Shown: positions 1-64,000 of the stretch, piece after piece
Position numbering within the stretch: the first letter of the stretch is position 1
Layout of the letters: each line of letters begins with the position of its first letter
Source: Maribacter thermophilus
GTDB lineage: Bacteria > Bacteroidota > Bacteroidia > Flavobacteriales > Flavobacteriaceae
Assembly (NCBI RefSeq): GCF_001020565.1
Contig: NZ_LDAS01000001.1
Coordinates: 3,062,520 to 3,126,519, forward strand
Direction: 5' to 3'
DNA length: 64,000 nt
Notes under the pieces: model-generated
Database searches by the model: none
What the model was told of the DNA's origin: nothing
What the model saw: only the letters and a program-made list of their open reading frames with translations
Program-made: the position numbers and the translations under genes

Positions 1-1276
1 TATTAAAGGCCATACTAAACTTTTGTAGGTTGTTTTGTGCTATTAGCTCTAGCTTTTTTCTCTCGGTGGTATCCCTTACAATACCTAATATCGTATTGTT
101 GGGGAGCATTTTAGATTTTATCTCTCCGTAAAAGGTGGTGCCGTTTTTTTTAAGGAGCTTGCGTTCTGTTCGTAAAGTAGCCCCTTCCATAAGTTTAGGG
201 AAGAGAAAGGGTTTTTTTTCTAATTCTCCGGGAGCTATCAATTCTGACAAATGTTTGTGCAACATTTCATCTTTATTGTACCCGAACATATGTGAACCTA
301 TAATATTGGTTTCTAATACTTTACCGTCGTGTGTTGTAATAAAAATGCCGTCAGAAGCTTGGTCTATCAACGTTTTGTATTTTTCCTCACTTTCTTTGAA
401 AAGATCAACTTTTTCTTGAACCATTTTGTTGAGTTTTTCAGGTTGTCTTATGAGAAAAAGAACAAAAAGACCAGCGACAACAGCTAGCAAAAACCCTAAA
501 ACACTAAATATTAGCGTCGTATCTATTGTTGTTTTGTTGTTGGAGATTACATAGAGTTTTAATTCCCCTTTGCCTATTGTAATAGGCACACTATGAGCAT
601 TTTTAATGTTAATTTTTTTAGAGGAAAAAAATACTTCTTCCGATTTGTCAGGGTTAATTTTTGCCAATTGATATACAAACCTTCCGTTCCGCAAAGAGTC
701 GGAAGGTAGGGCGCTCAAAAAGCTGGACAATTTGATTACCGCGGCGGAGAACCCCTCAAAGGAACCGTTTTTAAATATTGGGGTTCTACCAACAAACCCA
801 GATCCGCCTTGTTTTAATTTTATAGGTCCCGTTAGAAAAAAGTCCTTTTGCTTTATTGTTTTAAGAGCCCCTTGTTTTCCAATAGAGTCTTGCAAGATGT
901 TAAATCCAACTAAATCGTTACCTTTTAATGGATATACATGGGTAATTATTCCTTCTTTGTTTACGAGCTCTAAAGCATCTATTTTATCGTTCGAGTCCAA
1001 CAATAATTGTGAAATACTGTCAAAATCGGACGGAACCCCGTAATTGCCAATGATAAAAGATAAAGATTGTGTGGTGGCGTAACTTTGGTTAAAAATATTC
1101 TGTAAACCTTCTTTTACCCGTAAGGCCTGAAGGGTTATTTCTTCTTGATCCCCGCTTTTTAACAACAGAAACCTTTGGTACACAAAAAATTGGGTAAAAC
1201 ACAATACAATTATGAAAACCGTAAAACCTACCAAAAAAGGCCTTTTTAAGATGTTTTGTTTAAGAGGACGGATCAT
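1..1276 (-). CDS. CHASE/PAS sensor protein, probable histidine kinase (C-terminus outside window)
   Basis: An open frame runs without stops from ATG at 1276 to the left edge, about 425 residues. An N-terminal membrane helix (about residues 12-32) is followed by an extracytoplasmic region that reads like a CHASE domain: 'VYPLKGNDLVGFNI', then 'TGPIKLKQGGSGFVGRTPIF'. A second membrane helix lies near residues 260-282. A PAS domain follows (about 300-410), with 'YKTLIDQASDGIFITT' and ending 'GIVRDTTERKK'. The kinase core would lie beyond position 1, so the output domain is inferred. A GGDEF or other output cannot be excluded. The long upstream gap suggests its own promoter. Confidence 0.8.
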   Translation of the reverse strand, partial: MIRPLKQNILKRPFLVGFTVFIIVLCFTQFFVYQRFLLLKSGDQEEITLQALRVKEGLQNIFNQSYATTQSLSFIIGNYGVPSDFDSISQLLLDSNDKIDALELVNKEGIITHVYPLKGNDLVGFNILQDSIGKQGALKTIKQKDFFLTGPIKLKQGGSGFVGRTPIFKNGSFEGFSAAVIKLSSFLSALPSDSLRNGRFVYQLAKINPDKSEEVFFSSKKINIKNAHSVPITIGKGELKLYVISNNKTTIDTTLIFSVLGFLLAVVAGLFVLFLIRQPEKLNKMVQEKVDLFKESEEKYKTLIDQASDGIFITTHDGKVLETNIIGSHMFGYNKDEMLHKHLSELIAPGELEKKPFLFPKLMEGATLRTERKLLKKNGTTFYGEIKSKMLPNNTILGIVRDTTERKKLELIAQNNLQKFSMAFN

Positions 1277-1772
1277 TCTATGAAATTAACATCAATTGTT
1301 TTTAAATCAAAAAAACCGGTAAAATCCATCAACATATTTATATGGTAAAATAAAATTTCACTTAAAAATTTATTGATTTTAAGTTATAAACTTTTTAAGG
1401 ATTTTTAGAGAAGAAGTCTTATAGATTGTTTAAAATATTTTTAATGGAGGGAACAAACCGCAAAGGTAAAAAAGTCTTCTTTAAAAGAAAGATTTTCTGT
1501 ACAATAAGTAGGATTTTTATTCGAACACACCTTTTTTATACATAAAAAGGCTGTTTCGGGTACAGAAATGAACAAGAGCTGTTTGTGGTATACAAACCTA
1601 TAAACGAACAGTGATTGAATAATGGAGGATAAAGACTATAGCAGGGATTAAGTATATAATGTTATCGTAAATAGTTTATCATATATACTATTTGAACGCT
1701 CTATTGGGCAAGGTTTTTCTTCATAGATGATTTTTTTCTATATTAAAACCTATCTTGCTTTAAATTTTTTTT
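1277..1772. other. Intergenic region between divergent genes
   Basis: 496 AT-rich bases separate two divergent genes, so both promoters should lie here. A short inverted repeat (CCTTTTT, 7-base loop, AAAAAGG) sits at 1530-1550. I see no convincing coding sequence, RNA gene or strong promoter match. Confidence 0.5.
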
Positions 1773-3620
1773 ATGGTAGAATTAGCTGGGATTATTATTC
1801 TTGGAATCATTGCGCAATGGGTAGCATGGCGATTTAAACTACCGGCCATTTTACCTCTTATTCTAATAGGTTTGTTAGTTGGGCCAATATCTACATTGTT
1901 TACGGAAGACGGCACAAAATTGATTAGACCTATTTGGAACGAAAAAGAAGGTCTTTTTCTTGGGGAAAGTCTATACCACTTTGTTTCCTTGGCAATTGGG
2001 GTTATATTGTTCGAAGGGGGACTCACCCTAAAACGCTCGGAAGTAACCAGGGTAGGCCCCGTAATTACCAAGCTTATCACCATAGGTAGTGCGGTGACTT
2101 TCTTTTTAGCGGGTACCGCGGCACATTTTATTTTTGGACTTACTTGGCAAATATCCTTTTTGTTTTCAGCCCTTATCATCGTTACCGGACCAACCGTTAT
2201 TACACCTATTCTTAGAAATATTCCTTTAAAAAAAGATCTTTCTGCCGTATTAAAATGGGAGGGAATACTTATAGACCCTATCGGGGCCTTGGTTGCGGTA
2301 TTGGTGTTTGAGTTTATTAGTATTGGTGAAGGACAAGGGTATACCCAAACAGGCCTATTAGAATTTGTAAAGGTTTTATTGCTGGGCTTTACCTTTGGTT
2401 TTTCTTTTGCCCATGCACTTACTTTGGCGATAAAAAAGAATTACGTTCCCCATTATTTGCTAAACGTGGTATCCTTGTCTGTGGTACTCTCCGTGTTCGT
2501 TATTTCTGAATTGTTCGCACACGAATCTGGCTTATTGGCCGTGGTCGTTATGGGTATGGTCATGGGAAATACCCAATTACCCAATATTAAAGAGCTGCTT
2601 TATTTTAAAGAGTCGCTGAGCATACTTTTGATTTCGATGCTCTTTATTCTGCTTTCCGCAAGTATGAATTTACCCGAACTTGAACTATTGTACAGCTTTA
2701 ATACACTTATTCTTTTTGCTATTGTTGTTTTTGTCGTGAGACCATTGGGTGTGTTTTTAAGTACGATGGGGTCTAACCTTAATTTTAGGGAAAAACTGTT
2801 TATAAGTTGGGTAGGCCCAAGAGGAATAGTGGCTGCGGGTATTGCTTCACTTTTTGGGTCTAAATTGATCTTAAGGGGCGAGCCAGGAGCGGAATATATA
2901 ACACCATTGGTTTTTATGATCGTTTTAGGCACCGTTTTGCTAAACGCGTCCACCGCCCGCTTTATGGCAAAGCTGTTAGGGGTGTTCTTAGAAAAATCGG
3001 AGGGGGTTCTAATCATAGGGGCCTCTAAGGTGTCTAGGTTAATTGCAGATTATCTGCATAGGAACAACCGCCATGTGGTGCTCATCGACAACAACCAGAC
3101 CAATATAGAAAAAGCCAAAAAACAGGGGCTGGAAGCCCTTGTGGCCAACATCTACTCAGATACGTTGTCGGACAATATAGAGTTAAACGATGTAGGCTAT
3201 CTTATGGCCCTTACAGGAAACTCGGAAATAAACAAGTATGCCATTGATAAGTTTAAGAAACAATTTGGGGAGTACGGTTCGTTTAGATTGGTAGATTCCG
3301 ATGAAATGAACGACCCCGAGAACAATCCGAAGGAAGGGTTGTTTTCCCATACGGACGATTTCATAAAACTATCCGAAACGGCCAGAAAATACCCTGTGAT
3401 CCATGAAATTGAACTAAACGATACGGAACACTACGAGGGCTTAATAGAGATAACAAAAGCGGACCCGGAAATTATACCGTTATTTCTTAAAACCCCCGAT
3501 GGTGATTTAAAGATTATTCCTGCCCATAGTAAAAAGTTCACCGATATTGAAAAGGGTTCTAAGTTGGTCTATTTGGGGAAGATGTTCGATATTGTTAATG
3601 GGGCTGATTCTATTGAATAA
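1773..3620 (+). CDS. Cation/proton antiporter with C-terminal TrkA-N (RCK) domain
   Basis: A 615-residue inner-membrane protein of the CPA family. Residues 1-400 are about a dozen hydrophobic helices with 'FEGGLTLK', 'TGPTVITPILR' and 'EGILIDPIGALVA', which correspond to the ion-binding helices of Na+/H+ antiporters. The ID pair (rather than DD) is nearer CPA1. Residues about 408-520 ('GVLIIGASKVSRLIADYL...VLIDNN') form a Rossmann TrkA-N domain. The remaining C-terminus may be a TrkA-C-like regulatory part. It probably exchanges Na+ or K+ for protons under nucleotide control. The ion specificity cannot be read from sequence. ATG start; monocistronic. Confidence 0.85.
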   Translation: MVELAGIIILGIIAQWVAWRFKLPAILPLILIGLLVGPISTLFTEDGTKLIRPIWNEKEGLFLGESLYHFVSLAIGVILFEGGLTLKRSEVTRVGPVITKLITIGSAVTFFLAGTAAHFIFGLTWQISFLFSALIIVTGPTVITPILRNIPLKKDLSAVLKWEGILIDPIGALVAVLVFEFISIGEGQGYTQTGLLEFVKVLLLGFTFGFSFAHALTLAIKKNYVPHYLLNVVSLSVVLSVFVISELFAHESGLLAVVVMGMVMGNTQLPNIKELLYFKESLSILLISMLFILLSASMNLPELELLYSFNTLILFAIVVFVVRPLGVFLSTMGSNLNFREKLFISWVGPRGIVAAGIASLFGSKLILRGEPGAEYITPLVFMIVLGTVLLNASTARFMAKLLGVFLEKSEGVLIIGASKVSRLIADYLHRNNRHVVLIDNNQTNIEKAKKQGLEALVANIYSDTLSDNIELNDVGYLMALTGNSEINKYAIDKFKKQFGEYGSFRLVDSDEMNDPENNPKEGLFSHTDDFIKLSETARKYPVIHEIELNDTEHYEGLIEITKADPEIIPLFLKTPDGDLKIIPAHSKKFTDIEKGSKLVYLGKMFDIVNGADSIE

Positions 3621-3641
3621 CGGTTATTCGACCCTTATAAG

Positions 3642-3675
3642 CACGCACTGCGTGTAGGTGGACAAAAACCTACAA
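3642..3675. terminator. Hairpins between convergent genes
   Basis: Two overlapping inverted repeats lie in the gap between the antiporter and lepA: CACGCA-C-TGCGTG at 3642-3654 and TGTAGG...CCTACA at about 3654-3675. The position fits a bidirectional terminator, although no long T tract follows on either strand. Confidence 0.45.
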
Positions 3676-3725
3676 CCAGTGTTTTTTAGAGACCTTAAAA
3701 AATGCCGATGCAGTATTTGCCTAGT

Positions 3726-5522
3726 TTAATCGTTTAGTTTCAATACGGCCATAAATGCCTCTTGTGGTATTTCTACGTTACCTACTTGGCGCATACGTTT
3801 TTTCCCTTTCTTCTGCTTTTCCAATAATTTTCTTTTTCTTGAAATATCTCCACCGTAACACTTGGCGGTAACATCTTTACGAAGCGCCTTTATGGTTTCC
3901 CTAGAAATGATCTTAGAACCTATAGCGGCCTGTATCGGAATATCGAACTGTTGTCTTGGAATCAGTTCTTTCAGTTTTTCGCACATCTTTTTACCAATGG
4001 TAGAAGCACTGTCAAAATGTATCAGTGCCGAGAGGGCATCCACTGTTTGTCCATTGAGCAGAATGTCTACACGAACCAATTTTGATACCCGCATACCAAT
4101 GGGGGCATAATCGAAAGAGGCATACCCTTTTGATACGGTCTTTAGGCGGTCGTAGAAATCAAAAACTATTTCGGCCAATGGCATATCAAAATTTAACTCT
4201 ACCCGTTCTGTGGTCAAATAGGTCTGATTGGTAATCTGTCCCCTTTTTTCGATACAAAGAGACATAACGTTGCCCACAAAGTCAGATTTGGTAATAATGG
4301 TCGCTTTTATATAAGGTTCCTCTACCCTGTCTATGGTAGATGGGTCGGGAAGGTCACTAGGATTGTTTACTATTAAAGGTGTATCGGGATCTTTTCTTGT
4401 ATAGGCGTGGTAACTAACGTTCGGAACGGTAGTGATTACGGTCATATCGAACTCGCGCTCTAAACGTTCCTGAATAATTTCCATGTGCAACATTCCCAGA
4501 AAGCCACAACGGAAACCAAAACCAAGGGCGGCACTACTTTCTGGAGCAAAGACCAAAGAAGCATCGTTTAACTGCAGTTTTTCCATAGAAGACCGCAGCT
4601 CTTCAAAATCTTCGGTGTCCACGGGGTAAATACCTGCAAAAACCATGGGTTTTACATCTTCAAAGCCTGCGATGGGGTTTTTTGTAGGGTTGTCGGCATC
4701 GGTAATGGTATCACCCACCTTTACTTCCCTGGCATCTTTGATTCCGGTAATCAAATATCCTACATCACCGGTATTAATGACCTGTTTTGGGTGTTGCGTT
4801 AGTTTTAAAGTACCTATTTCATCTGCATAATAGCTTTTTCCGGTTGCGACAAACTTAATTTTCTGATTTTTTTTGATCGCTCCGTTTACGACCCTAAAGT
4901 AGGTCTCTACCCCTCGAAAGGGATTATATACAGAGTCGAAGACCAAAGCTTGCAAGGGCTCTTCCGAATTGCCCTTTGGGGCGGGCACACGTTCTATAAT
5001 GGCACTCAATATTTCTTCGATTCCAATACCGGTCTTGGCACTGGCAGGAATCACCTCTTCGGCATCACAACCCAGTAGATCAACAATATCGTCGGTGACC
5101 TCTTCTGGATTGGCACTTGGTAAATCTACCTTGTTCAACACAGGAATGATCTCTAAATCGTTCTCAAGGGCCAAGTATAAATTAGAAATAGTCTGTGCCT
5201 GTATGCTCTGGGCAGCATCTACCACTAAAAGCGCTCCTTCACAGGCGGCAATAGAACGGGAAACCTCATATGAAAAATCGACATGTCCTGGAGTGTCGAT
5301 AAGGTTTAAGATATATTTTTCTCCCTTGTATATATAGTCCATTTGTATGGCGTGGCTCTTAATGGTAATGCCCCGCTCACGTTCCAGGTCCATGTTATCC
5401 AATAATTGCTCTTTCTTTTCTCTTTCGGTCACCGAACCGGTAAAATCCAAAAGTCTGTCCGCCAAGGTACTTTTACCGTGGTCTATATGGGCAATTATGC
5501 AAAAATTACGAATATTTTTCAT
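3726..5522 (-). CDS. lepA: Elongation factor 4 (LepA), ribosome back-translocating GTPase
   Basis: 598 residues, the normal LepA length. The G domain shows '[17 protein letters not shown]' (G1), '[11 protein letters not shown]' (G2), 'DTPGHVDF' (G3) and 'NKVDLP' (G4). LepA-specific C-terminal motifs are 'GYASFDYAP' and '[16 protein letters not shown]'. I chose the ATG at 5522 ('[12 protein letters not shown]', the family start). The frame can be extended 4 codons to a TTG at 5534, but that is less likely. It acts on stalled ribosomes in the cytosol. Confidence 0.97.
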
Positions 5523-5731
5523 AGCAATCGACAAAAAGGATAAAGCTAATAAAAACAGGATTAATGAGGGTTTTTAAAAGCAACTGCAAATATAATCTAA
5601 TTTAAATGGACATTGAATGTAGGTAAGTGGAAATAAAAATGTTGAAGATATAACACCTAATAAATGGATTACAAAATTTGTAAAGAAAAACCGTAATATT
5701 TTGTTAGATTTGATGTTCAACCAGATTATAA

Positions 5732-8140
5732 GTGAGGCTATTACTCCTATTTTTTATCATTGCTATAGGATTTTTTCAAGAAGCGATGGGTCAGTCTTTT
5801 CAGCTCTCCGGAACTATTAAGGACGAGTCAGGAACTCCTATAGCGTTTGCTTCGGCTTTTCTGCTTCATCCCGAGGACGGTACCATGGTAAACGGTTCTT
5901 CGGCCGATGAGAACGGAATGTTTATCATTGAAAATATTCAACCCGGGCTTTATTTGCTAAAGGCCAGTTATATAGGGCAAGTGTCTAAAGACCTTCCTTT
6001 GGATATTGATAGGGATATAAAAATAGGGGCCTTGGTGATACCACAACAGGTGGAAGAGCTGGATGAGGTCGTTGTTTTCAGTAATAGGCCCAAGGTAGAG
6101 CGTAAGGTAGACCGTTTGGTGTTCAATGTAGAAAATTCTGTGCTATCACAGAGCAGTTCTTGGGATATCTTAAGTCAGACACCCGGTGTAATTACCATTA
6201 GAGATGAGTTTCAAATAAGGAATCAGCCCGCCGTTGTTTACATAAACGACCGTAAGGTTCAGCTGTCTTCCGAAGAAATAAGAAACCTGTTGGAAAACTA
6301 CCAAGGTGAGAACATAAAATCTATAGAAGTAATTAACAATCCGCCGGCCAGGTATGATGCAGAGGGCGGTGCCGTACTGAACATTGTTACCAGCAAAAAC
6401 ATTTCTCTTGGCTATAAGGGCAATGTAAACACCAATTATACACAAGGTGTTTTTCCTAAGTATAATTTTGGCACTTCCCATTTTTATAAAACAAAAAAAC
6501 TAAATCTTAACGCCAGTTATTCATATGCTCCACGAAAAGACTTCAAAGACGTAAGAAACGAAACCAATTTTATAAACGATTCTGGCATTTTTTCTAGGTG
6601 GGATACCGATTTTGATAAGATCAACAGATTTAAGACCCATAATGCGGGTATTGTGGTAGACTATGAGTTTGATGATAGAAATGAAATAAATTTCACATCC
6701 AATGCACAGATATCCCCGGACAGGAAATATGACAATTTTCAGTATACCTCTATGGAAAATGGGCAAGGGGTGTTAGATTCTACCTCAACAACCACCAGTA
6801 TGCTGGACGAGGACAAAAACAATATTTCTGGCGACCTTACCTTTAAACATAGTTTTAATGAAAATGGTTCTATTCGTATTAATGGCCATTATACCAATTT
6901 TGATCAGGCGAGAACACAAGATGCCAGATCCGATTATTTTAGACCGGATGGGTCATTCATACGCGATTACGCGTTTTTTACAGACGAAAAGCAAGACATT
7001 GAAATAATTACCGCACAAGTAGACTATAATAGTCAGTTGGGCGAAATTGGTGTTGAGGCCGGTCTTAAGACATCTCTGATAAATTCGCAAAGCCAGCTTA
7101 GTTTTTATACCCAGAACAATGGAAGGGAATACGTTTCTGCCCTATCGGACGATTATCTGTACGATGAAGATGTATATGCCGGTTACATCAGTTTTTCAAA
7201 AGATTGGGAAAAATGGAGCATAAAGGCAGGTCTTAGGGCAGAGCAGACAGAAAGCTCAGGAAATTCCCTAGTGTTGTCAAAGGTTAATAATTTGGACTAT
7301 TTTGAACTCTTCCCCACCTTTTATTTGCTTCACTCCATAAACGAGCACCATAGTTTGTCCTTCGATTATTCAAGAAAAATAAAGCGGCCCAGATATGAGG
7401 ATCTAAACCCATTTAGAACCTTTATAAACGAAAATATTTTTTATGAGGGAAACCCCTATTTGTTGCCCAGTTTCAGTAACAATTTTAATCTGAACTATAC
7501 CCTGAACCAAGAATACTTCTTTGACTTTTATTACCGGGACAATGGCAATTATATTTCTACATTGTCATTTCAGGACAACGATAACCAAGTGCTAATAGAC
7601 ATGTCTCAGAATGTCTTGGAAAGCACCTCTTATGGCTTTGATTTTAATTATGGAAAATCCATCACCAATTATTGGTATCTATACAGTTATATTTCCATTT
7701 TTCATGAAGAGGAGACTTTCTTGGCCTTGGAGAGCGATGAGATATCGGCCAAAAACGATTTCAATGGTTTTTACGTAGATCTCACCAATTATATAACTCT
7801 GTCGCAAGACGGTACGTTCAAGGGCGAGTTAGGAGTGGCTTACCTATCCGGTTATTTGGTAGGTTCCTATATACAGGCGGAATCCACGAACCTTACCCTT
7901 GGTCTACAAAAATCTTTATGGAACAGAAGAGCCCAGATCAGTTTGTCGGTTAACGATATTTTAGGCAAGGCCAATCCATGGAACACATCTAAATACCTGA
8001 ATCAGAATAACATGTATAGGCCGGTTGAGGAAACCCAAAATTTTAGAATAGGGTTTACCTATAATTTTGGAAACTTTAGGTTGGATGACAACAAACGAGA
8101 AATAGAGAAGGAAGAAAGGGACCGATTGGGGTCAGAATAA
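5732..8140 (+). CDS. Outer-membrane beta-barrel family protein with carboxypeptidase-regulatory-like domain
   Basis: 802 residues with a signal peptide (cleavage after about residue 20, 'EAMGQ/SFQ'). A CarboxypepD_reg-like domain spans about 22-105 ('LSGTIKDESGTPIAFASAFLL'). A plug-like stretch ('LDEVVVFSNRPKVERKVDRLVFNVENS...TPGVI') follows, then a long barrel ending in 'FRIGFTYNFGNF'. This resembles the OMP_b-brl_3 relatives of TonB-dependent receptors. No cargo can be assigned. The start is GTG, directly after an in-frame TAA; the next ATG would destroy the signal peptide. It is followed 95 bp later by a paralogue. Confidence 0.85.
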   Translation: MRLLLLFFIIAIGFFQEAMGQSFQLSGTIKDESGTPIAFASAFLLHPEDGTMVNGSSADENGMFIIENIQPGLYLLKASYIGQVSKDLPLDIDRDIKIGALVIPQQVEELDEVVVFSNRPKVERKVDRLVFNVENSVLSQSSSWDILSQTPGVITIRDEFQIRNQPAVVYINDRKVQLSSEEIRNLLENYQGENIKSIEVINNPPARYDAEGGAVLNIVTSKNISLGYKGNVNTNYTQGVFPKYNFGTSHFYKTKKLNLNASYSYAPRKDFKDVRNETNFINDSGIFSRWDTDFDKINRFKTHNAGIVVDYEFDDRNEINFTSNAQISPDRKYDNFQYTSMENGQGVLDSTSTTTSMLDEDKNNISGDLTFKHSFNENGSIRINGHYTNFDQARTQDARSDYFRPDGSFIRDYAFFTDEKQDIEIITAQVDYNSQLGEIGVEAGLKTSLINSQSQLSFYTQNNGREYVSALSDDYLYDEDVYAGYISFSKDWEKWSIKAGLRAEQTESSGNSLVLSKVNNLDYFELFPTFYLLHSINEHHSLSFDYSRKIKRPRYEDLNPFRTFINENIFYEGNPYLLPSFSNNFNLNYTLNQEYFFDFYYRDNGNYISTLSFQDNDNQVLIDMSQNVLESTSYGFDFNYGKSITNYWYLYSYISIFHEEETFLALESDEISAKNDFNGFYVDLTNYITLSQDGTFKGELGVAYLSGYLVGSYIQAESTNLTLGLQKSLWNRRAQISLSVNDILGKANPWNTSKYLNQNNMYRPVEETQNFRIGFTYNFGNFRLDDNKREIEKEERDRLGSE

Positions 8141-8235
8141 TATCAACCCCTCTTTTTTGTAATATATCAGATACATTTTTGCGTAAGTAATTTCCGAATA
8201 TTTTATATTTTTAGGCCTTTACCCTCTATTAATTT

Positions 8236-10641
8236 ATGAACAGGAATTTTAGTTTATTTTTAATTTTTTCTCTGCTGTTTTTTTCTGCCAAGGCCCAGGA
8301 ATATAGTATTAAAGGAAGGGTGTTGGATTCTAAGGAGCAGCCTTTGGTTTTTGCGAATGTCTTACTTCAATCTACAGACACTGTTTTGCTGGCGGGTACG
8401 GCCACGAACGAAGATGGTTTTTTTGAGTTGAACAATGTTCAAAAAGGAACCTATTTATTGTCGGCAAGTTACTTGGACAACGTTTCTGAAATAAAAAAAA
8501 TATCGGTCACTACCGATATAGATGTGGATAGATTGATAATAGAACAGACCGAAGAGGTTTTAGATGAGGTAGTGGTGAGCTACAAAAAACCCACAATAGA
8601 GCAAAAAGCGGACCGTGTGGTTTTTAATATAGAGAACACCTCCCTTTCCGATAGTGATATTTGGAGTGTGATAAAGAGAACGCCGGGCGTAATTATCGTA
8701 AACGACAAGATAAGCATCAAGGGCAGTACCAATATTGGGGTAATGATTAATGGTAAAAAGGTAAATATTCCCCAAGAAGATATTATTAACCTACTATCGG
8801 GGAGTTCTGCAAGTAATGTAGAGGCGATAGAGGTGGTACTTAATCCGCCGGCAAAATATAGTGCCGAAGGCGGAATGTTGTTGGATATAAAAATGAAAAA
8901 GAACCTGATCGCCGGTTATAATGGATCGGTATACAACAGATATACCCAGGGAGTTTTTCCAAAACACATGTTGGGCACCGACCATTTTTTTAAGGGAGAA
9001 AAGACCGATTTTTCCTTAACCTACAGTTTTAGGAACGATAAAAGATTGAACCGGTATACGGATATCACCAATTTTTTTGAGGACAATGCCGTCGATGAGA
9101 TTTGGACCGCCGAGCAGAGTACGGTTTCTAAGGGCAAGCACCATAATGTAAATGCCTTTTTTGATTATCGGATAAATGATAGAAACAACCTTAGTATATC
9201 TACGATAAACTCTTTTTCAACACCGGCCAATAGGTATATAACCTCACAAACGCTAATTGCCGACCCTAACGGAGCATTGAGTTCTAGCTTTTCTACCGAC
9301 AACAATTCCGATTATGAAGTCTATAACACCTCTTATTATTTGGATTGGACACATAAATTAAAACGAAAAGGGGCCGAAATTTCATTTAGCAACCATTTTA
9401 CCTATTATGATTATGATAGGGGACAGGAAATAAACACCGATTTTTATGATTTGAACGGAACCGTTACCGGATCCAATGACTTTACCACGAATTCTGGACA
9501 AAAAACGGCACTTTATACCTTTCAATTGGACTATGCTACACCGATTAAAAAAGCATCAAAATTAGAAACAGGTTTGCGCTATGCCGGCATTAATTCAGAA
9601 TCAAGGGTGTTGCAAGAAGGGTTTGATCGTAACCAACCAGGAATAGACCCTACGGAAGAAGGCTTGTTTTCGTATGACGAAAGTATTATGGCGGCCTATG
9701 TAAGTTTAAACAACAATTGGGAAAAATGGCAACTTAATATGGGTCTAAGGTCAGAATATACCGAAACAAAGGGTAATTTGGCAACCAACCTTGCCCCTAT
9801 TAAAAACTCATATTTAGAATTTTTTCCATCTATATCAGTACAGCATGAATTAAGTGAGAAAAACGATTTAAACCTTAAATATTACCGTAGAATTACAAGA
9901 CCTAGATATGACGATTTAAATCCGTTTCAATATTTTCAGAGCAACAATGCCGTTGTTGAAGGAAACCCTTACCTAAAACCAACGACCAGAAATTATATTT
10001 CATTTGGCTATACCTACGACAAATCTTATACGGTAGAACTGTTTTATTTGGTCAAAAAAGATGATTTTTTTGAGCAAGTGGTTCAAGATAACGAAAGTAA
10101 CCTGCTGAGGTTCGTAAGTACCAATTTAGAGTCTAACCAAAGCTATGGTATAGATTTTAGGGTAAACAAAAGATGGACGAATTTCTGGGACACCTATGTT
10201 TTATTAAGTTACTTCTATAAGGAAAATGGTTTTACAGACCTGGATACCGGAAATCTGTTAGAGAATAATATCATGACCGCGTATTTTGTTGCCAATAACT
10301 ATTTTACCCTTTTAAAAGATAAATCGCTTTTTGCGGATATTACTTTTAGGTATTTGGCACCAACGGTCTATGGCAATTCTGAAAGAGAGTCTACCAGTGA
10401 GCTAGGGCTATCTTTTCGAAAGACGATATGGAACAAAAAGGCTAGTATCTCTTTAGGGGTGGAAGATATTTTCAATGACGGTAATATTTTTTCTACCCGA
10501 AACTATCTAAACCAGAACAACAGTACATTCTCTAGAAGCGAAAAAAGACTTTTTGTCTTTGGTTTTAGGTATAAGTTCGGCAACACGAAAATTCGTGACA
10601 ACCAAAAGAGAAAGGGTACAGAGGAGGATAGCAGAATATAG
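8236..10641 (+). CDS. Outer-membrane beta-barrel family protein (paralogue of upstream gene)
   Basis: 801 residues with the same architecture as the preceding gene: signal peptide ('LLFFSAKAQ/EYS'), CarboxypepD_reg-like domain ('IKGRVLDSKEQPLVFANVLL'), plug-like 'LDEVVVSYKKPTIEQKADRVVFNIENTS...RTPGVIIV', and a barrel with 'YRRITRPRYDDLNPFQYF' and a final 'FGFRYKFGN'. The neighbour has the matching 'YSRKIKRPRYEDLNPFRTF', so the pair is a tandem duplication, now clearly divergent. Probably outer membrane; substrate unknown. No SusD-like partner is present. ATG start. Confidence 0.85.
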   Translation: MNRNFSLFLIFSLLFFSAKAQEYSIKGRVLDSKEQPLVFANVLLQSTDTVLLAGTATNEDGFFELNNVQKGTYLLSASYLDNVSEIKKISVTTDIDVDRLIIEQTEEVLDEVVVSYKKPTIEQKADRVVFNIENTSLSDSDIWSVIKRTPGVIIVNDKISIKGSTNIGVMINGKKVNIPQEDIINLLSGSSASNVEAIEVVLNPPAKYSAEGGMLLDIKMKKNLIAGYNGSVYNRYTQGVFPKHMLGTDHFFKGEKTDFSLTYSFRNDKRLNRYTDITNFFEDNAVDEIWTAEQSTVSKGKHHNVNAFFDYRINDRNNLSISTINSFSTPANRYITSQTLIADPNGALSSSFSTDNNSDYEVYNTSYYLDWTHKLKRKGAEISFSNHFTYYDYDRGQEINTDFYDLNGTVTGSNDFTTNSGQKTALYTFQLDYATPIKKASKLETGLRYAGINSESRVLQEGFDRNQPGIDPTEEGLFSYDESIMAAYVSLNNNWEKWQLNMGLRSEYTETKGNLATNLAPIKNSYLEFFPSISVQHELSEKNDLNLKYYRRITRPRYDDLNPFQYFQSNNAVVEGNPYLKPTTRNYISFGYTYDKSYTVELFYLVKKDDFFEQVVQDNESNLLRFVSTNLESNQSYGIDFRVNKRWTNFWDTYVLLSYFYKENGFTDLDTGNLLENNIMTAYFVANNYFTLLKDKSLFADITFRYLAPTVYGNSERESTSELGLSFRKTIWNKKASISLGVEDIFNDGNIFSTRNYLNQNNSTFSRSEKRLFVFGFRYKFGNTKIRDNQKRKGTEEDSRI

Positions 10642-10643
10642 GG

Positions 10644-10859
10644 CTATGGCATACCGATCATAATAGTGCCGCAAACACCTAAGCTAATAAGCAAGTAGAC
10701 TCCGGCAAGGATAACGAATATCTTACCGGCCTTCTTTTTATGTTTTAACAATAAGACCACCCCGATGATAAGAAAAAGAATCGCGGGGCCGAACATGATT
10801 AAAAAAAGGAAGATGAACAGGCCGTCCATACTTCCAACTTCTAAGGGTAAATGGATCAT
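10644..10859 (-). CDS. Small two-helix membrane protein, last gene of the Lgt-like/radical SAM operon
   Basis: 71 residues with two hydrophobic helices (about 13-38 and 46-68) separated by a basic loop 'LKHKKKAGK'. Its ATG overlaps the stop of the upstream radical SAM gene (ATGA), so the two are translationally coupled. I do not recognise the family. The coupling suggests a membrane anchor or partner in the same pathway. Confidence 0.75.
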   Translation of the reverse strand: MIHLPLEVGSMDGLFIFLFLIMFGPAILFLIIGVVLLLKHKKKAGKIFVILAGVYLLISLGVCGTIMIGMP

Positions 10860-12250
10860 GGTATTTCTTTTTGTAGTTCTTTCAATCGGTTAATTTTATC
10901 ATCCCTATAAAAAAGGTTCATCGTTTCAAACGGGATTATTTTATTGTCTTTGTTCACGATATGGACACATGATTTTTTGATTGCCCTCACATCAAAATTG
11001 TGGGCGTCTACGAACTGCATTATGATGATACGAAAAAGATTGTCGTACCCCAATTCGGGGGCATCTATTTCGGGTAGGCAGCACATGATGCTTTGTAGGT
11101 TTTCCGATGCTTTCTCTACCGAGTTACCGGTACTAAAAAGGGCAATCATTTTTCCGTGCAGTTGCTCGTCTTGTTCGTAGATGATGGTATTTTTTCCTTC
11201 GTTCAATAGATCATCGGGGTTGATATATCGGGTCAAAGGGCTTACTTCATCATCTATCTTTAAGGCATAGGCCATGACCAGGGCATCGGGGTTGCAGGGT
11301 ACCGGTATTAGATCGTCGGGTTCAAAAATAGGGGACTGCTCCAGTATTTTTCTACGCACCTCTGTTAGGGTAATTCTATTTTCATCGACATCAAAATTCT
11401 CTAAACGCCCGGCGATCTGTGTAGGTTGAAAGGTAACTCCCCGCACGCATTTTTGACGAAGGGCAAAGTCTATGGTCTCACCCATTTCATGGTCGTTAAG
11501 GCCTTTTTGAAGCGTAACCACCAAGGTTGTGGAAAGGTTCAACCTATTTAGGTGCTCCAGTGCCTTTAAACGAATGTCGGCCAAATCTGCCCCTCGTAGG
11601 GTTTGTAAAACCTCGTTGTTCAAGGAATCGAACTGCAGGTAAATCTCAAAATCTGGCATATAGGTCGCCAGTTTCTCGGCAAATCCAAAGTCCTTCGCAA
11701 TTTTTATACCGTTGGTGTTCACCATCAAATGGCGAATGGGCAAAGTTTTACAGTAGTCCAGAATTTCAAAGAAATCGGGGTGTAGGGTGGGTTCGCCACC
11801 GCTGAGCTGTACCACATCGGGCTCGCCTTCGTTCTTTACGATGGCATCCAACATCGATTTTACCTCTTCCAATGTACGGTGCCTGCCATAGGTGGGCGAT
11901 GACCCGGCATAGCAGGTAGGGCAGGTAAGGTTGCAACGGTCTGTTAGCTCCACCACGGTTAGGCATGAGTGCTGTTCGTGATCGGGGCACAGGCCACAAT
12001 CGTAGGGGCAACCGTAATGTGTTTTCGTATTAAAGGTTTTCGGGTACTCCGATGCTTTGTTGTAGTTTCGTATGTTTTTGTAATATTCGATATCGTCGGC
12101 AATAAGCACTTTTGAGGTTCCGTGCTCAGGGCAACGTTTTAGCATATATACCTTTTCATTTTCAAAAATAATCTTGGCATCCACCCTTCTTAAACACTCA
12201 GGGCAAAGGCTTAGTGTAAAATCATAATACACGTAATTTTTTTCGGGCAT
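10856..12250 (-). CDS. Radical SAM protein of the MJ0619/tetraether-synthase (Tes)-like family
   Basis: 464 residues. The SAM-cluster motif is CX3CX2C at Cys106, Cys110 and Cys113 ('DRCNLTCPTCYAG'), followed by 'LSGGEPTLHP' (about 149-157). Ahead of it lie extra cysteines: CPEC at 16/19, 'CPEHG' at 40, and 'GCPYDCGLCPDHEQHSC' (81, 85, 88, 96). This arrangement is the hallmark I know from MJ0619 and archaeal tetraether lipid synthases, which carry several metal sites and join lipid chains by C-C bonds. More cysteines occur near the C-terminus ('IMCCLPE', 'KSCVHIV'). The gene overlaps the Lgt-like gene upstream by 29 bp and is coupled to the small membrane protein downstream. A lipid substrate is inferred from family and context, not shown. 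Confidence 0.8.
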   Translation of the reverse strand: MPEKNYVYYDFTLSLCPECLRRVDAKIIFENEKVYMLKRCPEHGTSKVLIADDIEYYKNIRNYNKASEYPKTFNTKTHYGCPYDCGLCPDHEQHSCLTVVELTDRCNLTCPTCYAGSSPTYGRHRTLEEVKSMLDAIVKNEGEPDVVQLSGGEPTLHPDFFEILDYCKTLPIRHLMVNTNGIKIAKDFGFAEKLATYMPDFEIYLQFDSLNNEVLQTLRGADLADIRLKALEHLNRLNLSTTLVVTLQKGLNDHEMGETIDFALRQKCVRGVTFQPTQIAGRLENFDVDENRITLTEVRRKILEQSPIFEPDDLIPVPCNPDALVMAYALKIDDEVSPLTRYINPDDLLNEGKNTIIYEQDEQLHGKMIALFSTGNSVEKASENLQSIMCCLPEIDAPELGYDNLFRIIIMQFVDAHNFDVRAIKKSCVHIVNKDNKIIPFETMNLFYRDDKINRLKELQKEIP

Positions 12251-12983
12251 AGGACAGTCCTTGACGGATGAATTTAAAATAGTAAAGAAGACAAATTAAA
12301 CATAATATTTGAATGCTACTGAGTCCTGCGATGAAAAACGTATTGGGTTTTAGGAACTCTATAAAGAATCTAAAAGTAAAGTAGCTGACCATAAAAAACT
12401 TAAAATAGGCCCCGCTTTCAAGGGGAACGAATTTCTTTTGGCCATACTTCATGGTGATGAACAAGAAAACCATAAAAACAACCTCATATAGGGCAATGGG
12501 GTGTCTTGCAACACCGTCCCCCAGATTCATCCCCATAAAGAAAGTAGTGGGTTTTCCGTAGGTAAATTCTTTTACACCCAATAAAAAACAACCGATACGA
12601 CCGATGATGATTCCTAAAATAATGGGTAGGGTAAACAGGTCGCCCGATGACTGTTTTTCGCCTATTATCTTTTTGGCGAGTTCCACTCCTAGGAGACCAC
12701 CGAACAAACCGCCCATAATGGTCTTGTTGTTCAAGATGGCCAACCAGCCTTGTTGCCAGTGCAATACGGGGTTTTCGAAAAAGGCGACCAAGCGTGAAAA
12801 TAACAAGGCCCCAAAAATGGCCCCTATAATTATGGACAGCCGATTGTTCGATGATATGGGATCATTGCTTCTTTTCCGTAAGAAAACGTAATACCTAAAA
12901 GCGATGAAAAAAGCCAGGTATTCCAACACTAGGTGTACATTCACCTTGGTGCCGAACAGTATAGGCTCGTAGGGAATAGTCAT
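12222..12983 (-). CDS. Prolipoprotein diacylglyceryl transferase (Lgt)-like membrane protein lacking the catalytic His motif
   Basis: 253 residues with about seven membrane helices. Lgt-like signatures are present in order: 'MGGLFGGLLG' (equivalent to HGGLIG), 'GRIGCFLLG' (GRIGNFING), 'RHPIALYE' (RHPSQLYE) and 'FRFFIEFLKP' (RFxxEFxR). The His of the HGG motif, needed by true Lgt, is replaced by Met, so ordinary lipoprotein maturation is unlikely. It is the first gene of the operon with the Tes-like radical SAM gene. A role in handling a phosphatidylglycerol-type lipid is inference. Confidence 0.75.
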   Translation of the reverse strand: MTIPYEPILFGTKVNVHLVLEYLAFFIAFRYYVFLRKRSNDPISSNNRLSIIIGAIFGALLFSRLVAFFENPVLHWQQGWLAILNNKTIMGGLFGGLLGVELAKKIIGEKQSSGDLFTLPIILGIIIGRIGCFLLGVKEFTYGKPTTFFMGMNLGDGVARHPIALYEVVFMVFLFITMKYGQKKFVPLESGAYFKFFMVSYFTFRFFIEFLKPNTFFIAGLSSIQILCLICLLYYFKFIRQGLSYARKKLRVL

Positions 12984-13011
12984 CCTTTATGTTCCTTTTA
13001 AGAAGGGTCTG

Positions 13012-14121
13012 CTACTCTTGCCACTCGGCTATGAACAAATTGGTATCCCTATTGCCCCCATTGTTGCGATTGCTCGAAAAGGCCAAATATTTGCCATCGT
13101 TTGAAAACACGGGAAAGGCATCAAAGGTTTTACCGTGGGTAACGCGCTCCAGGTTCTTACCATCGATATCGATTAGGTATAGGTTAAACGGAAACCCTTT
13201 CTCGGCCTCAAAATTACTTGAGAACAATATTTTTTTTCCGGATGGATGAAAGAACGGACTCCAATTGGCATTGCCCAAGAAGGTGAGTTGCCTTAGGTTG
13301 CTTCCGTCCGCATCGCATATAAAAAGCTCCATTTCGGTAGGTTCTACCAGGCCTTCTGCCAATAGGTCCTTATATTTTTTTATGGCTTCGGGCGTTTTTG
13401 GGCGAGATGCCCTAAAGATCAATTGGGTTCCATCGGGAGAAAAGAAGGCACCACCGTCGTAACCCAGCTCGTTGGTGATCTGTTTCACGTCCGAACCGTC
13501 CAAATTCATGGTATACAGCTCTAGGTCACCACTTCTATCAGAGGTAAAGACAATTTTATCGCCTTTGGGCGAGACCGTAGCCTCGGCATCGTAACCCGGC
13601 TCATCGGTCAATTGGGCCGTAATATTTCCTTCGAGGTCCGAAACAAAAATATCGAAGGTATCGTAAACGGGCCATACATAGTTTCCATTTTTACGCAGGG
13701 GAACCTCGGGGCACTCCTTATCCGCCAAATGGGTAGAGCCGTAGACAAAATGTTTGTTATCGGGTAAAAAATAGGCGCAGGTCGTACGGCCAAAACCAGT
13801 ACTTATCATAGGGGGCCTAATGCTATCGTTGAAGCTTTGGTCCACATTCATCAAGAACATCTGGTCGCAGTTTAAACCCCAAGCCTCGTTGTTCGATTGA
13901 AAGACCAATTGTTTATCGTCCCAGCTCCAATACGCTTCGGCATTGTCTCCCCCAAAGGTAATCTGACGGATGCTCTTAAAATGTTTTTCCTCGGGGTAGA
14001 TCAGGGTATCGGCACCGGCCATAATAGAGGTTGATTCTTCTTTTTGGGGTGCGGTATTCTTGGGTTCCGACTTGCAGCTTCCCAATAAACATAGGCTTCC
14101 TAAAATAAATAAAAGTCTCAT
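13012..14121 (-). CDS. TolB-like beta-propeller (PD40) lipoprotein
   Basis: 369 residues with an SPII signal peptide and lipobox 'LLGSC' (Cys16). The rest is repeated PD40/WD40-like blades: 'AYWSWDDKQLVFQSN', 'AEATVSPKGDKIVFTSDRSGDLELYTMNLDGSDVKQIT', 'GGAFFSPDGTQLIFRASR', 'WSPFFHPSGKKILFSSN' and 'FPVFSNDGKYLAFSSNRN'. Probably an envelope lipoprotein acting as a propeller scaffold; no enzyme motif is visible. Transcribed divergently from the M28 peptidase gene, with a very short gap between them. Confidence 0.82.
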   Translation of the reverse strand: MRLLFILGSLCLLGSCKSEPKNTAPQKEESTSIMAGADTLIYPEEKHFKSIRQITFGGDNAEAYWSWDDKQLVFQSNNEAWGLNCDQMFLMNVDQSFNDSIRPPMISTGFGRTTCAYFLPDNKHFVYGSTHLADKECPEVPLRKNGNYVWPVYDTFDIFVSDLEGNITAQLTDEPGYDAEATVSPKGDKIVFTSDRSGDLELYTMNLDGSDVKQITNELGYDGGAFFSPDGTQLIFRASRPKTPEAIKKYKDLLAEGLVEPTEMELFICDADGSNLRQLTFLGNANWSPFFHPSGKKILFSSNFEAEKGFPFNLYLIDIDGKNLERVTHGKTFDAFPVFSNDGKYLAFSSNRNNGGNRDTNLFIAEWQE

Positions 14122-14154
14122 GGAGTATGTGTATTTTTGTCAAAAATACACGCT

Positions 14155-15381
14155 ATGTTACGCAATCAAATATTTTTATACATCTTTTTTGCGGTGCTGT
14201 TATCCTGTAAACAGGAAAAAGAGGTAGCCGTAAGTATGCAAGACGATGTTGTCTTTTTGGCAAGTGATAGCCTACAGGGCCGTGAAACAGGTACCCCCTA
14301 CGAAATACAGGCGGCAGATTATTTACAAGGGCGTATGAAGCAGATCGGATTGGCACCAAAAGGAAACAAGGGTACTTATTTTCAGACATTTAGCTTTAAA
14401 CCCAAGAAAGACCCGCATTCCGAAGTGCAGTTTGTAGCTGGCGATAGCACCATTACTGGAACCAATGTAATCGGGTATGTAGATAATAAAGCGGATAAAA
14501 CAGTGATTATAGGCGCCCATTACGATCATTTGGGCATGGGGGGCGAAGGTTCATTGTATGCCGATGGAGAGGCAATCCATAACGGGGCCGATGACAATGC
14601 CAGCGGAGTGGCCGTATTGTTGGACCTGGCAAAAAAACTTAAGGATAGCGTTACGGGAAGCAATTATTTGTTCATCGCTTTTTCGGGCGAGGAAATGGGA
14701 CTTTTGGGAAGTAATTATTTTTCTAAAAACCCGACCATCGATTTGAAAAAGGTGAACTACATGATCAATATGGATATGGTGGGCAGGCTAAGGGAAGACA
14801 AGACCCTATCCATTAGTGGAACAGGTACCGCCCCTATTTGGCCTCAGGTACTAAATGCCAATAACCCCGGGTTTAAGCTGGTCTTGAGCGAGTCTGGTGT
14901 AGGCCCTAGCGACCATACCTCATTTTATTTGCAGAATATTCCCGTGTTGCATTTTTTTACGGGGCAACATAAAGATTATCACAAACCTTCCGACGATTCC
15001 GACAAATTGAACTACAAGGGCATGGAAATGATCAGTGATTATATTTTGGATGTTATCGCTGACCTTGACGACGATGCCAAACTTGCCTTTCGCGAAACCA
15101 AGAACGAAAGCGAGGACACCCCTAGGTTCAAGGTGGCCCTAGGTGTAATGCCCGATTATTTGTTCGACGGAAAGGGCATGCGTATCGATGGGGTCACCAA
15201 AGGAAAACCCGCAGCAGCTGCAGGTCTACAAAAGGGCGATGTCGTGGTTAAATTGGGCGACAGTACCGTAGTGGATATGATGAGCTATATGCGGGCACTT
15301 TCGATTTTTGAGGAAGGAAACGAAACGGAAGTAACGGTAGACCGAAACGGAGAAAAGATAACTACGAAAATTACGTTCTAA
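14155..15381 (+). CDS. M28 family aminopeptidase-like lipoprotein with C-terminal PDZ domain
   Basis: About 408 residues. The signal peptide ends in a lipobox 'AVLLSC'. The M28 metal ligands are visible: 'IIGAHYDHLGMG' (His/Asp), 'NGADDNASGVAV' (Asp), 'FSGEEMGLLGSNYF' (catalytic Glu), 'INMDMVG' (Asp) and a late 'HFFTGQHKDYH' (His). Residues about 325-405 are a PDZ domain ('GVTKGKPAAAAGLQKGDVVVKLGD'). It should be an envelope zinc aminopeptidase. I used the ATG at 14155, which gives a proper signal peptide. An extension to TTG at 14137 is possible. Confidence 0.88.
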   Translation: MLRNQIFLYIFFAVLLSCKQEKEVAVSMQDDVVFLASDSLQGRETGTPYEIQAADYLQGRMKQIGLAPKGNKGTYFQTFSFKPKKDPHSEVQFVAGDSTITGTNVIGYVDNKADKTVIIGAHYDHLGMGGEGSLYADGEAIHNGADDNASGVAVLLDLAKKLKDSVTGSNYLFIAFSGEEMGLLGSNYFSKNPTIDLKKVNYMINMDMVGRLREDKTLSISGTGTAPIWPQVLNANNPGFKLVLSESGVGPSDHTSFYLQNIPVLHFFTGQHKDYHKPSDDSDKLNYKGMEMISDYILDVIADLDDDAKLAFRETKNESEDTPRFKVALGVMPDYLFDGKGMRIDGVTKGKPAAAAGLQKGDVVVKLGDSTVVDMMSYMRALSIFEEGNETEVTVDRNGEKITTKITF

Positions 15382-15420
15382 ATAAGCGTATTTTTGCATC
15401 CTTAAAATCAAAACTATTAT

Positions 15421-16419
15421 ATGCCCAAGATAGGCGACATAGAATTACCTGATTTTCCTTTATTGCTTGCACCGATGGAAGATGTAAGCGATCCACCTTT
15501 TCGTGCCCTGTGCAAAGAGAACGGTGCCGATGTGGTGTATACCGAGTTTATTTCTTCGGAAGGGTTGATTCGCGATGCCGCAAAGAGCGTCATGAAGTTG
15601 GATATTTATGAAAAAGAGCGTCCGGTAGGCATTCAGATATTTGGTGCCAACCTCGATTCTATGTTGCAATCGGTAGAAATTGTGGAGAAATCGAACCCCG
15701 ACATCATAGATATCAATTTTGGGTGCCCTGTGAAAAAAGTAGTGAGCAAGGGTGCCGGAGCCGGTATTTTAAAGGATGTAGAGCTTATGGTCTCTTTGAC
15801 CAAGGCCATGGTGGAACGCACCAAGCTGCCCATTACCGTGAAAACTCGTTTGGGATGGGACGAAAGCTCGATCAAGATCGTTGAGGTCGCCGAGCGTTTG
15901 CAAGATGTGGGGTGCAAGGCCATTGCCATTCACGGCCGTACCCGAGCACAGATGTACAAGGGTAATGCGGACTGGCGGCCTATTGCAGAGGTAAAGAACA
16001 ATCCGCGGATGCATATTCCCGTATTTGGCAACGGGGACGTAGATACGCCCGAGGCCGCCAAGAAAATGCGGGACGAATACGGATTGGATGGGGCCATGAT
16101 CGGCCGTGCCAGTATTGGTTACCCTTGGTTTTTTAACGAGGTAAAGCACTATTTTAAAACGGGAGAGCATATGGCACCGCCCAATATGAAAGCCCGGGTA
16201 GAAGCCGCAAGAAGGCATTTGCAAATGGCCATTGATTGGAAAGGGGAAAAACTGGGGGTTTTTGAGACCCGCAGGCATTATACCAATTATTTTAAGGGCA
16301 TTCCCAACTTTAAGGAATACCGTATGAAAATGGTCACCAGTGACGATGCGGCCGATGTGTTCGCCGCCTTTGATGAGGTGTTGGACAAATTTGGCGACTA
16401 CGAGTTCGTTTCCCAGTAG
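15421..16419 (+). CDS. dusB: tRNA-dihydrouridine synthase (DusB-type)
   Basis: 332 residues, normal for the family. FMN-binding TIM barrel with 'LLAPMEDVSDPPFRALCKE' at the N-terminus, the catalytic-Cys motif 'DINFGCPVKKVVSKGAGAGIL', 'TVKTRLGWD', 'AIHGRTRAQMYKGNADW' and 'GAMIGRASIGYPWFF'. It reduces specific uridines in tRNA. It lies 39 bp after the peptidase gene, same strand. Confidence 0.95.
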   Translation: MPKIGDIELPDFPLLLAPMEDVSDPPFRALCKENGADVVYTEFISSEGLIRDAAKSVMKLDIYEKERPVGIQIFGANLDSMLQSVEIVEKSNPDIIDINFGCPVKKVVSKGAGAGILKDVELMVSLTKAMVERTKLPITVKTRLGWDESSIKIVEVAERLQDVGCKAIAIHGRTRAQMYKGNADWRPIAEVKNNPRMHIPVFGNGDVDTPEAAKKMRDEYGLDGAMIGRASIGYPWFFNEVKHYFKTGEHMAPPNMKARVEAARRHLQMAIDWKGEKLGVFETRRHYTNYFKGIPNFKEYRMKMVTSDDAADVFAAFDEVLDKFGDYEFVSQ

Positions 16420-16450
16420 CCCTTCATTCTAAAAAAAGGGATTATTCTTT

Positions 16451-17548
16451 TTAAAGAGCTTTCAATATTTGGGCCGAAAGATGTTTTACATAGCCATTGG
16501 AGAATTTTCTCTCACCGGTATCTTCCCTATAATTCTCTAAATAGCCCCCATATTGTTGTAACAAATTGTTTTTTGCCCCTTTTGTTGCGGCCGACTTTAT
16601 ATCTAACTCCAAAGCCTTCTTCAAATAGCTTTGGGCATTGTTGAAATCTTCGGTCATTATAGACAGGTTATACAAGTTCATTAAAATGCCCCATTTTATC
16701 TTTTTTATTTTCTTGTCCGGGCTGACATAATCGGACAAAAGACCTTTCCAATAATCAAGGTGAGCGTTTATTTGCTGTTTGTTGGCCCTTAGATCTTTAA
16801 TGGAGCTAAAACTAGCGTCGCATAAAGAGACCAAATTATTTAATTGTTCTTCGGTCTCGTTGGTAAGGGCTTTGTTCTTCTTGTCCTTTATATAATAGAA
16901 ACTTTGGTATTCTTTAGCCATATGGTTATCGTATATATCCTTGATCGTACCGGTAACTTTTTTTAGAAAATTTTCACCCAGTTTTATGTCCAGATATTTT
17001 TTGATGGTATACGCACTTATGTCCGGCACCACGGGATCCCCTTCCAAATCCAAGTACTTTTCTTTTTCCTTAACAGGAAAACTTATAGTGGTAGGTATTT
17101 TTGTGCCACGTACATCCGCTTTTGGTAAAATAGGGATCTCCCAGAACTGGGTCAGTTCTTCGTTGTAATAAAAGAGCAGTTTTACACTTGCCCTTTCTTT
17201 GGGTAAAATATCTATAGTATAGGTCTTGTCATCGGCAGGGGCAATGGTACCCTTAACATCGAGTACATCAACAGAAATACCGCTTACCGCCACAAATATA
17301 TCCGGTGCCTCATCACCCTTGATTTTTCTAAAACCTTCTAGCTGCAGCTCTTTTTTAAATTCATCATTGCTAAAGTTCATAACCTCACCGGTGCCAAGTA
17401 CCAATTCTGCCCAATAGGTTTCCACATCTTTTGGGGCCACTTGGTTGGCGTAATTTGGCATGGTAACCGTAATTCCTTTTGTTTTTAAAGATTGTGCCTG
17501 TGATTGTATAAAAGAGAAGAAGGCAAAAAGAAGAATATAATATTTCAT
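16451..17548 (-). CDS. Secreted protein of unknown function
   Basis: 365 residues with a signal peptide ('FFSFIQSQAQ/SLK'). The mature part starts 'KTKGITVTMPNYANQVAPKDVETYW' and has beta-rich N-terminal and helical C-terminal halves. The latter ('MNLYNLSIMTEDFNNAQSYLKKALELDIKSAA') reads like a TPR hairpin. I do not recognise a named family. Probably periplasmic or cell-surface. Monocistronic and convergent with dusB. Confidence 0.7.
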   Translation of the reverse strand: MKYYILLFAFFSFIQSQAQSLKTKGITVTMPNYANQVAPKDVETYWAELVLGTGEVMNFSNDEFKKELQLEGFRKIKGDEAPDIFVAVSGISVDVLDVKGTIAPADDKTYTIDILPKERASVKLLFYYNEELTQFWEIPILPKADVRGTKIPTTISFPVKEKEKYLDLEGDPVVPDISAYTIKKYLDIKLGENFLKKVTGTIKDIYDNHMAKEYQSFYYIKDKKNKALTNETEEQLNNLVSLCDASFSSIKDLRANKQQINAHLDYWKGLLSDYVSPDKKIKKIKWGILMNLYNLSIMTEDFNNAQSYLKKALELDIKSAATKGAKNNLLQQYGGYLENYREDTGERKFSNGYVKHLSAQILKAL

Positions 17549-17718
17549 TGTAATAAGGGGACTAAACAGTTTTCGACTTTGTTCAAAAAAATAAGAATTC
17601 CTATTTGTGAATAAGGTATAATTTTTTTGACAAATAACAATTGTAGTAGTCTAAAAACTAGGCAGTAAGGGTTTTTGTCTAGATGAAAAACACCATTTAA
17701 AAAGAAGTGCGGTACTAC

Positions 17719-18924
17719 TTAATTGACCACCAGTTTCTTATTGATTCTACTGCTGGCAATTTTAGAGGCAATAACCCCCAGCACCAAAATGGTGGCCAAA
17801 ACAATAAGCACGTTGATCAATTTATATTCTACGGGATAGGGTAACGATGGGGTAATTTTTAACCACCCGAACATTAGCTGTGTCCAAATAAGTAGAGAGC
17901 CCAACAACACACCTATAACACCCCCAAGTCCTGTAACCAATAGCCCTTGCACAAAATAGATATGCCGAAGCTCTTTAATGGTAGTACCCATGCTGTACAG
18001 TGTTTTAGAATTTTGTTGCTTGTCTAAAATCATCATGATAATGGCCCCCACAACATTGAACAAGGCGATGATGAGTACCAGGGTAAAAATAAGGTAGGTC
18101 GCCATGTTCTCGGTATTCAGCATTTTATACAGCGTGCTGTTCAGTTCTTGCCTGTTCTTTAAAACAATATTGTCGCCCAGCACCGATTGTATGTCAGATC
18201 GCAGTTGGGCAATATCGGCGGTGCTGTCTACCTTAAAATTAATGCCTGAAATTTGATCCGGACCTTTTTCCAGTAGGGCCTGTGTCAACGAAAGGTCCGC
18301 GAACACATACTTGTTGTCCAGATCGGCCTCTACGGCATATACACCGCCTATTACAACGGGTAGTTGGTTGTAAAGCGAACTTACCCCCTGCTGCGAGATA
18401 GACCCTTCCCCGGGCTTAAAGGCATAAATCTGCATCGGACTAATAAATTGGTTGATCGTAACCCCCAGAATATTGGCGATACCGATGCCCGAAACCACTT
18501 GTTGCTCATTAATGGTCCAGTCGCCGATGTACAAGATACTATCGGTATTGATCACCTTGGTGTAATTGGAGTCGATTCCCTTGATATAGGCAATATGGTT
18601 TTTGCCCCGATGTTCCAGATATACCTTTTCCTCTATTTCTTTAGAATAGGAAGCAAGGCCTTTAATGCTTTTAAGTTGGGTTTCCTGCTCTGGGGTAATG
18701 GTAAAAAACTTACCGGTAACGGGCAGGGCCTTTAGTTCGGGGTCGAACGAATTTGTAAAGGAAAGGCTAAACGTTTTAAGTCCGGCGAAACCGGACAATA
18801 CAATGAACAGTGCGGCCGATCCAATTACGATTACCAAAAAGGTAATGAAATTTATAATGTTTACCGCATTCTGCGAGCTCTTAGAGCGCACATATCTTTT
18901 AGCGATATATAATGGAAAGTTCAA
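17719..18924 (-). CDS. ABC transporter permease of the LolC/LolE/FtsX type
   Basis: 401 residues. Begins 'MNFPLYIAKRYVRSKSSQNAVNIINFITF', the typical LolC/E start, with one N-terminal membrane helix, a large periplasmic domain (about 50-260) and three C-terminal helices typical of FtsX permeases ('GAIIMMILDKQQNSKTLYSMGTTIKELRHIYFVQGLLVTGLGGVIGVLLG'). Start is TTG: the upstream codons run directly into the rbfA stop 4 bp away, and no ATG fits. It forms an operon with rbfA, a common flavobacterial arrangement. The ATPase subunit is not nearby. Confidence 0.88.
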   Translation of the reverse strand: MNFPLYIAKRYVRSKSSQNAVNIINFITFLVIVIGSAALFIVLSGFAGLKTFSLSFTNSFDPELKALPVTGKFFTITPEQETQLKSIKGLASYSKEIEEKVYLEHRGKNHIAYIKGIDSNYTKVINTDSILYIGDWTINEQQVVSGIGIANILGVTINQFISPMQIYAFKPGEGSISQQGVSSLYNQLPVVIGGVYAVEADLDNKYVFADLSLTQALLEKGPDQISGINFKVDSTADIAQLRSDIQSVLGDNIVLKNRQELNSTLYKMLNTENMATYLIFTLVLIIALFNVVGAIIMMILDKQQNSKTLYSMGTTIKELRHIYFVQGLLVTGLGGVIGVLLGSLLIWTQLMFGWLKITPSLPYPVEYKLINVLIVLATILVLGVIASKIASSRINKKLVVN

Positions 18925-18927
18925 GAA

Positions 18928-19320
18928 TCAGGATTTTTTTCTTTTAGGCAATAAATCTCGGTTCTCGATCGGGTTCTCCTCTCTTTTTAACGACTTTTCT
19001 ATTTTTTCGATGTACTCTAAAGAGTCGTCCAGGTAAAAGAGAAGTTCTGGCACCCTTCGCAATTGGTTTCTGGTACGTTGGGCCAGTTCGTGCTTAATAA
19101 GGGGCTGGTTAGATTTAATGCCCTCTAAAAGTTCTGCGGCCTGCTCGTTAGGAAAAATGCTAACGTACACCTTTGCTATAGACAGGTCGGTGGTTACCGA
19201 CACTTTCGATACCGATATCAAGGTGCTTCTAAGACCGCCTTCAATGGCTGCCTTTTGCAGAATATCCACAATGTCTTTTTGTATTACTCCGGCTATTTTA
19301 CGTTGTCTTTGCGTTTCCAT
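18928..19320 (-). CDS. rbfA: Ribosome-binding factor A
   Basis: 130 residues from ATG at 19320, giving the family start 'METQRQRKIAGVIQKDIVDILQKAA'. A further in-frame ATG at 19335 would add 5 residues. Contains the KH-like core 'LISVSKVSVTTDLSIAKVYVSIFP' and 'ELAQRTRNQLRRVPELLFYLDDSLEY'. It matures the 16S rRNA 5' end in the 30S subunit. First gene of the rbfA-permease pair. Confidence 0.95.
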   Translation of the reverse strand: METQRQRKIAGVIQKDIVDILQKAAIEGGLRSTLISVSKVSVTTDLSIAKVYVSIFPNEQAAELLEGIKSNQPLIKHELAQRTRNQLRRVPELLFYLDDSLEYIEKIEKSLKREENPIENRDLLPKRKKS

Positions 19321-19409
19321 AGGACAAAAATACATAGAATAGTATGTATTTTAGTAAAATAAAGAAAAGCATCCGATTCTTTCTCGGATACGCACAAAAA
19401 ATTACGAAG

Positions 19410-19814
19410 GTGAAAAAGATAGAACATATTGGTATTGCCGTCAAAAATTTGGAAGAATCCAATGAGCTGTTCCACAAATTATTGGGTGGTGGGCCTTATA
19501 AAGAAGAAGAAGTGGCATCGGAGGGAGTGAAGACCTCTTTCTTTCAGAACGGACCCAATAAAATAGAATTATTGGAAGCTTTGGACAACACCGGGCCCAT
19601 TGCCAAGTTTTTAGAGAAAAAGGGAGAGGGCGTACACCATATCGCTTTTGAGGTAGATGATATTGTTTCTGAAATCGCCAGATTAAAAAAAGAAGGCTTC
19701 CATATCTTGAACGAGACCCCAAAAAAAGGGGCCGACAATAAATGGGTCGCTTTTGTACACCCCAAGACTACGAACGGGGTTTTGGTAGAGCTATGTCAAG
19801 AAATAAAGAAGTAG
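19410..19814 (+). CDS. mce: Methylmalonyl-CoA epimerase
   Basis: About 134 residues of VOC fold. Metal ligands are in 'KKIEHIGIAVKNLEES' (His), 'KIELLEAL' (Glu), 'EGVHHIAFEVDDI' (His) and 'NGVLVELCQ' (Glu). It interconverts the R and S forms of methylmalonyl-CoA. GTG at 19410 gives the usual start ('VKKIEHIGIAV'). The frame also opens at ATG 19344, which would add 22 basic residues that are atypical for the family. Confidence 0.9.
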   Translation: MKKIEHIGIAVKNLEESNELFHKLLGGGPYKEEEVASEGVKTSFFQNGPNKIELLEALDNTGPIAKFLEKKGEGVHHIAFEVDDIVSEIARLKKEGFHILNETPKKGADNKWVAFVHPKTTNGVLVELCQEIKK

Positions 19815-19872
19815 GTACGTTTTTGCTTGTGCCAAATAAAAATAAGTGGTAATATTGCATCCGCAAATTGCG

Positions 19873-19946
19873 GGTCCTATAGCTCAGCTGGTTAGAGCAC
19901 CTGACTCATAATCAGGGGGTCCATGGTTCGAGCCCATGTGGGACCA
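19873..19946 (+). tRNA. tRNA with CAT anticodon (elongator Met or lysidine-type Ile2)
   Basis: The cloverleaf folds by eye: acceptor GGTCCTA/TGGGACC, D arm from GCTC, anticodon stem CCTGA/TCAGG with loop CTCATAA (anticodon CAT), T arm CATGG-TTCGAGC-CCATG, discriminator A. The 3' CCA is not fully encoded. C-G pairs at positions 4-69 and 5-68 resemble TilS substrates, which leans towards tRNA-Ile2, but elongator Met is possible. The 3' half is the attachment site of the following element, which restores the gene on integration. Confidence 0.93.
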
Positions 19947-19947
19947 C
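19920..19947 (+). repeat. attL-type core repeat in the tRNA 3' end
   Basis: 28 bp identical to 35895-35922, starting TCCATGGTTCGAG and ending GGGACCAC. It covers the tRNA T arm and 3' acceptor strand, a classic tyrosine-integrase crossover site. The integrase gene starts 213 bp downstream. Confidence 0.92.
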
Positions 19948-19955
19948 CTCTATAA

Positions 19956-19990
19956 AAATCCAATCTATTCGTATAGGTTGGATTTTTTTG
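19956..19990 (+). terminator. Rho-independent terminator downstream of the tRNA (element-encoded)
   Basis: A 13-bp stem (AAATCCAATCTAT / ATAGGTTGGATTT, one G-T wobble) with loop TCGT is followed by a T tract. It lies just inside the element and replaces the tRNA's original terminator, which is now displaced to 35932-35958. Confidence 0.85.
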
Positions 19991-20159
19991 TTTAATCCCT
20001 ATAAAGACTGCACTAGTTGCATTTATTGTATTTATAACAAAAAGTCAACTTGTCAACTTATGAGTTGAAATTAGGTACCCCATTCGGGACCCTATTTTAA
20101 TTCAAGGTACCCCACTTTCTGAATTGTATGCCAATTGTCTAACATTAAATCAATTGGTT

Positions 20160-21365
20160 ATGAAACAAAACAATTTGTCAGTCCTATTTTTTTTAAAAAA
20201 AGATAAAACCAACAAACAGGGAACTTGTCCAATCTATTGTAGGATTACTTATTTAAAGAATAGAAAACAATTCTCAACCGGAGAGTTTATTAATCCATTG
20301 GAATGGAACGCCAAAAAGCAAAAGACCAGCTCTAAAACTATTGCTAATCAACAAATCAACTTGCAAATAGAAATTATATCAGCTAACATTAAAAAAGCTT
20401 ATTTACAATTGCAATTGTCAATGGTTGAATTTACTGCTGAAGATATTTTAAATTTCTATATTGGAAAATCAATCGTCAAAGAGGTTGGTGTAATTAAATA
20501 TTTTAAGAGATTTTTGGACAAAAAGGAGAAACTCATAGGAATAGATATTGAGCTAGCCACTTGGAAGAAGTTTAACTATGCCTGTTCCCAAACACAAGAT
20601 TTTATAAAATGGAAGTTTGGGAAGAATGACCAACCATTGAGTAAACTGAAACTCCAATTCTTACATGATTTTGAATACTATCTTAAAACAGAACGGAAAC
20701 AATCTCAAGTAACCATTAATAAGTGCATCCAGCGTTTTAGGAAACCGATTAAGGAGGCCTTAGGAGAGGGGTATGTGGACAAGGACCCGTTTGCTCTTTA
20801 CAAGCCAGGAAAGGTTAGGAAAGAGGTTGTTTTTCTAACAGTCGACGAACTTAAAACACTTGAAACATTTAATATTATACAACCAAGGTTGCAGATAGTA
20901 AGAGACCTGTTCATTTTCTGTTGTTACACTGGACTAGCGTTTAATGAGATGAACAGCCTAGACAATGAGCATATTGTTAATGGGTTTGATGGAAACCAAT
21001 GGATTCAGATGAAGCGTAAGAAAACAAACAAACCCATTTCTGTTCCATTATTACCAAAGGCTAAAGATATCCTAGAAAAATATCTGGCGACTACGAGTTC
21101 TTTACTTCCAAGGATGAGCAATCAAAAAATTAATTCTTATTTGAAGGAGATAGCTGCAATCGTAGGAATCAATAAGGTTATTACCCACCATATGGCAAGA
21201 AAAACTTTTGCATCTACAGTTCTCTTATATAATGATGTTCCTATGGAGATAGTAAGTGAATTACTTGGGCATTCAAGTATAAAGATTACTCAAGAATATT
21301 ACGGAAAAGTGGTTCAAAAAAGAGTTGGTTTAGAAATCAGCAATCTTACTAAAAAACTTAGATAA
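20160..21365 (+). CDS. Tyrosine recombinase/integrase (Bacteroidota type)
   Basis: 401 residues from ATG 20160 ('MKQNNLSVLFFLKKDKTNKQGTCPIYCRI'); the frame extends 12 codons upstream to a TTG. The N-terminal Arm-binding domain and a SAM-like core-binding domain (about 90-200) precede the catalytic domain. Catalytic residues visible: Lys in 'MKRKKTNKP', HxxR in 'THHMARKTFA', His in 'LLGHSSIKIT' and Tyr in 'QEYYGK'. The first catalytic Arg is replaced ('YTGLAFNEM'), as in the IntDOT group. It should recombine the tRNA att sites at both ends of this element. Confidence 0.93.
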   Translation: MKQNNLSVLFFLKKDKTNKQGTCPIYCRITYLKNRKQFSTGEFINPLEWNAKKQKTSSKTIANQQINLQIEIISANIKKAYLQLQLSMVEFTAEDILNFYIGKSIVKEVGVIKYFKRFLDKKEKLIGIDIELATWKKFNYACSQTQDFIKWKFGKNDQPLSKLKLQFLHDFEYYLKTERKQSQVTINKCIQRFRKPIKEALGEGYVDKDPFALYKPGKVRKEVVFLTVDELKTLETFNIIQPRLQIVRDLFIFCCYTGLAFNEMNSLDNEHIVNGFDGNQWIQMKRKKTNKPISVPLLPKAKDILEKYLATTSSLLPRMSNQKINSYLKEIAAIVGINKVITHHMARKTFASTVLLYNDVPMEIVSELLGHSSIKITQEYYGKVVQKRVGLEISNLTKKLR

Positions 21366-21402
21366 GATTATTAAAAGGAGAAGGGCATCAATCAAATCTA
21401 CG

Positions 21403-21733
21403 TTATTTAAAAGTCAAAAAAAGTTTTGGATACTCTTCTCCATAGACGTTAATTCCGATTCCATCATAAGATACCCATCAACTATCTTTTTTTATTTCTT
21501 CAAGAATAAATTCTAAAGCATTCTCATAATGAACACAAAAAAGATAATTTTTTTGCAACTAGTATCTTTAACTTAATTCTATCTGAAATAAAATAAGACC
21601 AACCAAGCAATACAACATCAGTAAAATTATACCCTACTGACTATTGTTTAATGTCATGAATCTTTAATGGTATAAAGGTGTTGAGAAAATTCTCCGTAAC
21701 ACCCTCAACTATTTTATTATAATCAGATTCCAT
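21403..21733 (-). pseudogene. Decayed small gene of unknown function
   Basis: Reading the minus strand from ATG at 21733 gives 'MESDYNKIVEGVTENFLNTFIPLKIHDIKQ', then TAG and 'SVGYNFTDVVLLGWSYFIS'. After a frameshift comes 'HYENALEFILEEIKKDS', then TGA, then 'WVSYDGIGINVYGEEYPKLFLTFK' and TAA. Two in-frame stops and one frameshift break an otherwise protein-like frame of about 110 codons. Family not recognised. Confidence 0.65.
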
Positions 21734-21780
21734 ATGAATTTATTATTTATTTGCTCCTTGGCTTTTTTATTATAACCGAT

Positions 21781-22536
21781 TTAAAAAGTTATTTTTAAAT
21801 CTTCATATACCACCTTTTCAATAATATCTGGCCTATCACTATTAATAGACCTACTGTATAGGTCTTTGCTTATGGGGTATGTGTTTATATCGCTATCGGA
21901 TAAATCGTCCTCTATAACCTTGTAAACTTCCTCCTCTTTAAGGTTGTTGTCTAACCAAACATGAATGTCATTGTCCTGTATTATTACAGGGCGTCTATTT
22001 TTTTTATTATGGATTTTAGCAAATAAGGGAGTTGCCTCTTTAGTTAAAATGGAAAAAGTAACCATTTTATCTGGAGTAACTGCATAGATTCCTGCTAGGT
22101 GAAAAGGGTCTCCATTTTCTCTTTCAAAGTAGAATGGAATTGAATATGGTTTTTTGACGTGTTGTATTCGATGAGGTTCAAAAAAGCCATCCACAGGAAT
22201 AATACAACGTCTTTTCAAAGCACTTGATTTATAATTATTAGAGTCAAACAGCTTTTCTGATTGAGCATTTAATCCAGAACCCCACCTTATTGTTTCCTTA
22301 TAATATTCTTCGGCATTAGCCCCCATTTTATAATGAGGAATCAGGCCCCATTTAACTGGAATTAAGTTTTTAGGCCTTTCTTGAGGGATTATCCACATAT
22401 TTGGGTGCGCAAATCCATTAGCATGATTGTAGGTTAATTCCGCCTGTTCATCTAGCTCTTCTCCTAAAAGCCTTTCAACGCTATAGTAGTCTTCTAATTC
22501 TCTAACCTTTCGGCTGACTCTGGTGTTATAACACAT
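21781..22536 (-). CDS. SOS response-associated peptidase family protein (SRAP/YedK/HMCES-like)
   Basis: 251 residues. Starts 'MCYNTRVSRK', so removal of Met exposes the catalytic Cys2 that crosslinks to abasic sites in single-stranded DNA. Other family blocks are 'VKWGLIPHY', 'LNAQSEKLF' (NARxE motif), 'RRCIIPVDGFFEPH', 'FHLAGIYAVTPDKMVTFSILTKEA' and 'IHNKKNRRPVII' (His). It protects ssDNA abasic sites. It sits among ssDNA-handling genes of the element and may guard replication or transfer intermediates. Confidence 0.93.
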   Translation of the reverse strand: MCYNTRVSRKVRELEDYYSVERLLGEELDEQAELTYNHANGFAHPNMWIIPQERPKNLIPVKWGLIPHYKMGANAEEYYKETIRWGSGLNAQSEKLFDSNNYKSSALKRRCIIPVDGFFEPHRIQHVKKPYSIPFYFERENGDPFHLAGIYAVTPDKMVTFSILTKEATPLFAKIHNKKNRRPVIIQDNDIHVWLDNNLKEEEVYKVIEDDLSDSDINTYPISKDLYSRSINSDRPDIIEKVVYEDLKITF

Positions 22537-22651
22537 TGAAAATGATTTTCAATCAAAATGAAATTAACGAAAAACTGTTAAAGATTCTAATTTATCTCAT
22601 ACAATTAATAAATTTGGAAAAAATCCAAAAAATAGGAAAATATCCAATATT

Positions 22652-22822
22652 ATGATAGGTGAAAAGGTTGTTTTCAGACCTAGGGATAGGTACGTTTTAA
22701 GAAAACTAGTAATAGAAATAGGTGAGAATGCCCTTAACGGAGAATGCTGGACCAAAAAACTAAACAAACCTAATAACATCAATCTATTCTATTTGGAAAC
22801 GGATGAGCAATTCACTTTTTAA
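22652..22822 (+). CDS. Small hypothetical protein
   Basis: ATG to TAA, 56 residues: starts 'MIGEKVVFRPRDRYVL' and ends 'FYLETDEQFTF'. The frame is open with plausible codon use and precedes another small gene on the same strand. It may be a fragment. No family recognised. Confidence 0.4.
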   Translation: MIGEKVVFRPRDRYVLRKLVIEIGENALNGECWTKKLNKPNNINLFYLETDEQFTF

Positions 22823-22892
22823 AGTATAAATATCCGAACTTTGGAGAAAGAATTATTATGAAACTAGAAAACTATAAGCTACCCGAAACTGG

Positions 22893-23255
22893 ATGGATAA
22901 GATGTGTATTAAGTTAAAAGGGAACCAAGATGTCAGAACGCTTTATATTGGCGAGCGGAGACTTGATATCATTGAGGGTCTGGCCATTAAAAAGTATATG
23001 CCAGAATCTTTAATGGATTTGGTTGAAATGGCTATGGTCGATAGACACTTAAAATGGACAGACGAATACATACAAGACTGTATAATGGTTATCACCTACA
23101 ATGAATATGTCTCGGTTATGTACAAACATGTACCAATTCAGTTCGACGGCACTTTAATGTTTAATTTTACAGTTTCCAAACATCATAACCATAGGTTTTC
23201 CTTTCCTCTTAAATGGAAGCATTTGGAGTTCTATTTTGAAAAGAACTTATTTTAA
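22893..23255 (+). CDS. Hypothetical protein
   Basis: 120 residues, starting 'MDKMCIKLKGNQDVRTLYIG', with an acidic/aromatic middle and 'MFNFTVSKHHNHRFSFPLKWKHLEFYFEKNLF' split over its C-terminus. No membrane segment or known motif. An upstream ATG at 22858 opens a 19-codon frame ('MKLENYKLPETGW') that overlaps its start, which could mean an ancestral longer gene with a frameshift. Confidence 0.55.
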   Translation: MDKMCIKLKGNQDVRTLYIGERRLDIIEGLAIKKYMPESLMDLVEMAMVDRHLKWTDEYIQDCIMVITYNEYVSVMYKHVPIQFDGTLMFNFTVSKHHNHRFSFPLKWKHLEFYFEKNLF

Positions 23256-23310
23256 AAAATAGGACTAGTGACGGAATTCAAACAATGCTTTTATTGAAAT
23301 TTTCAATGCC

Positions 23311-23463
23311 TTAGATAAAGGCATTAGAATTTGTTATAAAAGTACTTATTATGCCTCTTTCAAATCGGCTTATTTGGAATATCTCAACGTCTATTTAATT
23401 AGCCAATTGTTCCTGGGTAAAACCTCTTAACTTTCTCAATCTTATACGGTTTTTCCCGAAGGC
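23311..23463 (-). pseudogene. Decayed XRE-family helix-turn-helix regulator
   Basis: The minus-strand frame from 23463 reads 'AFGKNRIRLRKLRGFTQEQLAN', then TAA, then 'IDVEIFQISRFERGII'. This is a recognisable HTH_3 domain (FGxRIRxLRxxxGxTQEQLA...QISRFERG) broken by an in-frame stop, with no proper start. It is probably a former repressor of the element. Confidence 0.7.
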
Positions 23464-23543
23464 CGTTTAAAACTCGTAGAGACAACCAATTATTAAGTAG
23501 GCATATTTGCCTATTTTTAAGATATTCTTATAACAGTTAAACA

Positions 23544-24032
23544 ATGAAAGGAGAAATACTAATAGTTCTAATGTTGATTATTTCACATTCGGCAATCTCA
23601 CAATGTGAATTAAAAACTACCACTAGATATGATGGTAGTTTATTAAATTATTTTAATCCTAAGCCTGTTATAAGACAGTCAAATTATGAGATAGGAGTTT
23701 CTGTTTATAAAAATGTGACTACCGATGTTACTATGCTTAATGTCTCAGTATTGTTCTTAGGGAAAAAACCAAATAGTTTAAATGGTAATGCTATTATTCA
23801 AACAAGTGGTGAGAGAGGTATATCTCTTGAACCGATAATTTTTGATTTAGTAGAAATGAATGGAAGAGATGTAGCAGTTGGACTTTATAAAATAGAAGGC
23901 TCAATGCTGGAATATTTTAAAAAAACATACCTCAAAAGTATAGTTGTGAGAGTAGGAACAGATTTAGTAGGAGCCACTGTAAATGAAAATGAATGGGTAA
24001 TTAGGGATAATATAAAATGTCTTGAAAAATAA
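23544..24032 (+). CDS. Small secreted protein of unknown function
   Basis: 162 residues with a signal peptide ('LMLIISHSAISQ/CELK'; the Cys after SQ could also be a lipobox-like Cys, but the preceding residues do not fit well). The mature part is beta-rich. No family recognised. Its last codons overlap the next gene, suggesting coupled expression. Confidence 0.6.
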   Translation: MKGEILIVLMLIISHSAISQCELKTTTRYDGSLLNYFNPKPVIRQSNYEIGVSVYKNVTTDVTMLNVSVLFLGKKPNSLNGNAIIQTSGERGISLEPIIFDLVEMNGRDVAVGLYKIEGSMLEYFKKTYLKSIVVRVGTDLVGATVNENEWVIRDNIKCLEK

Positions 24033-24804
24033 TCGTAACGGCACTACAAAATGGACTTTTTATAAAACGTTTGATGATTACTATAATTCAGGCATAAAAA
24101 CTGTTTTAATCCCCGCTGTTCTTGAAAACTACATAGTTAAAGAATATGAGAACGATGTTGGAGTTTGGCATGAATATGGGTTGGCAATTTGTCATGTACT
24201 TTACAATGATGGTTCTGATGATTATTTGAAAGCAATGATAAAATCTGAGGATATTTTATGTTTTGAGAATTTAATAGGTTGTGAAATTATTTTAAGGATT
24301 TTATTGGAAGGTGAATTGACGGGCCATGCCTACGTTGAGGAATATAATAATCGAAATCTCTCCTATCTACAAAATATAAATGAGGAAAATAACGAGATAT
24401 TTTTAAACGAGTCTTACCTGAATTATTTCAAATATGATTTCATTGAAAATGATTATCAATCATCTGAAATTATTGAGAACAATGAAATAGAAAACCAGGA
24501 TGCTTTTTTAGAATACATTGAGGTTTTGTTAGATTTAGACGATGAAACTTGGTTAATGTCAAATATTGAGTCACAAAAGAATAATCATGAACAATTGAAA
24601 AACCACCTACAAACAAAGAAAGAAGCAACACCGTTTAGAGCTTTGGTTGTAGTATTCTCAATACCCGTTTTATTATGGTTTACTTCGGGTCTTATACATT
24701 CCGGAGGAAATTTTATGGGAGGACTCCAAGAGGTTTGGATTAACATAGTCCTTATTCCCATTGCTGCATTTATAATTTACATTGTTTTAAAAGTGGCTAA
24801 ATGA
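24022..24804 (+). CDS. Membrane protein of unknown function with two C-terminal helices
   Basis: 260 residues. The start is TTG at 24022, overlapping the stop of the previous gene by 11 bp; no nearby ATG is in frame. Residues 1-190 are acidic and soluble-looking ('MIKSEDILCFENLIGCEIILRILLEGELTG'). Two hydrophobic helices follow at about 208-228 and 236-258. No family recognised. The pair with the preceding secreted protein may act together. Confidence 0.55.
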   Translation: MKNNRNGTTKWTFYKTFDDYYNSGIKTVLIPAVLENYIVKEYENDVGVWHEYGLAICHVLYNDGSDDYLKAMIKSEDILCFENLIGCEIILRILLEGELTGHAYVEEYNNRNLSYLQNINEENNEIFLNESYLNYFKYDFIENDYQSSEIIENNEIENQDAFLEYIEVLLDLDDETWLMSNIESQKNNHEQLKNHLQTKKEATPFRALVVVFSIPVLLWFTSGLIHSGGNFMGGLQEVWINIVLIPIAAFIIYIVLKVAK

Positions 24805-24808
24805 AGTT

Positions 24809-24855
24809 GATTGAAAAAAAATTTTTTTCAGATTTTTTTCAGGTTTTTTTCAATC
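24809..24855. repeat. Iteron-like T-tract repeats within an inverted repeat
   Basis: Three direct repeats of TTTTTTTCA start at 24822, 24833 and 24844 (exact 11-bp period). The block is enclosed by a 12-bp inverted repeat, GATTGAAAAAAA at 24809-24820 and TTTTTTTCAATC at 24844-24855. It lies immediately after one gene and about 100 bp before the recombination gene cluster. It could be a terminator for the upstream gene, a curved operator, or an origin-type iteron site. Confidence 0.55.
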
Positions 24856-24898
24856 TAGCATGCTTGATAACCTATGAATCAGCCCCCACTCCTTTTCA

Positions 24899-24917
24899 AT
24901 TTTGGGGAGTCCCCCCA
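24899..24917. promoter_or_regulatory. GC-rich hairpin in the leader of the recombination genes
   Basis: In an AT-rich leader, a GGGG-AGT-CCCC stem-loop stands out near 24902-24917, about 35 bp before the next ATG. An alternative ACTCC/GGAGT pairing with the preceding bases is possible. Could be a leader structure or a replication-origin feature; function not shown. Confidence 0.35.
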
Positions 24918-24949
24918 TAATTATTGTTTAATCTTAAATTATTAAAACC

Positions 24950-25294
24950 ATGGTTACAATTGTGGATTACAAGGAGTATCAAAAGGAAGATGGGACAAAT
25001 TTCTGCGCTTTAGTCGTGCAAGGAGGAATGGAAGCCATAAAAAGCAAAGAGACAGGCAGAACCTATTTTACTGCAAAGAAAGCCCAAGTTGCATGTACGT
25101 TCAATTCGGAAATGTGCCAATCATTGATTGGAAATGAAATTGATGGGAAAGTGAAACGAATTGAAGTGGAACCTTATGAATATATCAATCCGGAAACAGG
25201 TGAGATTATGACACTTTCGCATAGGTATGAGTATATCGGTGCAGAGGAAGAAACATTGGACAATCATCTGGTTTCAGAAACGGTAGTAGCTTAA
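24950..25294 (+). CDS. Small conserved-looking protein upstream of the Sak4-like gene
   Basis: 114 residues: 'MVTIVDYKEYQKEDGTNFCALVVQGGMEAIKSKETGR...' with alternating hydrophobic strands, which could form an OB-like beta barrel, and an acidic C-terminus ('YIGAEEETLDNHL'). That layout (small barrel plus acidic tail) would fit an ssDNA-binding accessory protein. The family is not recognised and the fold is inference. First of a run of co-oriented genes. Confidence 0.6.
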   Translation: MVTIVDYKEYQKEDGTNFCALVVQGGMEAIKSKETGRTYFTAKKAQVACTFNSEMCQSLIGNEIDGKVKRIEVEPYEYINPETGEIMTLSHRYEYIGAEEETLDNHLVSETVVA

Positions 25295-25387
25295 CCACTT
25301 TCAAGTAGTATCGAACAAGGGGCTCATATTGAGCCTCTTTTTTTATGCTCAAAAATGAACAAAAACTATTAATCAAATATTAAAAAC

Positions 25388-26278
25388 ATGAAACTACAAA
25401 CAGCACAAAGACATCAAGTAAAACTTAGAATAGGCCTGAGCGGGGCAAGCGGATTCGGGAAAACCTATTCAGCATTGTTACTGGCTTATGGTATAACCAA
25501 TGACTGGACAAAGATTGCCATAATAGATACAGAAAACAACAGTGCTAGCTTGTACTCTGATCTTGGAAATTATAATGTGATAACCTTTAGTGAGCCATAT
25601 AGTCCAGAACGTTATATCAGGGCTATCAATACTTGTGAAGAAGCCAATATGGAAGTAATAATCTGTGATAGTATCACCCATGAATGGCAAGGTACAGGTG
25701 GGTGCTTACACATTCATGAGCAATTAGGAGGTAGGTTCCAAGATTGGGCTAAAGTATCTCCAAGACATCAAGCTTTTATTGATGCGATTCTACATTCTAA
25801 AGCACATGTTATAACGACCGTTAGAAGCAAAATAGACTATTCAATGGACACAAGTTCCAACGGAAAGACAAAAGTGGTTAAACACGGTTTAAAATCCATT
25901 ACAAGAGAAGGGTTTGAGTATGAGTTAACAGCAAATTTTGAACTTATAAATGAGAATCATATGGCAAAGGCTTCAAAGGACAGAACGGGATTGTTTATGA
26001 ATAAACCCGAGTTTGTTATTAACTCATCAACAGGCAGAAAGTTAATGCAGTGGTGCAATCAAGGATTGTCCATGGACCAAGCTAGTAAAGAAATAGAGTC
26101 ATGTTCAACTATAGAAGGGTTGCGTCACTTATATCAGAAATACATAGGGTTGAAAGAAAAAGTGCACCCTTTAATTCTGGAACGAAAGGCCGTTTTGGAA
26201 TCCATTACCCGTCAAGTGGTACCCAACAAACAAATTATCAACCCATCAAAAACAAAAGAACATGGAACTAGTAACTAA
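25388..26278 (+). CDS. RecA-like AAA_24 ATPase (Sak4-type recombination protein)
   Basis: 296 residues. Walker A 'GLSGASGFGKTYSALLLA' near residues 18-35, 'IAIIDTENNSASLYSD' after it, and Walker B-like 'EVIICDSITHEW'. This matches phage Sak4/AAA_24 single-strand annealing ATPases. It would help recombination or replication of the element. It overlaps the DUF3871-like gene by 17 bp, so the two are coupled. The SRAP protein 3 kb upstream also acts on ssDNA. Confidence 0.8.
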   Translation: MKLQTAQRHQVKLRIGLSGASGFGKTYSALLLAYGITNDWTKIAIIDTENNSASLYSDLGNYNVITFSEPYSPERYIRAINTCEEANMEVIICDSITHEWQGTGGCLHIHEQLGGRFQDWAKVSPRHQAFIDAILHSKAHVITTVRSKIDYSMDTSSNGKTKVVKHGLKSITREGFEYELTANFELINENHMAKASKDRTGLFMNKPEFVINSSTGRKLMQWCNQGLSMDQASKEIESCSTIEGLRHLYQKYIGLKEKVHPLILERKAVLESITRQVVPNKQIINPSKTKEHGTSN

Positions 26279-27245
26279 TCAAAATCTCCAATCTATGATA
26301 CAGGATATTGTTGAGCCCATCACAATTTCAAAAAGTCCTTTTATTGAGGCGAATACAGAACAAGTTACCTTGGAGCATTTAAAAAAGGACTGCATAATAC
26401 CTGTTTTCTCAAAGGATAATGAATCAACTATTAGCCATTCACAATTTATAGGAAAGGCTTATGAAGCGGCACAGGAACTTTTTCCTCAAATAGATGTACG
26501 GCAACCAGAGATTAGGGTAAGTCATGTGGTAAAAGGCAGGATTCCTTCGGCAATAGGAAAACCTGCAAAAGAATTACTGGAAAATGAAAAGACGATTTAT
26601 TATGAACGCTGTGCCTTTATAATTGATTTGCCAGACATTACTCAAACCATAAATGGAAACACCTTAAACCTTTCAGTTGGAGGGGTTAGGTCCCTAAATC
26701 AAGAGAACCTTTATAGTAATAAAACATTGGAGAAATTTAAGGTTTTTATAGGTTTCAAAAATTTAGTATGTACAAACTTATGCATCAGTACGGATGGATT
26801 TTCCAATGAAATCAGAAGCGCGACCATTGGCGATTTAAAGGAACAAATCACCAACTTATTTTCTTCCTATAATCAAGAGCAACACTTTGAGGTGATGTCG
26901 GATATGAAAAGCTACAGGTTAACGGAAAGCCAATTTGCTCATTTTATAGGTAAGTTAAGGATGTATCACCATATGGATAAAGCAAAACAAAAGGAGCTAT
27001 TCCCTATTCAATTAAACGATGGTCAAATCAACAATGTGGTGGAGAATTATTATAAGTGTCCAAATTTTAATAGAGATGTGGATGGTTCTATTGATTTTTG
27101 GAGATTGTACAATTTGTTCACGGAGGCTAACAAATCATCCTATATAGATAAAAATTTGGAGCGTAATGTTTGCGCATATGAACTAGTAAAAAACCTAAGT
27201 TATTGCATAGAAAATAATATCTCTAATTGGTTTCTCCAACATTAA
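26262..27245 (+). CDS. DUF3871-like protein of mobile elements
   Basis: 327 residues: 'PFIEANTEQVTLEHLKKDCIIPVFSKDNESTISH', 'IRVSHVVKGRIPSAIGKPAKELL', 'LSVGGVRSLNQENLYS' and 'FKVFIGFKNLVCTNLCISTDG'. I recall this pattern from Bacteroidota DUF3871 proteins on phages and integrative elements. They resemble DUF932/DUF945 plasmid proteins and often accompany recombination ATPases. Biochemical role unknown. Its ATG lies inside the end of the Sak4-like gene. Confidence 0.65.
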   Translation: MELVTNQNLQSMIQDIVEPITISKSPFIEANTEQVTLEHLKKDCIIPVFSKDNESTISHSQFIGKAYEAAQELFPQIDVRQPEIRVSHVVKGRIPSAIGKPAKELLENEKTIYYERCAFIIDLPDITQTINGNTLNLSVGGVRSLNQENLYSNKTLEKFKVFIGFKNLVCTNLCISTDGFSNEIRSATIGDLKEQITNLFSSYNQEQHFEVMSDMKSYRLTESQFAHFIGKLRMYHHMDKAKQKELFPIQLNDGQINNVVENYYKCPNFNRDVDGSIDFWRLYNLFTEANKSSYIDKNLERNVCAYELVKNLSYCIENNISNWFLQH

Positions 27246-27311
27246 TACATAGCTATTATGAGAACTTAGGGAGTAATCAACACATTTCAAATTAATCTAA
27301 ATAGTTAACGA

Positions 27312-27560
27312 ATGAAAGATAATGAACTTGCTGAATTATTAAAGTATAGTTCTCCTAAAGAACTTTATATCGTCGCATGGAACAACCTGTTAAAAGTCCT
27401 TTTTTGTCCTTTTAAAGTGAAAGTAGCGTATTCCGTAGGTAGTTTAAGAAAGGGAAATTTAGTTTGGGTAGAAGAAGTGAAGGTTACTAAGCATTTGGTT
27501 ACCGTTTACATCATACAAAAAAAGGCATATCACTATTATCATTTTGATATAGTCATCTAA
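27312..27560 (+). CDS. Small hypothetical protein
   Basis: 82 residues, ATG start, basic, with 'LVWVEEVKVTKHLVTVYIIQKKAYHYYHFDIVI' at the C-terminus, suggesting a small beta-fold. Same strand as its neighbours. No family recognised. Confidence 0.5.
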   Translation: MKDNELAELLKYSSPKELYIVAWNNLLKVLFCPFKVKVAYSVGSLRKGNLVWVEEVKVTKHLVTVYIIQKKAYHYYHFDIVI

Positions 27561-27746
27561 ACTAAGAGAAGTCTATGCTGAATTTTCCATACTAAATATT
27601 AGTATGTTTTGAGACGGTTTCCTTCTTTAAAAAGAAACCCCTGAAAATGAATTGAGCTCATTGTTAATTGCACTAGGTGCATTAACTACATTATAAAATT
27701 TCATAAATAAGTTGTTTTAATGTAACTTGGTAAGCAAGTGTTTTTT
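27561..27746. other. Intergenic segment with a sequence resembling the element ends
   Basis: No gene is seen. It contains GCACTAGGTGCATT followed by an A/T run near 27675-27715, similar to GCACTAGTTGCATT at 20007-20024 and at 36166-36180 near the element termini. This may be an integrase arm site or chance. Confidence 0.35.
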
Positions 27747-27884
27747 ATGAGCATTACTTCAAGAATTATCCTTAATGGAAAGACGGATAACAGCCTTGGA
27801 AGTATTGAAGTAGAGAACATGTCGTTCTTTGATATACTGATTTATTTCTTAGAGATACGCTCCTGTTTTTCAAATTTTCATTAA
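27747..27884 (+). CDS. Possible small protein
   Basis: ATG to TAA, 45 residues ('MSITSRIILNGKTDNSLGSI...'). The frame is protein-like and ends shortly before the RepA-like gene on the same strand. Length alone gives weak support. Confidence 0.35.
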   Translation: MSITSRIILNGKTDNSLGSIEVENMSFFDILIYFLEIRSCFSNFH

Positions 27885-27917
27885 AAAAGGAGAGATAATT
27901 TTGAGCGTAATTGTCTC

Positions 27918-28961
27918 ATGAATAAAATTATGAGAAAAATTATTAATTTTAAAGAAATCACGAAATTGTATCGTGAAATGCCACCTAAAAAAATGTTGTG
28001 GAGTGGTGTAAAGGAAAAGTCTTTTGGGCTTGTTTTTGGACCAAGTAAATCAGGGAAAACAATTTTCTGTGAAAACTTGGGAATATCAATAGCAGTCGGA
28101 AAAAAAGAGTTTTTTGATTATCCTTTGGAAGGTATTCCAAAAAAGGTCTTGTTTATTGGACTTGAGGAGCATTGGGAAAACAGGGTTGAACGCAACATTA
28201 AACAGTTTGAAACTCTTAATCAAGAGGAACAACTGGTTATGGAAACGAATTACCTATATCAATCCATAGACTTCTCTAAACTAGTTGTAAAGCCTGAAGA
28301 CTGGAAAAATCTTCGTAAAACTATAGCTGATTCTGGAGCCGAAGTAGTCTTTATAGATAGTATCACCAGAATGAACCATGGTAATTTAGAGGATAGTGTT
28401 ACGGCAGAAAAGATAATGGTTAGGTTGCGCACAATTGCACAAGAGTTAAACATTACTTTATTTGCAATACACCACACTCCTAAAATGTTTGGAAAACCAA
28501 TAGGTATTGACAGCATAAAGGGAAGTTCAACATTTGCTCAGGAGGCTGATTTTGCAATTGGCATTAATCGCACGGACAAGAATTACCGATACATGAAAAA
28601 TGTATTTTTCAGATATGCGAGTGATGATGATGAATTTGTAAAGGAGTTTATTACCCCCGAAAGCACATGGCTGGAGTATATTGAAGAAGTGGATGAGAAT
28701 GAAATTATCCAACGAAGCGATAGAAGAAGGAAAGATGACAAAAGGGATGTTATTGTAAATTTCTTCGACAAGAATTATCAAACTACGTATACGAGTCCTG
28801 AAGCTTTGAAGTACGTTATGGATTTAGTGGGCGTTAAGAAAAGGCAGGCTCAAACCTACCTTTCCGAAATAACCCGAAGTAACAAAATCCAAAGTTTAGA
28901 TGGAGGTATTTATTGCTCGGTCAATTATGTGGCACCAAATAATCGAGTGAATAATGAATAG
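27918..28961 (+). CDS. RepA-like AAA_25 ATPase (RecA-fold helicase or initiator)
   Basis: 347 residues. Walker A 'GLVFGPSKSGKTIFCENL' near residues 36-53, 'VLFIGLEEHWENR', Walker B 'VVFIDSITRMNHG' and the sensor-like 'ITLFAIHHTPK...GSSTFAQEADFAIGI' match hexameric RepA/KaiC-like helicases found in plasmids and integrative elements. The C-terminus (about 270-335) looks like a winged helix ('DLVGVKKRQAQTYLSEITR'). Probably replicates the excised element. Its stop overlaps the start of the next gene. Confidence 0.78.
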   Translation: MNKIMRKIINFKEITKLYREMPPKKMLWSGVKEKSFGLVFGPSKSGKTIFCENLGISIAVGKKEFFDYPLEGIPKKVLFIGLEEHWENRVERNIKQFETLNQEEQLVMETNYLYQSIDFSKLVVKPEDWKNLRKTIADSGAEVVFIDSITRMNHGNLEDSVTAEKIMVRLRTIAQELNITLFAIHHTPKMFGKPIGIDSIKGSSTFAQEADFAIGINRTDKNYRYMKNVFFRYASDDDEFVKEFITPESTWLEYIEEVDENEIIQRSDRRRKDDKRDVIVNFFDKNYQTTYTSPEALKYVMDLVGVKKRQAQTYLSEITRSNKIQSLDGGIYCSVNYVAPNNRVNNE

Positions 28962-29607
28962 TAATCATATTATTTATAAAGCCGAAAACATTGTAACTGG
29001 TGAAATCTACATAGGGGCAACATCGAAATCTATTGAGGAACGTAAGAATGACCATATTCAAAAGGCGCGTAATGATACTGGAAGCTATTTTCAAGAATCT
29101 ATAGCTACTTATGGAGTGGGGTCATTTGAGTGGACTAAAATAGACACCGCTATGAATCTTGATGAATTAGCTAAAAAAGAAAAAACTTATATTTTAAAAT
29201 ATGATTGTTTCCAAAATGGCTACAATTCTGACAGTGGTGGTGGTATGGCCAAAACGGTTTATCAGTTTGATATTCTAACTGGCAAATTGATAAATTCCTT
29301 TAAAAACCTAAAAAGTGCAGCTAGTGCAGTTAATGCGGGTATTACTACCATAAGTAATGCATGTTTGAACTACACTAAAACAGCAAAAGGTTTTTATTGG
29401 AGTTATTGCAAGGAAGATGTATACAGTGGTGATTTTGATAAAAGAAAAAAGAAAGTTTTTCAGTACTCATTAGATTTAGATTTGATTGCAGAATTTAAAT
29501 CTGTTTCTGAAGCATCTCGGATTACAGGAAATTCAAAAACTTGTATTTCAAGATGTTGTAGGGGTGAGAGAGAACAATCGGGTGGGTTTCTTTGGAAATA
29601 CACCTAA
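28954..29607 (+). CDS. GIY-YIG endonuclease with NUMOD1 DNA-binding repeats
   Basis: 217 residues. N-terminal GIY-YIG nuclease ('IIYKAENIVTGEIYIGATSKSIEERKNDH', then 'YGVGSFEWTKID', 'EKTYILKYDCFQNGYNSDSGG'). Two NUMOD1-type modules follow: 'VYQFDILTGKLINSFKNLKSAASAVN...' and 'VFQYSLDLDLIAEFKSVSEASRITG...'. This is a free-standing homing-endonuclease architecture. It overlaps the RepA-like gene by 8 bp and is followed by a strong terminator. Confidence 0.88.
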   Translation: MNSNHIIYKAENIVTGEIYIGATSKSIEERKNDHIQKARNDTGSYFQESIATYGVGSFEWTKIDTAMNLDELAKKEKTYILKYDCFQNGYNSDSGGGMAKTVYQFDILTGKLINSFKNLKSAASAVNAGITTISNACLNYTKTAKGFYWSYCKEDVYSGDFDKRKKKVFQYSLDLDLIAEFKSVSEASRITGNSKTCISRCCRGEREQSGGFLWKYT

Positions 29608-29614
29608 AATTAGA

Positions 29615-29644
29615 GGGCGACAGTGATGTTGCCCTTTTTTTTTT
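29615..29644 (+). terminator. Rho-independent terminator
   Basis: GGGCGACA-GTGA-TGTTGCCC stem-loop followed by ten T. A near copy with two changed bases occurs at 30529-30557, on the other side of the lipoprotein gene. Confidence 0.85.
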
Positions 29645-29647
29645 GCC

Positions 29648-29663
29648 TTACGGAAAACCGTAA
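29648..29663 (+). promoter_or_regulatory. Palindromic operator-like site TTACGG-N4-CCGTAA
   Basis: TTACGGAAAACCGTAA lies 66 bp upstream of the lipoprotein start codon. The identical 16-mer occurs at 37232-37247, about 97 bp upstream of another secreted-protein gene. This suggests a shared transcription factor; which one is unknown. Confidence 0.55.
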
Positions 29664-29729
29664 AACACAATGATTCTTCTGTTCTAAATTGCGACCAATA
29701 ATAAATCTTACAAACCAAAAACCTTAATT

Positions 29730-30491
29730 ATGAGTTTTAAAAAGCAACTGATTTTATTGTCATTGATTACTGTATTCAACTATAGTTGTGATAAATCTAC
29801 CTCAGATGAATTTGAAGAGGTGAACGGAAATGTTGAAACTAGATTATTGAGCGCTATTTCTGTAGTTTCCGCACAAGATTCAGATGAAAATAGCAATGTT
29901 CTTTTTCTTTATGATGGCGATAATAAACTTACCACGGTTACCGATGGCAACGAGACCAGTATTTTTACCTATGAGAACGGAGAGTTAGCAAATATTACCG
30001 GTGGCAGTGACAATGTATCCATAGAAGAATTATATCATTCACCGTATGATGCTTTTGAGTACGGTGAAGTGTTGGAATATGATGATAACGGAAACCCCTA
30101 TAAACTACAATTTATAGAAGAAAAGTATAATTATGAAACACGGGATATGGAACCATATTATTATACGGCACAAGTGACCTATGATGACAAACCAAACTTA
30201 TTTTACAAGACCGCGGAAGCAGGTGGCTTAATAGAGGTAATGGATGGTGTTCGCTTTAATTTTAACATAGCACCTCAATCTCAGGATATAGTAAAGGCAA
30301 AGGCTTTATTCCCCAATAACAACCCATCACAGATTATTTATAAGAATGAAGAAGGGGAAGTAGAATATGTTGTGAACATAAGCTATGTGTATGACGGGGA
30401 CTACCCTACTTCGGCTACCGTTACTTCGGCATATACAGATGGTGGAGACACCTATGTTTACACGGTTGCTTTTTCTTATATAAGTAATTAG
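29730..30491 (+). CDS. Lipoprotein of unknown function
   Basis: 253 residues with an SPII signal and lipobox 'FNYSC' (Cys20). The mature part has RHS/YD-like short repeats ('LFLYDGDNKLTTVTDGNETSIFTYENGELANITG', then 'VLEYDDNGNPYKLQF') typical of Bacteroidota DUF4595-like lipoproteins. Its GC and codon use look closer to the chromosome than to the surrounding element. It is flanked by near-identical terminators, so it looks like an inserted cassette. Confidence 0.75.
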   Translation: MSFKKQLILLSLITVFNYSCDKSTSDEFEEVNGNVETRLLSAISVVSAQDSDENSNVLFLYDGDNKLTTVTDGNETSIFTYENGELANITGGSDNVSIEELYHSPYDAFEYGEVLEYDDNGNPYKLQFIEEKYNYETRDMEPYYYTAQVTYDDKPNLFYKTAEAGGLIEVMDGVRFNFNIAPQSQDIVKAKALFPNNNPSQIIYKNEEGEVEYVVNISYVYDGDYPTSATVTSAYTDGGDTYVYTVAFSYISN

Positions 30492-30528
30492 AGAGGGCGT
30501 TGTTTTCTTTAATTATATAATAACTTAA

Positions 30529-30557
30529 AAAGGGCGACAGAAATGTTGCCCTTTTTT
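30529..30557 (+). terminator. Rho-independent terminator (near copy of 29615-29644)
   Basis: GGGCGACA-GAAA-TGTTGCCC stem-loop followed by six T, after the lipoprotein gene. Confidence 0.85.
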
Positions 30558-30657
30558 CATTTATGCTCATATTTTTTATTTCAAACTTTTCATTGTATTT
30601 AACCACAGGTTATTAATTTGTATTTTTGGCTCCAATTAATTAATTATTGTAATATAA

Positions 30658-31215
30658 ATGAGAGATTTTATTACCCATGTGCTATCATCCAGAGAAAATT
30701 ACACTAATATTTATATAAGTTACACGGATATTAAGAAAATTGAAAAAGCCGTAATGACCACTTTAAATCTAACGAATTTAAAAGACCTCAGAGATAAATT
30801 TGAGGGTCTTAAATTTTATGATTCTTTTACCCTAAAATCTTTTGGTGTCATCGCACTAGGTAATCTGTTAAAAATAGATTTAGTAAATTGGGATGAGATT
30901 GAACCCAGGAATTATGAAGCAATTGTCAGTATAGAGGGCAAATTAATTGATGTTATTAATTTCGAATATGGGGAATTTCCTGTCATTGATAAGAAAAGTT
31001 CAAAGCCTGCAATATTTGCTTGTAAAAGGGACAAACAGAATATTTGGATATGTGGTTATGCTAGTATTGAAATATTAGATAATAATCAAGATGATAAATA
31101 CATTAAAGGGGTTATGACGCGAAACATTGAATCAAAAACAACTTTTACAGGATTTAATAAATTAAAATATTTCAGTAACATTGAAGAACTCAAGGAACTA
31201 ATTGTTGAAAATTAG
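30658..31215 (+). CDS. Hypothetical protein upstream of the cytosine methyltransferase
   Basis: 185 residues, ATG start, no signal or membrane segment. 'LINFEYGEFPVI'-type beta strands and 'KPAIFACKRDKQNIWICGYASIEIL' suggest an alpha/beta protein. Family not recognised. It ends 39 bp before the methyltransferase on the same strand and is probably co-transcribed with it, so it may belong to the restriction module. Confidence 0.6.
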   Translation: MRDFITHVLSSRENYTNIYISYTDIKKIEKAVMTTLNLTNLKDLRDKFEGLKFYDSFTLKSFGVIALGNLLKIDLVNWDEIEPRNYEAIVSIEGKLIDVINFEYGEFPVIDKKSSKPAIFACKRDKQNIWICGYASIEILDNNQDDKYIKGVMTRNIESKTTFTGFNKLKYFSNIEELKELIVEN

Positions 31216-31254
31216 TTTTCCGATAGTACGCAATTCCAGTATTTATTATATAAA

Positions 31255-32259
31255 ATGAAAAAGGAAAAATTTACCGTAGGCAGTCTTTATGCTGGTGTTG
31301 GAGGGATTTGTTTAGGATTTAAACAAGCCGGTTTTGAAATGGAATGGGCCAACGAGTATGACAAGAATGCCTGCATTACATATAGGGAAAACTTTGACCA
31401 TCATCTTTTAGAAGGTGACGTAATGGATGTTGATATTTCTGAATTGAATAAAGTGGACGTATTAACCGCGGGTTTTCCGTGTCAACCTTTTTCCGTTGCT
31501 GGTTATAGAAAAGGGTTCGATGACAATAGAGGAAATCATTTTTTTAGAATACTCGATTTTATTGATGAAATAAGGCCCAAGGTTGTTTTTCTTGAAAACG
31601 TAAAGAATCTGGTGGGTCACGATAATGGAAACACGTTTAAAGTTATACATAATGAACTGGATAAAAGAAAATACACATTCAATCAAGAAATACTGAACAC
31701 CAAGGATTTCGGAAATATCCCCCACAATAGGGAAAGAATCTTTATAGTTGCTTTCGACAAACTTTATTTAGAGAGGGAAATTTCCTCATTTGAATTTCCT
31801 AAAAAGGAAAAACTTACAAAGACTATCGAAGACTTGCTTATTAAGGAAAAGGTTGATGAATACTTCTACTATGGCCCTGATAAGTATATGTATGAAATGC
31901 TACAAAAAAGCATGACAAGGGAAGATACTGTATACCAATTTCGTCGACAATATGTTAGAGAGAATAAGTCGAATGTGTGTCCTACCCTAACTGCAAATAT
32001 GGGCACTGGTGGACATAATGTGCCACTTGTTAAAACACGATACGGATTTAGGAAATTAACCCCAAGGGAATGTTTTAGATTTCAAGGTTTTCCAGAAGAT
32101 TTTAAATTACCGAAGTTAGCCAATTCGCATTTGTATAAACAATCTGGAAATTCGGTCAGCGTACCCGTGGTAAGGGGTGTTGCTCGTAATATAATGTCAG
32201 TTCTAAGATGTGTGGAACAAGAAAAAAAAGAACAAGAATCCCTAAAAAAAATAGCTTAA
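31255..32259 (+). CDS. DNA (cytosine-5) methyltransferase
   Basis: 334 residues. C5-MTase motifs in order: I 'SLYAGVGGICLGFKQAGF', IV 'TAGFPCQPFSVAG' (catalytic Cys76), VI 'FLENVKNL', VIII 'GNIPHNRERIFIVAF', IX-X '...RKLTPRECFRFQGFPEDF...YKQSGNSVSVPVV'. The target-recognition region between VIII and IX is short. It should protect DNA from the nuclease genes transcribed towards it from the other strand. Confidence 0.95.
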   Translation: MKKEKFTVGSLYAGVGGICLGFKQAGFEMEWANEYDKNACITYRENFDHHLLEGDVMDVDISELNKVDVLTAGFPCQPFSVAGYRKGFDDNRGNHFFRILDFIDEIRPKVVFLENVKNLVGHDNGNTFKVIHNELDKRKYTFNQEILNTKDFGNIPHNRERIFIVAFDKLYLEREISSFEFPKKEKLTKTIEDLLIKEKVDEYFYYGPDKYMYEMLQKSMTREDTVYQFRRQYVRENKSNVCPTLTANMGTGGHNVPLVKTRYGFRKLTPRECFRFQGFPEDFKLPKLANSHLYKQSGNSVSVPVVRGVARNIMSVLRCVEQEKKEQESLKKIA

Positions 32260-32271
32260 AAGTATTTTTTT

Positions 32272-32304
32272 ATTCAAGGCGACTCTTACAAGTCACCTTT
32301 TTCT
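32272..32304 (+). terminator. Probable terminator after the methyltransferase gene
   Basis: AAGGCGACT-CTTAC-AAGTCACCTT imperfect stem followed by a T-rich stretch. It sits where convergent transcription from the decayed nuclease side would meet. Confidence 0.6.
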
Positions 32305-32457
32305 ATTTTATAGTAATTGGATAAGCTCGAGAAGTAATTATTATTGAAAACTATTTCAATATAGAAATTTCCTAAAGTATCAAAAACTTAATACTTAAAC
32401 TTTCCAGAACATTTCAAAATATTCAATCGAATTATTTTGAATATACCTGGTTTGTCA

Positions 32458-32900
32458 TTAAGTAAAAGGACACATTATCACCCATATTTTTTTATCAGGA
32501 TAAAGATTATATTCTATTGAGCCAATAACAGCGGTTTTATTATTAAAAATATTGTGTCTTGATTGTCTATTAATCTATCGAAGTCAACATCATGGACAGG
32601 TAAATGGAAGGCATTACTTATCGGTTTTTCAATCCCCTTTTCAATATGTGACTGGTATAGAAGTAGTTTTAGAATGTCCTTGTAACGTGTTACACTGTAA
32701 GGCCTTCTTTAAATTTCAAAGAATAATATTTTGCGTCAAAAAGGAAGAATTTACATGATTCGGAATCTTCACTAGTAATATCTGGTATGAATGTACCTCC
32801 CGATGTAAATGTTTTATCAAATATATTCCATCTTCCCATCAAAATAAGTTGAATCCCAGTATTCTAGATTCTTTGGTGCTATATAAGAATTATAACTCTT
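32458..32900 (-). pseudogene. Decayed PD-(D/E)xK restriction endonuclease (LlaJI-like)
   Basis: Minus-strand conceptual fragments in consecutive frames: 'LEYWDSTYFDGKMEYI', 'FDKTFTSGGTFIPDITSEDS', 'FFLFDAKYYSLKFKEGLTV', 'TRYKDILKLLLYQSHIEKG', 'ISNAFHLPVHDVDF', 'NKTAVIGSIEYNLYPDKKIWVIM'. The PD...DAKYY pair is a PD-(D/E)xK nuclease site. The following KDI-K-LYQ and NAFHLP blocks resemble LlaJI-type restriction enzymes as I remember them. At least three frameshifts or stops break it. It lies directly downstream of two other nuclease-like genes. Confidence 0.65.
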
Positions 32901-32955
32901 TTTAAAGTTTTATGATTTATAAAACCACTCAATAAATGCGTACATTAACTGTTCC

Positions 32956-34149
32956 TTATACATGATTTATTGCTTTGTCTAAGAAATTTTCATATTCATC
33001 CAATTGGGCAAAATCAATTAAAAATTCCGCATTCGTTATTTTTGTAATTTTTACTGAATCATAGCCAACATTTTTTAATTTGCTGTATGTCAACAATTCT
33101 CTTGGCTGAAGATTCAGGACTTTTCTTAACATCCAATCAGCCATTGCATTATTAGGGTTTGTCATTAAAGCCTTATCACCAGCTTGGCAAACTTTTGCGT
33201 TTAGAGCTTCACCACTCGGAACTTTTAGTGTAAAAACAACATTACTTTTTGGTAAAAAGCCTGGTGCTAATTCATGAATTATTTTAGGGATAGCTATATA
33301 AACTTCTCCTGGATCTCTATCTCTACCTCCTGCATTCCACTGATTCAATTGACTCTTTAAAGGAACAATAGGCTCCTTGTTTTTATTTTTAGCATTTGGA
33401 GAGTATAAAGGCAAGATTACATAATCTTTACCCGGGATAAGTTCTTCATCTTCTAATAATGTCAAATTAGATACCCGCAAATTATCTGTTAGTAGTTCAA
33501 CCTTTTTAGATGTTAAATCTAACAGTGCTTCAATGGGCTCATCTATAATTTCGACATCAATTTCAATACAATCTTCTGGCACTACAAAGCGTTTCATTAA
33601 AACACTTTTAGAAAAATTGAAATTATATTCATTATTTAAATCTTTAAATTTTAAAGAACTTTTATTTTCACTTATAATTTCAATGGATGCTTTGTCAATT
33701 AAATCATAACCAACTTCAAATATTTTGATCACTCCTTTATCTCGTCCCACAATATGATAAATCCGTTTATCAATTCCATATGCTCTATCCGCAAATGATA
33801 TTCTTTCATTCCGATAATCTGAAAGGCGGTTAGCTAGTTCAAGGCCCTTAAGGTTTCTTAATTCTATACTCAATGAATTGAACTCAGCAACTTTTTCAAT
33901 TTTAGAGTTTCCAGACAATATAAATGTTTTGATCCCAATGCCAAAGCCACTTATAACAGCATCGTAGGCGACATCAGCCCTAGCCAAATTTTTAGCATCA
34001 AAAGCCTTACAAAAGGCATTCTCAGCAACTCTATATTGAATAAAAGGTTTGTCAGATGAACTATAAAGATTAGAAAATGCTCCAATTGCTCTTAAATAAC
34101 TACAGTATTGATCAATATCTTTTTTTGACCTTGTTTTTAAAAAACTCAT
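32956..34149 (-). CDS. Putative restriction endonuclease subunit with NgoFVII-like C-terminal domain
   Basis: 397 residues. The N-terminal block 'QYRVAENAFCKAFDAKNLARADVAYDAVISGFGIGIKTFIL' carries Asp and Ile-x-Lys residues that could form a PD-(D/E)xK site. The C-terminal block ('GGRDRDPGEVYIAIPKIIHELAPGFLPKSNVVFTLKVP...GEALNAKVCQAGDKALMTNPN...MADWMLRKVLNL...LLTYSKLKNVGYDSVKI') resembles the NgoFVII/B3-type DNA-recognition domain. The start codon follows the upstream stop with no gap (TAA-ATG), so the two are tightly coupled. Assignment is by motif memory only. Confidence 0.65.
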   Translation of the reverse strand: MSFLKTRSKKDIDQYCSYLRAIGAFSNLYSSSDKPFIQYRVAENAFCKAFDAKNLARADVAYDAVISGFGIGIKTFILSGNSKIEKVAEFNSLSIELRNLKGLELANRLSDYRNERISFADRAYGIDKRIYHIVGRDKGVIKIFEVGYDLIDKASIEIISENKSSLKFKDLNNEYNFNFSKSVLMKRFVVPEDCIEIDVEIIDEPIEALLDLTSKKVELLTDNLRVSNLTLLEDEELIPGKDYVILPLYSPNAKNKNKEPIVPLKSQLNQWNAGGRDRDPGEVYIAIPKIIHELAPGFLPKSNVVFTLKVPSGEALNAKVCQAGDKALMTNPNNAMADWMLRKVLNLQPRELLTYSKLKNVGYDSVKITKITNAEFLIDFAQLDEYENFLDKAINHV

Positions 34150-34887
34150 TTATTTTAACAAAGGAATTAATTCTTCGATTTCTTTTAAATCACCTGATTG
34201 TATATAATAGTTCTCAGCATCCATTGATATTCTGCCATTTAATAAGCTATTTTGAGGAAGAATATGTCCTTTGTCAATGATTTCAACGAAATCAGTATTT
34301 GTAATAAAGCCACATATATCAGCGGAAAAAAGTTGATTTAAAACGATCTCTTTTAATGCTTGCAAAGCAATAGTGTCTGAAAAAAATATTCTTTTTTGCT
34401 TAAAGACTTTTTTTATATCTGGTTTTAATCTTACTAATAATGTAAAATCATAAATACAATTATTGGGTAGATACATGCCATTTCTAGACCAATCATTAGT
34501 TTCTAGAAGTAACAAGTTTGAAAAAAAGGCAGCTGACTTTATGCTTATTTTAAAGCCTTTATAGGTTAGATCAGTGTCGTCCCAGAGCCCTAATTTCCAT
34601 GTCTCTAAATCAGGTTCATTTGTAAATATCCCATTTTCTTTCAGGTATTTGTAAACAACAAATTCAGCAAGTTTTCCTTGAAAAGTATTACAGAACAATT
34701 CACCATTTCTCCTTGAGTATTGGCCACCTGTTCGATAACCACGGTGTTCACCTTTCTTGCCAAATGTCATTTGATATGCAAATTCAAAAACTTTTGTAAT
34801 GGTCCCTCGTGAAATTTGCCTTGGCTTGAAAACTCGTTTATTGTTTATTATATAACTATTCCCGTTTTGATTTAGTTTTTTAAACAT
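34150..34887 (-). CDS. Putative type II restriction endonuclease (PD-(D/E)xK fold)
   Basis: 245 residues. Catalytic-type layout 'GKLAEFVVYKYLKENG', 'WDDTDLTYKGFKISIKSAA': Glu, Asp and SxK/IxIK in the classic spacing, on strands flanking the central sheet. It lies between a controller-like XRE gene and the NgoFVII-like gene in one operon. It is convergent with the C5 methyltransferase. Recognition site unknown. Confidence 0.7.
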   Translation of the reverse strand: MFKKLNQNGNSYIINNKRVFKPRQISRGTITKVFEFAYQMTFGKKGEHRGYRTGGQYSRRNGELFCNTFQGKLAEFVVYKYLKENGIFTNEPDLETWKLGLWDDTDLTYKGFKISIKSAAFFSNLLLLETNDWSRNGMYLPNNCIYDFTLLVRLKPDIKKVFKQKRIFFSDTIALQALKEIVLNQLFSADICGFITNTDFVEIIDKGHILPQNSLLNGRISMDAENYYIQSGDLKEIEELIPLLK

Positions 34888-34926
34888 TATATAGAGATTC
34901 TAGTTTTATTGGTATTGATTTATCAA

Positions 34927-35139
34927 CTAAAAAAGTTCTGCGATTTTAACTTCTAAGGCTTTTGCAATTTTTTCAATATTTATTAGTGTTATATTTTTTT
35001 CTGCTCTTTCTATCATACCAATGTAAGTCCTATGTAAATCAGCTCTAAACGCAAGCTCTTCTTGGGAGATTCCTTTCCTTTTTCGCAACATGCGTACTTT
35101 TTCACCAAATTTCTTAAGTATTTCAGGCGCTAAATCCAT
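34927..35139 (-). CDS. XRE-family controller-like (C protein) regulator
   Basis: 70 residues from ATG 35139 ('MDLAPEILKKFGEKVRMLRKRKG'); a TTG at 35148 would add 3 residues. It is almost entirely one HTH_3 domain: 'ISQEELAFRADLHRTYIGMIERAEKNITLINIEKIAKAL'. The size and the RTYIGxIERxEKNxTL pattern are those of restriction-modification controller proteins. It heads the nuclease operon and is preceded by symmetric operators. Confidence 0.9.
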   Translation of the reverse strand: MDLAPEILKKFGEKVRMLRKRKGISQEELAFRADLHRTYIGMIERAEKNITLINIEKIAKALEVKIAELF

Positions 35140-35165
35140 AAAAATCAATTAACAAATAAAGCTAC

Positions 35166-35226
35166 CTATAGTATGCAAATTGTACTACATACTATAGTTA
35201 GCATAATCATGCAGTGCGTACTATAG
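35166..35226 (-). promoter_or_regulatory. C-box-like operator array upstream of the controller gene
   Basis: CTATAGTATG (35166-35175) and CATACTATAG (35188-35197) form a perfect 10-bp inverted repeat. A third related half-site CGTACTATAG lies at 35217-35226. They sit 27-87 bp upstream of the XRE start, where C proteins bind to time restriction after methylation. Confidence 0.75.
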
Positions 35227-35894
35227 CTTTATGTTATTATTTTAAATAATCTTAATATTTATATGGTAAGAATCTCAAGAGGCGCCTTAAATACCATGGA
35301 AAAAAGGATTTAAATAAAAAAGAAAATATGGAATATTAAGATTTGGAAAATGATTTACCGAGCTTGTTCTGTCCTATGTAATACTTATCGAAACATATTT
35401 ATTTAAAACCTTGAATGTCAGTATTTATTATGGTTATTACTAAATTCAGAATCTATTTTATATGTTAGGCTTTTTATACAATTCTCTATAATAGGTATAG
35501 GACCTTTTCCATATTGTTTTTAAAATACAAGGGCATTGAGATAATATGACCTGCTTGTGCATGAACACGAACTATATCAATCTCTATCACTATATTGTAA
35601 ATTTCAATTAATGTAATCTTTGGCTCTTTATTATATTTATATAATTAATGAGATATAGTGTGAAGTACAAATAAAACTGATTAAAGCACCATTACTGTGG
35701 AATAAATCTTATTTTAAATTGGAGCCAAAAGATTATTGTGTTTCAATTTCAGTTGAAGGTTAATAATAGTGTTTTTAGGATTATAAGGTTGTAATGGTAA
35801 TTTCAAATATCAAAGAAATAAAAAATAAGGCATACAATTCGGATACCTATTAAGTTAACTAGTTTGCAAAAGGTTGGATATTAACAAATTGGTT
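35227..35894. other. AT-rich gene-free right end of the element
   Basis: About 670 bases with no intact gene. On the minus strand, 'EPKITLIEIYNIVIEIDIVRVHAQAGHIISMPLYFKNNMEKVLYLL' can be read in pieces around 35480-35630 without a start. It may be a gene remnant, possibly repressor-like. No RNA gene recognised. Confidence 0.4.
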
Positions 35895-35922
35895 TCCATG
35901 GTTCGAGCCCATGTGGGACCAC
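35895..35922 (+). repeat. attR-type core repeat
   Basis: Identical over 28 bp to 19920-19947 in the tRNA gene. Upstream sequence lacks the rest of the tRNA. This is the right boundary of the element. Confidence 0.92.
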
Positions 35923-35931
35923 ATCAAGCAG

Positions 35932-35958
35932 AAAACCCACGCCTATGGTGTGGGTTTT
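35932..35958 (+). terminator. Displaced native terminator of the CAT tRNA
   Basis: AAAACCCAC...GTGGGTTTT stem followed by a T tract, 10 bp after attR. In an uninterrupted chromosome it would follow the tRNA immediately. Confidence 0.8.
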
Positions 35959-35967
35959 TCATTTTTA

Positions 35968-36048
35968 GGTAGTAAGCCGAGCTTGCTCGGGCTTCTACCC
36001 CGAAATGAAAAAGAACGATTCACGCTAGCGTAGCGTGGTTTTCTATTT
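35968..36048. repeat. Cluster of small palindromes beyond attR
   Basis: CCGAGC-TT-GCTCGG (near 35977-35990) and CACGCTA-GCG-TAGCGTG (near 36021-36038) lie in a non-coding stretch. They resemble short REP-like hairpins. Confidence 0.45.
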
Positions 36049-36094
36049 GCAGGAGCGGGCACTACTGGTCCACGAGCACAGCGAGCTAACCTAG

Positions 36095-36207
36095 GTGGGA
36101 CTACCTCTATAAAAATTTAATTCAATCGTTTAGGTTGCTTTTTTTGTTTAAGCCCTATAAAGACTGCACTAGTTGCATTTAGTGTATTTATAACAAAAGT
36201 CAACCTG
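36095..36207 (+). repeat. Decayed left end of a second related element
   Basis: From GTGGGACTACC onward about 113 bp align with 19940-20060 (tRNA end plus element left end), including TCTATAAAAAT, a degraded terminator stem, GTTTAAGCCCTATAAAGACTGCAC in two blocks and the GCATTTAGTGTATTTATAAC stretch. Identity is high but imperfect. The similarity stops at the stop codon of the TonB-like gene. No second integrase is present. Confidence 0.8.
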
Positions 36208-37134
36208 TCACTCTACTAATGTGTAATTAACCACAACATAACCTATCTGTTGATTGGGGGCATTGGAATCTGTGTTCCATTTATAGGTAAAAGCTGTTTT
36301 CTTTGCGGGTTCTAATAAACAAGGGTTGTTATTGGTAGTACCGCGAACACTTGGAGTTGCACTTATTACTTTGCCATTTCTATCTACTACTATTTTAACC
36401 ACAACCCTGCCTGATTCATTACATTCTTGCTGCACTTTACCTTTACTTACCAAGGATCGTCCACTTAACCCATACCCATCGGTTCCATTACCAGATCCGG
36501 GACTACCATAATAACTTGTTGCGTACGAATCCCCATTTGACTGACCTTTTTCATTGTTAAGTCCTCCCATCAGGGCATCCAATTTTGTCTTCTTGGGATT
36601 CTGCTCCTTTTTATCGGCAACTTCATTGACACTATCAAGATTGTTGTAAAATTTAGAGATTAGATCCTTAGTCGAGAAGGCCTTATTTGAAGCTGACCGA
36701 TTCACTTCTTTAATATTGTATATTTTTAGTGTATATCTAACAGTATTAATATTACTGTTTTTCATTTTATTCACTTGTTCATTTGTCAAAGAGTATACTG
36801 CTTGGGCAGTATCATCTACGTAGAAGGATTCTCCCCTGTCCATACAAGTGATAACAGTTCCATCATCAAGATAAATTATTAGTTTTCCACTAAATAATGT
36901 TCCTGATAGTGATGACTTTGTGGTTAGGGCAATAATAGCCGTTGCGCCATCCTTGGCAAATAATACATTCAAGTCTTCCCCGTCATCTGAGTTAGATTGT
37001 AGCGCAAAAGATTCTTCGGTACAGGGGTAACTATTTTCGCCAATAAAGAAGAAATTTTGTCCATTGACCGTTAGTGTAATAAACAGCATGGAAATTAAAA
37101 CAATAAGAATCTTTTTCTTATTTCCGTTCATCAA
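36208..37134 (-). CDS. Secreted protein with TonB C-terminal-like domain
   Basis: 308 residues with a signal peptide ('LISMLFITLTVNGQ/NFF'). Residues about 40-150 form an uncharacterised beta domain. A Gly/Ser-rich linker ('YYGSPGSGNGTDGYGLSGRSLVSKG') precedes a TonB_C-like part ('ESGRVVVKIVVDRNGKVISATPSVRGT...CLLEPAKKTAFTYKWN...QIGYVVVNYTL'). It lacks the N-terminal membrane anchor and proline region of classical TonB, so energy transduction is doubtful. The stop lies exactly at the edge of the second element remnant. The promoter region contains the TTACGG-N4-CCGTAA palindrome. Confidence 0.78.
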   Translation of the reverse strand: MMNGNKKKILIVLISMLFITLTVNGQNFFFIGENSYPCTEESFALQSNSDDGEDLNVLFAKDGATAIIALTTKSSLSGTLFSGKLIIYLDDGTVITCMDRGESFYVDDTAQAVYSLTNEQVNKMKNSNINTVRYTLKIYNIKEVNRSASNKAFSTKDLISKFYNNLDSVNEVADKKEQNPKKTKLDALMGGLNNEKGQSNGDSYATSYYGSPGSGNGTDGYGLSGRSLVSKGKVQQECNESGRVVVKIVVDRNGKVISATPSVRGTTNNNPCLLEPAKKTAFTYKWNTDSNAPNQQIGYVVVNYTLVE

Positions 37135-37231
37135 ATTATGGCTAATACGTTTTATGCGTTAATAAATATAATATTTATATCCATAATACTTTAAAGACAA
37201 GACTGTTCATTCCCCAATTAGTAGGGCCGCT

Positions 37232-37247
37232 TTACGGAAAACCGTAA
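37232..37247 (-). promoter_or_regulatory. Palindromic operator-like site TTACGG-N4-CCGTAA (second copy)
   Basis: Identical 16-mer to 29648-29663. It lies between the divergent TonB-like gene (97 bp from its start) and hsdM (131 bp from its start). Confidence 0.55.
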
Positions 37248-37378
37248 CTCCATTTGAACATCTTTTATTAAATTACAGGTTTCTAAAAATGGACCTGTGC
37301 TCCATTTCAAAAAAGAGTTGTTTAAAAGAGGTCAAGAGACTGCCTTTTTCTATTTTTAGGAAGAAATAAATACTAGAA

Positions 37379-38854
37379 ATGTTCGAACAGACTTTTAAAA
37401 ATATAGATGACCTGCTCTATAAAGATTCGGGAGCAGACAGCGAATTAGATTACATAGGACAAACCTCTTGGATCATGTTCTTACGCTACTTGGACGAATT
37501 GGAACGAGACAAGGCGGACGAAGCAGCACTGCGTGGAGGGGAATACAACTTCATTTTAGATGAAGCATACCGTTGGCCAAATTGGGCAATGCCAAAAGGA
37601 GAAGACGGAAAACTGGACCACCACAAGGCCAAAACGGGAACGGACTTGGTGCAGTTTGTGAACAACCAATTGTTTCCATACTTGGCCGGATTCAAACAGA
37701 AAGCCGATAACCCTAAAACCATTGAATATAAGATTGGCGAAATTTTCTCTGAACTGAACAATAAAATTCAAAGTGGTTACATACTGCGCGAAATTTTAGA
37801 ATATGCAGACGAATTGCCCTTTCGTGCCAGTACCGACAAGCACGAGTTGAGCCACTTGTACGAAACCAAGATTAAGAACATGGGCAATGCCGGGCGAAAT
37901 GGGGGACAATACTACACCCCACGACCGCTTATTCGTGCCATGATTCAAGTAATCGACCCACAAATCGGCGAAAAAGTATATGACGGTGCGGCAGGTTCTT
38001 GTGGTTTCTTGTGCGAAGCTTACGAGTATATGTACGAGCGCATGGACAAAACCACCGATAACCTTAAAACACTTCAAGAAGACACCTTTTACGGCAAAGA
38101 AAAAAAGAACTTGGCCTATGTCATCGGTATTATGAACATGATTCTGCATGGTATTGAAGCGCCCAACATTATTCACACCAATACGCTTGGCGAGAACATA
38201 CGCGACATACAGGAAAAAGACCGTTACCATGTTATTTTGGCCAATCCACCTTTTGGCGGAAAAGAACGCAAAGAGGTACAACAAAACTTTGATATAAAAA
38301 CGGGCGAAACAGCTTCCCTCTTTTTACAACACTTTATCAAGAGTTTAAAAACGGGCGGACGAGCGGCCATTGTTATCAAAAACACCTTTTTGAGCAACAC
38401 CGATAACGCTTCTGTTTCATTGCGCAAGCATTTATTGGAAAGCTGCAACCTACATACTATATTGGATATGCCGGCAGGTACCTTTACAGGAGCAGGCGTA
38501 AAAACGGTTGTCTTGTTTTTTACCAAAGGCGAACCCACCAAAAATATCTGGTACTATCAATTAGACCCAGGCAGAAACATGGGTAAAACCAATCCTTTGA
38601 ACGATAAGGATATGGAAGAGTTCGTGACTTTGGCCGCTTCGAGAACCTCTGCGGGCGTTAAAGGTGCTGAAACCGAAAAAAGTTGGAACATCTCGGTGTC
38701 TGGGCTTGTCGAAGACACCTTAGATCTATCCCCAAAAAACCCCAACACACCCGAAGAAGCACCACTGCGAAGCCCAGCAGAAATCTTGGAGGAAATGCAG
38801 AGGTTGGATAAAGAGACCAGCTCAATTTTGAATCAAATAAAGGAGTTGATATGA
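37379..38854 (+). CDS. hsdM: Type I restriction-modification methyltransferase subunit
   Basis: 491 residues. N-terminal HsdM_N helices ('FEQTFKNIDDLLYKDSGADSELDYIGQTSWIMFLRYLDELERDK'), 'GGQYYTPRPLIRAMI', SAM-binding 'VYDGAAGSCGFLCEAYEYM', catalytic 'ILANPPFGG' (NPPF, adenine N6) and 'IVIKNTFLSN'. With HsdS it methylates adenine in a bipartite site. The stop overlaps the next ATG (ATGA). Its last codons and that junction are repeated twice further down the operon. Confidence 0.95.
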   Translation: MFEQTFKNIDDLLYKDSGADSELDYIGQTSWIMFLRYLDELERDKADEAALRGGEYNFILDEAYRWPNWAMPKGEDGKLDHHKAKTGTDLVQFVNNQLFPYLAGFKQKADNPKTIEYKIGEIFSELNNKIQSGYILREILEYADELPFRASTDKHELSHLYETKIKNMGNAGRNGGQYYTPRPLIRAMIQVIDPQIGEKVYDGAAGSCGFLCEAYEYMYERMDKTTDNLKTLQEDTFYGKEKKNLAYVIGIMNMILHGIEAPNIIHTNTLGENIRDIQEKDRYHVILANPPFGGKERKEVQQNFDIKTGETASLFLQHFIKSLKTGGRAAIVIKNTFLSNTDNASVSLRKHLLESCNLHTILDMPAGTFTGAGVKTVVLFFTKGEPTKNIWYYQLDPGRNMGKTNPLNDKDMEEFVTLAASRTSAGVKGAETEKSWNISVSGLVEDTLDLSPKNPNTPEEAPLRSPAEILEEMQRLDKETSSILNQIKELI

Positions 38855-38856
38855 GG
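38834..38856 (+). repeat. Repeated gene-junction sequence in the hsd operon (copy 1 of 3)
   Basis: The hsdM/GIY-YIG junction reads CAAATAAAGGAGTTGATATG. Near-identical junctions occur at about 39294-39313 (CAAATTAAAGAGCTGATATG) and 40157-40176 (CAAATTAAAGAGTTGATATG). Each holds a stop and the next start. Copies 1 and 3 encode the same C-terminus, NQIKELI. Confidence 0.85.
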
Positions 38857-39309
38857 GGATGGATGTATATCCTTGAATGTACTGATGGAAGCTACTATAC
38901 AGGTAGCACCAATAATTTGGACTTGCGCATACAACAACACCAAAACGGAGAAGGAGCTAACCATACTAAAAAAAGATTGCCTGTTAAATTAGTCTACTTT
39001 GAAGAGTTTCAACGCATTGATGAGGCTTTTTACAGAGAAAAACAAGTACAAGGGTGGAGCAGAAAAAAGAAAGAAGCCTTAATCAATGGGTTTCATGAAA
39101 AATTACCTGAACTTTCTTTGGCGTATAGGGATTTGAAAACGGTGGCTTCGAGTGCCTCAGCCACCGTTTTGAGAGCTGGTATGCTGAGTTCACCGAAGTG
39201 CTCAGCCGCCGATTCGAAAGTGAACCCGTTGCCTGAGGCGAAACCGTTGCCTGAGGCTAATTTGTTGCCTGAGGCTCTCGAAGGCAACACTAACAAATTA
39301 AAGAGCTGA
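38851..39309 (+). CDS. GIY-YIG nuclease-domain protein inserted in the hsd operon
   Basis: 152 residues. Residues 1-85 are a compact GIY-YIG domain of the UPF0213/YhbQ type ('GWMYILECTDGSYYTGSTNNLDLRIQQHQNGEGANHTKKRLPVKLVYFEEF'). The tail (about 95-152) is not conserved-looking: it is read from REP-like and tandem-repeat DNA, giving 'NPLPEAKPLPEANLLPEA'. This suggests a stop codon was lost by repeat insertion. Joined to hsdM by an ATGA overlap and to the next gene by the repeated junction. Confidence 0.88.
   Translation: MRGWMYILECTDGSYYTGSTNNLDLRIQQHQNGEGANHTKKRLPVKLVYFEEFQRIDEAFYREKQVQGWSRKKKEALINGFHEKLPELSLAYRDLKTVASSASATVLRAGMLSSPKCSAADSKVNPLPEAKPLPEANLLPEALEGNTNKLKS
39228..39285 (+). 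repeat. Short tandem repeat in the GIY-YIG gene tail
   Basis: Three units of GTTGCCTGAGGC with spacers give the peptide repeats PLPEA/PLPEA/LLPEA. Just upstream (about 39150-39215) are REP-like hairpin halves such as TGCTGAGTTCACCGAAGTGCTCAGC. Confidence 0.7.
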
Positions 39310-39310
39310 T

Positions 39311-40177
39311 ATGAGTAATTTAATTTTGATAGAAAATAGAATTTTTACTTTTCGGGACGAACCTGTAATGATAGACAGGGATTTAGCAGAAATGTACCAA
39401 GTAGAAACCAAAGTACTCAATCAGGCTGTGAAGCGAAATTCAGAACGGTTTCCACAAGCCTTTAGATTTCAATTAAATGATAGTGAAAGAATTGAACTGG
39501 TCACAAATTGTGACCGGTTTGAAAAACTGAAACATTCCAGTAATAATCCTTACGCATTTACCGAGCAAGGTGTAGCCATGCTTTCTGCCGTATTGCGAAG
39601 CGATGTGGCCATACAAGTAAGCATACAGATAATGAATGCCTTTGTACAAATGCGTAAAACCATAGGCAATAACCTTACACTTTTGCAATTATCTCAAGAT
39701 TTTAAGCAACATAAACTAGAAACCGACAACAAATTTGAACAAGTATTTAAAGCTCTTGAAGCACCAGAAATGGAACACAAACAAGGTGTTTTTTTTAACG
39801 GACAAACCTATGATGCCTATAATTTTATAAATACCTTGATTAAAAAGGCCAAAAAGCAAATCATACTTATAGATAACTACATAGATGATACTGTAATAAC
39901 GCAATTGACCAAAAAACAAAAAAGTGTAGAAGTTTTATTGCTTAGCAAAACGATAAGTAAAAAGCTGCAATTAGATATTACAAAAGCCAATACACAATAC
40001 CCAAGCTTTAAAGCAGTAAAATTTGCAAATGCCCACGATAGGTTTTTAATTATAGACCAAACAGAAGTGTACCATATAGGAGCCAGCCTTAAAGATTTAG
40101 GTAAAAAATGGTTTGCTTTTTCTAAATTGGAAAAGGCTTCTGTTAGTATTTTTAACCAAATTAAAGAGTTGATATGA
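39311..40177 (+). CDS. ORF6N-domain protein with PLD-like C-terminal half, inside the hsd operon
   Basis: 288 residues. N-terminal ORF6N/KilA-N-type DNA-binding domain ('LILIENRIFTFRDEPVMIDRDLAEMYQVETKVLNQAVKRNSERFPQAFRFQL...YAFTEQGVAMLSAVLRSDVAIQVSIQIMNAFVQMR'). The C-terminal half (about 170-285: 'IILIDNYIDDTVITQLTKK', 'HDRFLIIDQTEVYHIGASLKDLGKKWFAF') resembles a phospholipase-D-like fold, with one HxRF(x)D motif. Such genes are often seen inside type I R-M loci; the function is not known. Its stop overlaps the hsdS start and it ends with the same NQIKELI as HsdM. Confidence 0.85.
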   Translation: MSNLILIENRIFTFRDEPVMIDRDLAEMYQVETKVLNQAVKRNSERFPQAFRFQLNDSERIELVTNCDRFEKLKHSSNNPYAFTEQGVAMLSAVLRSDVAIQVSIQIMNAFVQMRKTIGNNLTLLQLSQDFKQHKLETDNKFEQVFKALEAPEMEHKQGVFFNGQTYDAYNFINTLIKKAKKQIILIDNYIDDTVITQLTKKQKSVEVLLLSKTISKKLQLDITKANTQYPSFKAVKFANAHDRFLIIDQTEVYHIGASLKDLGKKWFAFSKLEKASVSIFNQIKELI

Positions 40178-41493
40178 AGAAAGGCGATGCACTGAGCCTG
40201 CCGAAGGGTTGGGAAATGAAAAAGTTGGGTGATGTTTGTACTTACGAGAAAAACAAATACAAAGGAAACAATTTACCTTATGTTGGATTAGAACATATTG
40301 AGTCAAATACTGGAAAATACATTGGTGATTTCAGTATAACTAACGTAAAAAGTTCAACTTTTAAATTTTCTTCAAATCACATACTATATGGTCGACTTAG
40401 ACCTTATTTGAATAAAGTTCTTATTCCATATTTTGAAGGGCATTGCTCAACTGAAATATTTCCTATCAAAACAAATGAAAACATAACAAGGGAATACCTG
40501 TTTTATTGGTTAATTATGGAAACTACGGTTTCTAAAATAAACTCTACTTGGACTGGGGCAAGAATGCCCAGAGCAAACATGAATGAAGTTATTAACTTCC
40601 CAATCCCCATCCCACCCCTTCCCGAACAAAAACAAATCGTAGCGATACTCGATAAAGCCTTTGCCGCCATAGACCAAGCCAAAGCCAATATTGAGAAAAA
40701 TATAGCCAACGACAAAGAGTTGTTTCAATCTAAACTCAATGAAATATTTTCACAGAAAGGAGAAGGATGGGAGGAGAAGACTTTGGGAGAAATAGGAACT
40801 TTAACTTCCAGTAAAAGAATCTTCAAAAAGGAATATGTGAAAGAAGGAGTTCCTTTTTATCGTTCTAAAGAGATAAAGGAATTGGGTAATCGTAAAGAAA
40901 TATCATTAGAACTCTTTATTTCAGAAGAAAGATATAATGAGATAAAAGAAAAATTTGGCATACCAAAACAAGGCGATGTTTTGCTTACTGCTGTTGGTAC
41001 AATAGGAGAAATGTATGTAGTGCAAAAAGATGATAAGTTCTATTTTAAAGATGGAAATATCATGTGGTTGAAAGACTTCGACACTTTGAATTCTTATTAC
41101 TTAAAATATGCCCTAAGTAATTATGTGGAGCAACTTAACTCAATGTCAAAAGGTTCAGCATATAGTGCACTTACTATTTCAACATTGAAAAAATATAGCA
41201 TTCCTGTACCGAGTGAAAGCAAACAGGCTGAGATTGTAAACTCGCTAAATGAGTTAAAGAAAAAAACTTATAACATCGAATCCCACTACCAAAAAAACCT
41301 CACCAACTTAGAAGAGCTTAAAAAATCCATTTTACAAAAAGCGTTTTCGGGAGAGTTAACCCGTCCCGAAGGGACGCGGTACGAGAAGGAAGTACGTAGT
41401 GCTTCCGATAAAAAGGGAACAAAACATAGTAAGGAAGCACGTAGTGCTTCCGAACGCATAACCAACAAAAAAAGCCCTGAAAGGGCGATATAA
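40174..41493 (+). CDS. hsdS: Type I restriction-modification specificity subunit
   Basis: 439 residues with two target-recognition domains (about 12-155 and 205-370), each followed by a conserved spacer helix: 'PLPEQKQIVAILDKAFAAIDQAKANIEKN' and 'SESKQAEIVNSLNELKKKTYNIE...LEELKKSILQKAFSGEL'. It sets the bipartite recognition site of the hsd system. Two oddities: residues 4-12 ('GDALSLPKGW') are read from a REP-like CACTGAGCCTGCCGAAGG, and the last about 45 residues ('EVRSASDKKG...EARSASER...SPERAI') are read through REP-like palindromes, so the natural stop was probably after 'SGEL'. Confidence 0.93.
   Translation: MKKGDALSLPKGWEMKKLGDVCTYEKNKYKGNNLPYVGLEHIESNTGKYIGDFSITNVKSSTFKFSSNHILYGRLRPYLNKVLIPYFEGHCSTEIFPIKTNENITREYLFYWLIMETTVSKINSTWTGARMPRANMNEVINFPIPIPPLPEQKQIVAILDKAFAAIDQAKANIEKNIANDKELFQSKLNEIFSQKGEGWEEKTLGEIGTLTSSKRIFKKEYVKEGVPFYRSKEIKELGNRKEISLELFISEERYNEIKEKFGIPKQGDVLLTAVGTIGEMYVVQKDDKFYFKDGNIMWLKDFDTLNSYYLKYALSNYVEQLNSMSKGSAYSALTISTLKKYSIPVPSESKQAEIVNSLNELKKKTYNIESHYQKNLTNLEELKKSILQKAFSGELTRPEGTRYEKEVRSASDKKGTKHSKEARSASERITNKKSPERAI
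41362..41486. repeat. REP-like palindromes upstream of the RAYT gene
   Basis: Four palindromes: CGTCCC-GAA-GGGACG (41362-41376), GGAAG...CTTCC (41388-41406), GGAAGCAC-GTA-GTGCTTCC (41433-41451) and GCCCT-GAA-AGGGC (41474-41486). They overlap the 3' end of hsdS and immediately precede the transposase gene. Confidence 0.85.
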
Positions 41494-41498
41494 AAAGT

Positions 41499-41951
41499 AT
41501 GGGACAGTCACTCGTACAAAACTACATACACATCGTTTTCAGCACCAAGCACAGAGAGGAACTTATATTTCCACCCTATGAGCAAGAACTACATGCCTAT
41601 ATAGGCGGTGTATGTAAGGAGTTAGATTGCCCGGTTTTAATCGTTGGTGGCTATACCGATCACATTCATATTTTGTGCATGCTTAGTAAAAAAATAGCCC
41701 TGATGACCTTGGTACAAAAGGTAAAGGCATACTCCAGTAAATGGATAAAAACGAAAGATGCGCGTTTAGCCAACTTTTTTTGGCAAGATGGATACGGAGC
41801 ATTTTCGGTAAACCCAAGTGAGGTTGATGTGGTAATTAACTACATTAAAAACCAGCACGAGCACCACCGAAAAAAAGATTTTAAAGAAGAGTACCGAGCA
41901 TTTTTGACCAAGTATAACGTTGATTATAATGAAGACTATGTTTGGGATTGA
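41499..41951 (+). CDS. REP-associated tyrosine transposase (RAYT, IS200/IS605-like Y1)
   Basis: 150 residues with a Y1 HUH fold: 'MGQSLVQNYIHIVFSTKHRE', the metal-binding HUH motif 'DHIHIL', 'WQDGYGAFSVNPSEVDVVINYIKNQHEHH' with the nucleophile Tyr in 'NYIKNQ'. Single-copy here and bracketed by REP palindromes on both sides, the hallmark of RAYTs rather than of a mobile IS200. It processes or spreads REP hairpins. It lies between hsdS and hsdR, same strand. Confidence 0.9.
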   Translation: MGQSLVQNYIHIVFSTKHREELIFPPYEQELHAYIGGVCKELDCPVLIVGGYTDHIHILCMLSKKIALMTLVQKVKAYSSKWIKTKDARLANFFWQDGYGAFSVNPSEVDVVINYIKNQHEHHRKKDFKEEYRAFLTKYNVDYNEDYVWD

Positions 41952-41961
41952 AAATTATATC

Positions 41962-42064
41962 GCCCCTTCAGGGCTTTATGAAGCTATATACTATTCGGCA
42001 GGACTTCGTCCTACCTTAAAAAATTACATCCCTTCGGGATTTCGCTACCAAGTCCCGAAGGGAC
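41962..42064. repeat. REP-like palindromes downstream of the RAYT gene
   Basis: GCCCCTTCAGGGC (41962-41974), AGGAC-TTC-GTCCT (42000-42012), ATCCC-TTC-GGGAT (42028-42040) and GTCCC-GAA-GGGAC (42052-42064). The last is identical to the core at 41363-41375. The TTC/GAA loops alternate in orientation, like BIME-type pairs. Confidence 0.85.
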
Positions 42065-42177
42065 GGTATAATCTAGGGTTGGATGACAATCCTACCCCAT
42101 ATACGCAAGAGTTGGATAATAATCCACCCCGATTGAACACCATTAAAATAGCCATATAAGGACGAAATAATATTAGT

Positions 42178-44634
42178 ATGAACGAAGCACAAACCAAACA
42201 CGATCTAATAGAGCCCGCATTGCGTGCCGTTGGTTGGGGCGTTGTAGAAGGCAGCCGTTTGGTATTGGAGTTCCCGATTACCCAAGGGCGTATATTAGGC
42301 CATAATAGACGCACCAAGCCTTTAAAGGCAGATTATGTTTTGGTTTATAAGAACCGACGCATTGGTGTAGTAGAGGCCAAGGCAAGAGATAAATACTATA
42401 CCGATGGCTTAGGGCAAGCCAAGGATTATGCCCAGCGTTTAAACATTCGCTTTACCTATTGCACCAACGGTTTACAGATCTATGGAGCCGACTTGCAAGA
42501 AGGCACCGAAGGTGATGTGGCGAAATTCCCAAGTCCGGATGAACTATGGGGAATGACCTATCCACAACCCAAAGAAGCGTATAAAATAGAAATTGAAAAC
42601 TGGAAAGAACGCTTTAGAAACGAAGCCTTTCCATTGTTTAAAGGGCAATACAAACCCCGTTACTACCAACGTACGGCCGTGGAAAAATGCCTCGATGCCA
42701 TTGCCGAGAAAAAAGACCGCTTACTGCTTACCATGGCCACGGGAACAGGAAAAACAGCTACGGCCTTTCACCTTTGCTGGAAGCTATTCCATACCAAGTG
42801 GAATTTACAACGAGATGCTTCACGTAGTCCACGTATTTTGTTTTTGGCCGATAGAAACGTATTGGCCGATCAGGCATTTAATTCCTTTATCGACTTTGCG
42901 AATATCGATGAAAACATCCTCAAACGCATTAGTCCTGACGAAATCAGAAAAACGGGTAAAGTCCCTAAAAATGGCAGTATCTTTTTTACCATTTTCCAAA
43001 CCTTTATGACAGAGGCCCAAACGGAAGAAGAAATAGAAGAAAACCTAGACCTTTCCCGTGCTGCAGAACCCCAAGAGGAATACAAAAAGAATCATTTTAA
43101 CTTCGGGGAATATCCTTCCGATTTTTTTGATTTTATCATTATAGACGAATGTCACCGAGGGGGAGCCAATGACGAAAGCAGTTGGCGGGAAATTTTAAAA
43201 CATTTCTCCCCAGCTGTTCAATTAGGGTTAACAGCCACCCCTAAACGCGATGTCAATGCCGATACCTACGCCTATTTTGGGGAGCCCATTTACACCTATG
43301 CGCTAAAAGAAGGCATTAACGATGGGTTTTTAACGCCCTTTAGGGTAAAACAAATACAGACCAACTACGATGAATACACCCTTACGGCAGATGACACCAT
43401 AATAAGTGGGGAAGCTGAGATCGGCGACCATTTTACCTATAAGGATTATGGCAGAAAAATAATGGTAGCTCAAATAGAGCGTTTTAGGGTAAAAAAATTT
43501 CTTGAAGAAATTAATCAAAACCATAAAACCCTTGTGTTTTGCGCCACTCAAGACCATGCCGCTGCAATTCGGGATATCATTAACCAAGAATGCGATAGCA
43601 AAAACCCCGACTATTGTAAACGTGTAACTGCCGAAGACGGTAAAATAGGCGAACAGGCCCTGGCGGATTTTCAGGACAATGAAAAAAGCATTCCCACGGT
43701 CCTCACTACTTCACAGAAATTGAGCACAGGTGTAGATGCCCCAGAGGTACGGAACATTGTCTTGCTCCGTCCCGTAAATTCGATGGTAGAATTTAAGCAG
43801 ATCGTAGGTAGGGGAACCCGTTTGTTTGATGGAAAAGATTATTTCACTATTTATGATTTTGTAAGGGCACACAAGCATTTTAAAGACCCGGAGTGGGATG
43901 GCGAACCTTTAGAACCAGAAGAACCGACAGGGGGAACACCAAGACCTTGCAATGTTTGTGGAAAAAGACCTTGCGTTTGCAAAAAACCGGACTCCGAACC
44001 TTGTCCTGAATGTGAAAACGACCCTTGTGTTTGCGAAACACCACCAAGGCAAATAGTAAAGGTGAAGTTGTCTGATGGTAAAGAACGTGAAATAGATGCC
44101 ACGGTAAAAACTACTTTTTGGGGCTCTGACGGTAGTCAAATTAGCCAAGAAGAATTTATGCAGCAGTTATTTGGAGACATTACCGGAATCATTAAAGATG
44201 AGGAAGAATTGCGTAAAATTTGGAGTTTACCTAGTACCCGAAAAAAACTATTGGAAGAATTAAAGGATAAAGGCTATACCGAAAGTCAACTGGAAGATTT
44301 AAGGAACTTAATACACGGAGAAGACAGTGATCTTTTTGATGTATTGGGTTATGTGGCCTATCACAAAGAGCTTGTACTAAGATTGGAACGTGCGGAAAAA
44401 GCAAAAATTCAGCTGGACGACTACAACCCCAAGCAACAGGAGTTTTTGAATTTTGTATTGGATCAATACGTAAAAGAAGGTGTAGACGAGTTGGACGATT
44501 CAAAGCTTCCAGAACTATTGGAATTGAAATACAAAGCCATAGCGGACGCCAAAAGAGAATTGGGGGAGATTAAATCGATTAGAGAAACTTTTATTGGGTT
44601 TCAGGCTAGGTTATATGATGGTCAAGCGAGTTAA
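42178..44634 (+). CDS. hsdR: Type I restriction-modification endonuclease/translocase subunit
   Basis: 818 residues. N-terminal PD-(D/E)xK nuclease ('KADYVLVYKNRRIGVVEAKAR', Asp52, Glu67, Lys69), helicase motif I 'TMATGTGKTATAFHL' (about 185-199), motif II 'IIDECHRGG', III 'GLTATP' and VI 'IVGRGTRLFDG'. The C-terminus carries a Cys-rich insert ('CNVCGKRPCVC...CPECENDPCVC', about 585-620), perhaps metal-binding. It cleaves unmethylated DNA after translocation. It is separated from hsdS by the RAYT/REP segment, so its expression may be uncoupled. Confidence 0.95.
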   Translation: MNEAQTKHDLIEPALRAVGWGVVEGSRLVLEFPITQGRILGHNRRTKPLKADYVLVYKNRRIGVVEAKARDKYYTDGLGQAKDYAQRLNIRFTYCTNGLQIYGADLQEGTEGDVAKFPSPDELWGMTYPQPKEAYKIEIENWKERFRNEAFPLFKGQYKPRYYQRTAVEKCLDAIAEKKDRLLLTMATGTGKTATAFHLCWKLFHTKWNLQRDASRSPRILFLADRNVLADQAFNSFIDFANIDENILKRISPDEIRKTGKVPKNGSIFFTIFQTFMTEAQTEEEIEENLDLSRAAEPQEEYKKNHFNFGEYPSDFFDFIIIDECHRGGANDESSWREILKHFSPAVQLGLTATPKRDVNADTYAYFGEPIYTYALKEGINDGFLTPFRVKQIQTNYDEYTLTADDTIISGEAEIGDHFTYKDYGRKIMVAQIERFRVKKFLEEINQNHKTLVFCATQDHAAAIRDIINQECDSKNPDYCKRVTAEDGKIGEQALADFQDNEKSIPTVLTTSQKLSTGVDAPEVRNIVLLRPVNSMVEFKQIVGRGTRLFDGKDYFTIYDFVRAHKHFKDPEWDGEPLEPEEPTGGTPRPCNVCGKRPCVCKKPDSEPCPECENDPCVCETPPRQIVKVKLSDGKEREIDATVKTTFWGSDGSQISQEEFMQQLFGDITGIIKDEEELRKIWSLPSTRKKLLEELKDKGYTESQLEDLRNLIHGEDSDLFDVLGYVAYHKELVLRLERAEKAKIQLDDYNPKQQEFLNFVLDQYVKEGVDELDDSKLPELLELKYKAIADAKRELGEIKSIRETFIGFQARLYDGQAS

Positions 44635-44649
44635 ATTATAAATTAAGAT

Positions 44650-45015
44650 ATGATAAAGCTTCTTTTTTTAGGTGTTGTATTACTAATGTCACAAAGTATC
44701 AAAGCACAAAATCTTGATGACTTAGAATCATATACCGTAGATGATTTTTATAAGAAAGTAGAATTGGATTCTGAAAGTCTAGATGAAGATGGCGATGATA
44801 TTGATTTTATTTTTATTAAAACAGATTTGAATTTAGATGAGGGTCTATATGAAATAGAGATAACTGATGGCCCAGGAGATTTATATGAAATAAAAGGAAC
44901 GGATTTATTTGTGACATTTATTGGTTATTATGGATATGCAGGCTATGGTGAAGAATGCATTTTAGAAGTTACAGATAGTTATTATGGTGCGGCATCAGTG
45001 TATAAACTTGAGTAA
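44650..45015 (+). CDS. Small acidic secreted protein
   Basis: 121 residues with a signal peptide ('LLMSQSIKAQ/NLDD'). The mature part is strongly acidic ('ESLDEDGDDIDFIFIKTD') with Tyr/Gly-rich strands ('FIGYYGYAGYGEE'). It begins 15 bp after hsdR. No family recognised; it is probably not part of the R-M system. Confidence 0.6.
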   Translation: MIKLLFLGVVLLMSQSIKAQNLDDLESYTVDDFYKKVELDSESLDEDGDDIDFIFIKTDLNLDEGLYEIEITDGPGDLYEIKGTDLFVTFIGYYGYAGYGEECILEVTDSYYGAASVYKLE

Positions 45016-45099
45016 TTAGTAAAAAAACAATTAATTATAAGAATCATTAAAGAAAAAGATACTTCCTGCAATAACCAATCTCTATTTTAACAAGCGGTT

Positions 45100-45390
45100 A
45101 AACCACCTCCTTAACACATCACTCCCCAAATTTAATGAGTCCCTTAGGGGTTTGTAGAGCAAATCTTATTTTCGCTTGTTGGTGCTTACTAAATTTCAAC
45201 TGTTGAAAAAGAGTGCGATTGGAAACAAATAATTGTTCAACCTCTTCTTTATAGGGTGTTGCCAGTTCTAAAGATTTTAAATAAGAGCTGCCATCACTTT
45301 CTAGGGAGGACGGTTCGGCACTTTCTGACCAATTAACGAATAACGGATTCATGGTTAACTGGGGGTCGTTCGTCATTATAAAATTACATT
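45100..45390. repeat. Long direct repeat, copy 1
   Basis: 291 bp matching 52039-52329 with only scattered single-base differences. It runs from AAACCACCTCCTT to CATTATAAAATTACATT and contains the 3' part of a glyoxalase-like gene on the minus strand. Confidence 0.9.
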
Positions 45391-45556
45391 GAAACTCTTT
45401 GGGCTCTGTTTTTTTTCTCAACCAGTTGTTGATGCCATTGGTTTGAAAACCAAACGCCTCTATTCTTCTTTTAAACCTAGAGACATCATTTACCGAAACG
45501 GCAAAACCAATAGGGGTTAATCCATGTATGTTTAATTGGAAAAAGGAGAAACCCAA
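45119..45556 (-). pseudogene. 5'-truncated VOC/glyoxalase-like gene
   Basis: An open frame of about 145 codons, but with no ATG: it opens at a TTG two codons after an in-frame TAA. The reading 'FFQLNIHGLTPIGFAVSVNDVSRFKRRIEAFGFQ' followed by 'PLFVNWSESAEPSSLESDGSSYLKSLELATPYKEEVEQLF' resembles the later part of a Glyoxalase_3-type protein, without its N-terminal half. The last 90 codons are repeated at 52058-52329. Likely the remains of a gene broken by an insertion. Confidence 0.65.
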
Positions 45557-45591
45557 AGAACTTTAGCTGATCTGGGGGATGTTTAAACGCT

Positions 45592-46125
45592 TTATAGATT
45601 TTCAGCACTATGGTTTTTCTCTTCAAGGTATTCGAATAGTCGGTCGTTGATTACACCATCTACTTCACCTTCATACTCTAAAAATTGATTATTATCGGCA
45701 AGTATCCTCATGATAAAAGCAGAACCTTTTGGTTTATCCTTCACCATAATAACACTGACTTTCGCTATGCCTTGGTTGTCATCATAGGAGTTTTTATAAT
45801 GCCACTTGAAGGACATATGAACTCCTTCATATTTATATTCTTCTAAGTTGCTTTTCTGAATGATTTTAATATTCTCAATGGGGCCATAACTTTCAGAACT
45901 TCGCTTTGAGAAAACATTGGCCATATAAAGTGAATCGTTATTTTTTTTGGTATAAAATGCAGTATATGCACCGGCCTTGACTAATTCTTTCGAGGAATCC
46001 TTCTTGCCTGTTATTGCTCTTGTAATGGTGAATTTCGCCCAAATAGGACTATCACTTTTTTGTGCCTTTGAAATTTGAGGGGTAACCATTAGGATTATTA
46101 AAAGGAAAAACAATTGTTTGTACAT
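45592..46125 (-). CDS. Secreted protein of unknown function
   Basis: 177 residues, signal peptide 'LMVTPQISKAQ/KSD'. The mature part is beta-rich ('VHMSFKWHYKNSYDDNQGIAKVSVIMVKDKPKG'). No family recognised. It is followed (upstream on this strand) by another small gene 40 bp away. Confidence 0.6.
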   Translation of the reverse strand: MYKQLFFLLIILMVTPQISKAQKSDSPIWAKFTITRAITGKKDSSKELVKAGAYTAFYTKKNNDSLYMANVFSKRSSESYGPIENIKIIQKSNLEEYKYEGVHMSFKWHYKNSYDDNQGIAKVSVIMVKDKPKGSAFIMRILADNNQFLEYEGEVDGVINDRLFEYLEEKNHSAENL

Positions 46126-46165
46126 AGTAGTAGGTTTTATGATTAGGATAACTATTTTATTTGTT

Positions 46166-46636
46166 TTAGCAAGGTTTATTCAATTCCTGCAACTCACCCT
46201 TTGATAAAAAGGAATTGCAGATGGTAAGATCGTACAATATGCCATCACGAACATCGTACATCATTCCGAAATCATAACGATAAATGACACGGTTATAGGG
46301 TACGTGTGCTTTTGAATGTTTGTATTCAAATTCATATACGGTCATACATTTCCCTAAGAAACAGGCACTACATCGACTTTTGGATGTTGTTACTTCACTA
46401 ACCACCTTTGACCCTTGGTTTTCCTTCTGCCACCCGCTCATCATTTCGGAATAAATTTCCAAGAACTCCTTTCCTTCGGGTTTAGAAGCGATATCATATT
46501 TTAAAAGCACTTGCAACACCTCGGTAGGTTCCATGGTTTTTAGGGCCTTGTCCATATCCATCTGGAAAGTTTTTGTGGTCCCGACCGTAAAATATTCTTG
46601 AAGACCATTTTTACTTTTTTCTTTTATTGCATTCAT
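46166..46636 (-). CDS. Hypothetical Cys-containing protein
   Basis: 156 residues, cytosolic, ATG start. Contains 'SRCSACFLGKCMTVYEF', a CX2CX4C cluster that could bind metal, and a C-terminal Cys. Possibly in one operon with the secreted protein downstream. No family recognised. Confidence 0.6.
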   Translation of the reverse strand: MNAIKEKSKNGLQEYFTVGTTKTFQMDMDKALKTMEPTEVLQVLLKYDIASKPEGKEFLEIYSEMMSGWQKENQGSKVVSEVTTSKSRCSACFLGKCMTVYEFEYKHSKAHVPYNRVIYRYDFGMMYDVRDGILYDLTICNSFLSKGELQELNKPC

Positions 46637-46709
46637 ATTCCTGTATGTTTAATTATGTATGTCCAATGATCATTAATCCTGATTGCTATATGGGTAAAAT
46701 ACTTCCGTA

Positions 46710-46892
46710 CTATAAAAATGTCTTTCGAAGAACCAGGAGTTTTAAGATTTGCATTCTTAGGTCGATAGTATAAATATCAACTTGTCCGATATGTCGGGCA
46801 AGTGAAGTTTTGATAAGTAGCGATTTAGGACCTTCTATGAACTTTTTAAAAGTTTCAGAGCTTCCATTTGGAGAAATAAACAAATAGTACAT
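46710..46892 (-). CDS. Possible small protein
   Basis: ATG to stop, 60 residues ('MYYLFISPNGSSETFKKFIEGPKSLL...'). Composition is plausible but there is no other support. It could be a remnant. Confidence 0.3.
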   Translation of the reverse strand: MYYLFISPNGSSETFKKFIEGPKSLLIKTSLARHIGQVDIYTIDLRMQILKLLVLRKTFL

Positions 46893-47424
46893 AACACATC
46901 CTTTTTAAGGTTGATGCATCATGATCAGAATATAAATGAAGTTGAAATCATTTATTTTGACAGACTGTCCACATTCTGAACCACCGCGGCTTTTGTGCTC
47001 GGTTGGCACCCATTGAGGGTTCTTGATGTATTTCTGAAGCGAAAATAGGAATAGGGTAGCCCAGCTCCAAAATTCTTCGATTTAAGGATGGTTTTTTCGG
47101 TAATAAGAATCTATTCCTTTTAAATAGAACTTTGAATTAAACCATAAACCCATATCCTGTGAACATAAAAATTTACGGGAAATTAAAAATTTAAGTATTT
47201 CACAGACATACCTTTCATGGGAAATAAAATAGCTGTTTTTAGATTTTAATAATGTCTTTCGACAGGTGATTTATCGATAACACGCGCGAATTTTTAACAT
47301 AAAATATTTTTTTCAGCTATTTTTTAAATAATGTATTTTTTATCTAAAAACCTTCCAATATATTCATTTTCATAGGATAACATTTTCTCCGAACAATTGA
47401 ATATTAACCTAATATAGATACCCT
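46893..47424. other. Gene-free stretch
   Basis: About 530 bases. A more GC-rich piece (about 46975-47085) reads on the minus strand as 'RRILELGYPIPIFASEIHQEPSMGANRAQK' without a start, and may be a gene fragment. The rest is AT-rich and should include the promoter of the operon starting at 47425. No RNA gene seen. Confidence 0.4.
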
Positions 47425-47607
47425 ATGCAAATTTTCTCTATTTACTTAATTATTGGTTTGTCTTTGACTATTCTGACTTCTGAAATCAATGATATGCCCT
47501 CGTATGATGAAGATGATGATATAGAAATAACAAATAGCGACAGAGTCGTTTATATTTTATTATGGCCAATTATTCTGGTTTATGTTATTTATAAACTTAA
47601 AAAATAA
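47425..47607 (+). CDS. Small membrane protein
   Basis: 60 residues: a hydrophobic helix (1-18), an acidic loop 'MPSYDEDDDIEITNSDR' and a second helix ('VVYILLWPIILVYVIYKLKK'). It ends 4 bp before the next start and is probably the first gene of the operon. Family not recognised. Confidence 0.5.
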   Translation: MQIFSIYLIIGLSLTILTSEINDMPSYDEDDDIEITNSDRVVYILLWPIILVYVIYKLKK

Positions 47608-47611
47608 CCAC

Positions 47612-48310
47612 ATGTGGAAATTATTATACGACTCCTTAAAAGAAATTAAGGTTATTGATTTTCAAGATATCACTCAAGCGAATACCAAACGTTTTATTGA
47701 AGAAAACGGAGGTATCGGTCAAGATTTTAAAGAAATGCTCATCCATTTGTTCGGTATACAAGACCTGCATGATAAAAATGAGATAAGGAACATTTATGTA
47801 ATCTTTGAAAATGAAAGATTAGCAGGAATTTTATACGGGCACCATGTACTAAATTTAAAAATGAAACCGTTCTATAAAAAACTGATTCAGAAGGCCACTA
47901 CAATTAAGTATACAGATGAAATTTCTATTTCTATAGTTCATAAAGTAGTGAAGAGAATCATAGAACAAAAAAATTCCATTATCTCCCCCAAGGAATTTGA
48001 AATTTTGAACGGATTTTCCAACACTGAAAATGATATGCCGTTTATGGAAAATATGTATTGCATTGATAGTTCTGGTTTTTCGGACCTGCGATTATATCAT
48101 TTATGTGAGACACGTTATTTTAAACGAATAAAAAACGGGTATTCAAAAAAATGGAATACGGTGGTAGCCATGAAAGATTTCAGGGTCACTAAATTATATT
48201 ATAAAAAACACCTCTTAATGGGTTTTTCACTTTATAGAAAAGAAGATGGCGAACAATTCTTCTGGAGTGGACAATTACAAGAGGTTTTGGAGAGTTTAAC
48301 CTTAAAATAA
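47612..48310 (+). CDS. Hypothetical protein, first large gene of the nuclease operon
   Basis: 232 residues from ATG 47612 ('MWKLLYDSLKEIKVIDFQDI'), which leaves a 4-bp gap after the previous stop. An earlier in-frame ATG at 47582 overlaps that gene. Alpha/beta protein without signal or membrane helices, with 'IRNIYVIFENERLAGILYGHHVL'. Family not recognised. Followed 13 bp later by the DUF6884-like gene. Confidence 0.6.
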   Translation: MWKLLYDSLKEIKVIDFQDITQANTKRFIEENGGIGQDFKEMLIHLFGIQDLHDKNEIRNIYVIFENERLAGILYGHHVLNLKMKPFYKKLIQKATTIKYTDEISISIVHKVVKRIIEQKNSIISPKEFEILNGFSNTENDMPFMENMYCIDSSGFSDLRLYHLCETRYFKRIKNGYSKKWNTVVAMKDFRVTKLYYKKHLLMGFSLYRKEDGEQFFWSGQLQEVLESLTLK

Positions 48311-48323
48311 ATACTAATAAATT

Positions 48324-48779
48324 ATGAGAAAAATTATACTGATTTCCTGTTCTTCTAAGAAGGGTAAAGTTGCTACTCAGGCAGAAAATCTTTATATAAG
48401 CCCATTGTTTAGAAAGAGTCTTGAATATGCTAAACTCTTGAACCCTGAACATATCTTTATACTTTCTGCTAAACATCATTTAGTAAAGCTTGATGACATT
48501 ATCGAACCCTACAATACGACTCTTAGCAATGTTAGTAAGAAAGACCCTTCTTTAGAAATATTGAGTTCAAAAGACAAACAAGAATGGGGTAAAATAGTAT
48601 TAAAGCAACTGTCCAAATATACAGATTTTAAAAAGCATGAAATATTGATACTTGGTGGAAAAGAATACTTTCTCCCTCTTTCCAGTAAGATTAGCTCGGA
48701 ATCGATGATACTTAATGGAAGAATAGGAGAAAGATTAAAATTTCTGAATACTGAAATTGCAAGATTCAAAAGCAACTAA
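48324..48779 (+). CDS. DUF6884-like protein
   Basis: 151 residues. 'IILISCSSKKGKVATQAENLYISPLFRKSLEYAK...HIFILSAKHHLVKLDDIIEPYNTTL' matches the pattern I know for DUF6884 (ISCSKxK...A..LY.S..F...W.ILSAKYGLV). These proteins are related to YaaA/transglycosylase-like folds and are common on phages and defence-type islands. Activity not established. It lies in an operon with the GIY-YIG and DUF2779 genes. Confidence 0.75.
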   Translation: MRKIILISCSSKKGKVATQAENLYISPLFRKSLEYAKLLNPEHIFILSAKHHLVKLDDIIEPYNTTLSNVSKKDPSLEILSSKDKQEWGKIVLKQLSKYTDFKKHEILILGGKEYFLPLSSKISSESMILNGRIGERLKFLNTEIARFKSN

Positions 48780-48787
48780 GACTAGGC

Positions 48788-49222
48788 ATGGAACAATCTA
48801 TTGAATTATACTTGTCTAATTTTAAAAACAAGCAAGGAATCTATCTCATTAAGCCATTAAATATAGAAGTTTTGAAAGATATTTGTTCGGTTTTGGATTA
48901 TAGATATTCCAGCAATATCGCCTATATAGGAAAAGCCAACCTAACAAAAACAAGTGATCTAAGAAAAAGAGCAAGGCAAGAAATGGGCTGGTCAAATTTT
49001 GAAGGAGCTACGTTTGTTAGAAAGATAGGTTTGTATTTGGGGTTTGATGTAAAAGATAAAAAAAATAAAATTTTAAGGGAAAAAACCAAAGAGTTCATAT
49101 GCTCTAACTTTTCGATTGAATGCAAGGTTTTTGAAACGGATAATCTTCAAGAAATAGAAACTGATTATATTCAAAAAATGAAGCCATGTCTAAATGTAAG
49201 AAAGGTCATTAAATCTGTATGA
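48788..49222 (+). CDS. GIY-YIG nuclease-domain protein
   Basis: 144 residues. 'KQGIYLIKPLN' and 'NIAYIGKANLTKTSDLRKRARQEMGW' are the GIY and YIG strands with the conserved Arg helix; 'EIETDYIQKMKPCLNVRK' gives the Glu and the C-terminal Asn. A compact single-domain nuclease. It begins 8 bp after the DUF6884-like gene and overlaps the DUF2779 start (ATGA). Confidence 0.82.
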   Translation: MEQSIELYLSNFKNKQGIYLIKPLNIEVLKDICSVLDYRYSSNIAYIGKANLTKTSDLRKRARQEMGWSNFEGATFVRKIGLYLGFDVKDKKNKILREKTKEFICSNFSIECKVFETDNLQEIETDYIQKMKPCLNVRKVIKSV

Positions 49223-51180
49223 AACCCCTAACCAAATCACGTTTTAAACTTGGACTGGAATGCCCTAACAAACTGTATTTTACATCAAAAAAAGAATATG
49301 CGAATCAAAGTCTTGACGATTCGTTTTTGTTGGCATTGGCAAAAGGAGGATTTCAGGTAGAGGCTTTGGCGCGTTTACATTACCCGGAAGGCGTATTTAT
49401 TGATACGGAAAACCATGAATATGACCGGGCAATAAATCTTACCCGTGAACAACTGGGAAAAGATGCTATTTCCATATACGAAGCGGCCTTTGAACACGAA
49501 GGACTTTTTATCCGAACGGACATTCTTTCAAAAAGAGAAAACCATATTAAGCTCATTGAGGTAAAGGCTAAATCATTTGACCCCAATGATGAATATTTAT
49601 TCTTGGGAAAACGAGGGGGAATCAATAAAGGATGGAAATCATACCTTTTCGATTTGGCTTTTCAAAAGTATGTGGCACAGAAAGCGTATCCCCAATTTAC
49701 TTTTGAAGCCTATCTCTTGATGGCGGACAAAACAAAAACCGCCAAAGTGAATGGCCTAAATCAATTATTTAGGATACCCAAAGAGGGAAATCCAAGAACC
49801 GATGTGGTTAGTGGTATATCTACTATAGACGAAATTGGGGGCTCCGTGCTTTCGGAAATCAATGTGGATGCCCTAATCAATGGTATTATTGCAAACGAAC
49901 ACCCTTATTTTGACAACCTTTCTTTTTTGGAATCCATTACTTTGTTTAAAGACGCCTACCAAAATAATGAGTACTTAAATTGGCCTACGAATTTCAGCAG
50001 TTGTAAAGGTTGTGAATTTAAAACCACTCCAGAGCAGGAAAGGGAGGGGTTGAAATCCGGTTTTAAATATTGCTTTAAAAAACAACATCAATGGCAGGAT
50101 CGGGACTTTGAAAAATCCAATGCATTTGAGATATGGAATTTTAGGGGCAAGAACCTTGTTGAAGAAAACCGCCTGCTGATGGATGAACTTACCGAGGAAG
50201 ACATCAATATAAAAGTGGAAGCGGGAAGGTTATCATCTTCCGAACGGCAGTGGGTCCAAATTGAAAAAGCCCAACAAAAGGACGATTCCATTTTTGTTTT
50301 AAGAGAGGAACTGAAAGAAGAAATGGCTAAATGGAATTTTCCATTGCATTTCATAGATTTTGAAACCAGTACCGTAGCCTTGCCTTTCACCAAAGATAGA
50401 AATCCGTATGAGCAAGTAGCTTTCCAATTCTCCCATCATCAATTACGCGAAGACGGAAGTATTGAGCATAGAAATGAATACATCAATAACACCCCTGGGG
50501 AATTTCCCAATTTCGAATTTGCACGTGCTCTGAAAAAAGCCCTATCCGAAGATGAAGGGACAATTTTCAGGTTCGCAGCTCATGAAAACACAATTGTCAA
50601 TGCTATTATATCCCAATTACAGGCAGGTACAGAGGAAGACGCCACCGAATTAATTGCCTTTTTAAAATCCATTTCTACTTCGACTAAAAACAATGTGGAT
50701 CAATGGGTCGGTGGGCGAAGCATGGTGGATTTGAACAAAGTGGTCAAAGACTATTATTACAATCCGTTGACCAAAGGCTCAAATAGCATTAAAGCCGTTT
50801 TGCCCGCTAGTTTGGACACCAGTACTTTTTTACAGGAAAAGTATAGCCAACCTATTGGAACAATAGGAGTCGGTAGTACCAATTTTCAACCGGATCATGT
50901 TTGGCTCCAAAAAAACAATGAGGGAGTTGTTAATCCGTATAAAATGTTACCTCCTTTGTTTGAGGGTTGGAGTATGCTCGAATTGGATGACACCATTTCC
51001 GAATTGGAAGGTATTGCCGATGGTGGTGCGGCTTTAACGGCTTATGCCAAATTACAATACACCGACATGGACCAAAAAGAACGTGATGAAATCACCAACG
51101 CCTTGTTGAAATATTGCGAATTGGATACTTTGGCCATGGTCATGATCTATGAGCATTTTAAGTATGATCTTTGTGTATGA
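49219..51180 (+). CDS. DUF2779 protein: Cas4/AddB-like nuclease fused to a DnaQ-like exonuclease
   Basis: 653 residues. Residues 1-270 look like a Cas4/RecB-type PD-(D/E)xK nuclease with an Fe-S cluster: 'LTKSRFKLGLECPNKLYF' (Cys15), 'FIRTDILSK...KLIEVKAKSF' (Asp and ExK) and a later Cys set 'CKGCEFK...KYCFKK'. The second half (about 375-650) is a DEDD exonuclease-like fold: 'LHFIDFETSTVALPF', 'FRFAAHENTIVNAI' and 'KYCELDTLAMVMIYEHF'. Two nuclease domains in one chain plus a coupled GIY-YIG gene suggest DNA repair or defence. Function unproven. Confidence 0.82.
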   Translation: MKPLTKSRFKLGLECPNKLYFTSKKEYANQSLDDSFLLALAKGGFQVEALARLHYPEGVFIDTENHEYDRAINLTREQLGKDAISIYEAAFEHEGLFIRTDILSKRENHIKLIEVKAKSFDPNDEYLFLGKRGGINKGWKSYLFDLAFQKYVAQKAYPQFTFEAYLLMADKTKTAKVNGLNQLFRIPKEGNPRTDVVSGISTIDEIGGSVLSEINVDALINGIIANEHPYFDNLSFLESITLFKDAYQNNEYLNWPTNFSSCKGCEFKTTPEQEREGLKSGFKYCFKKQHQWQDRDFEKSNAFEIWNFRGKNLVEENRLLMDELTEEDINIKVEAGRLSSSERQWVQIEKAQQKDDSIFVLREELKEEMAKWNFPLHFIDFETSTVALPFTKDRNPYEQVAFQFSHHQLREDGSIEHRNEYINNTPGEFPNFEFARALKKALSEDEGTIFRFAAHENTIVNAIISQLQAGTEEDATELIAFLKSISTSTKNNVDQWVGGRSMVDLNKVVKDYYYNPLTKGSNSIKAVLPASLDTSTFLQEKYSQPIGTIGVGSTNFQPDHVWLQKNNEGVVNPYKMLPPLFEGWSMLELDDTISELEGIADGGAALTAYAKLQYTDMDQKERDEITNALLKYCELDTLAMVMIYEHFKYDLCV

Positions 51181-51244
51181 AACTTCACATTTTACATAGA
51201 AGAGTATAGTAAAAAGATTATTTCATTAATATGGTGGTAATTCC

Positions 51245-51568
51245 TTAACGAGGATTTCTCATTAGATACTCATCAACCTTTAGGTTAAGATCATCTTTAG
51301 TCATTTGCCTACCCTGCATTAACCATTTGTCAATTTCTTTCTTTTCAAAATATAAACGCCTACCCTTTTTAATAAAAGGTAAGGAACGTTTATGCACAAG
51401 ACCGTAAATGGTGTAAACTGACAGATTTAAATAAGTGCTGAGTTCTAAACTTGTCATGGGTTTACTTCGGGCTTTGTCTATATCTCCTTCTTGCTGTAAT
51501 ACTAGCTTTTCTAGCAATGCTTCAATCCGGTTTAGCCGTTCATTAATAATTTCGAAAGGATTTTCCAT
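51245..51568 (-). CDS. Excisionase-like helix-turn-helix (HTH_17) protein
   Basis: 107 residues. An N-terminal coiled segment 'MENPFEIINERLNRIEALLEKLV' precedes a MerR-like HTH_17 domain ('MTSLELSTYLNLSVYTIYGLVHKRSLPFIKKGRRLYFEKKEIDKWL'). Such proteins are excision or regulatory factors of Bacteroidota mobile elements. Convergent with the DUF2779 gene. The next gene upstream on the same strand has the same N-terminus. Confidence 0.88.
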   Translation of the reverse strand: MENPFEIINERLNRIEALLEKLVLQQEGDIDKARSKPMTSLELSTYLNLSVYTIYGLVHKRSLPFIKKGRRLYFEKKEIDKWLMQGRQMTKDDLNLKVDEYLMRNPR

Positions 51569-51592
51569 AATTATGTTTTAATAAAATTGTAT

Positions 51593-51781
51593 TTAGTCAT
51601 ATTTCTTATCGCTAAAAAACCTTTTCAGAATATATGCATCCATTTCCTCTTGGCTAGGCATTTTAGTTTCGCAATCAGTTTTTTCTGATATGTTATTTTG
51701 TTGTTGGTTTTGAAACAGTTTTTCAAGCAATAACTCGATACGTTCTAATCGTTTATCTATAATTTCAAAAGAGTTTTCCAT
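51593..51781 (-). CDS. Small protein sharing the N-terminal coil of the HTH_17 gene
   Basis: 62 residues: 'MENSFEIIDKRLERIELLLEKLF...', the same N-terminal coil as the downstream protein, but with an unrelated short C-terminus ('MPSQEEMDAYILKRFF') and no HTH. It may pair with the HTH protein through the coil, or be a truncated duplicate. Confidence 0.6.
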   Translation of the reverse strand: MENSFEIIDKRLERIELLLEKLFQNQQQNNISEKTDCETKMPSQEEMDAYILKRFFSDKKYD

Positions 51782-52038
51782 CGTTAGATTTAAGGACTAT
51801 TTTTAAGTTAAAGAGTTCTAATTTTTAGTAAAAGTTTAATCAGATTGATATCTTTTTGCAATGCCGTAATATCTTTTTTGTGGAGGGTATAGCATCAGTT
51901 GTGAACATTTTTTAACAATATTCCTATGTGAGACTATTAGGAGTGTTATAGTTGGAAATGGCTTTTTAAACGAATATTCGAATTGCTCAACCAAAAGCCG
52001 GAGTATCTTAAAAGAACTACAACAGCCATTTAAATAAC

Positions 52039-52329
52039 AAACCACCTCCTTCACACCTCATTTCCCAAATTTAATGAGTCCCTTAGGGGTTTGTAATGCA
52101 AATCTTATTTTCGCTTGTTGGCGCTTACTAAATTTCAACTGCTGAAAAAGAATGCGATTGGAAACAAATAATTGCTCAACCTCTTCTTTATAGGGTGTTG
52201 CCAGCTCTAAAGATTTTAAATAAGAGCTACCATCACTTTCTAGGGAGGACGGTTCGGCACTTTCTGACCAATTAACGAATAACGGATTCATGGTCAACTG
52301 GGGGTCGTTCGTCATTATAAAATTACATT
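52039..52329. repeat. Long direct repeat, copy 2
   Basis: 291 bp, matching 45100-45390. Homology stops sharply after ATTACATT on the right and before AAACCACC on the left. Confidence 0.9.
52058..52329 (-). pseudogene. Duplicate 3' fragment of the glyoxalase-like gene
   Basis: About 90 codons nearly identical to the end of 45119-45556 ('PLFVNWSESAEPSSLESDG'). It has an internal ATG (52315) but no N-terminal domain, and the frame is cut at the repeat boundary. Not expected to be functional. Confidence 0.75.
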
Positions 52330-52386
52330 AGCCATTATTATGTTTATGATAGCTTTTTACGTGGGTAATCAGAATCGAACATAAAA

Positions 52387-52773
52387 TCAATGTCCATGAT
52401 GTATTTTAGAGCGTAATAGTTTCCAGTTTACAAAATGGGCCGATGAAACCAATAGTGCTCCACTTACCGTATTTACGGTTTCCCAGGTTTCACTAAAATG
52501 AAACCTGCTTATGGCAATTAGAATAAAGCCAACGGCAGCAATAACCAAAGGGCTGGATCTGCGATGTGTTTTTCTGTAGCTTGGCCAAAGAGAAATAAAG
52601 ACGAACAATATACCCAGCGCAATAAACGACCACTCTATAATAGGGTCGTGCAAAAAATGTAGCCCCGATAAAGATGAAAACGAGAGTAAAATGGGCACTG
52701 CCGCACAATGAACGGCGCAAATGAACGAACTGGTTAACGCAATTATATCAAAAGTTTGATTTTTTATCTTCAT
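52387..52773 (-). CDS. MerC-domain membrane protein
   Basis: 128 residues, four membrane helices. 'SSFICAVHCAAVPILLSF' holds the Cys-x3-His-Cys motif of MerC-like metal transport proteins in the first helix, and a His-rich tail ('SKIHHGH') ends the chain. Substrate may be mercury or another thiophilic metal; not shown. It marks the return to ordinary chromosome after the repeat. Confidence 0.82.
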   Translation of the reverse strand: MKIKNQTFDIIALTSSFICAVHCAAVPILLSFSSLSGLHFLHDPIIEWSFIALGILFVFISLWPSYRKTHRRSSPLVIAAVGFILIAISRFHFSETWETVNTVSGALLVSSAHFVNWKLLRSKIHHGH

Positions 52774-53165
52774 TATTATGTTTAATGTATTCTTACTAAA
52801 AGTTTCTGGGTAGCGTGACAGGTATTTGTCCGAAGGCTGTGTCTTATTTTGAGAACAAAGTCCTTACGCCTTTTTATATGTATAGGGCACTTTGTTTATT
52901 GTTGGGGAATAAATTTCTTTCCAATTTTTTATCATCCGGTCTTAAATAGATTTGTCAAACTTAAGAAGAATTTTTCTTATTGCAACAATATCGCATTAAT
53001 AATTTATAAAAAGAGTACATACACCTTAATGTAGGTTGGTTTATGTCTATTCAGGATTTTTTTATCGGTAACAATCATTTTGGGTGTTCTTTCATTTGGC
53101 TAAAGTGAGGGATTCCCATTTTTTTCTAGATTTCTATCCTACTTTTGTCATAAAACGGGATACCG
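52774..53165. other. Intergenic region between divergent genes
   Basis: 392 AT-rich bases expected to hold promoters for the MerC-like gene and the response regulator. I see no credible gene or RNA. Confidence 0.45.
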
Positions 53166-53843
53166 ATGAAGATTTTGATAGTTGAAGACGAGCCACAGAT
53201 GCTAGAGAATATGCGCCAGACTTTGGAGCAAGAAAAGTATATTGTGGAGTCCGCCTCTGATTACACTACGGCCCAAGAAAAAATAGGGGTGTACGATTAC
53301 GATTGTATTTTATTGGACATTACCCTGCCCGATGGTAATGGATTGGCCCTTTTAGAACAACTAAAAAGTCTTGGAAAAGAGGATGGAGTAATTATTGTTT
53401 CTGCAAAAGATTCTTTAGACGACCGCATAAAGGGCCTTGACCTAGGGGCGGATGATTACTTGCCAAAACCTTTTCATATGGCCGAGTTACATGCCCGCGT
53501 TAAGGCGGTTGTACGCCGACGTAGTTTTGAAGGCAATAAACATATAGAAATAGGCAATCTGGTTATTGATCCTGAGAGTAGGAGTGTAAGCATAGGTGGT
53601 AAAGAAACCATGTTTAACCGCAAAGAATATGATATTCTACTGTATATGATCTCTAATAAAACGCGCTTGGTAACTAAAATGGCCTTGGCAGAACATGTAT
53701 GGGGCGATCATATAGATCAGGCCGATAGTTTCGATTTTATATACTCTCAAATAAAGAACCTTCGCAAAAAACTTTCGGATGCCGGGGCCGCCATTGAAAT
53801 AGAAGCGGTGTATGGGGTAGGGTATAAACTACAGGGCATTTAA
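53166..53843 (+). CDS. OmpR-family response regulator
   Basis: 225 residues. Receiver domain with 'VEDEP', phospho-acceptor Asp51 ('CILLDITLPDGNGL') and 'DDYLPKPFHMAEL'; winged-helix DNA-binding domain 'LVIDPESRSVSIGGKETMFNRKEYDILLYMISNKTRLVTKMALAEHVWG...YGVGYKLQGI'. No histidine kinase follows, although such pairs are normally adjacent, so its partner is elsewhere or lost. Confidence 0.93.
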   Translation: MKILIVEDEPQMLENMRQTLEQEKYIVESASDYTTAQEKIGVYDYDCILLDITLPDGNGLALLEQLKSLGKEDGVIIVSAKDSLDDRIKGLDLGADDYLPKPFHMAELHARVKAVVRRRSFEGNKHIEIGNLVIDPESRSVSIGGKETMFNRKEYDILLYMISNKTRLVTKMALAEHVWGDHIDQADSFDFIYSQIKNLRKKLSDAGAAIEIEAVYGVGYKLQGI

Positions 53844-54069
53844 AAAGAAAAATACGGTGTCTACCGTTATAGGGGAGACCGGGATGGTCTATTCTTTGAC
53901 CCAGCGCTATAAATTTTATAAAAAGGGCTTTTTTAGGGCTCTGCCTTAGGTTCATATAGGTTAAAAATGTGATAAAAGGCTACTTCTTGACTTAATTCCA
54001 AAGTCTTTACAGATTTCGAGCCTAATTTTAAGTCAACCAACCTGCACAGAAGATTCAAAAGATTAAAAA

Positions 54070-54954
54070 ATGAACGAGAAATGCTATAATTTGAATATGG
54101 TGAAAGTGAAGTTTTGGACCTTGGCCTCACTACTTATAGGGTCGGTTTTTCTTTATGCGAACTTTAAGGGTTTGAGCCCCGATGATGCGGTGGACAAAGT
54201 ACGGTATGAAGTGGCGGGCCGTTGGGAACTGCCTGAACAACTTAAAGAGATTTCCGCTATAGAATGGCTGAATGATACTAGTATTGCCGCGGTACAAGAT
54301 GAGGAAGGGATCATTTTTATTTATGACCTACTTAAAAAAAAGGTCGTGCAGGAAATCGAATTTGGAAGTGCCGGTGACTATGAAGGCTTGGCGATTAACG
54401 ATAACAACGCCTTTGTGTTGGAGAGCAATGGTAAAATTTCTATCATCCAGAATTACAAAAGCCAGAATAGAACACTAACGGAGTATAAAACCATATTTAG
54501 TGTAAAGAACGATATGGAGAGTTTGGAGCTTGATAACGAACACGACCGGTTGTTGGTAATACCAAAAGAGCGCGGAGTTGATTCGGATAGATATAAAGGG
54601 GTCTATGCCTTTTCTTTAAAGGATAAAGTACTTGATGAAAAACCGATTTTTAAGATCGATATGGCCGATGAGGTCTTAAAACATCACAGAAAAAAGAAAC
54701 TTCACAAAACCTTTCGCCCTTCTGATATGGCCATTCATCCCCAAACTAAAGAAATATATCTGTTAGACGGGGCGGATGCAAAATTGCTGATTTTAGACAA
54801 AAACGGAAAAGCAAAAAGCGTATATACATTAGACGATACATTATTTCCGCAGCCAGAAGGTATTACGTTCAGCCCCAACGGTACGTTGTACCTATCTAGT
54901 GAAGGAGGAAAGAACAGTGTAGGTACCATTACAGAACTACAATCGGCCCATTGA
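54070..54954 (+). CDS. SdiA-regulated-like beta-propeller protein
   Basis: 294 residues with an N-terminal signal anchor ('FWTLASLLIGSVFLYANFKGL'). The rest is a propeller: 'LKEISAIEWLNDTSIAAVQDEEGIIFIYDL', 'DYEGLAINDNNAFVLESNGKISII', 'RPSDMAIHPQTKEIYLLDGADAKLLILDKNGKA', 'FPQPEGITFSPNGTLYLSSEGG'. This matches SdiA-regulated/phytase-like-esterase proteins. Start could also be ATG 54097 ('MVKVKFW'). Envelope; substrate unknown. Confidence 0.78.
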   Translation: MNEKCYNLNMVKVKFWTLASLLIGSVFLYANFKGLSPDDAVDKVRYEVAGRWELPEQLKEISAIEWLNDTSIAAVQDEEGIIFIYDLLKKKVVQEIEFGSAGDYEGLAINDNNAFVLESNGKISIIQNYKSQNRTLTEYKTIFSVKNDMESLELDNEHDRLLVIPKERGVDSDRYKGVYAFSLKDKVLDEKPIFKIDMADEVLKHHRKKKLHKTFRPSDMAIHPQTKEIYLLDGADAKLLILDKNGKAKSVYTLDDTLFPQPEGITFSPNGTLYLSSEGGKNSVGTITELQSAH

Positions 54955-55002
54955 GCAGGTGTTGTATTACCGCCGTTACCCCCCTGTCTAAAAGATAAAT
55001 GG

Positions 55003-56256
55003 TTAGGCCTGTGGTATTTTGGGTAAAGAAGTAGGTAGTTCAAAAACTTCTAGTCCAAAATAAGGCAATGCCGCCAGAAGATGGTCAAAAATATCGGCCA
55101 TGATATATTCATAATTTTCCCATCTTTTATCGGAACTAAAGGCATAGATCTCTAAGGGTATACCTTGCGACGTCGGTGCCAATTGTCGTACCATTAAGGT
55201 CATACTCTTGTTAACCGCAGAATGGCTCTGTAGATAATCGTTCACATATTTTCTAAAGACCCCTATATTGGTAAGGTTTCTACCGTTTATCTCCAATTCT
55301 TTATTTATTTCGTTTGTAGTGTTATACGATTGTATCTGTTCGTTTCTTGTGGTAAGATAGGGTTGTATAAGTTGAATTTTTTTAAGGTTCTCCACATCTT
55401 CGCTTGTTAAAAACCGGACACTCTTTTGGCTAATAATCAAGGCGCGTTTAATACGTCTTCCCCCTGCTTCTTGCATGCCCCGCCAGTTTTTAAAAGAGTC
55501 GGATATTAACGAATAGGTAGGTATGGTGGTAATCGTCATATCAAAATTCTGCACTTTTACCGTAGCAAGGGTAATTTCGATCACACCACCATCGGCACCA
55601 TATTTTTCAAAAGTGATCCAGTCGCCGATGCGTACCATATCGTTGATGCTTACCTGTATACTGGCCACGAGCCCAAGAATAGAGTCTTTGAATATTAGTA
55701 GAATTACGGCCGAGCCCGCCCCTAGGGCGGTAAAAAATTTCCATATCTGTACCTCTGTGATGATGGCAATAATGGTTAGGATGCCAATGAACCATGCAAA
55801 GATCATGAACACCTGTATGTAGCTATCCATTGGTTTATCGCGAAACCTACGTTTGGTCTTTAGGTAGTCGTTGGTGCTTCTAAAAACACTTTTAACGATC
55901 AAAAGGGTCAATACCACAAAGGCAATCTGAAGTATTTTATTTGCTATGTTGCCGGCATATTCAAAATCTATGAACGTGTAAGGGCGCAACTCGAACAAGA
56001 TAGACAACGGAAGAATATGGGCTAGGTATCTGGGTACCTTGTTGGTCACTAAAAAATTATCATAATTGGTCTTAGATTTTCTGGCCAATCGCAGCGATAC
56101 AGATCGTAAAACTTTCCAGATGACCAGGTCTAGAAACAAGGCTAAAATTAAACCTCCAACCAATAAAACCAATAGGTTCAAGTATGAAGCAAGCTTTTCG
56201 CTCATACCTGTTTCCAAAAGATAGTGATATAAAAGTCGCGACAGTCCGTTATTCAT
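55003..56256 (-). CDS. Mechanosensitive channel of the MscS family (YbdG-like)
   Basis: 417 residues from ATG 56256 (the frame extends to a TTG at 56280). About five membrane helices precede the MscS pore helix and beta domain: 'ALGAGSAVILLIFKDSILGLVASIQVSINDMVRIGDWITFEKYGADGGVIEITLATVKVQNFDMTITTIPTYSLI', broken over about residues 170-250. 'DSFKNWRGMQEAGGRRIKRALI' is typical of the YbdG subgroup. It releases osmolytes under hypo-osmotic stress. Confidence 0.9.
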   Translation of the reverse strand: MNNGLSRLLYHYLLETGMSEKLASYLNLLVLLVGGLILALFLDLVIWKVLRSVSLRLARKSKTNYDNFLVTNKVPRYLAHILPLSILFELRPYTFIDFEYAGNIANKILQIAFVVLTLLIVKSVFRSTNDYLKTKRRFRDKPMDSYIQVFMIFAWFIGILTIIAIITEVQIWKFFTALGAGSAVILLIFKDSILGLVASIQVSINDMVRIGDWITFEKYGADGGVIEITLATVKVQNFDMTITTIPTYSLISDSFKNWRGMQEAGGRRIKRALIISQKSVRFLTSEDVENLKKIQLIQPYLTTRNEQIQSYNTTNEINKELEINGRNLTNIGVFRKYVNDYLQSHSAVNKSMTLMVRQLAPTSQGIPLEIYAFSSDKRWENYEYIMADIFDHLLAALPYFGLEVFELPTSLPKIPQA

Positions 56257-56376
56257 GGTGGTTTGTTTTGAACTTAACAAAGCGCAAAATTACATCAAGA
56301 ACGGCAATTATAGTTTATTACCGGTAGTTATAACATAAAATTAGGGAATGTGGCGGCAAAAGGGACAATCTTTGCT

Positions 56377-57222
56377 CTATGCATGTAGGGCCAATACGGG
56401 CACATGCTTATAAAACCCTAGTTTGCCCAAGGTAGGCTTGCCGAAACCTAGTTTTTTGAAGAAAGAAGGTTTTTTGTCGATATAGCTTACCATGTTGCTT
56501 TTTCTGCTCTCTATAAAACAACTTATGGCCGTAGGCATTTCAACATTGTGCAATACATTAAAGGCATGATCTATACCGTGTAGAAATTTTCGCAACAAAA
56601 TTTTGTTCTTTCTTTGCTCAAAAGAGAGTTCTTTGGCATCCGTCAAACTTAATATTTGCACACTTGCGTTCGTTAATTTGGCAATCTCTGCCAAACATTT
56701 TACTTCGTAACGGTTAAAATTGGTGTTAAAGTCGGTGGCCAGAACTATTTCTTTTAAAGAGTTGAACGAAACATTTTTCGGAACCACCAGAATAGGGCAC
56801 TTTCTTATGTTCTCTATAACCGCCAAGGTGTTTTTACCATAGTTGTTTCCCCTTCTGTTACCAGCGCCCTTGGCACCCATTACGATCATGTCTATGGCAA
56901 GGTCATGAACAACATCTTTAACGGTATCTATAAACAAGTTAGATTTAGATAATACGTGAAAGCGATGGTCTATGTTGTTGTTTGACAAGGTAAGACGGGC
57001 CAGGGTGTTGCCCAGCCCCTCTTTTGATTTTTTCTCCGACATTTTATTGAAAGCCTCATCAGGATCTAAAAGCGTTAAGTTGTCTAGACCGTGGGTTTCT
57101 TTTGCATAGGTATTCAATATATAAAAATCACAATCACAATCTTCAAAAAGTTTTGTGGCGTATTGAATGGCGCTCCATGAACTTCTTGAAAAATCCGTCG
57201 GCAATAATATATTTTTTCCCAT
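56377..57222 (-). CDS. Universal stress protein (UspA family, two-domain)
   Basis: 281 residues. 'KNILLPTDFSRSSWSAIQYATKLFEDCDCDFYILNTY' opens domain 1; 'DMIVMGAKGAGNRRGNNYGKNTLAVIENIRKCPILVVP' holds the G-x2-G-x9-G(S/T) nucleotide motif. A shorter second domain begins 'EIVLATDFNTNFNRYEV'. Cytosolic stress protein. It heads a group of stress-type genes on the minus strand. Confidence 0.9.
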   Translation of the reverse strand: MGKNILLPTDFSRSSWSAIQYATKLFEDCDCDFYILNTYAKETHGLDNLTLLDPDEAFNKMSEKKSKEGLGNTLARLTLSNNNIDHRFHVLSKSNLFIDTVKDVVHDLAIDMIVMGAKGAGNRRGNNYGKNTLAVIENIRKCPILVVPKNVSFNSLKEIVLATDFNTNFNRYEVKCLAEIAKLTNASVQILSLTDAKELSFEQRKNKILLRKFLHGIDHAFNVLHNVEMPTAISCFIESRKSNMVSYIDKKPSFFKKLGFGKPTLGKLGFYKHVPVLALHA

Positions 57223-57280
57223 GGCTTAGTTTTAGTTTATGGCCGCCGACATTATGAGTCCTAGACCTTATGTTGTTTCA

Positions 57281-57673
57281 TTATCTTTTGGCATGCAATA
57301 AAATTTTCGATAAAACCTTTGATTTTATATCTCGATATTTCTGAATATGCGAGATATAAGCTTCACGATTTTTTTCGTGAGTGTTTAGATAATAAGAATC
57401 GCATTGAAGGGTATCGCATTCCATGGCATTTTTAATAGTGCCTTGGTAGCGGTACAACGTTGCTAATCTTATAGTATTTTCTCTTCGTATAGTATGTAAC
57501 TGTACGTATATTTCAATGTTATTGAGCATACAATCCTCAATATCCAGTAAATAATCGAGCTCTTCGTTGATATACTCTAGATCATGAGTCCAACTACGGA
57601 CTTCCAACGTATCTTTTTTCACCATGATTCTATCGTCGGATTCATGGTTATAAAAAGGTGTAAGCCCGTTCAT
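57281..57673 (-). CDS. Hypothetical protein coupled to a Gre/Rnk-like gene
   Basis: 130 residues, helical: 'LEVRSWTHDLEYINEELDYLLDIEDCMLNN...' reads like a long helical hairpin. Its ATG overlaps the stop of the upstream Gre-like gene (ATGA). Family not recognised. Confidence 0.65.
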   Translation of the reverse strand: MNGLTPFYNHESDDRIMVKKDTLEVRSWTHDLEYINEELDYLLDIEDCMLNNIEIYVQLHTIRRENTIRLATLYRYQGTIKNAMECDTLQCDSYYLNTHEKNREAYISHIQKYRDIKSKVLSKILLHAKR

Positions 57674-58089
57674 AAGACCATATTTAAATTGATACGCTCG
57701 TTCTCTTGATCTACCTTTTCAATAGTGAGTCTTTGCTCTCCGGAAGGAAACTCCCAAACAATGGTATCTCCTTCGCTATAACCTATTACTGCGGCCCCCA
57801 TAGGGGTGAGAATAGATATTCTGTCACTTTTTACATCACTATCGCTGGGCATTACCAACTTAAACTGTTTCCGCCAACCATTTTCAGAGACTATGGTTAC
57901 GGTAGCGTTAAAACGAATAACATCGGCAGGCATATCGGCTTCGTCATAGATTTTGGCGGTCTCCATTTCGCCCACAAGTTTTTGAACAGATTTGCCAAGG
58001 GTACTATCTTTATAGTACCCCGACAGGTTCATTAACTTTTTTAAGAGTACATATTCTTTCTTTTCTATGACCAATACACCATATTTCAT
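57670..58089 (-). CDS. GreA/GreB-domain protein (Rnk-like regulator)
   Basis: 139 residues. The C-terminal half is a GreA/GreB C-domain ('ADMPADVIRFNATVTIVSENGWRKQFKLVMPSDSDVKSDRISILTPMGAAVIGYSEGDTIVWEFPSGEQRLTIEKV'). The N-terminal coiled coil is short, as in Rnk rather than GreA. It probably binds RNA polymerase in the secondary channel. It lies 16 bp downstream of the glutamate dehydrogenase gene. Confidence 0.85.
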   Translation of the reverse strand: MKYGVLVIEKKEYVLLKKLMNLSGYYKDSTLGKSVQKLVGEMETAKIYDEADMPADVIRFNATVTIVSENGWRKQFKLVMPSDSDVKSDRISILTPMGAAVIGYSEGDTIVWEFPSGEQRLTIEKVDQENERINLNMVL

Positions 58090-58105
58090 TTTAACCAGAT
58101 TTTAA

Positions 58106-59398
58106 TTATGGAAAAATTCCACGTTGTACATAAGCTTCCTCTAATCTTTCTATTGCAATAATAAATGCGGCGGACCTTAGGTCTACATTTCGTTTTTTAG
58201 AAGTTTCCATGACTTTGTTAAAAGACTCTCTAAGTTTCTTTTCCAGCTTTGCCATCACCTCTTCCAATTGCCAGATTTCTCCGTTTCTGTTTTGCAACCA
58301 CTCAAAATAACTACCGATTACCCCGCCAGAATTACAAAGTATATCAGGAATAATTTCCACCCCTTTTTCAAGCAATATTTGTTCTGCTTTGACATCGGTA
58401 GGTCCGTTGGCACCTTCTGCAATGAGGTATGCTTTTATCTTAGAAGCATTCTTTTCGGTAATTTGGTTGCCCAAGGCTGCAGGAATACAGATGTCGCAAT
58501 CCAACCCAAAAAATTCACTGTTGTCTATAGACCTTGCTTTTGCAAACCCCACAATACTACCTTTGTTGGCCTTGGTATATTCCAAAAGGTTTTCTACAGA
58601 AATACCTTCTTCGTTAACAATACTACCGTAAGCATCTTGCACCGCGGTCATGATAGCACCCTCTTGCTCTAAGAAATGAGCGGCCCAATAACCAACGTTA
58701 CCAAAACCTTGTACCGTAAATTTTTTGTCTTTTAGGTCAATGTTTTTGTGTTCGGCCCAAAATTTTATACTTAAGAAAACCCCATATCCTGTGGCCCTGT
58801 CCCTACCTTGAGACCCCCCTGCACCAATGGGTTTACCTGTAACCACATGCATATTGGTAGAACGTTCTGATGGAGACTTTGTAGACATAAAAGTATCTAG
58901 GATCCATGCCATTGTCTGCGGATTGGTGTTTACATCCGGAGCCGGAATATCCAGTTCTGGCCCTATATTGTCACCAAGAGCATAGGTAAACCTTCTGGTA
59001 ATACGTTCTAGCTCGGCATCCGAATATTTTGTGGGGTCTAGCTGTATTCCACCTTTAGCTCCACCATAGGGCAAACCTGCCAAAGAAGTTTTCCATGTCA
59101 TCCACATGGCCAAGGCTCTTGCAGCATCGATATCTACCGTAGGGTGGTAACGAAGCCCACCCTTGTAGGGGCCTAAAGAGTTATTGTGTTGTACGCGGTA
59201 GCCCGTGAAGATCTCCACTTCACCATCGTCCATACGTACGGGAAAATGAACTACAAGCTCATTGTTTGTTACCTCTAATATTTTTCTAATATTAGGATTA
59301 AGCCCAATTATATCAGCCGCATTGTCAAATTGTCTCATGACATTATCCAACATGCCCTGCTTTCTTTGTTTTTTGGGTGCAGATGTTTTTGCAATCAT
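58106..59398 (-). CDS. gdhA: Glu/Leu-type dehydrogenase, probably glutamate dehydrogenase
   Basis: 430 residues. Dimerisation/substrate domain with 'YRVQHNNSLGPYKGGLRYHPTVD', the catalytic-Lys motif 'LPYGGAKGGI', 'DIPAPDVNTNPQTMAWILD' and a Rossmann domain 'FTVQGFGNVGYWAAHFL'. It interconverts glutamate and 2-oxoglutarate plus ammonia. Coenzyme not decided. Probably co-transcribed with the Rnk-like gene. Confidence 0.93.
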   Translation of the reverse strand: MIAKTSAPKKQRKQGMLDNVMRQFDNAADIIGLNPNIRKILEVTNNELVVHFPVRMDDGEVEIFTGYRVQHNNSLGPYKGGLRYHPTVDIDAARALAMWMTWKTSLAGLPYGGAKGGIQLDPTKYSDAELERITRRFTYALGDNIGPELDIPAPDVNTNPQTMAWILDTFMSTKSPSERSTNMHVVTGKPIGAGGSQGRDRATGYGVFLSIKFWAEHKNIDLKDKKFTVQGFGNVGYWAAHFLEQEGAIMTAVQDAYGSIVNEEGISVENLLEYTKANKGSIVGFAKARSIDNSEFFGLDCDICIPAALGNQITEKNASKIKAYLIAEGANGPTDVKAEQILLEKGVEIIPDILCNSGGVIGSYFEWLQNRNGEIWQLEEVMAKLEKKLRESFNKVMETSKKRNVDLRSAAFIIAIERLEEAYVQRGIFP

Positions 59399-59731
59399 AG
59401 TTTTGGTATTAAAATGAAACCGTTTTTAAATTTTCTTTTTTTAACGGTTACTTTTATAATTTGGTATTTTTGACCTCCTGTAGTTTAGGGTATTCGAATT
59501 TTTATCATAAATATGATGATACTCGCTACAAGAACTTATTCTTGTTTTGTCGGTAGTCAACACGCATTTTATGCGATGTTTACATGTACTGCAAATGCTT
59601 CTTGGATAAATCATCTCTTAATGGAATAAGACCTATAAAACGAGTAAAACCTACCTGACCCTTATCCCCAAACATTGAACAAACCTAGAGTTTCTGGAAG
59701 CCAGGCAGATTTACATCAACCAACTAAATTT
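59399..59731. other. Intergenic region upstream of the dehydrogenase gene
   Basis: 333 bases. An inverted repeat AACCGT...ACGGTT (about 59418-59449) lies just before the dehydrogenase start and could be an operator or leader hairpin. No gene seen. Confidence 0.4.
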
Positions 59732-60091
59732 TTATTTTTCTTGAAGTTCCCCAGCTTGTAGCGCTTCATCAAAATCAACCGAGACTACGGTATGGCTTCC
59801 AAAAAACCTACCTCCATCTTTACGTTTTATTTTAACTTCTGTGCTGCCGTCCTTTTTTTCTTTTACCGAGGTGACCACCACCGTATTTTTTTCTACACTT
59901 TTATAATTTGCTATTCCTCCCCGTTTGATAATAAAATTGGCCCTAGGGAAGTTTATATGCTTGTATTTGTTTGCTTCGGGCTTTCCTATTTCAAAAACAT
60001 CGCCCACTTGTACATTCTTCGATGTCTGGTCAATGTTTTGAGCCATTAATGTACTTAATGAGAACAGTAAGGTAATTGCGTATTTGATCAT
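59732..60091 (-). CDS. Small secreted protein
   Basis: 119 residues, signal peptide 'LLFSLSTLMAQ/NID'. A small beta-rich mature domain with 'VQVGDVFEIGKPEANKYKHINFPRANFIIKRGG' and basic strands. Family not recognised. Own transcription unit. Confidence 0.65.
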   Translation of the reverse strand: MIKYAITLLFSLSTLMAQNIDQTSKNVQVGDVFEIGKPEANKYKHINFPRANFIIKRGGIANYKSVEKNTVVVTSVKEKKDGSTEVKIKRKDGGRFFGSHTVVSVDFDEALQAGELQEK

Positions 60092-60303
60092 ATCTTAAAT
60101 GTTTATAGTTATACAATTTTGCTTTAGGGATCGCGATCCTTAAAAGCTTTGTGCCATTAAGGCAAATGACATGCCCATAATTCTTAAAGAAAAGATAAAA
60201 TTTATAATATACTGATATACAGTAAGTTAAATATAAGCGTAGTGAAAGTGTATTTTGGCAATTGGGGAAAATTTACCCAAGTGAGTAATTATTGTCCGGC
60301 ACT

Positions 60304-61629
60304 TTATTTTAATTTTGATCGTAGGGTCTTCCTATCTATTTGAAGTATTTCTGCTGCCTTGCTCTTGTTTCCTTGAGTATGGTTAAGAACCCGTTGAATA
60401 TATTCCTTTTCCATTTCCTGTAAGGTCCTAAATTCCGAATCGGGAAAATCTATTTGAAATTTAAGGTGCTCAGGAAGGTCTTTCACCCCTATGGTGCCAT
60501 CACTCATGATAACGGCACGCTGTATGGCGTTCTCTAACTCCCTTATGTTACCGGGCCAGTGGTAATTGGTCAAAATTTGAAGGGCATCCGGTGATATATG
60601 CAATAATCGATCTTTGTACTCGACACCATATTTGCGTATAAATTTTTCTACCAAGAGCGGGATATCCGCTTTGCGTTCACGCAGAGGGGGAACATTAATT
60701 TCCACCACGGTGAGACGGTAATAAAGATCTTCGCGAAATGTATTGTTTTTAATGTCCTCCAACAAATCGGCATTGGTGGCGGCAATAATACGGATGTCCA
60801 CTTTTTCGGTCTTTCTAGAACCTACTCTGGTAATCTCTTTTTCTTGCAGTGCGCGGAGCATTTTTGTCTGTACTGCCAAGGAAGCCGTTCCTATTTCATC
60901 TAGGAACAAGGTACCGCCTTCTGCCGCCTGAAAAAAACCATTTCTATTTTCATTGGCCCCGGTAAAAGCACCTTTGAGGTAACCGAACAACTCGGCCTCT
61001 TGTAAATTTTCGGGAATGGCACCACAATTTACGGCAATGAAAGGGGCACGCGAGTATTTGCCAGAGTAATGAATGGCCCTTGCCACAAGCTCTTTTCCGG
61101 TTCCACTTTCCCCTTTGATCAAAACGGTAGCTTTATTGTCCTTAACCCTATCAACGATATTGGTGACTTTTCGAAAAGCATCCGATGCCCCGACCATATC
61201 GGCATATAAATTGGGTTTAGCCGCCGTTGTTTCATATGTTCTTGATTTTCGTTTGGCACCGAGTTCAAAAGCCTTGAGTACCGCTTGTCTAAGCTCTTCT
61301 TTGGTAAAGGGTTTTGTTAAATAATCGGCAGCTCCCGACTTAATAACTTCTAGGGCCCCTCCTACCGATGGGTAGCCTGTGACTACCAGCTTTGGCATTT
61401 CTGGATAATGTTCGTTTGCAAACCTTAACAATTGAAGTCCGTCTACTTCCGGCATTTGAATATCGGTTATCAATAAGTCGATGAAAGTATCCTTTAAGAT
61501 ATAGATCGCTTCCTTTACCGAAACGGCCTTGTAAGTATGGTAGTTCATAGACTGCAAATGCCTTTGCAAGAGTTCTAGAATATCGATGTCGTCATCTACC
61601 AATAAAATATTTTCTTTATGTAGGGCCAT
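60304..61629 (-). CDS. Sigma-54-dependent response regulator (NtrC/ZraR family)
   Basis: 441 residues. Receiver with Asp56 ('LLITDIQMPEVDGL'), AAA+ domain with Walker A 'IKGESGTGKELVARAIHY' (about 171-188), sigma-54 loop 'GYLKGAFTGAN', Walker B 'GGTLFLDEIG', 'FREDLYYRL' and 'PGNIRELENAIQRAV', and a Fis-type C-terminal HTH ('GNKSKAAEILQIDRKTLRSKLK'). It activates sigma-54 promoters when phosphorylated. Its kinase is the adjacent gene, 2 bp upstream. Confidence 0.95.
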   Translation of the reverse strand: MALHKENILLVDDDIDILELLQRHLQSMNYHTYKAVSVKEAIYILKDTFIDLLITDIQMPEVDGLQLLRFANEHYPEMPKLVVTGYPSVGGALEVIKSGAADYLTKPFTKEELRQAVLKAFELGAKRKSRTYETTAAKPNLYADMVGASDAFRKVTNIVDRVKDNKATVLIKGESGTGKELVARAIHYSGKYSRAPFIAVNCGAIPENLQEAELFGYLKGAFTGANENRNGFFQAAEGGTLFLDEIGTASLAVQTKMLRALQEKEITRVGSRKTEKVDIRIIAATNADLLEDIKNNTFREDLYYRLTVVEINVPPLRERKADIPLLVEKFIRKYGVEYKDRLLHISPDALQILTNYHWPGNIRELENAIQRAVIMSDGTIGVKDLPEHLKFQIDFPDSEFRTLQEMEKEYIQRVLNHTQGNKSKAAEILQIDRKTLRSKLK

Positions 61630-61631
61630 GT

Positions 61632-62720
61632 TTATAATTTAGGAAAATCTATGATAAAAATAGTTCCTTTTGGAGTATTGGGCCTATGTGTTATGGTTCC
61701 TTTATGACTGGTAATAATACCATGTACCACACTAAGGCCCAGACCAGAACCTTCGCCATGGGGTTTAGTAGTGAAGAAAGGCTCAAATACTTTGGTTTCG
61801 TTTTCGGGGTCTATTCCCTTTCCTTGATCAGAAATACTGATTTCTATATTTTTTTCCTTTTCCTGTATGTCTAGGCCTATGACCCCATTTTCTGGAGAAT
61901 AATAGATGGCGTTCATAATCATATTAAAAAGCACTTGAGTAAGTTGTACGGTATCGGCCCTTAATTGTATGTCGTCGTGGCTGAAAGATGTATTTACCTT
62001 TATGTTTTTCTCATGTAGCGAGGGTTTCAATAGTTCTAAAACACTTTCTACGTTCGAATTTACGTGTAAAGAATGCATTTCTTGTGGCATCTCACAGGCA
62101 AAGAACATTAGCTTTTTTACAATTTCACGACTAAAAATGGCATTGTCCACTATCTTTTCAAGATCTTGTATGGCCTGTTTATCTACCATCCGCTCTTTTA
62201 ATAGTTCAGCAAAACCTAAAATATTGGCAAGGGGTGTATTTAGTTCATGGGCGATACCAGCGGTAATTTCACCCAGTATATAAAGTCTGTCCGTATGTTC
62301 CATTTGCCGTTTTACGGCAGCTTCGCTATCCCGTATTTGTTTTCTTTCCAATAAATTGCCTACCGCTAAACTTACACTTGCCAGCAGTATTTGTTCTTCT
62401 TCCAGAAAATCGGATTGTGAGTATTTTTCTTTCGGATACCCCACTTTGATGTACCCTTCTATTTTATTGAACACCTTAATGTCCGATTTTAAAGAGACCA
62501 TAGTGGGTTTATATGCATCTGTTTTTACTTCATAGGCATTGCAAGAGAGATAAGCTTCGGCATCATCTTTGTGTAACCAAGCTTTTTTTAAGCATTGTAC
62601 AATTGCTCGCAACGAGGTTTCCAATTGGTTGTAATCGGCGTTTACAATAATCGATGTAACATCGTACAAGCAGGTCAACTCTTTGATGCGTTCCTTAAGT
62701 TTATCTTCGGTAGAATTCAT
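61632..62720 (-). CDS. Sensor histidine kinase (soluble, GAF-like sensor)
   Basis: 362 residues, no membrane helix. Residues 1-125 resemble a GAF domain. HisKA has 'GEITAGIAHELNTPLANILGF' (His158). HATPase motifs: N box 'NMIMNAIYYSPENG', G1 'ISDQGKGIDPEN', F 'FEPFFTTKPHG', G2 'EGSGLGLSVVHGI'. Cytosolic partner of the sigma-54 regulator, first gene of the two-gene operon. The signal is unknown. Confidence 0.93.
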   Translation of the reverse strand: MNSTEDKLKERIKELTCLYDVTSIIVNADYNQLETSLRAIVQCLKKAWLHKDDAEAYLSCNAYEVKTDAYKPTMVSLKSDIKVFNKIEGYIKVGYPKEKYSQSDFLEEEQILLASVSLAVGNLLERKQIRDSEAAVKRQMEHTDRLYILGEITAGIAHELNTPLANILGFAELLKERMVDKQAIQDLEKIVDNAIFSREIVKKLMFFACEMPQEMHSLHVNSNVESVLELLKPSLHEKNIKVNTSFSHDDIQLRADTVQLTQVLFNMIMNAIYYSPENGVIGLDIQEKEKNIEISISDQGKGIDPENETKVFEPFFTTKPHGEGSGLGLSVVHGIITSHKGTITHRPNTPKGTIFIIDFPKL

Positions 62721-62987
62721 GGTAGATCCATCTTTGGTATATAAAACTTGAGCTAGGCAAGATCTTAAATAATTTTTGGTATCAAAAATATAGGAGTAAT
62801 AATTAAGTGAATGATGTTAACCCTAATTTGTTTTGACCAACCATTGATATTAACAAATCAATGATAATTGGATCTACAATTTATAAACTCATAAAAAAAT
62901 ATTCGAACGCTAAATTCTTTTGCTTAGAATTTATTTTCTTCCTGACTATTGCTTAATTTTCTATCAAATTCAAACTAATTCAAAAAA

Positions 62988-64000
62988 ATGATTTCAAAAA
63001 CAAAAAGGTACAAGGTGGCCCTTGTGGCTCTTGTGATGGCATTCGCATGCGTTCATATGAGTTGGGCGCAACAAGTTCCTTCCCCAAAAGATGTGTATGG
63101 CTTTAGGGTAGGAGACGATTACAAATTGGCCGATTATTCGCAGATCGAGGATTATTTGACAAAGCTGGACAAAGCTTCTGATCGGGTAAAAATGGTTGAA
63201 ATAGGTAAAACGGTTCTAGGACGAAAGATGTACGTGTTGTTCATTTCAAGCGAGAATAACTTGGCCCAACTCGATAAATGGAAGGATATAAGCACCAAAC
63301 TTGCTAGGGTTCAAGTTTCAGATAGTGAAGCGGTTAAACTTTCGGAAGAAGGCAAAGCAGTTGTTTGGGTAGATGGCGGAATGCACTCTACCGAATTGGC
63401 GCATGGCCAAATGACCTCTGAACTGGCATATACCTTGGCTACATCGGAGTCTACCGAAATGAAAAAAATCAGGGAAAACGTAATTACCATATTAATGCCG
63501 GTAATGAACCCCGATGGGTTGGATATTGTTGTGGATTGGTACAAAAAAAATCTTGGGACTCCTTATGAAACCTCTCGTCCCCCCATATTGTACCATTACT
63601 ATATGGGACATGATAACAACAGGGACTGGTTTATGAATACCATGCCAGAGACATACCATGTTACCAAGATACTGTATAATGAGTGGTACCCACAGATTGT
63701 TTATAACCATCACCAATCTTCACCATCATGGACCAAAATCTCATTGCCACCATACGCAGATCCCGTAAACCCAAGAATTCACCCAGCAATAACAGCAGGA
63801 GTAAGTGAGGTTGGTTCTGCGATGACAAAAAGGTTTTCTTTGGAGAATATGCCAGGCGCCATAGCCGACAATTTCTACACCATGTTCTGGAACGGTGGAG
63901 GGCGTACGGTTCCTTATTACCATAACATGATCGGTATTCTAACGGAAACAGGACATACTTCGCCTACCCCAAGGTTCTATGACCCCGAAAAGCTACCAAA
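62988..64000 (+). CDS. M14 zinc carboxypeptidase family protein (C-terminus outside window)
   Basis: At least 337 residues; the frame is open to the right edge. Signal peptide 'VMAFACVHMSWAQ/QVP'. M14 features: 'IGKTVLGRKMYVLFIS', zinc-binding 'DGGMHSTELAHGQ' (HxxE), 'LMPVMNPDGLDIVVDWY', 'MGHDNNRDWF' (substrate Asn-Arg) and a third metal-type His in 'IVYNHHQS'. Exported peptidase. The usual catalytic Glu region would lie beyond the window. Confidence 0.9.
   Translation, partial: MISKTKRYKVALVALVMAFACVHMSWAQQVPSPKDVYGFRVGDDYKLADYSQIEDYLTKLDKASDRVKMVEIGKTVLGRKMYVLFISSENNLAQLDKWKDISTKLARVQVSDSEAVKLSEEGKAVVWVDGGMHSTELAHGQMTSELAYTLATSESTEMKKIRENVITILMPVMNPDGLDIVVDWYKKNLGTPYETSRPPILYHYYMGHDNNRDWFMNTMPETYHVTKILYNEWYPQIVYNHHQSSPSWTKISLPPYADPVNPRIHPAITAGVSEVGSAMTKRFSLENMPGAIADNFYTMFWNGGGRTVPYYHNMIGILTETGHTSPTPRFYDPEKLP

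Follow-up and report, generated by a model that had tools for sequence, protein, structure and literature searches.

The window, a 64,000-nucleotide stretch of Maribacter thermophilus DNA, contains three overlapping genes on the minus strand. Their products are a paralogue of Lgt, a radical SAM protein and a small two-helix membrane protein, with the following main features.

12222..12983, minus strand: Lgt paralogue of 253 aa with an Lgt fold, module gene 1 (PF01790, AlphaFold model).
12714..12716, minus strand: codon of Met90, aligned with His103 of E. coli Lgt (alignment, n = 32 paralogues).
12588..12590, minus strand: codon of Cys132, aligned with Asn146 of E. coli Lgt and the same in all paralogues (32/32).
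10856..12250, minus strand: 464-aa radical SAM protein from the Tes/TrsS group, module gene 2 (PF04055 and PF23545; nearest structure 7tol/7tom).
11912..11935, minus strand: CX3CX2C radical SAM cluster motif, C106–C113 (three Cys in 19/19 rows).
10644..10859, minus strand: 71-aa two-helix mini-protein with a K-rich loop; its only Cys is part of a G-V-C-G close to the C-terminus (sequence, family counts).
10671..10673, minus strand: codon of mini-protein Cys63, candidate lipid acceptor (family counts).

In the ORF list, the Lgt and radical SAM genes overlap by 29 nt, and the radical SAM and mini-protein genes by 4 nt. These ORFs match exactly the three overlapping genes of the preliminary description, whose superfamily assignments (Lgt-like and radical SAM) are upheld by Pfam and fold searches.

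Co-occurrence was assessed in one unselected draw of 395 Bacteroidota genomes (in the GTDB sense). The radical SAM family was found in 34/395 genomes and the Lgt paralogue in 33/395, with both present in 32; two genomes carry the radical SAM gene without the Lgt paralogue, and one carries the Lgt paralogue alone. The first-cut sets (both, radical SAM only, Lgt only, neither) were 31, 2, 1 and 361, giving a Fisher p of 1.5e-42, which is nominal because the genomes are related. At 29 of the 33 radical SAM places in this draw, the Lgt paralogue lies within about 1.1 kb. Two genomes (G132 and G366) hold both enzymes on different contigs, with no mini-protein beside the Lgt gene in either, and none found beside the radical SAM gene of G132. 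All 80 loci among the best 80 of 584 matches, which are close relatives (radical SAM proteins at least 80% identical), match all three genes, with the Lgt match at L088 split into separate pieces around another ORF.

Beyond Bacteroidota, where our view consists of plasmid records, the radical SAM gene is also present in 3/3 Actinobacterial plasmid records holding the Lgt paralogue, and an M. branderi plasmid carries a copy of the paralogue near a radical SAM gene. The Lgt and radical SAM pair occurs in three radical SAM lineages, one of which includes the Actinobacterial plasmids. Co-occurrence of the two enzymes is thereby supported in Bacteroidota and in these plasmids alike. No match to the module was found in the viral contigs searched. 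Within the genus, the radical SAM gene is present in just 27/36 genomes, so the module is dispensable.

Two sets of flanking genes were considered as further parts and rejected. The TolB-like gene at 13012–14121 has a counterpart no more than 0.5 kb upstream in only 14/80 loci, with a match farther downstream in 13/80 and none in the fetched stretch in 53/80 (best 80 of 584). ICMT-like and DUF4395 genes were seen only at L143, L149 and L157, an assignment made from the frames at all three loci and from Pfam at L143 and L149 only.

The three genes form a strong functional unit. That they are plain neighbours with no shared function is extremely improbable: the TolB-like gene does show that the region holds genes adjacent only in some genomes, but such chance adjacency is contradicted by co-occurrence of the enzymes in 32 genomes, unlinked in two of them, and by the Actinobacterial plasmids.

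Lgt catalyses the attachment of lipid to protein. The window paralogue scores 76.9 bits against Pfam LGT (PF01790, gathering threshold 24.9) and 41.2 bits against the lgt equivalog TIGR00544, below its cut-off of 118.9. Its AlphaFold model (pLDDT 92.8) has one PDB match at E ≤ 0.001, E. coli Lgt 5azb (E 3.1e-6, prob 1.00, TM 0.60 in the fold search). Besides the fold, it has in common with 5azb the residues R143 and R239, both retained in 32/32 aligned paralogues, and the HPxxLYE segment; the aligned rows retain Y235 as well as R143 and R239, together with HPxx(L/I)YE. The stretch from TM4 to HPxxLYE is much shorter than the head region of the E. coli enzyme, and Y26, H103 and N146 are all altered. 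The ‘HGGL’ position holds Met90 (MGGLFGG), and across 32/32 aligned paralogues the H103 position is M, V, L, A or T, with His in 0/32. The N146 position is Cys in 32/32, and the Y26 position is His in 17/20 aligned rows and Tyr in 3/20. The canonical Lgt of the genome is out of register at H103 in the multiple alignment; its His is visible in the pairwise alignment.

These substitutions bear on whether the paralogue could be a transferase. The available text of PMC13251419 reports Y26, H103, R143, N146 and R239 as essential in E. coli Lgt, and describes MSMEG_5408, a second mycobacterial Lgt of the Y26H/N146C type also seen in the window paralogue, as presumably weak. Both points favour an alternative in which the paralogue, without transferase activity, would bind lipid for the radical SAM enzyme or deliver it, as a subunit, with the mini-protein Cys serving in a disulfide or in helix packing. 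Against it stand the retained R143, Y235, R239 and HPxx(L/I)YE segment and, from the same text, the occurrence of Y, W or F instead of H103 in further Lgts, the authors’ doubt that H103 is the base, and the recurrence of N146C in distant Lgts. We regard this alternative as unlikely. The preliminary description was right that the His is missing, throughout the 32 paralogues, but its absence is less telling than was claimed and is not decisive, because published Lgts vary at this position. A separate canonical Lgt is encoded elsewhere in the same genome, and the paralogue is therefore free for another substrate.

Tes couples the lipid tails of archaea to one another. The window radical SAM protein matches Radical_SAM (PF04055, 95.7 bits) and the HMPTM zinc ribbon (PF23545, 73.8 bits) in Pfam, and the N-terminal CPEC, CPEHG and CPYDCGLCPDH motifs reported earlier are all found in it. 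A rubredoxin-type C-X2-C..C-X2-H (C16, C19, C40, H43) and an N-terminal C-X3-C-X2-C plus His (C81, C85, C88, H91) are both present; L164 and L165, the Actinobacterial members, lack the N-terminal cluster Cys. The sole full-length PDB match is Tes (7tom, 7tol), which is also the closest solved structure by sequence as well as fold (7tom: E 3.1e-36, TM 0.80/0.75 over 500 columns, 0.80 being the TM by query; the model is weak at residues 369–394). The likeness to Tes/GDGT-MAS (MJ0619, 7tol, 7tom) thus spans the fold, the rubredoxin motif, the N-terminal CX3CX2C plus His, the radical SAM CX3CX2C, and equivalents of Gln268 and Arg275.

Several differences set the protein apart from Tes. Identity is 29% in the structure alignment, and the group accompanied by the Lgt paralogue (32/32 of its survey genomes) has an extra Cys (VPC, C319) in 17/17 aligned rows. 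At position 442, which is Cys in both Tes-like rows, the same 17/17 rows have E, D or S. Tyr459, completely conserved in 1000 archaeal homologues according to the available text of PMC9433317, is Tyr in both Tes-like rows, and Ile in 16/17 and Val in 1/17 rows of the Lgt group. The same text gives Met439 as the labile ligand of Tes and the M439A variant as still active. Met411 aligns on Met439 pairwise, and the column is Met in 14/17 and Thr in 3/17 Lgt-group rows, though its register is doubtful because the two Tes-like rows carry D and E. Against the Tes equivalog NF045702 (curated cut-off 450), the window protein scores 292.7 bits and the 32 survey proteins with an Lgt paralogue 149.5–305.4, compared with 493.7 (L144) and 441.9 (L150) for the two survey proteins without one. 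On the cut-off and the residues, filing the protein as Tes was rejected; of the earlier Tes-like assignment, the fold and N-terminal metal motifs stand, and membership of Tes is not supported.

Filing it as TrsS was rejected too. TrsS (NF045646) is the best-scoring NCBIfam model for the window protein, at 331.2 bits against a cut-off of 490 that was exceeded in 0/395 survey genomes, and, unlike the TrsS (seleno)protein family, the window ORF has no in-frame UGA. The related loci L162 and L163, which lack the Lgt gene, likewise fall below this cut-off (335.5 and 352.5) and have a DVU_1556-like methyltransferase neighbour (136.3 and 130.1 bits, cut-off 155). No such methyltransferase was found among the adjacent window proteins scanned, this neighbour criterion being drawn from L162 and L163 only and not a published definition. 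MJ0619 was formerly annotated as a pterin methyltransferase, an assignment that the structure paper (PMC9433317) calls incorrect and that was discarded here. The membrane-spanning lipid synthase Mss and the GMGT synthase Gms also apply radical SAM chemistry to lipid tails in bacteria or archaea; the source text treats them separately from Tes. Overall, alignment and modelling place the protein in a separate subfamily with a Tes-like predicted fold.

The fold and N-terminal metal motifs would also suit the version of the preliminary description, an enzyme acting on free lipids and making a crosslinked or membrane-spanning phospholipid, whether bulk or minor, with the Lgt paralogue serving that pathway and the mini-protein acting only as a scaffold or anchor. 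Lgt handles phospholipids, and the available text of PMC8941075 proposes membrane-spanning lipids from bacterial Tes homologues. However, the protein scores far under the Tes cut-off and lacks Tyr459, same-phylum proteins near or over that cut-off do without an Lgt paralogue, and a G-x-C that hardly varies is more than a scaffold would require. We consider this reading unlikely.

That G-x-C is the defining feature of the third gene, and was overlooked in the preliminary description. The mini-protein has no Pfam family above threshold. Among 122 family members, a count that excludes duplicates L111–L140 and retains at least one (L159 is apparently L097), a Cys lies within the last 22 aa in 116/122, with Gly at −2 in 116/116; five profile matches have no Cys. 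The −1 residue (n = 116) is I in 65, V in 28, L in 8, T in 8, Y in 2, M in 2, A in 2 and F in 1, so that the Cys does not sit in a canonical lipobox, which has G, A or S at this position; some divergent members have A or S. The last K/R lies 17 residues from the Cys in 101/108 mini-proteins, with no charge after the Cys in 97/108. In lipobox-matching ORFs of the same flanks (n = 33) this distance is similar, at 10–16, mostly 14; in 16 divergent mini-proteins it is 16–26, limiting the uniform distance to the close family.

A scan of small two-helix ORFs at 18 module loci (L146 has no near ORF and L155 was left out) found [GSA]xC near the end in 20/23 ORFs beside module enzymes versus 4/47 and 18/105 farther off, the pattern having been picked after the data were seen and the far ORFs not being confirmed genes. 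One of the 20 is a DUF4395 ORF (L149), and the three that do not fit are an ICMT-like ORF (L149), L154 (ending ..SGFVCGGM) and an unrelated ORF at L165, whose mini-protein sits in a 371-aa frame above the length limit of the scan. The pattern fits 0/1 near ORF at loci without Lgt (L144, L150, L162, L163) and 0/1 in Lgt-only stretches (L196–L198). The third gene is thus one of a family of mini-proteins, new here, with a G-x-C near the predicted outer end of the last helix. This motif makes the small protein a candidate lipid acceptor for an Lgt, although the Cys could instead serve disulfides or helix packing.

A small product gene adjoining a radical SAM gene also recalls RiPP systems, in which the radical SAM enzyme would modify a side chain or the backbone of the mini-protein and the Lgt paralogue would lipidate or export it. 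The radical SAM core is common to SPASM-type maturases, and multiple copies are frequent: among the best 80 of 584 matches, 49 loci have one profile match and 31 have 2–4, counts in which some matches lack a Cys and others precede the Lgt gene on its upstream side (L056, L057). This arrangement is nevertheless unlikely, with peptide maturases (about 1e-9) matching the fold far less well than Tes does (E 3e-36) and the Cys predicted to lie across the membrane from the radical SAM enzyme.

We tentatively favour, at somewhat less than even confidence, a three-part membrane module in which the mini-protein Cys would receive a lipid from the Lgt paralogue, and lipid tails would be altered by the radical SAM enzyme. 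Against this reading count the non-canonical lipobox, the altered Y26, H103 and N146, the K/R-to-Cys distance that is uniform only in the close family, the five profile matches without Cys, the mini-proteins missing at G132 and G366, and the dispensability of the module. The gene association, folds, conserved residues and conserved Cys are direct results of the computation, and we infer the membrane topology, the substrate of each enzyme and every reaction. The Lgt paralogue would bind a phospholipid and move its diacylglyceryl part onto the G-x-C thiol, at the outer face of the cytoplasmic membrane. From the cytoplasmic face, the radical SAM enzyme would modify an alkyl tail of a lipid through radical chemistry like that of Tes. 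It could act on the donor lipid ahead of transfer or on tails already on the mini-protein; this substrate is a guess from the fold. The product would be a small, uncleaved membrane protein with an unusual, perhaps tail-crosslinked, lipid anchor, and a lipid or lipid-protein product, as first proposed, is plausible. In a bolder and unlikely version, the diacylglyceryl tails of the mini-protein would be joined to a second lipid by radical C–C (or C–S) coupling, giving a previously undescribed membrane-spanning lipopeptide.

Bacterial Tes homologues are listed as possible makers of membrane-spanning lipids, with function unconfirmed, in the available text of PMC8941075 and PMC11868695. A literature search over titles and abstract openings of open-licence papers returned no description of the three-gene module. 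The present analysis sets one bacterial group apart from these homologues: it is not Tes by the curated cut-off or Tyr459, and it is accompanied by an Lgt paralogue and a G-x-C mini-protein. Scoring it as tetraether potential could mislead lipid-biomarker work. It also has a concrete substrate candidate, one Cys in a protein of about 70 residues. This conserved three-gene set of a marine bacterium looks like an undescribed system that places an unusual lipid on a mini-protein Cys. If true, proteins would be lipidated here in a way of a new kind, and a membrane-spanning lipopeptide would bring together the lipidation of lipoproteins and tail coupling of the tetraether type, in both Bacteroidota and Actinomycetota.

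The operon of the window forms a module of an Lgt paralogue gene, a radical SAM gene of the Tes (archaeal tetraether synthase)/TrsS group and a mini-protein gene. Open reading frames and a Pfam scan bore out the coordinates and motifs of the preliminary description. The three genes are:

12222-12983, minus strand, Lgt paralogue gene, overlapping the radical SAM gene by 29 nt
10856-12250, minus strand, radical SAM protein gene, overlapping the mini-protein gene by 4 nt
10644-10859, minus strand, mini-protein gene (ORF), encoding a 71-residue membrane protein

The host genome measures 4.05 Mb, and its nearest named relatives, among the best 80 of 584 matches, are Maribacter and Pseudozobellia (Flavobacteriaceae). 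Convergent with the operon, a tandem TonB-dependent-receptor-like pair occupies 5732-8140 (assigned by eye) and 8236-10641 (OMP_b-brl_3, 314 bits) on the plus strand. Upstream of the operon on the same strand, 28 bp from the Lgt paralogue, lies a TolB-like gene (13012-14121) for a beta-propeller that begins with a lipobox-like sequence; such a gene is found at most 0.5 kb upstream in 14 of the 80 relatives' loci (best 80 of 584 matches).

The closest solved structure to the radical SAM protein by sequence is the Tes MJ0619 (7tol, E 3.5e-70). Its AlphaFold model (mean pLDDT 80.7) superposes on 7tom with a TM-score of 0.80 over 500 columns, with MoaA and peptide maturases far behind; a RiPP-like reading of the module appears quite unlikely. 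The alignment shows the ligands of the rubredoxin site, of the N-terminal cluster and of the radical SAM cluster, and the protein scores 292.7 bits with the curated Tes model (cut-off 450) and 331.2 bits with TrsS (cut-off 490). The 32 proteins that accompany an Lgt paralogue in our survey of Bacteroidota genomes range from 149.5 to 305.4 bits (Tes) and from 193.6 to 368.3 bits (TrsS), none exceeding either cut-off. Two survey proteins from genomes in which no Lgt paralogue was found reach 493.7 (L144, genome G164) and 441.9 bits (L150, genome G396) with Tes, and these loci are candidates, judged by sequence, for real membrane-spanning lipid synthesis. Compared with Tes, all 17 aligned Lgt-group rows replace Tyr459 with Ile or Val (residue numbers as in the MJ0619 paper, PMC9433317) and carry an added cysteine (C319), while position 442, a cysteine in both Tes-like rows, is E, D or S in 17/17. 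The C-terminal cluster of the Lgt group is therefore probably ligated differently from that of Tes. The N-terminal cluster cysteines are absent from two Actinobacterial members (L164, L165).

The AlphaFold model of the Lgt paralogue (pLDDT 92.8) has E. coli Lgt as its sole structure match with E up to 0.001, and a canonical Lgt that keeps its His is encoded separately elsewhere in the genome (185.5 bits). In the 32 aligned paralogues the H103 position (E. coli numbering) is M, V, L, A or T and the N146 position is Cys, whereas R143 and R239 are retained throughout. The published Lgt analysis (PMC13251419) lists Y26, H103, R143, N146 and R239 as essential in E. coli, and also describes H103 replaced by Y, W or F in other lineages, N146C in distant Lgts, and a second mycobacterial Lgt carrying Y26H and N146C. 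The His-less Lgt of the preliminary description is thus real (0/32 His), but since published Lgts also vary at H103, its absence does not prove that the protein has lost its activity or acquired a new one. That the paralogue is an inactive partner is unlikely.

Co-occurrence was surveyed across 395 Bacteroidota genomes (GTDB sense), a less biased test than a scan of close relatives. A search with the TrsS model (E 1e-60), which also matches the control genomes M. jannaschii, S. acidocaldarius and M. acetivorans, recovered the radical SAM family from 33 genomes, and a divergent query added G193 (34/395). For the Lgt paralogue, 32 genomes gave matches at E 9e-30 or better and G193 one at 1.8e-17, accepted after reading its radical SAM neighbour (33/395); weaker matches (8.7e-13 upward), presumably ordinary Lgts, were left out. 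The preliminary description had proposed asking whether the genes travel together across the phylum, and both enzymes do so in 32/395 genomes, with the radical SAM gene alone in G164 and G396 and the Lgt paralogue alone in G115. The first-cut sets (31, 2, 1 and 361; n = 395) give a Fisher p of 1.5e-42, which is nominal because genomes are related. An Lgt gene lies within about 1.1 kb at 29/33 radical SAM places of the TrsS-model set; G132 and G366 carry both enzymes on different contigs. The G115 locus (L196) lacks a mini-protein nearby and its genome yielded no radical SAM relative, the sole such case of 395.

Among close relatives, all 80 loci kept (best 80 of 584 matches) contain an Lgt paralogue match and at least one small-protein match, with one small-protein profile hit in 49 and two to four in 31. 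The Lgt gene is 1.6 to 4 kb distant in three loci (L083, L099, L108). At L088 (1-4250) the Lgt match is split into parts that flank a long ORF resembling a carboxypeptidase-regulatory/receptor gene; the Lgt gene is perhaps interrupted. The module is unevenly distributed in the genus: 27/36 genomes, the window's own counted, carry the radical SAM gene, and some genomes lacking it are rated 99-100% complete.

Outside Bacteroidota, ten plasmid records match the radical SAM protein (tblastn), four of them Actinobacterial. An Lgt paralogue of the Actinobacterial kind is present on three records (Mycobacterium branderi, M. avium, Nonomuraea), each with a radical SAM match, and in M. branderi and Nonomuraea the locus groups both enzyme genes with one or more small proteins. 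G193 holds a copy of this Actinobacterial kind, its small protein between both enzymes (L199), which suggests transfer between phyla. In the plasmids of Mycolicibacterium vanbaalenii, which is the remaining Actinobacterial record, and the haloarchaeon Halorarius (L162, 5971-8339; L163, 4971-7134) the radical SAM gene adjoins a DVU_1556-like methyltransferase, with no Lgt beside it on reading the locus. In a phylogeny built from 25 radical SAM proteins, subject to long-branch warnings, a single branch with support of 94/89, short of the starred level, sets apart the Lgt group, whose 21 proteins (two of them with an unlinked Lgt gene) fall into three lineages. Distances between pairs are correlated for the two enzymes (Spearman 0.89 over 190 pairs), for which shared history alone could also suffice.

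The mini-protein has a Cys within its last 22 residues in 116 of 122 family members from the profile search; five lack a Cys, with further copies in their loci, and in one the motif sits in a longer reading frame. Gly precedes this Cys by two residues in 116/116 and follows it directly in 108. Among these G-x-C-G members, the last Lys/Arg and the Cys are 17 residues apart in 101, and 97 are free of charged residues beyond the Cys; the Lys/Arg-to-Cys distance is 16 to 26 in 16 divergent mini-proteins and 10-16, mostly 14, in 33 lipobox-pattern ORFs from the same flanks. The pattern persists in divergent small proteins (..LFGACMVG, L143; ..NGMCNAV, L145; ..SGGLCTG, L164; ..SGGMCIF, L199). A mechanical scan for [GSA]xC, a pattern picked after the data had been seen, found it in 20/23 small two-helix ORFs beside module enzymes versus 4/47 and 18/105 farther off. 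Under the positive-inside rule a positively charged loop faces the cytoplasm. By that rule, applied without a topology program, the loop of the mini-protein would be cytoplasmic and its Cys would lie at the outer face of the cytoplasmic membrane, where Lgt acts.

From the observed gene linkage, folds and conserved residues we infer, tentatively and as the most likely reading, that the Lgt paralogue would attach a lipid to the G-x-C cysteine of the mini-protein and that the radical SAM enzyme would work on a lipid tail. Against this, the mini-protein Cys departs from the lipobox rule, three positions essential in E. coli Lgt are altered, and no mini-protein was found beside either enzyme gene in G132. 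The free-lipid reading of the preliminary description, in which the module would make a crosslinked or otherwise modified lipid, is rather unlikely. Three loci carry an ICMT/PEMT-like methyltransferase and a DUF4395 gene between both enzymes (L143, 9290-10409, and L149, 4781-5855, by Pfam; L157, about 9250-10400, by eye); these fit a lipid or thiol modification pathway and decide nothing.

Searches of the open-licence literature showed no description of the module, and it looks like an undescribed combination of variants of known families. Should lipidation of the mini-protein be extended to a categorically new product, which we consider improbable, its diacylglyceryl tails would be joined to a second lipid, yielding a membrane-spanning lipopeptide.
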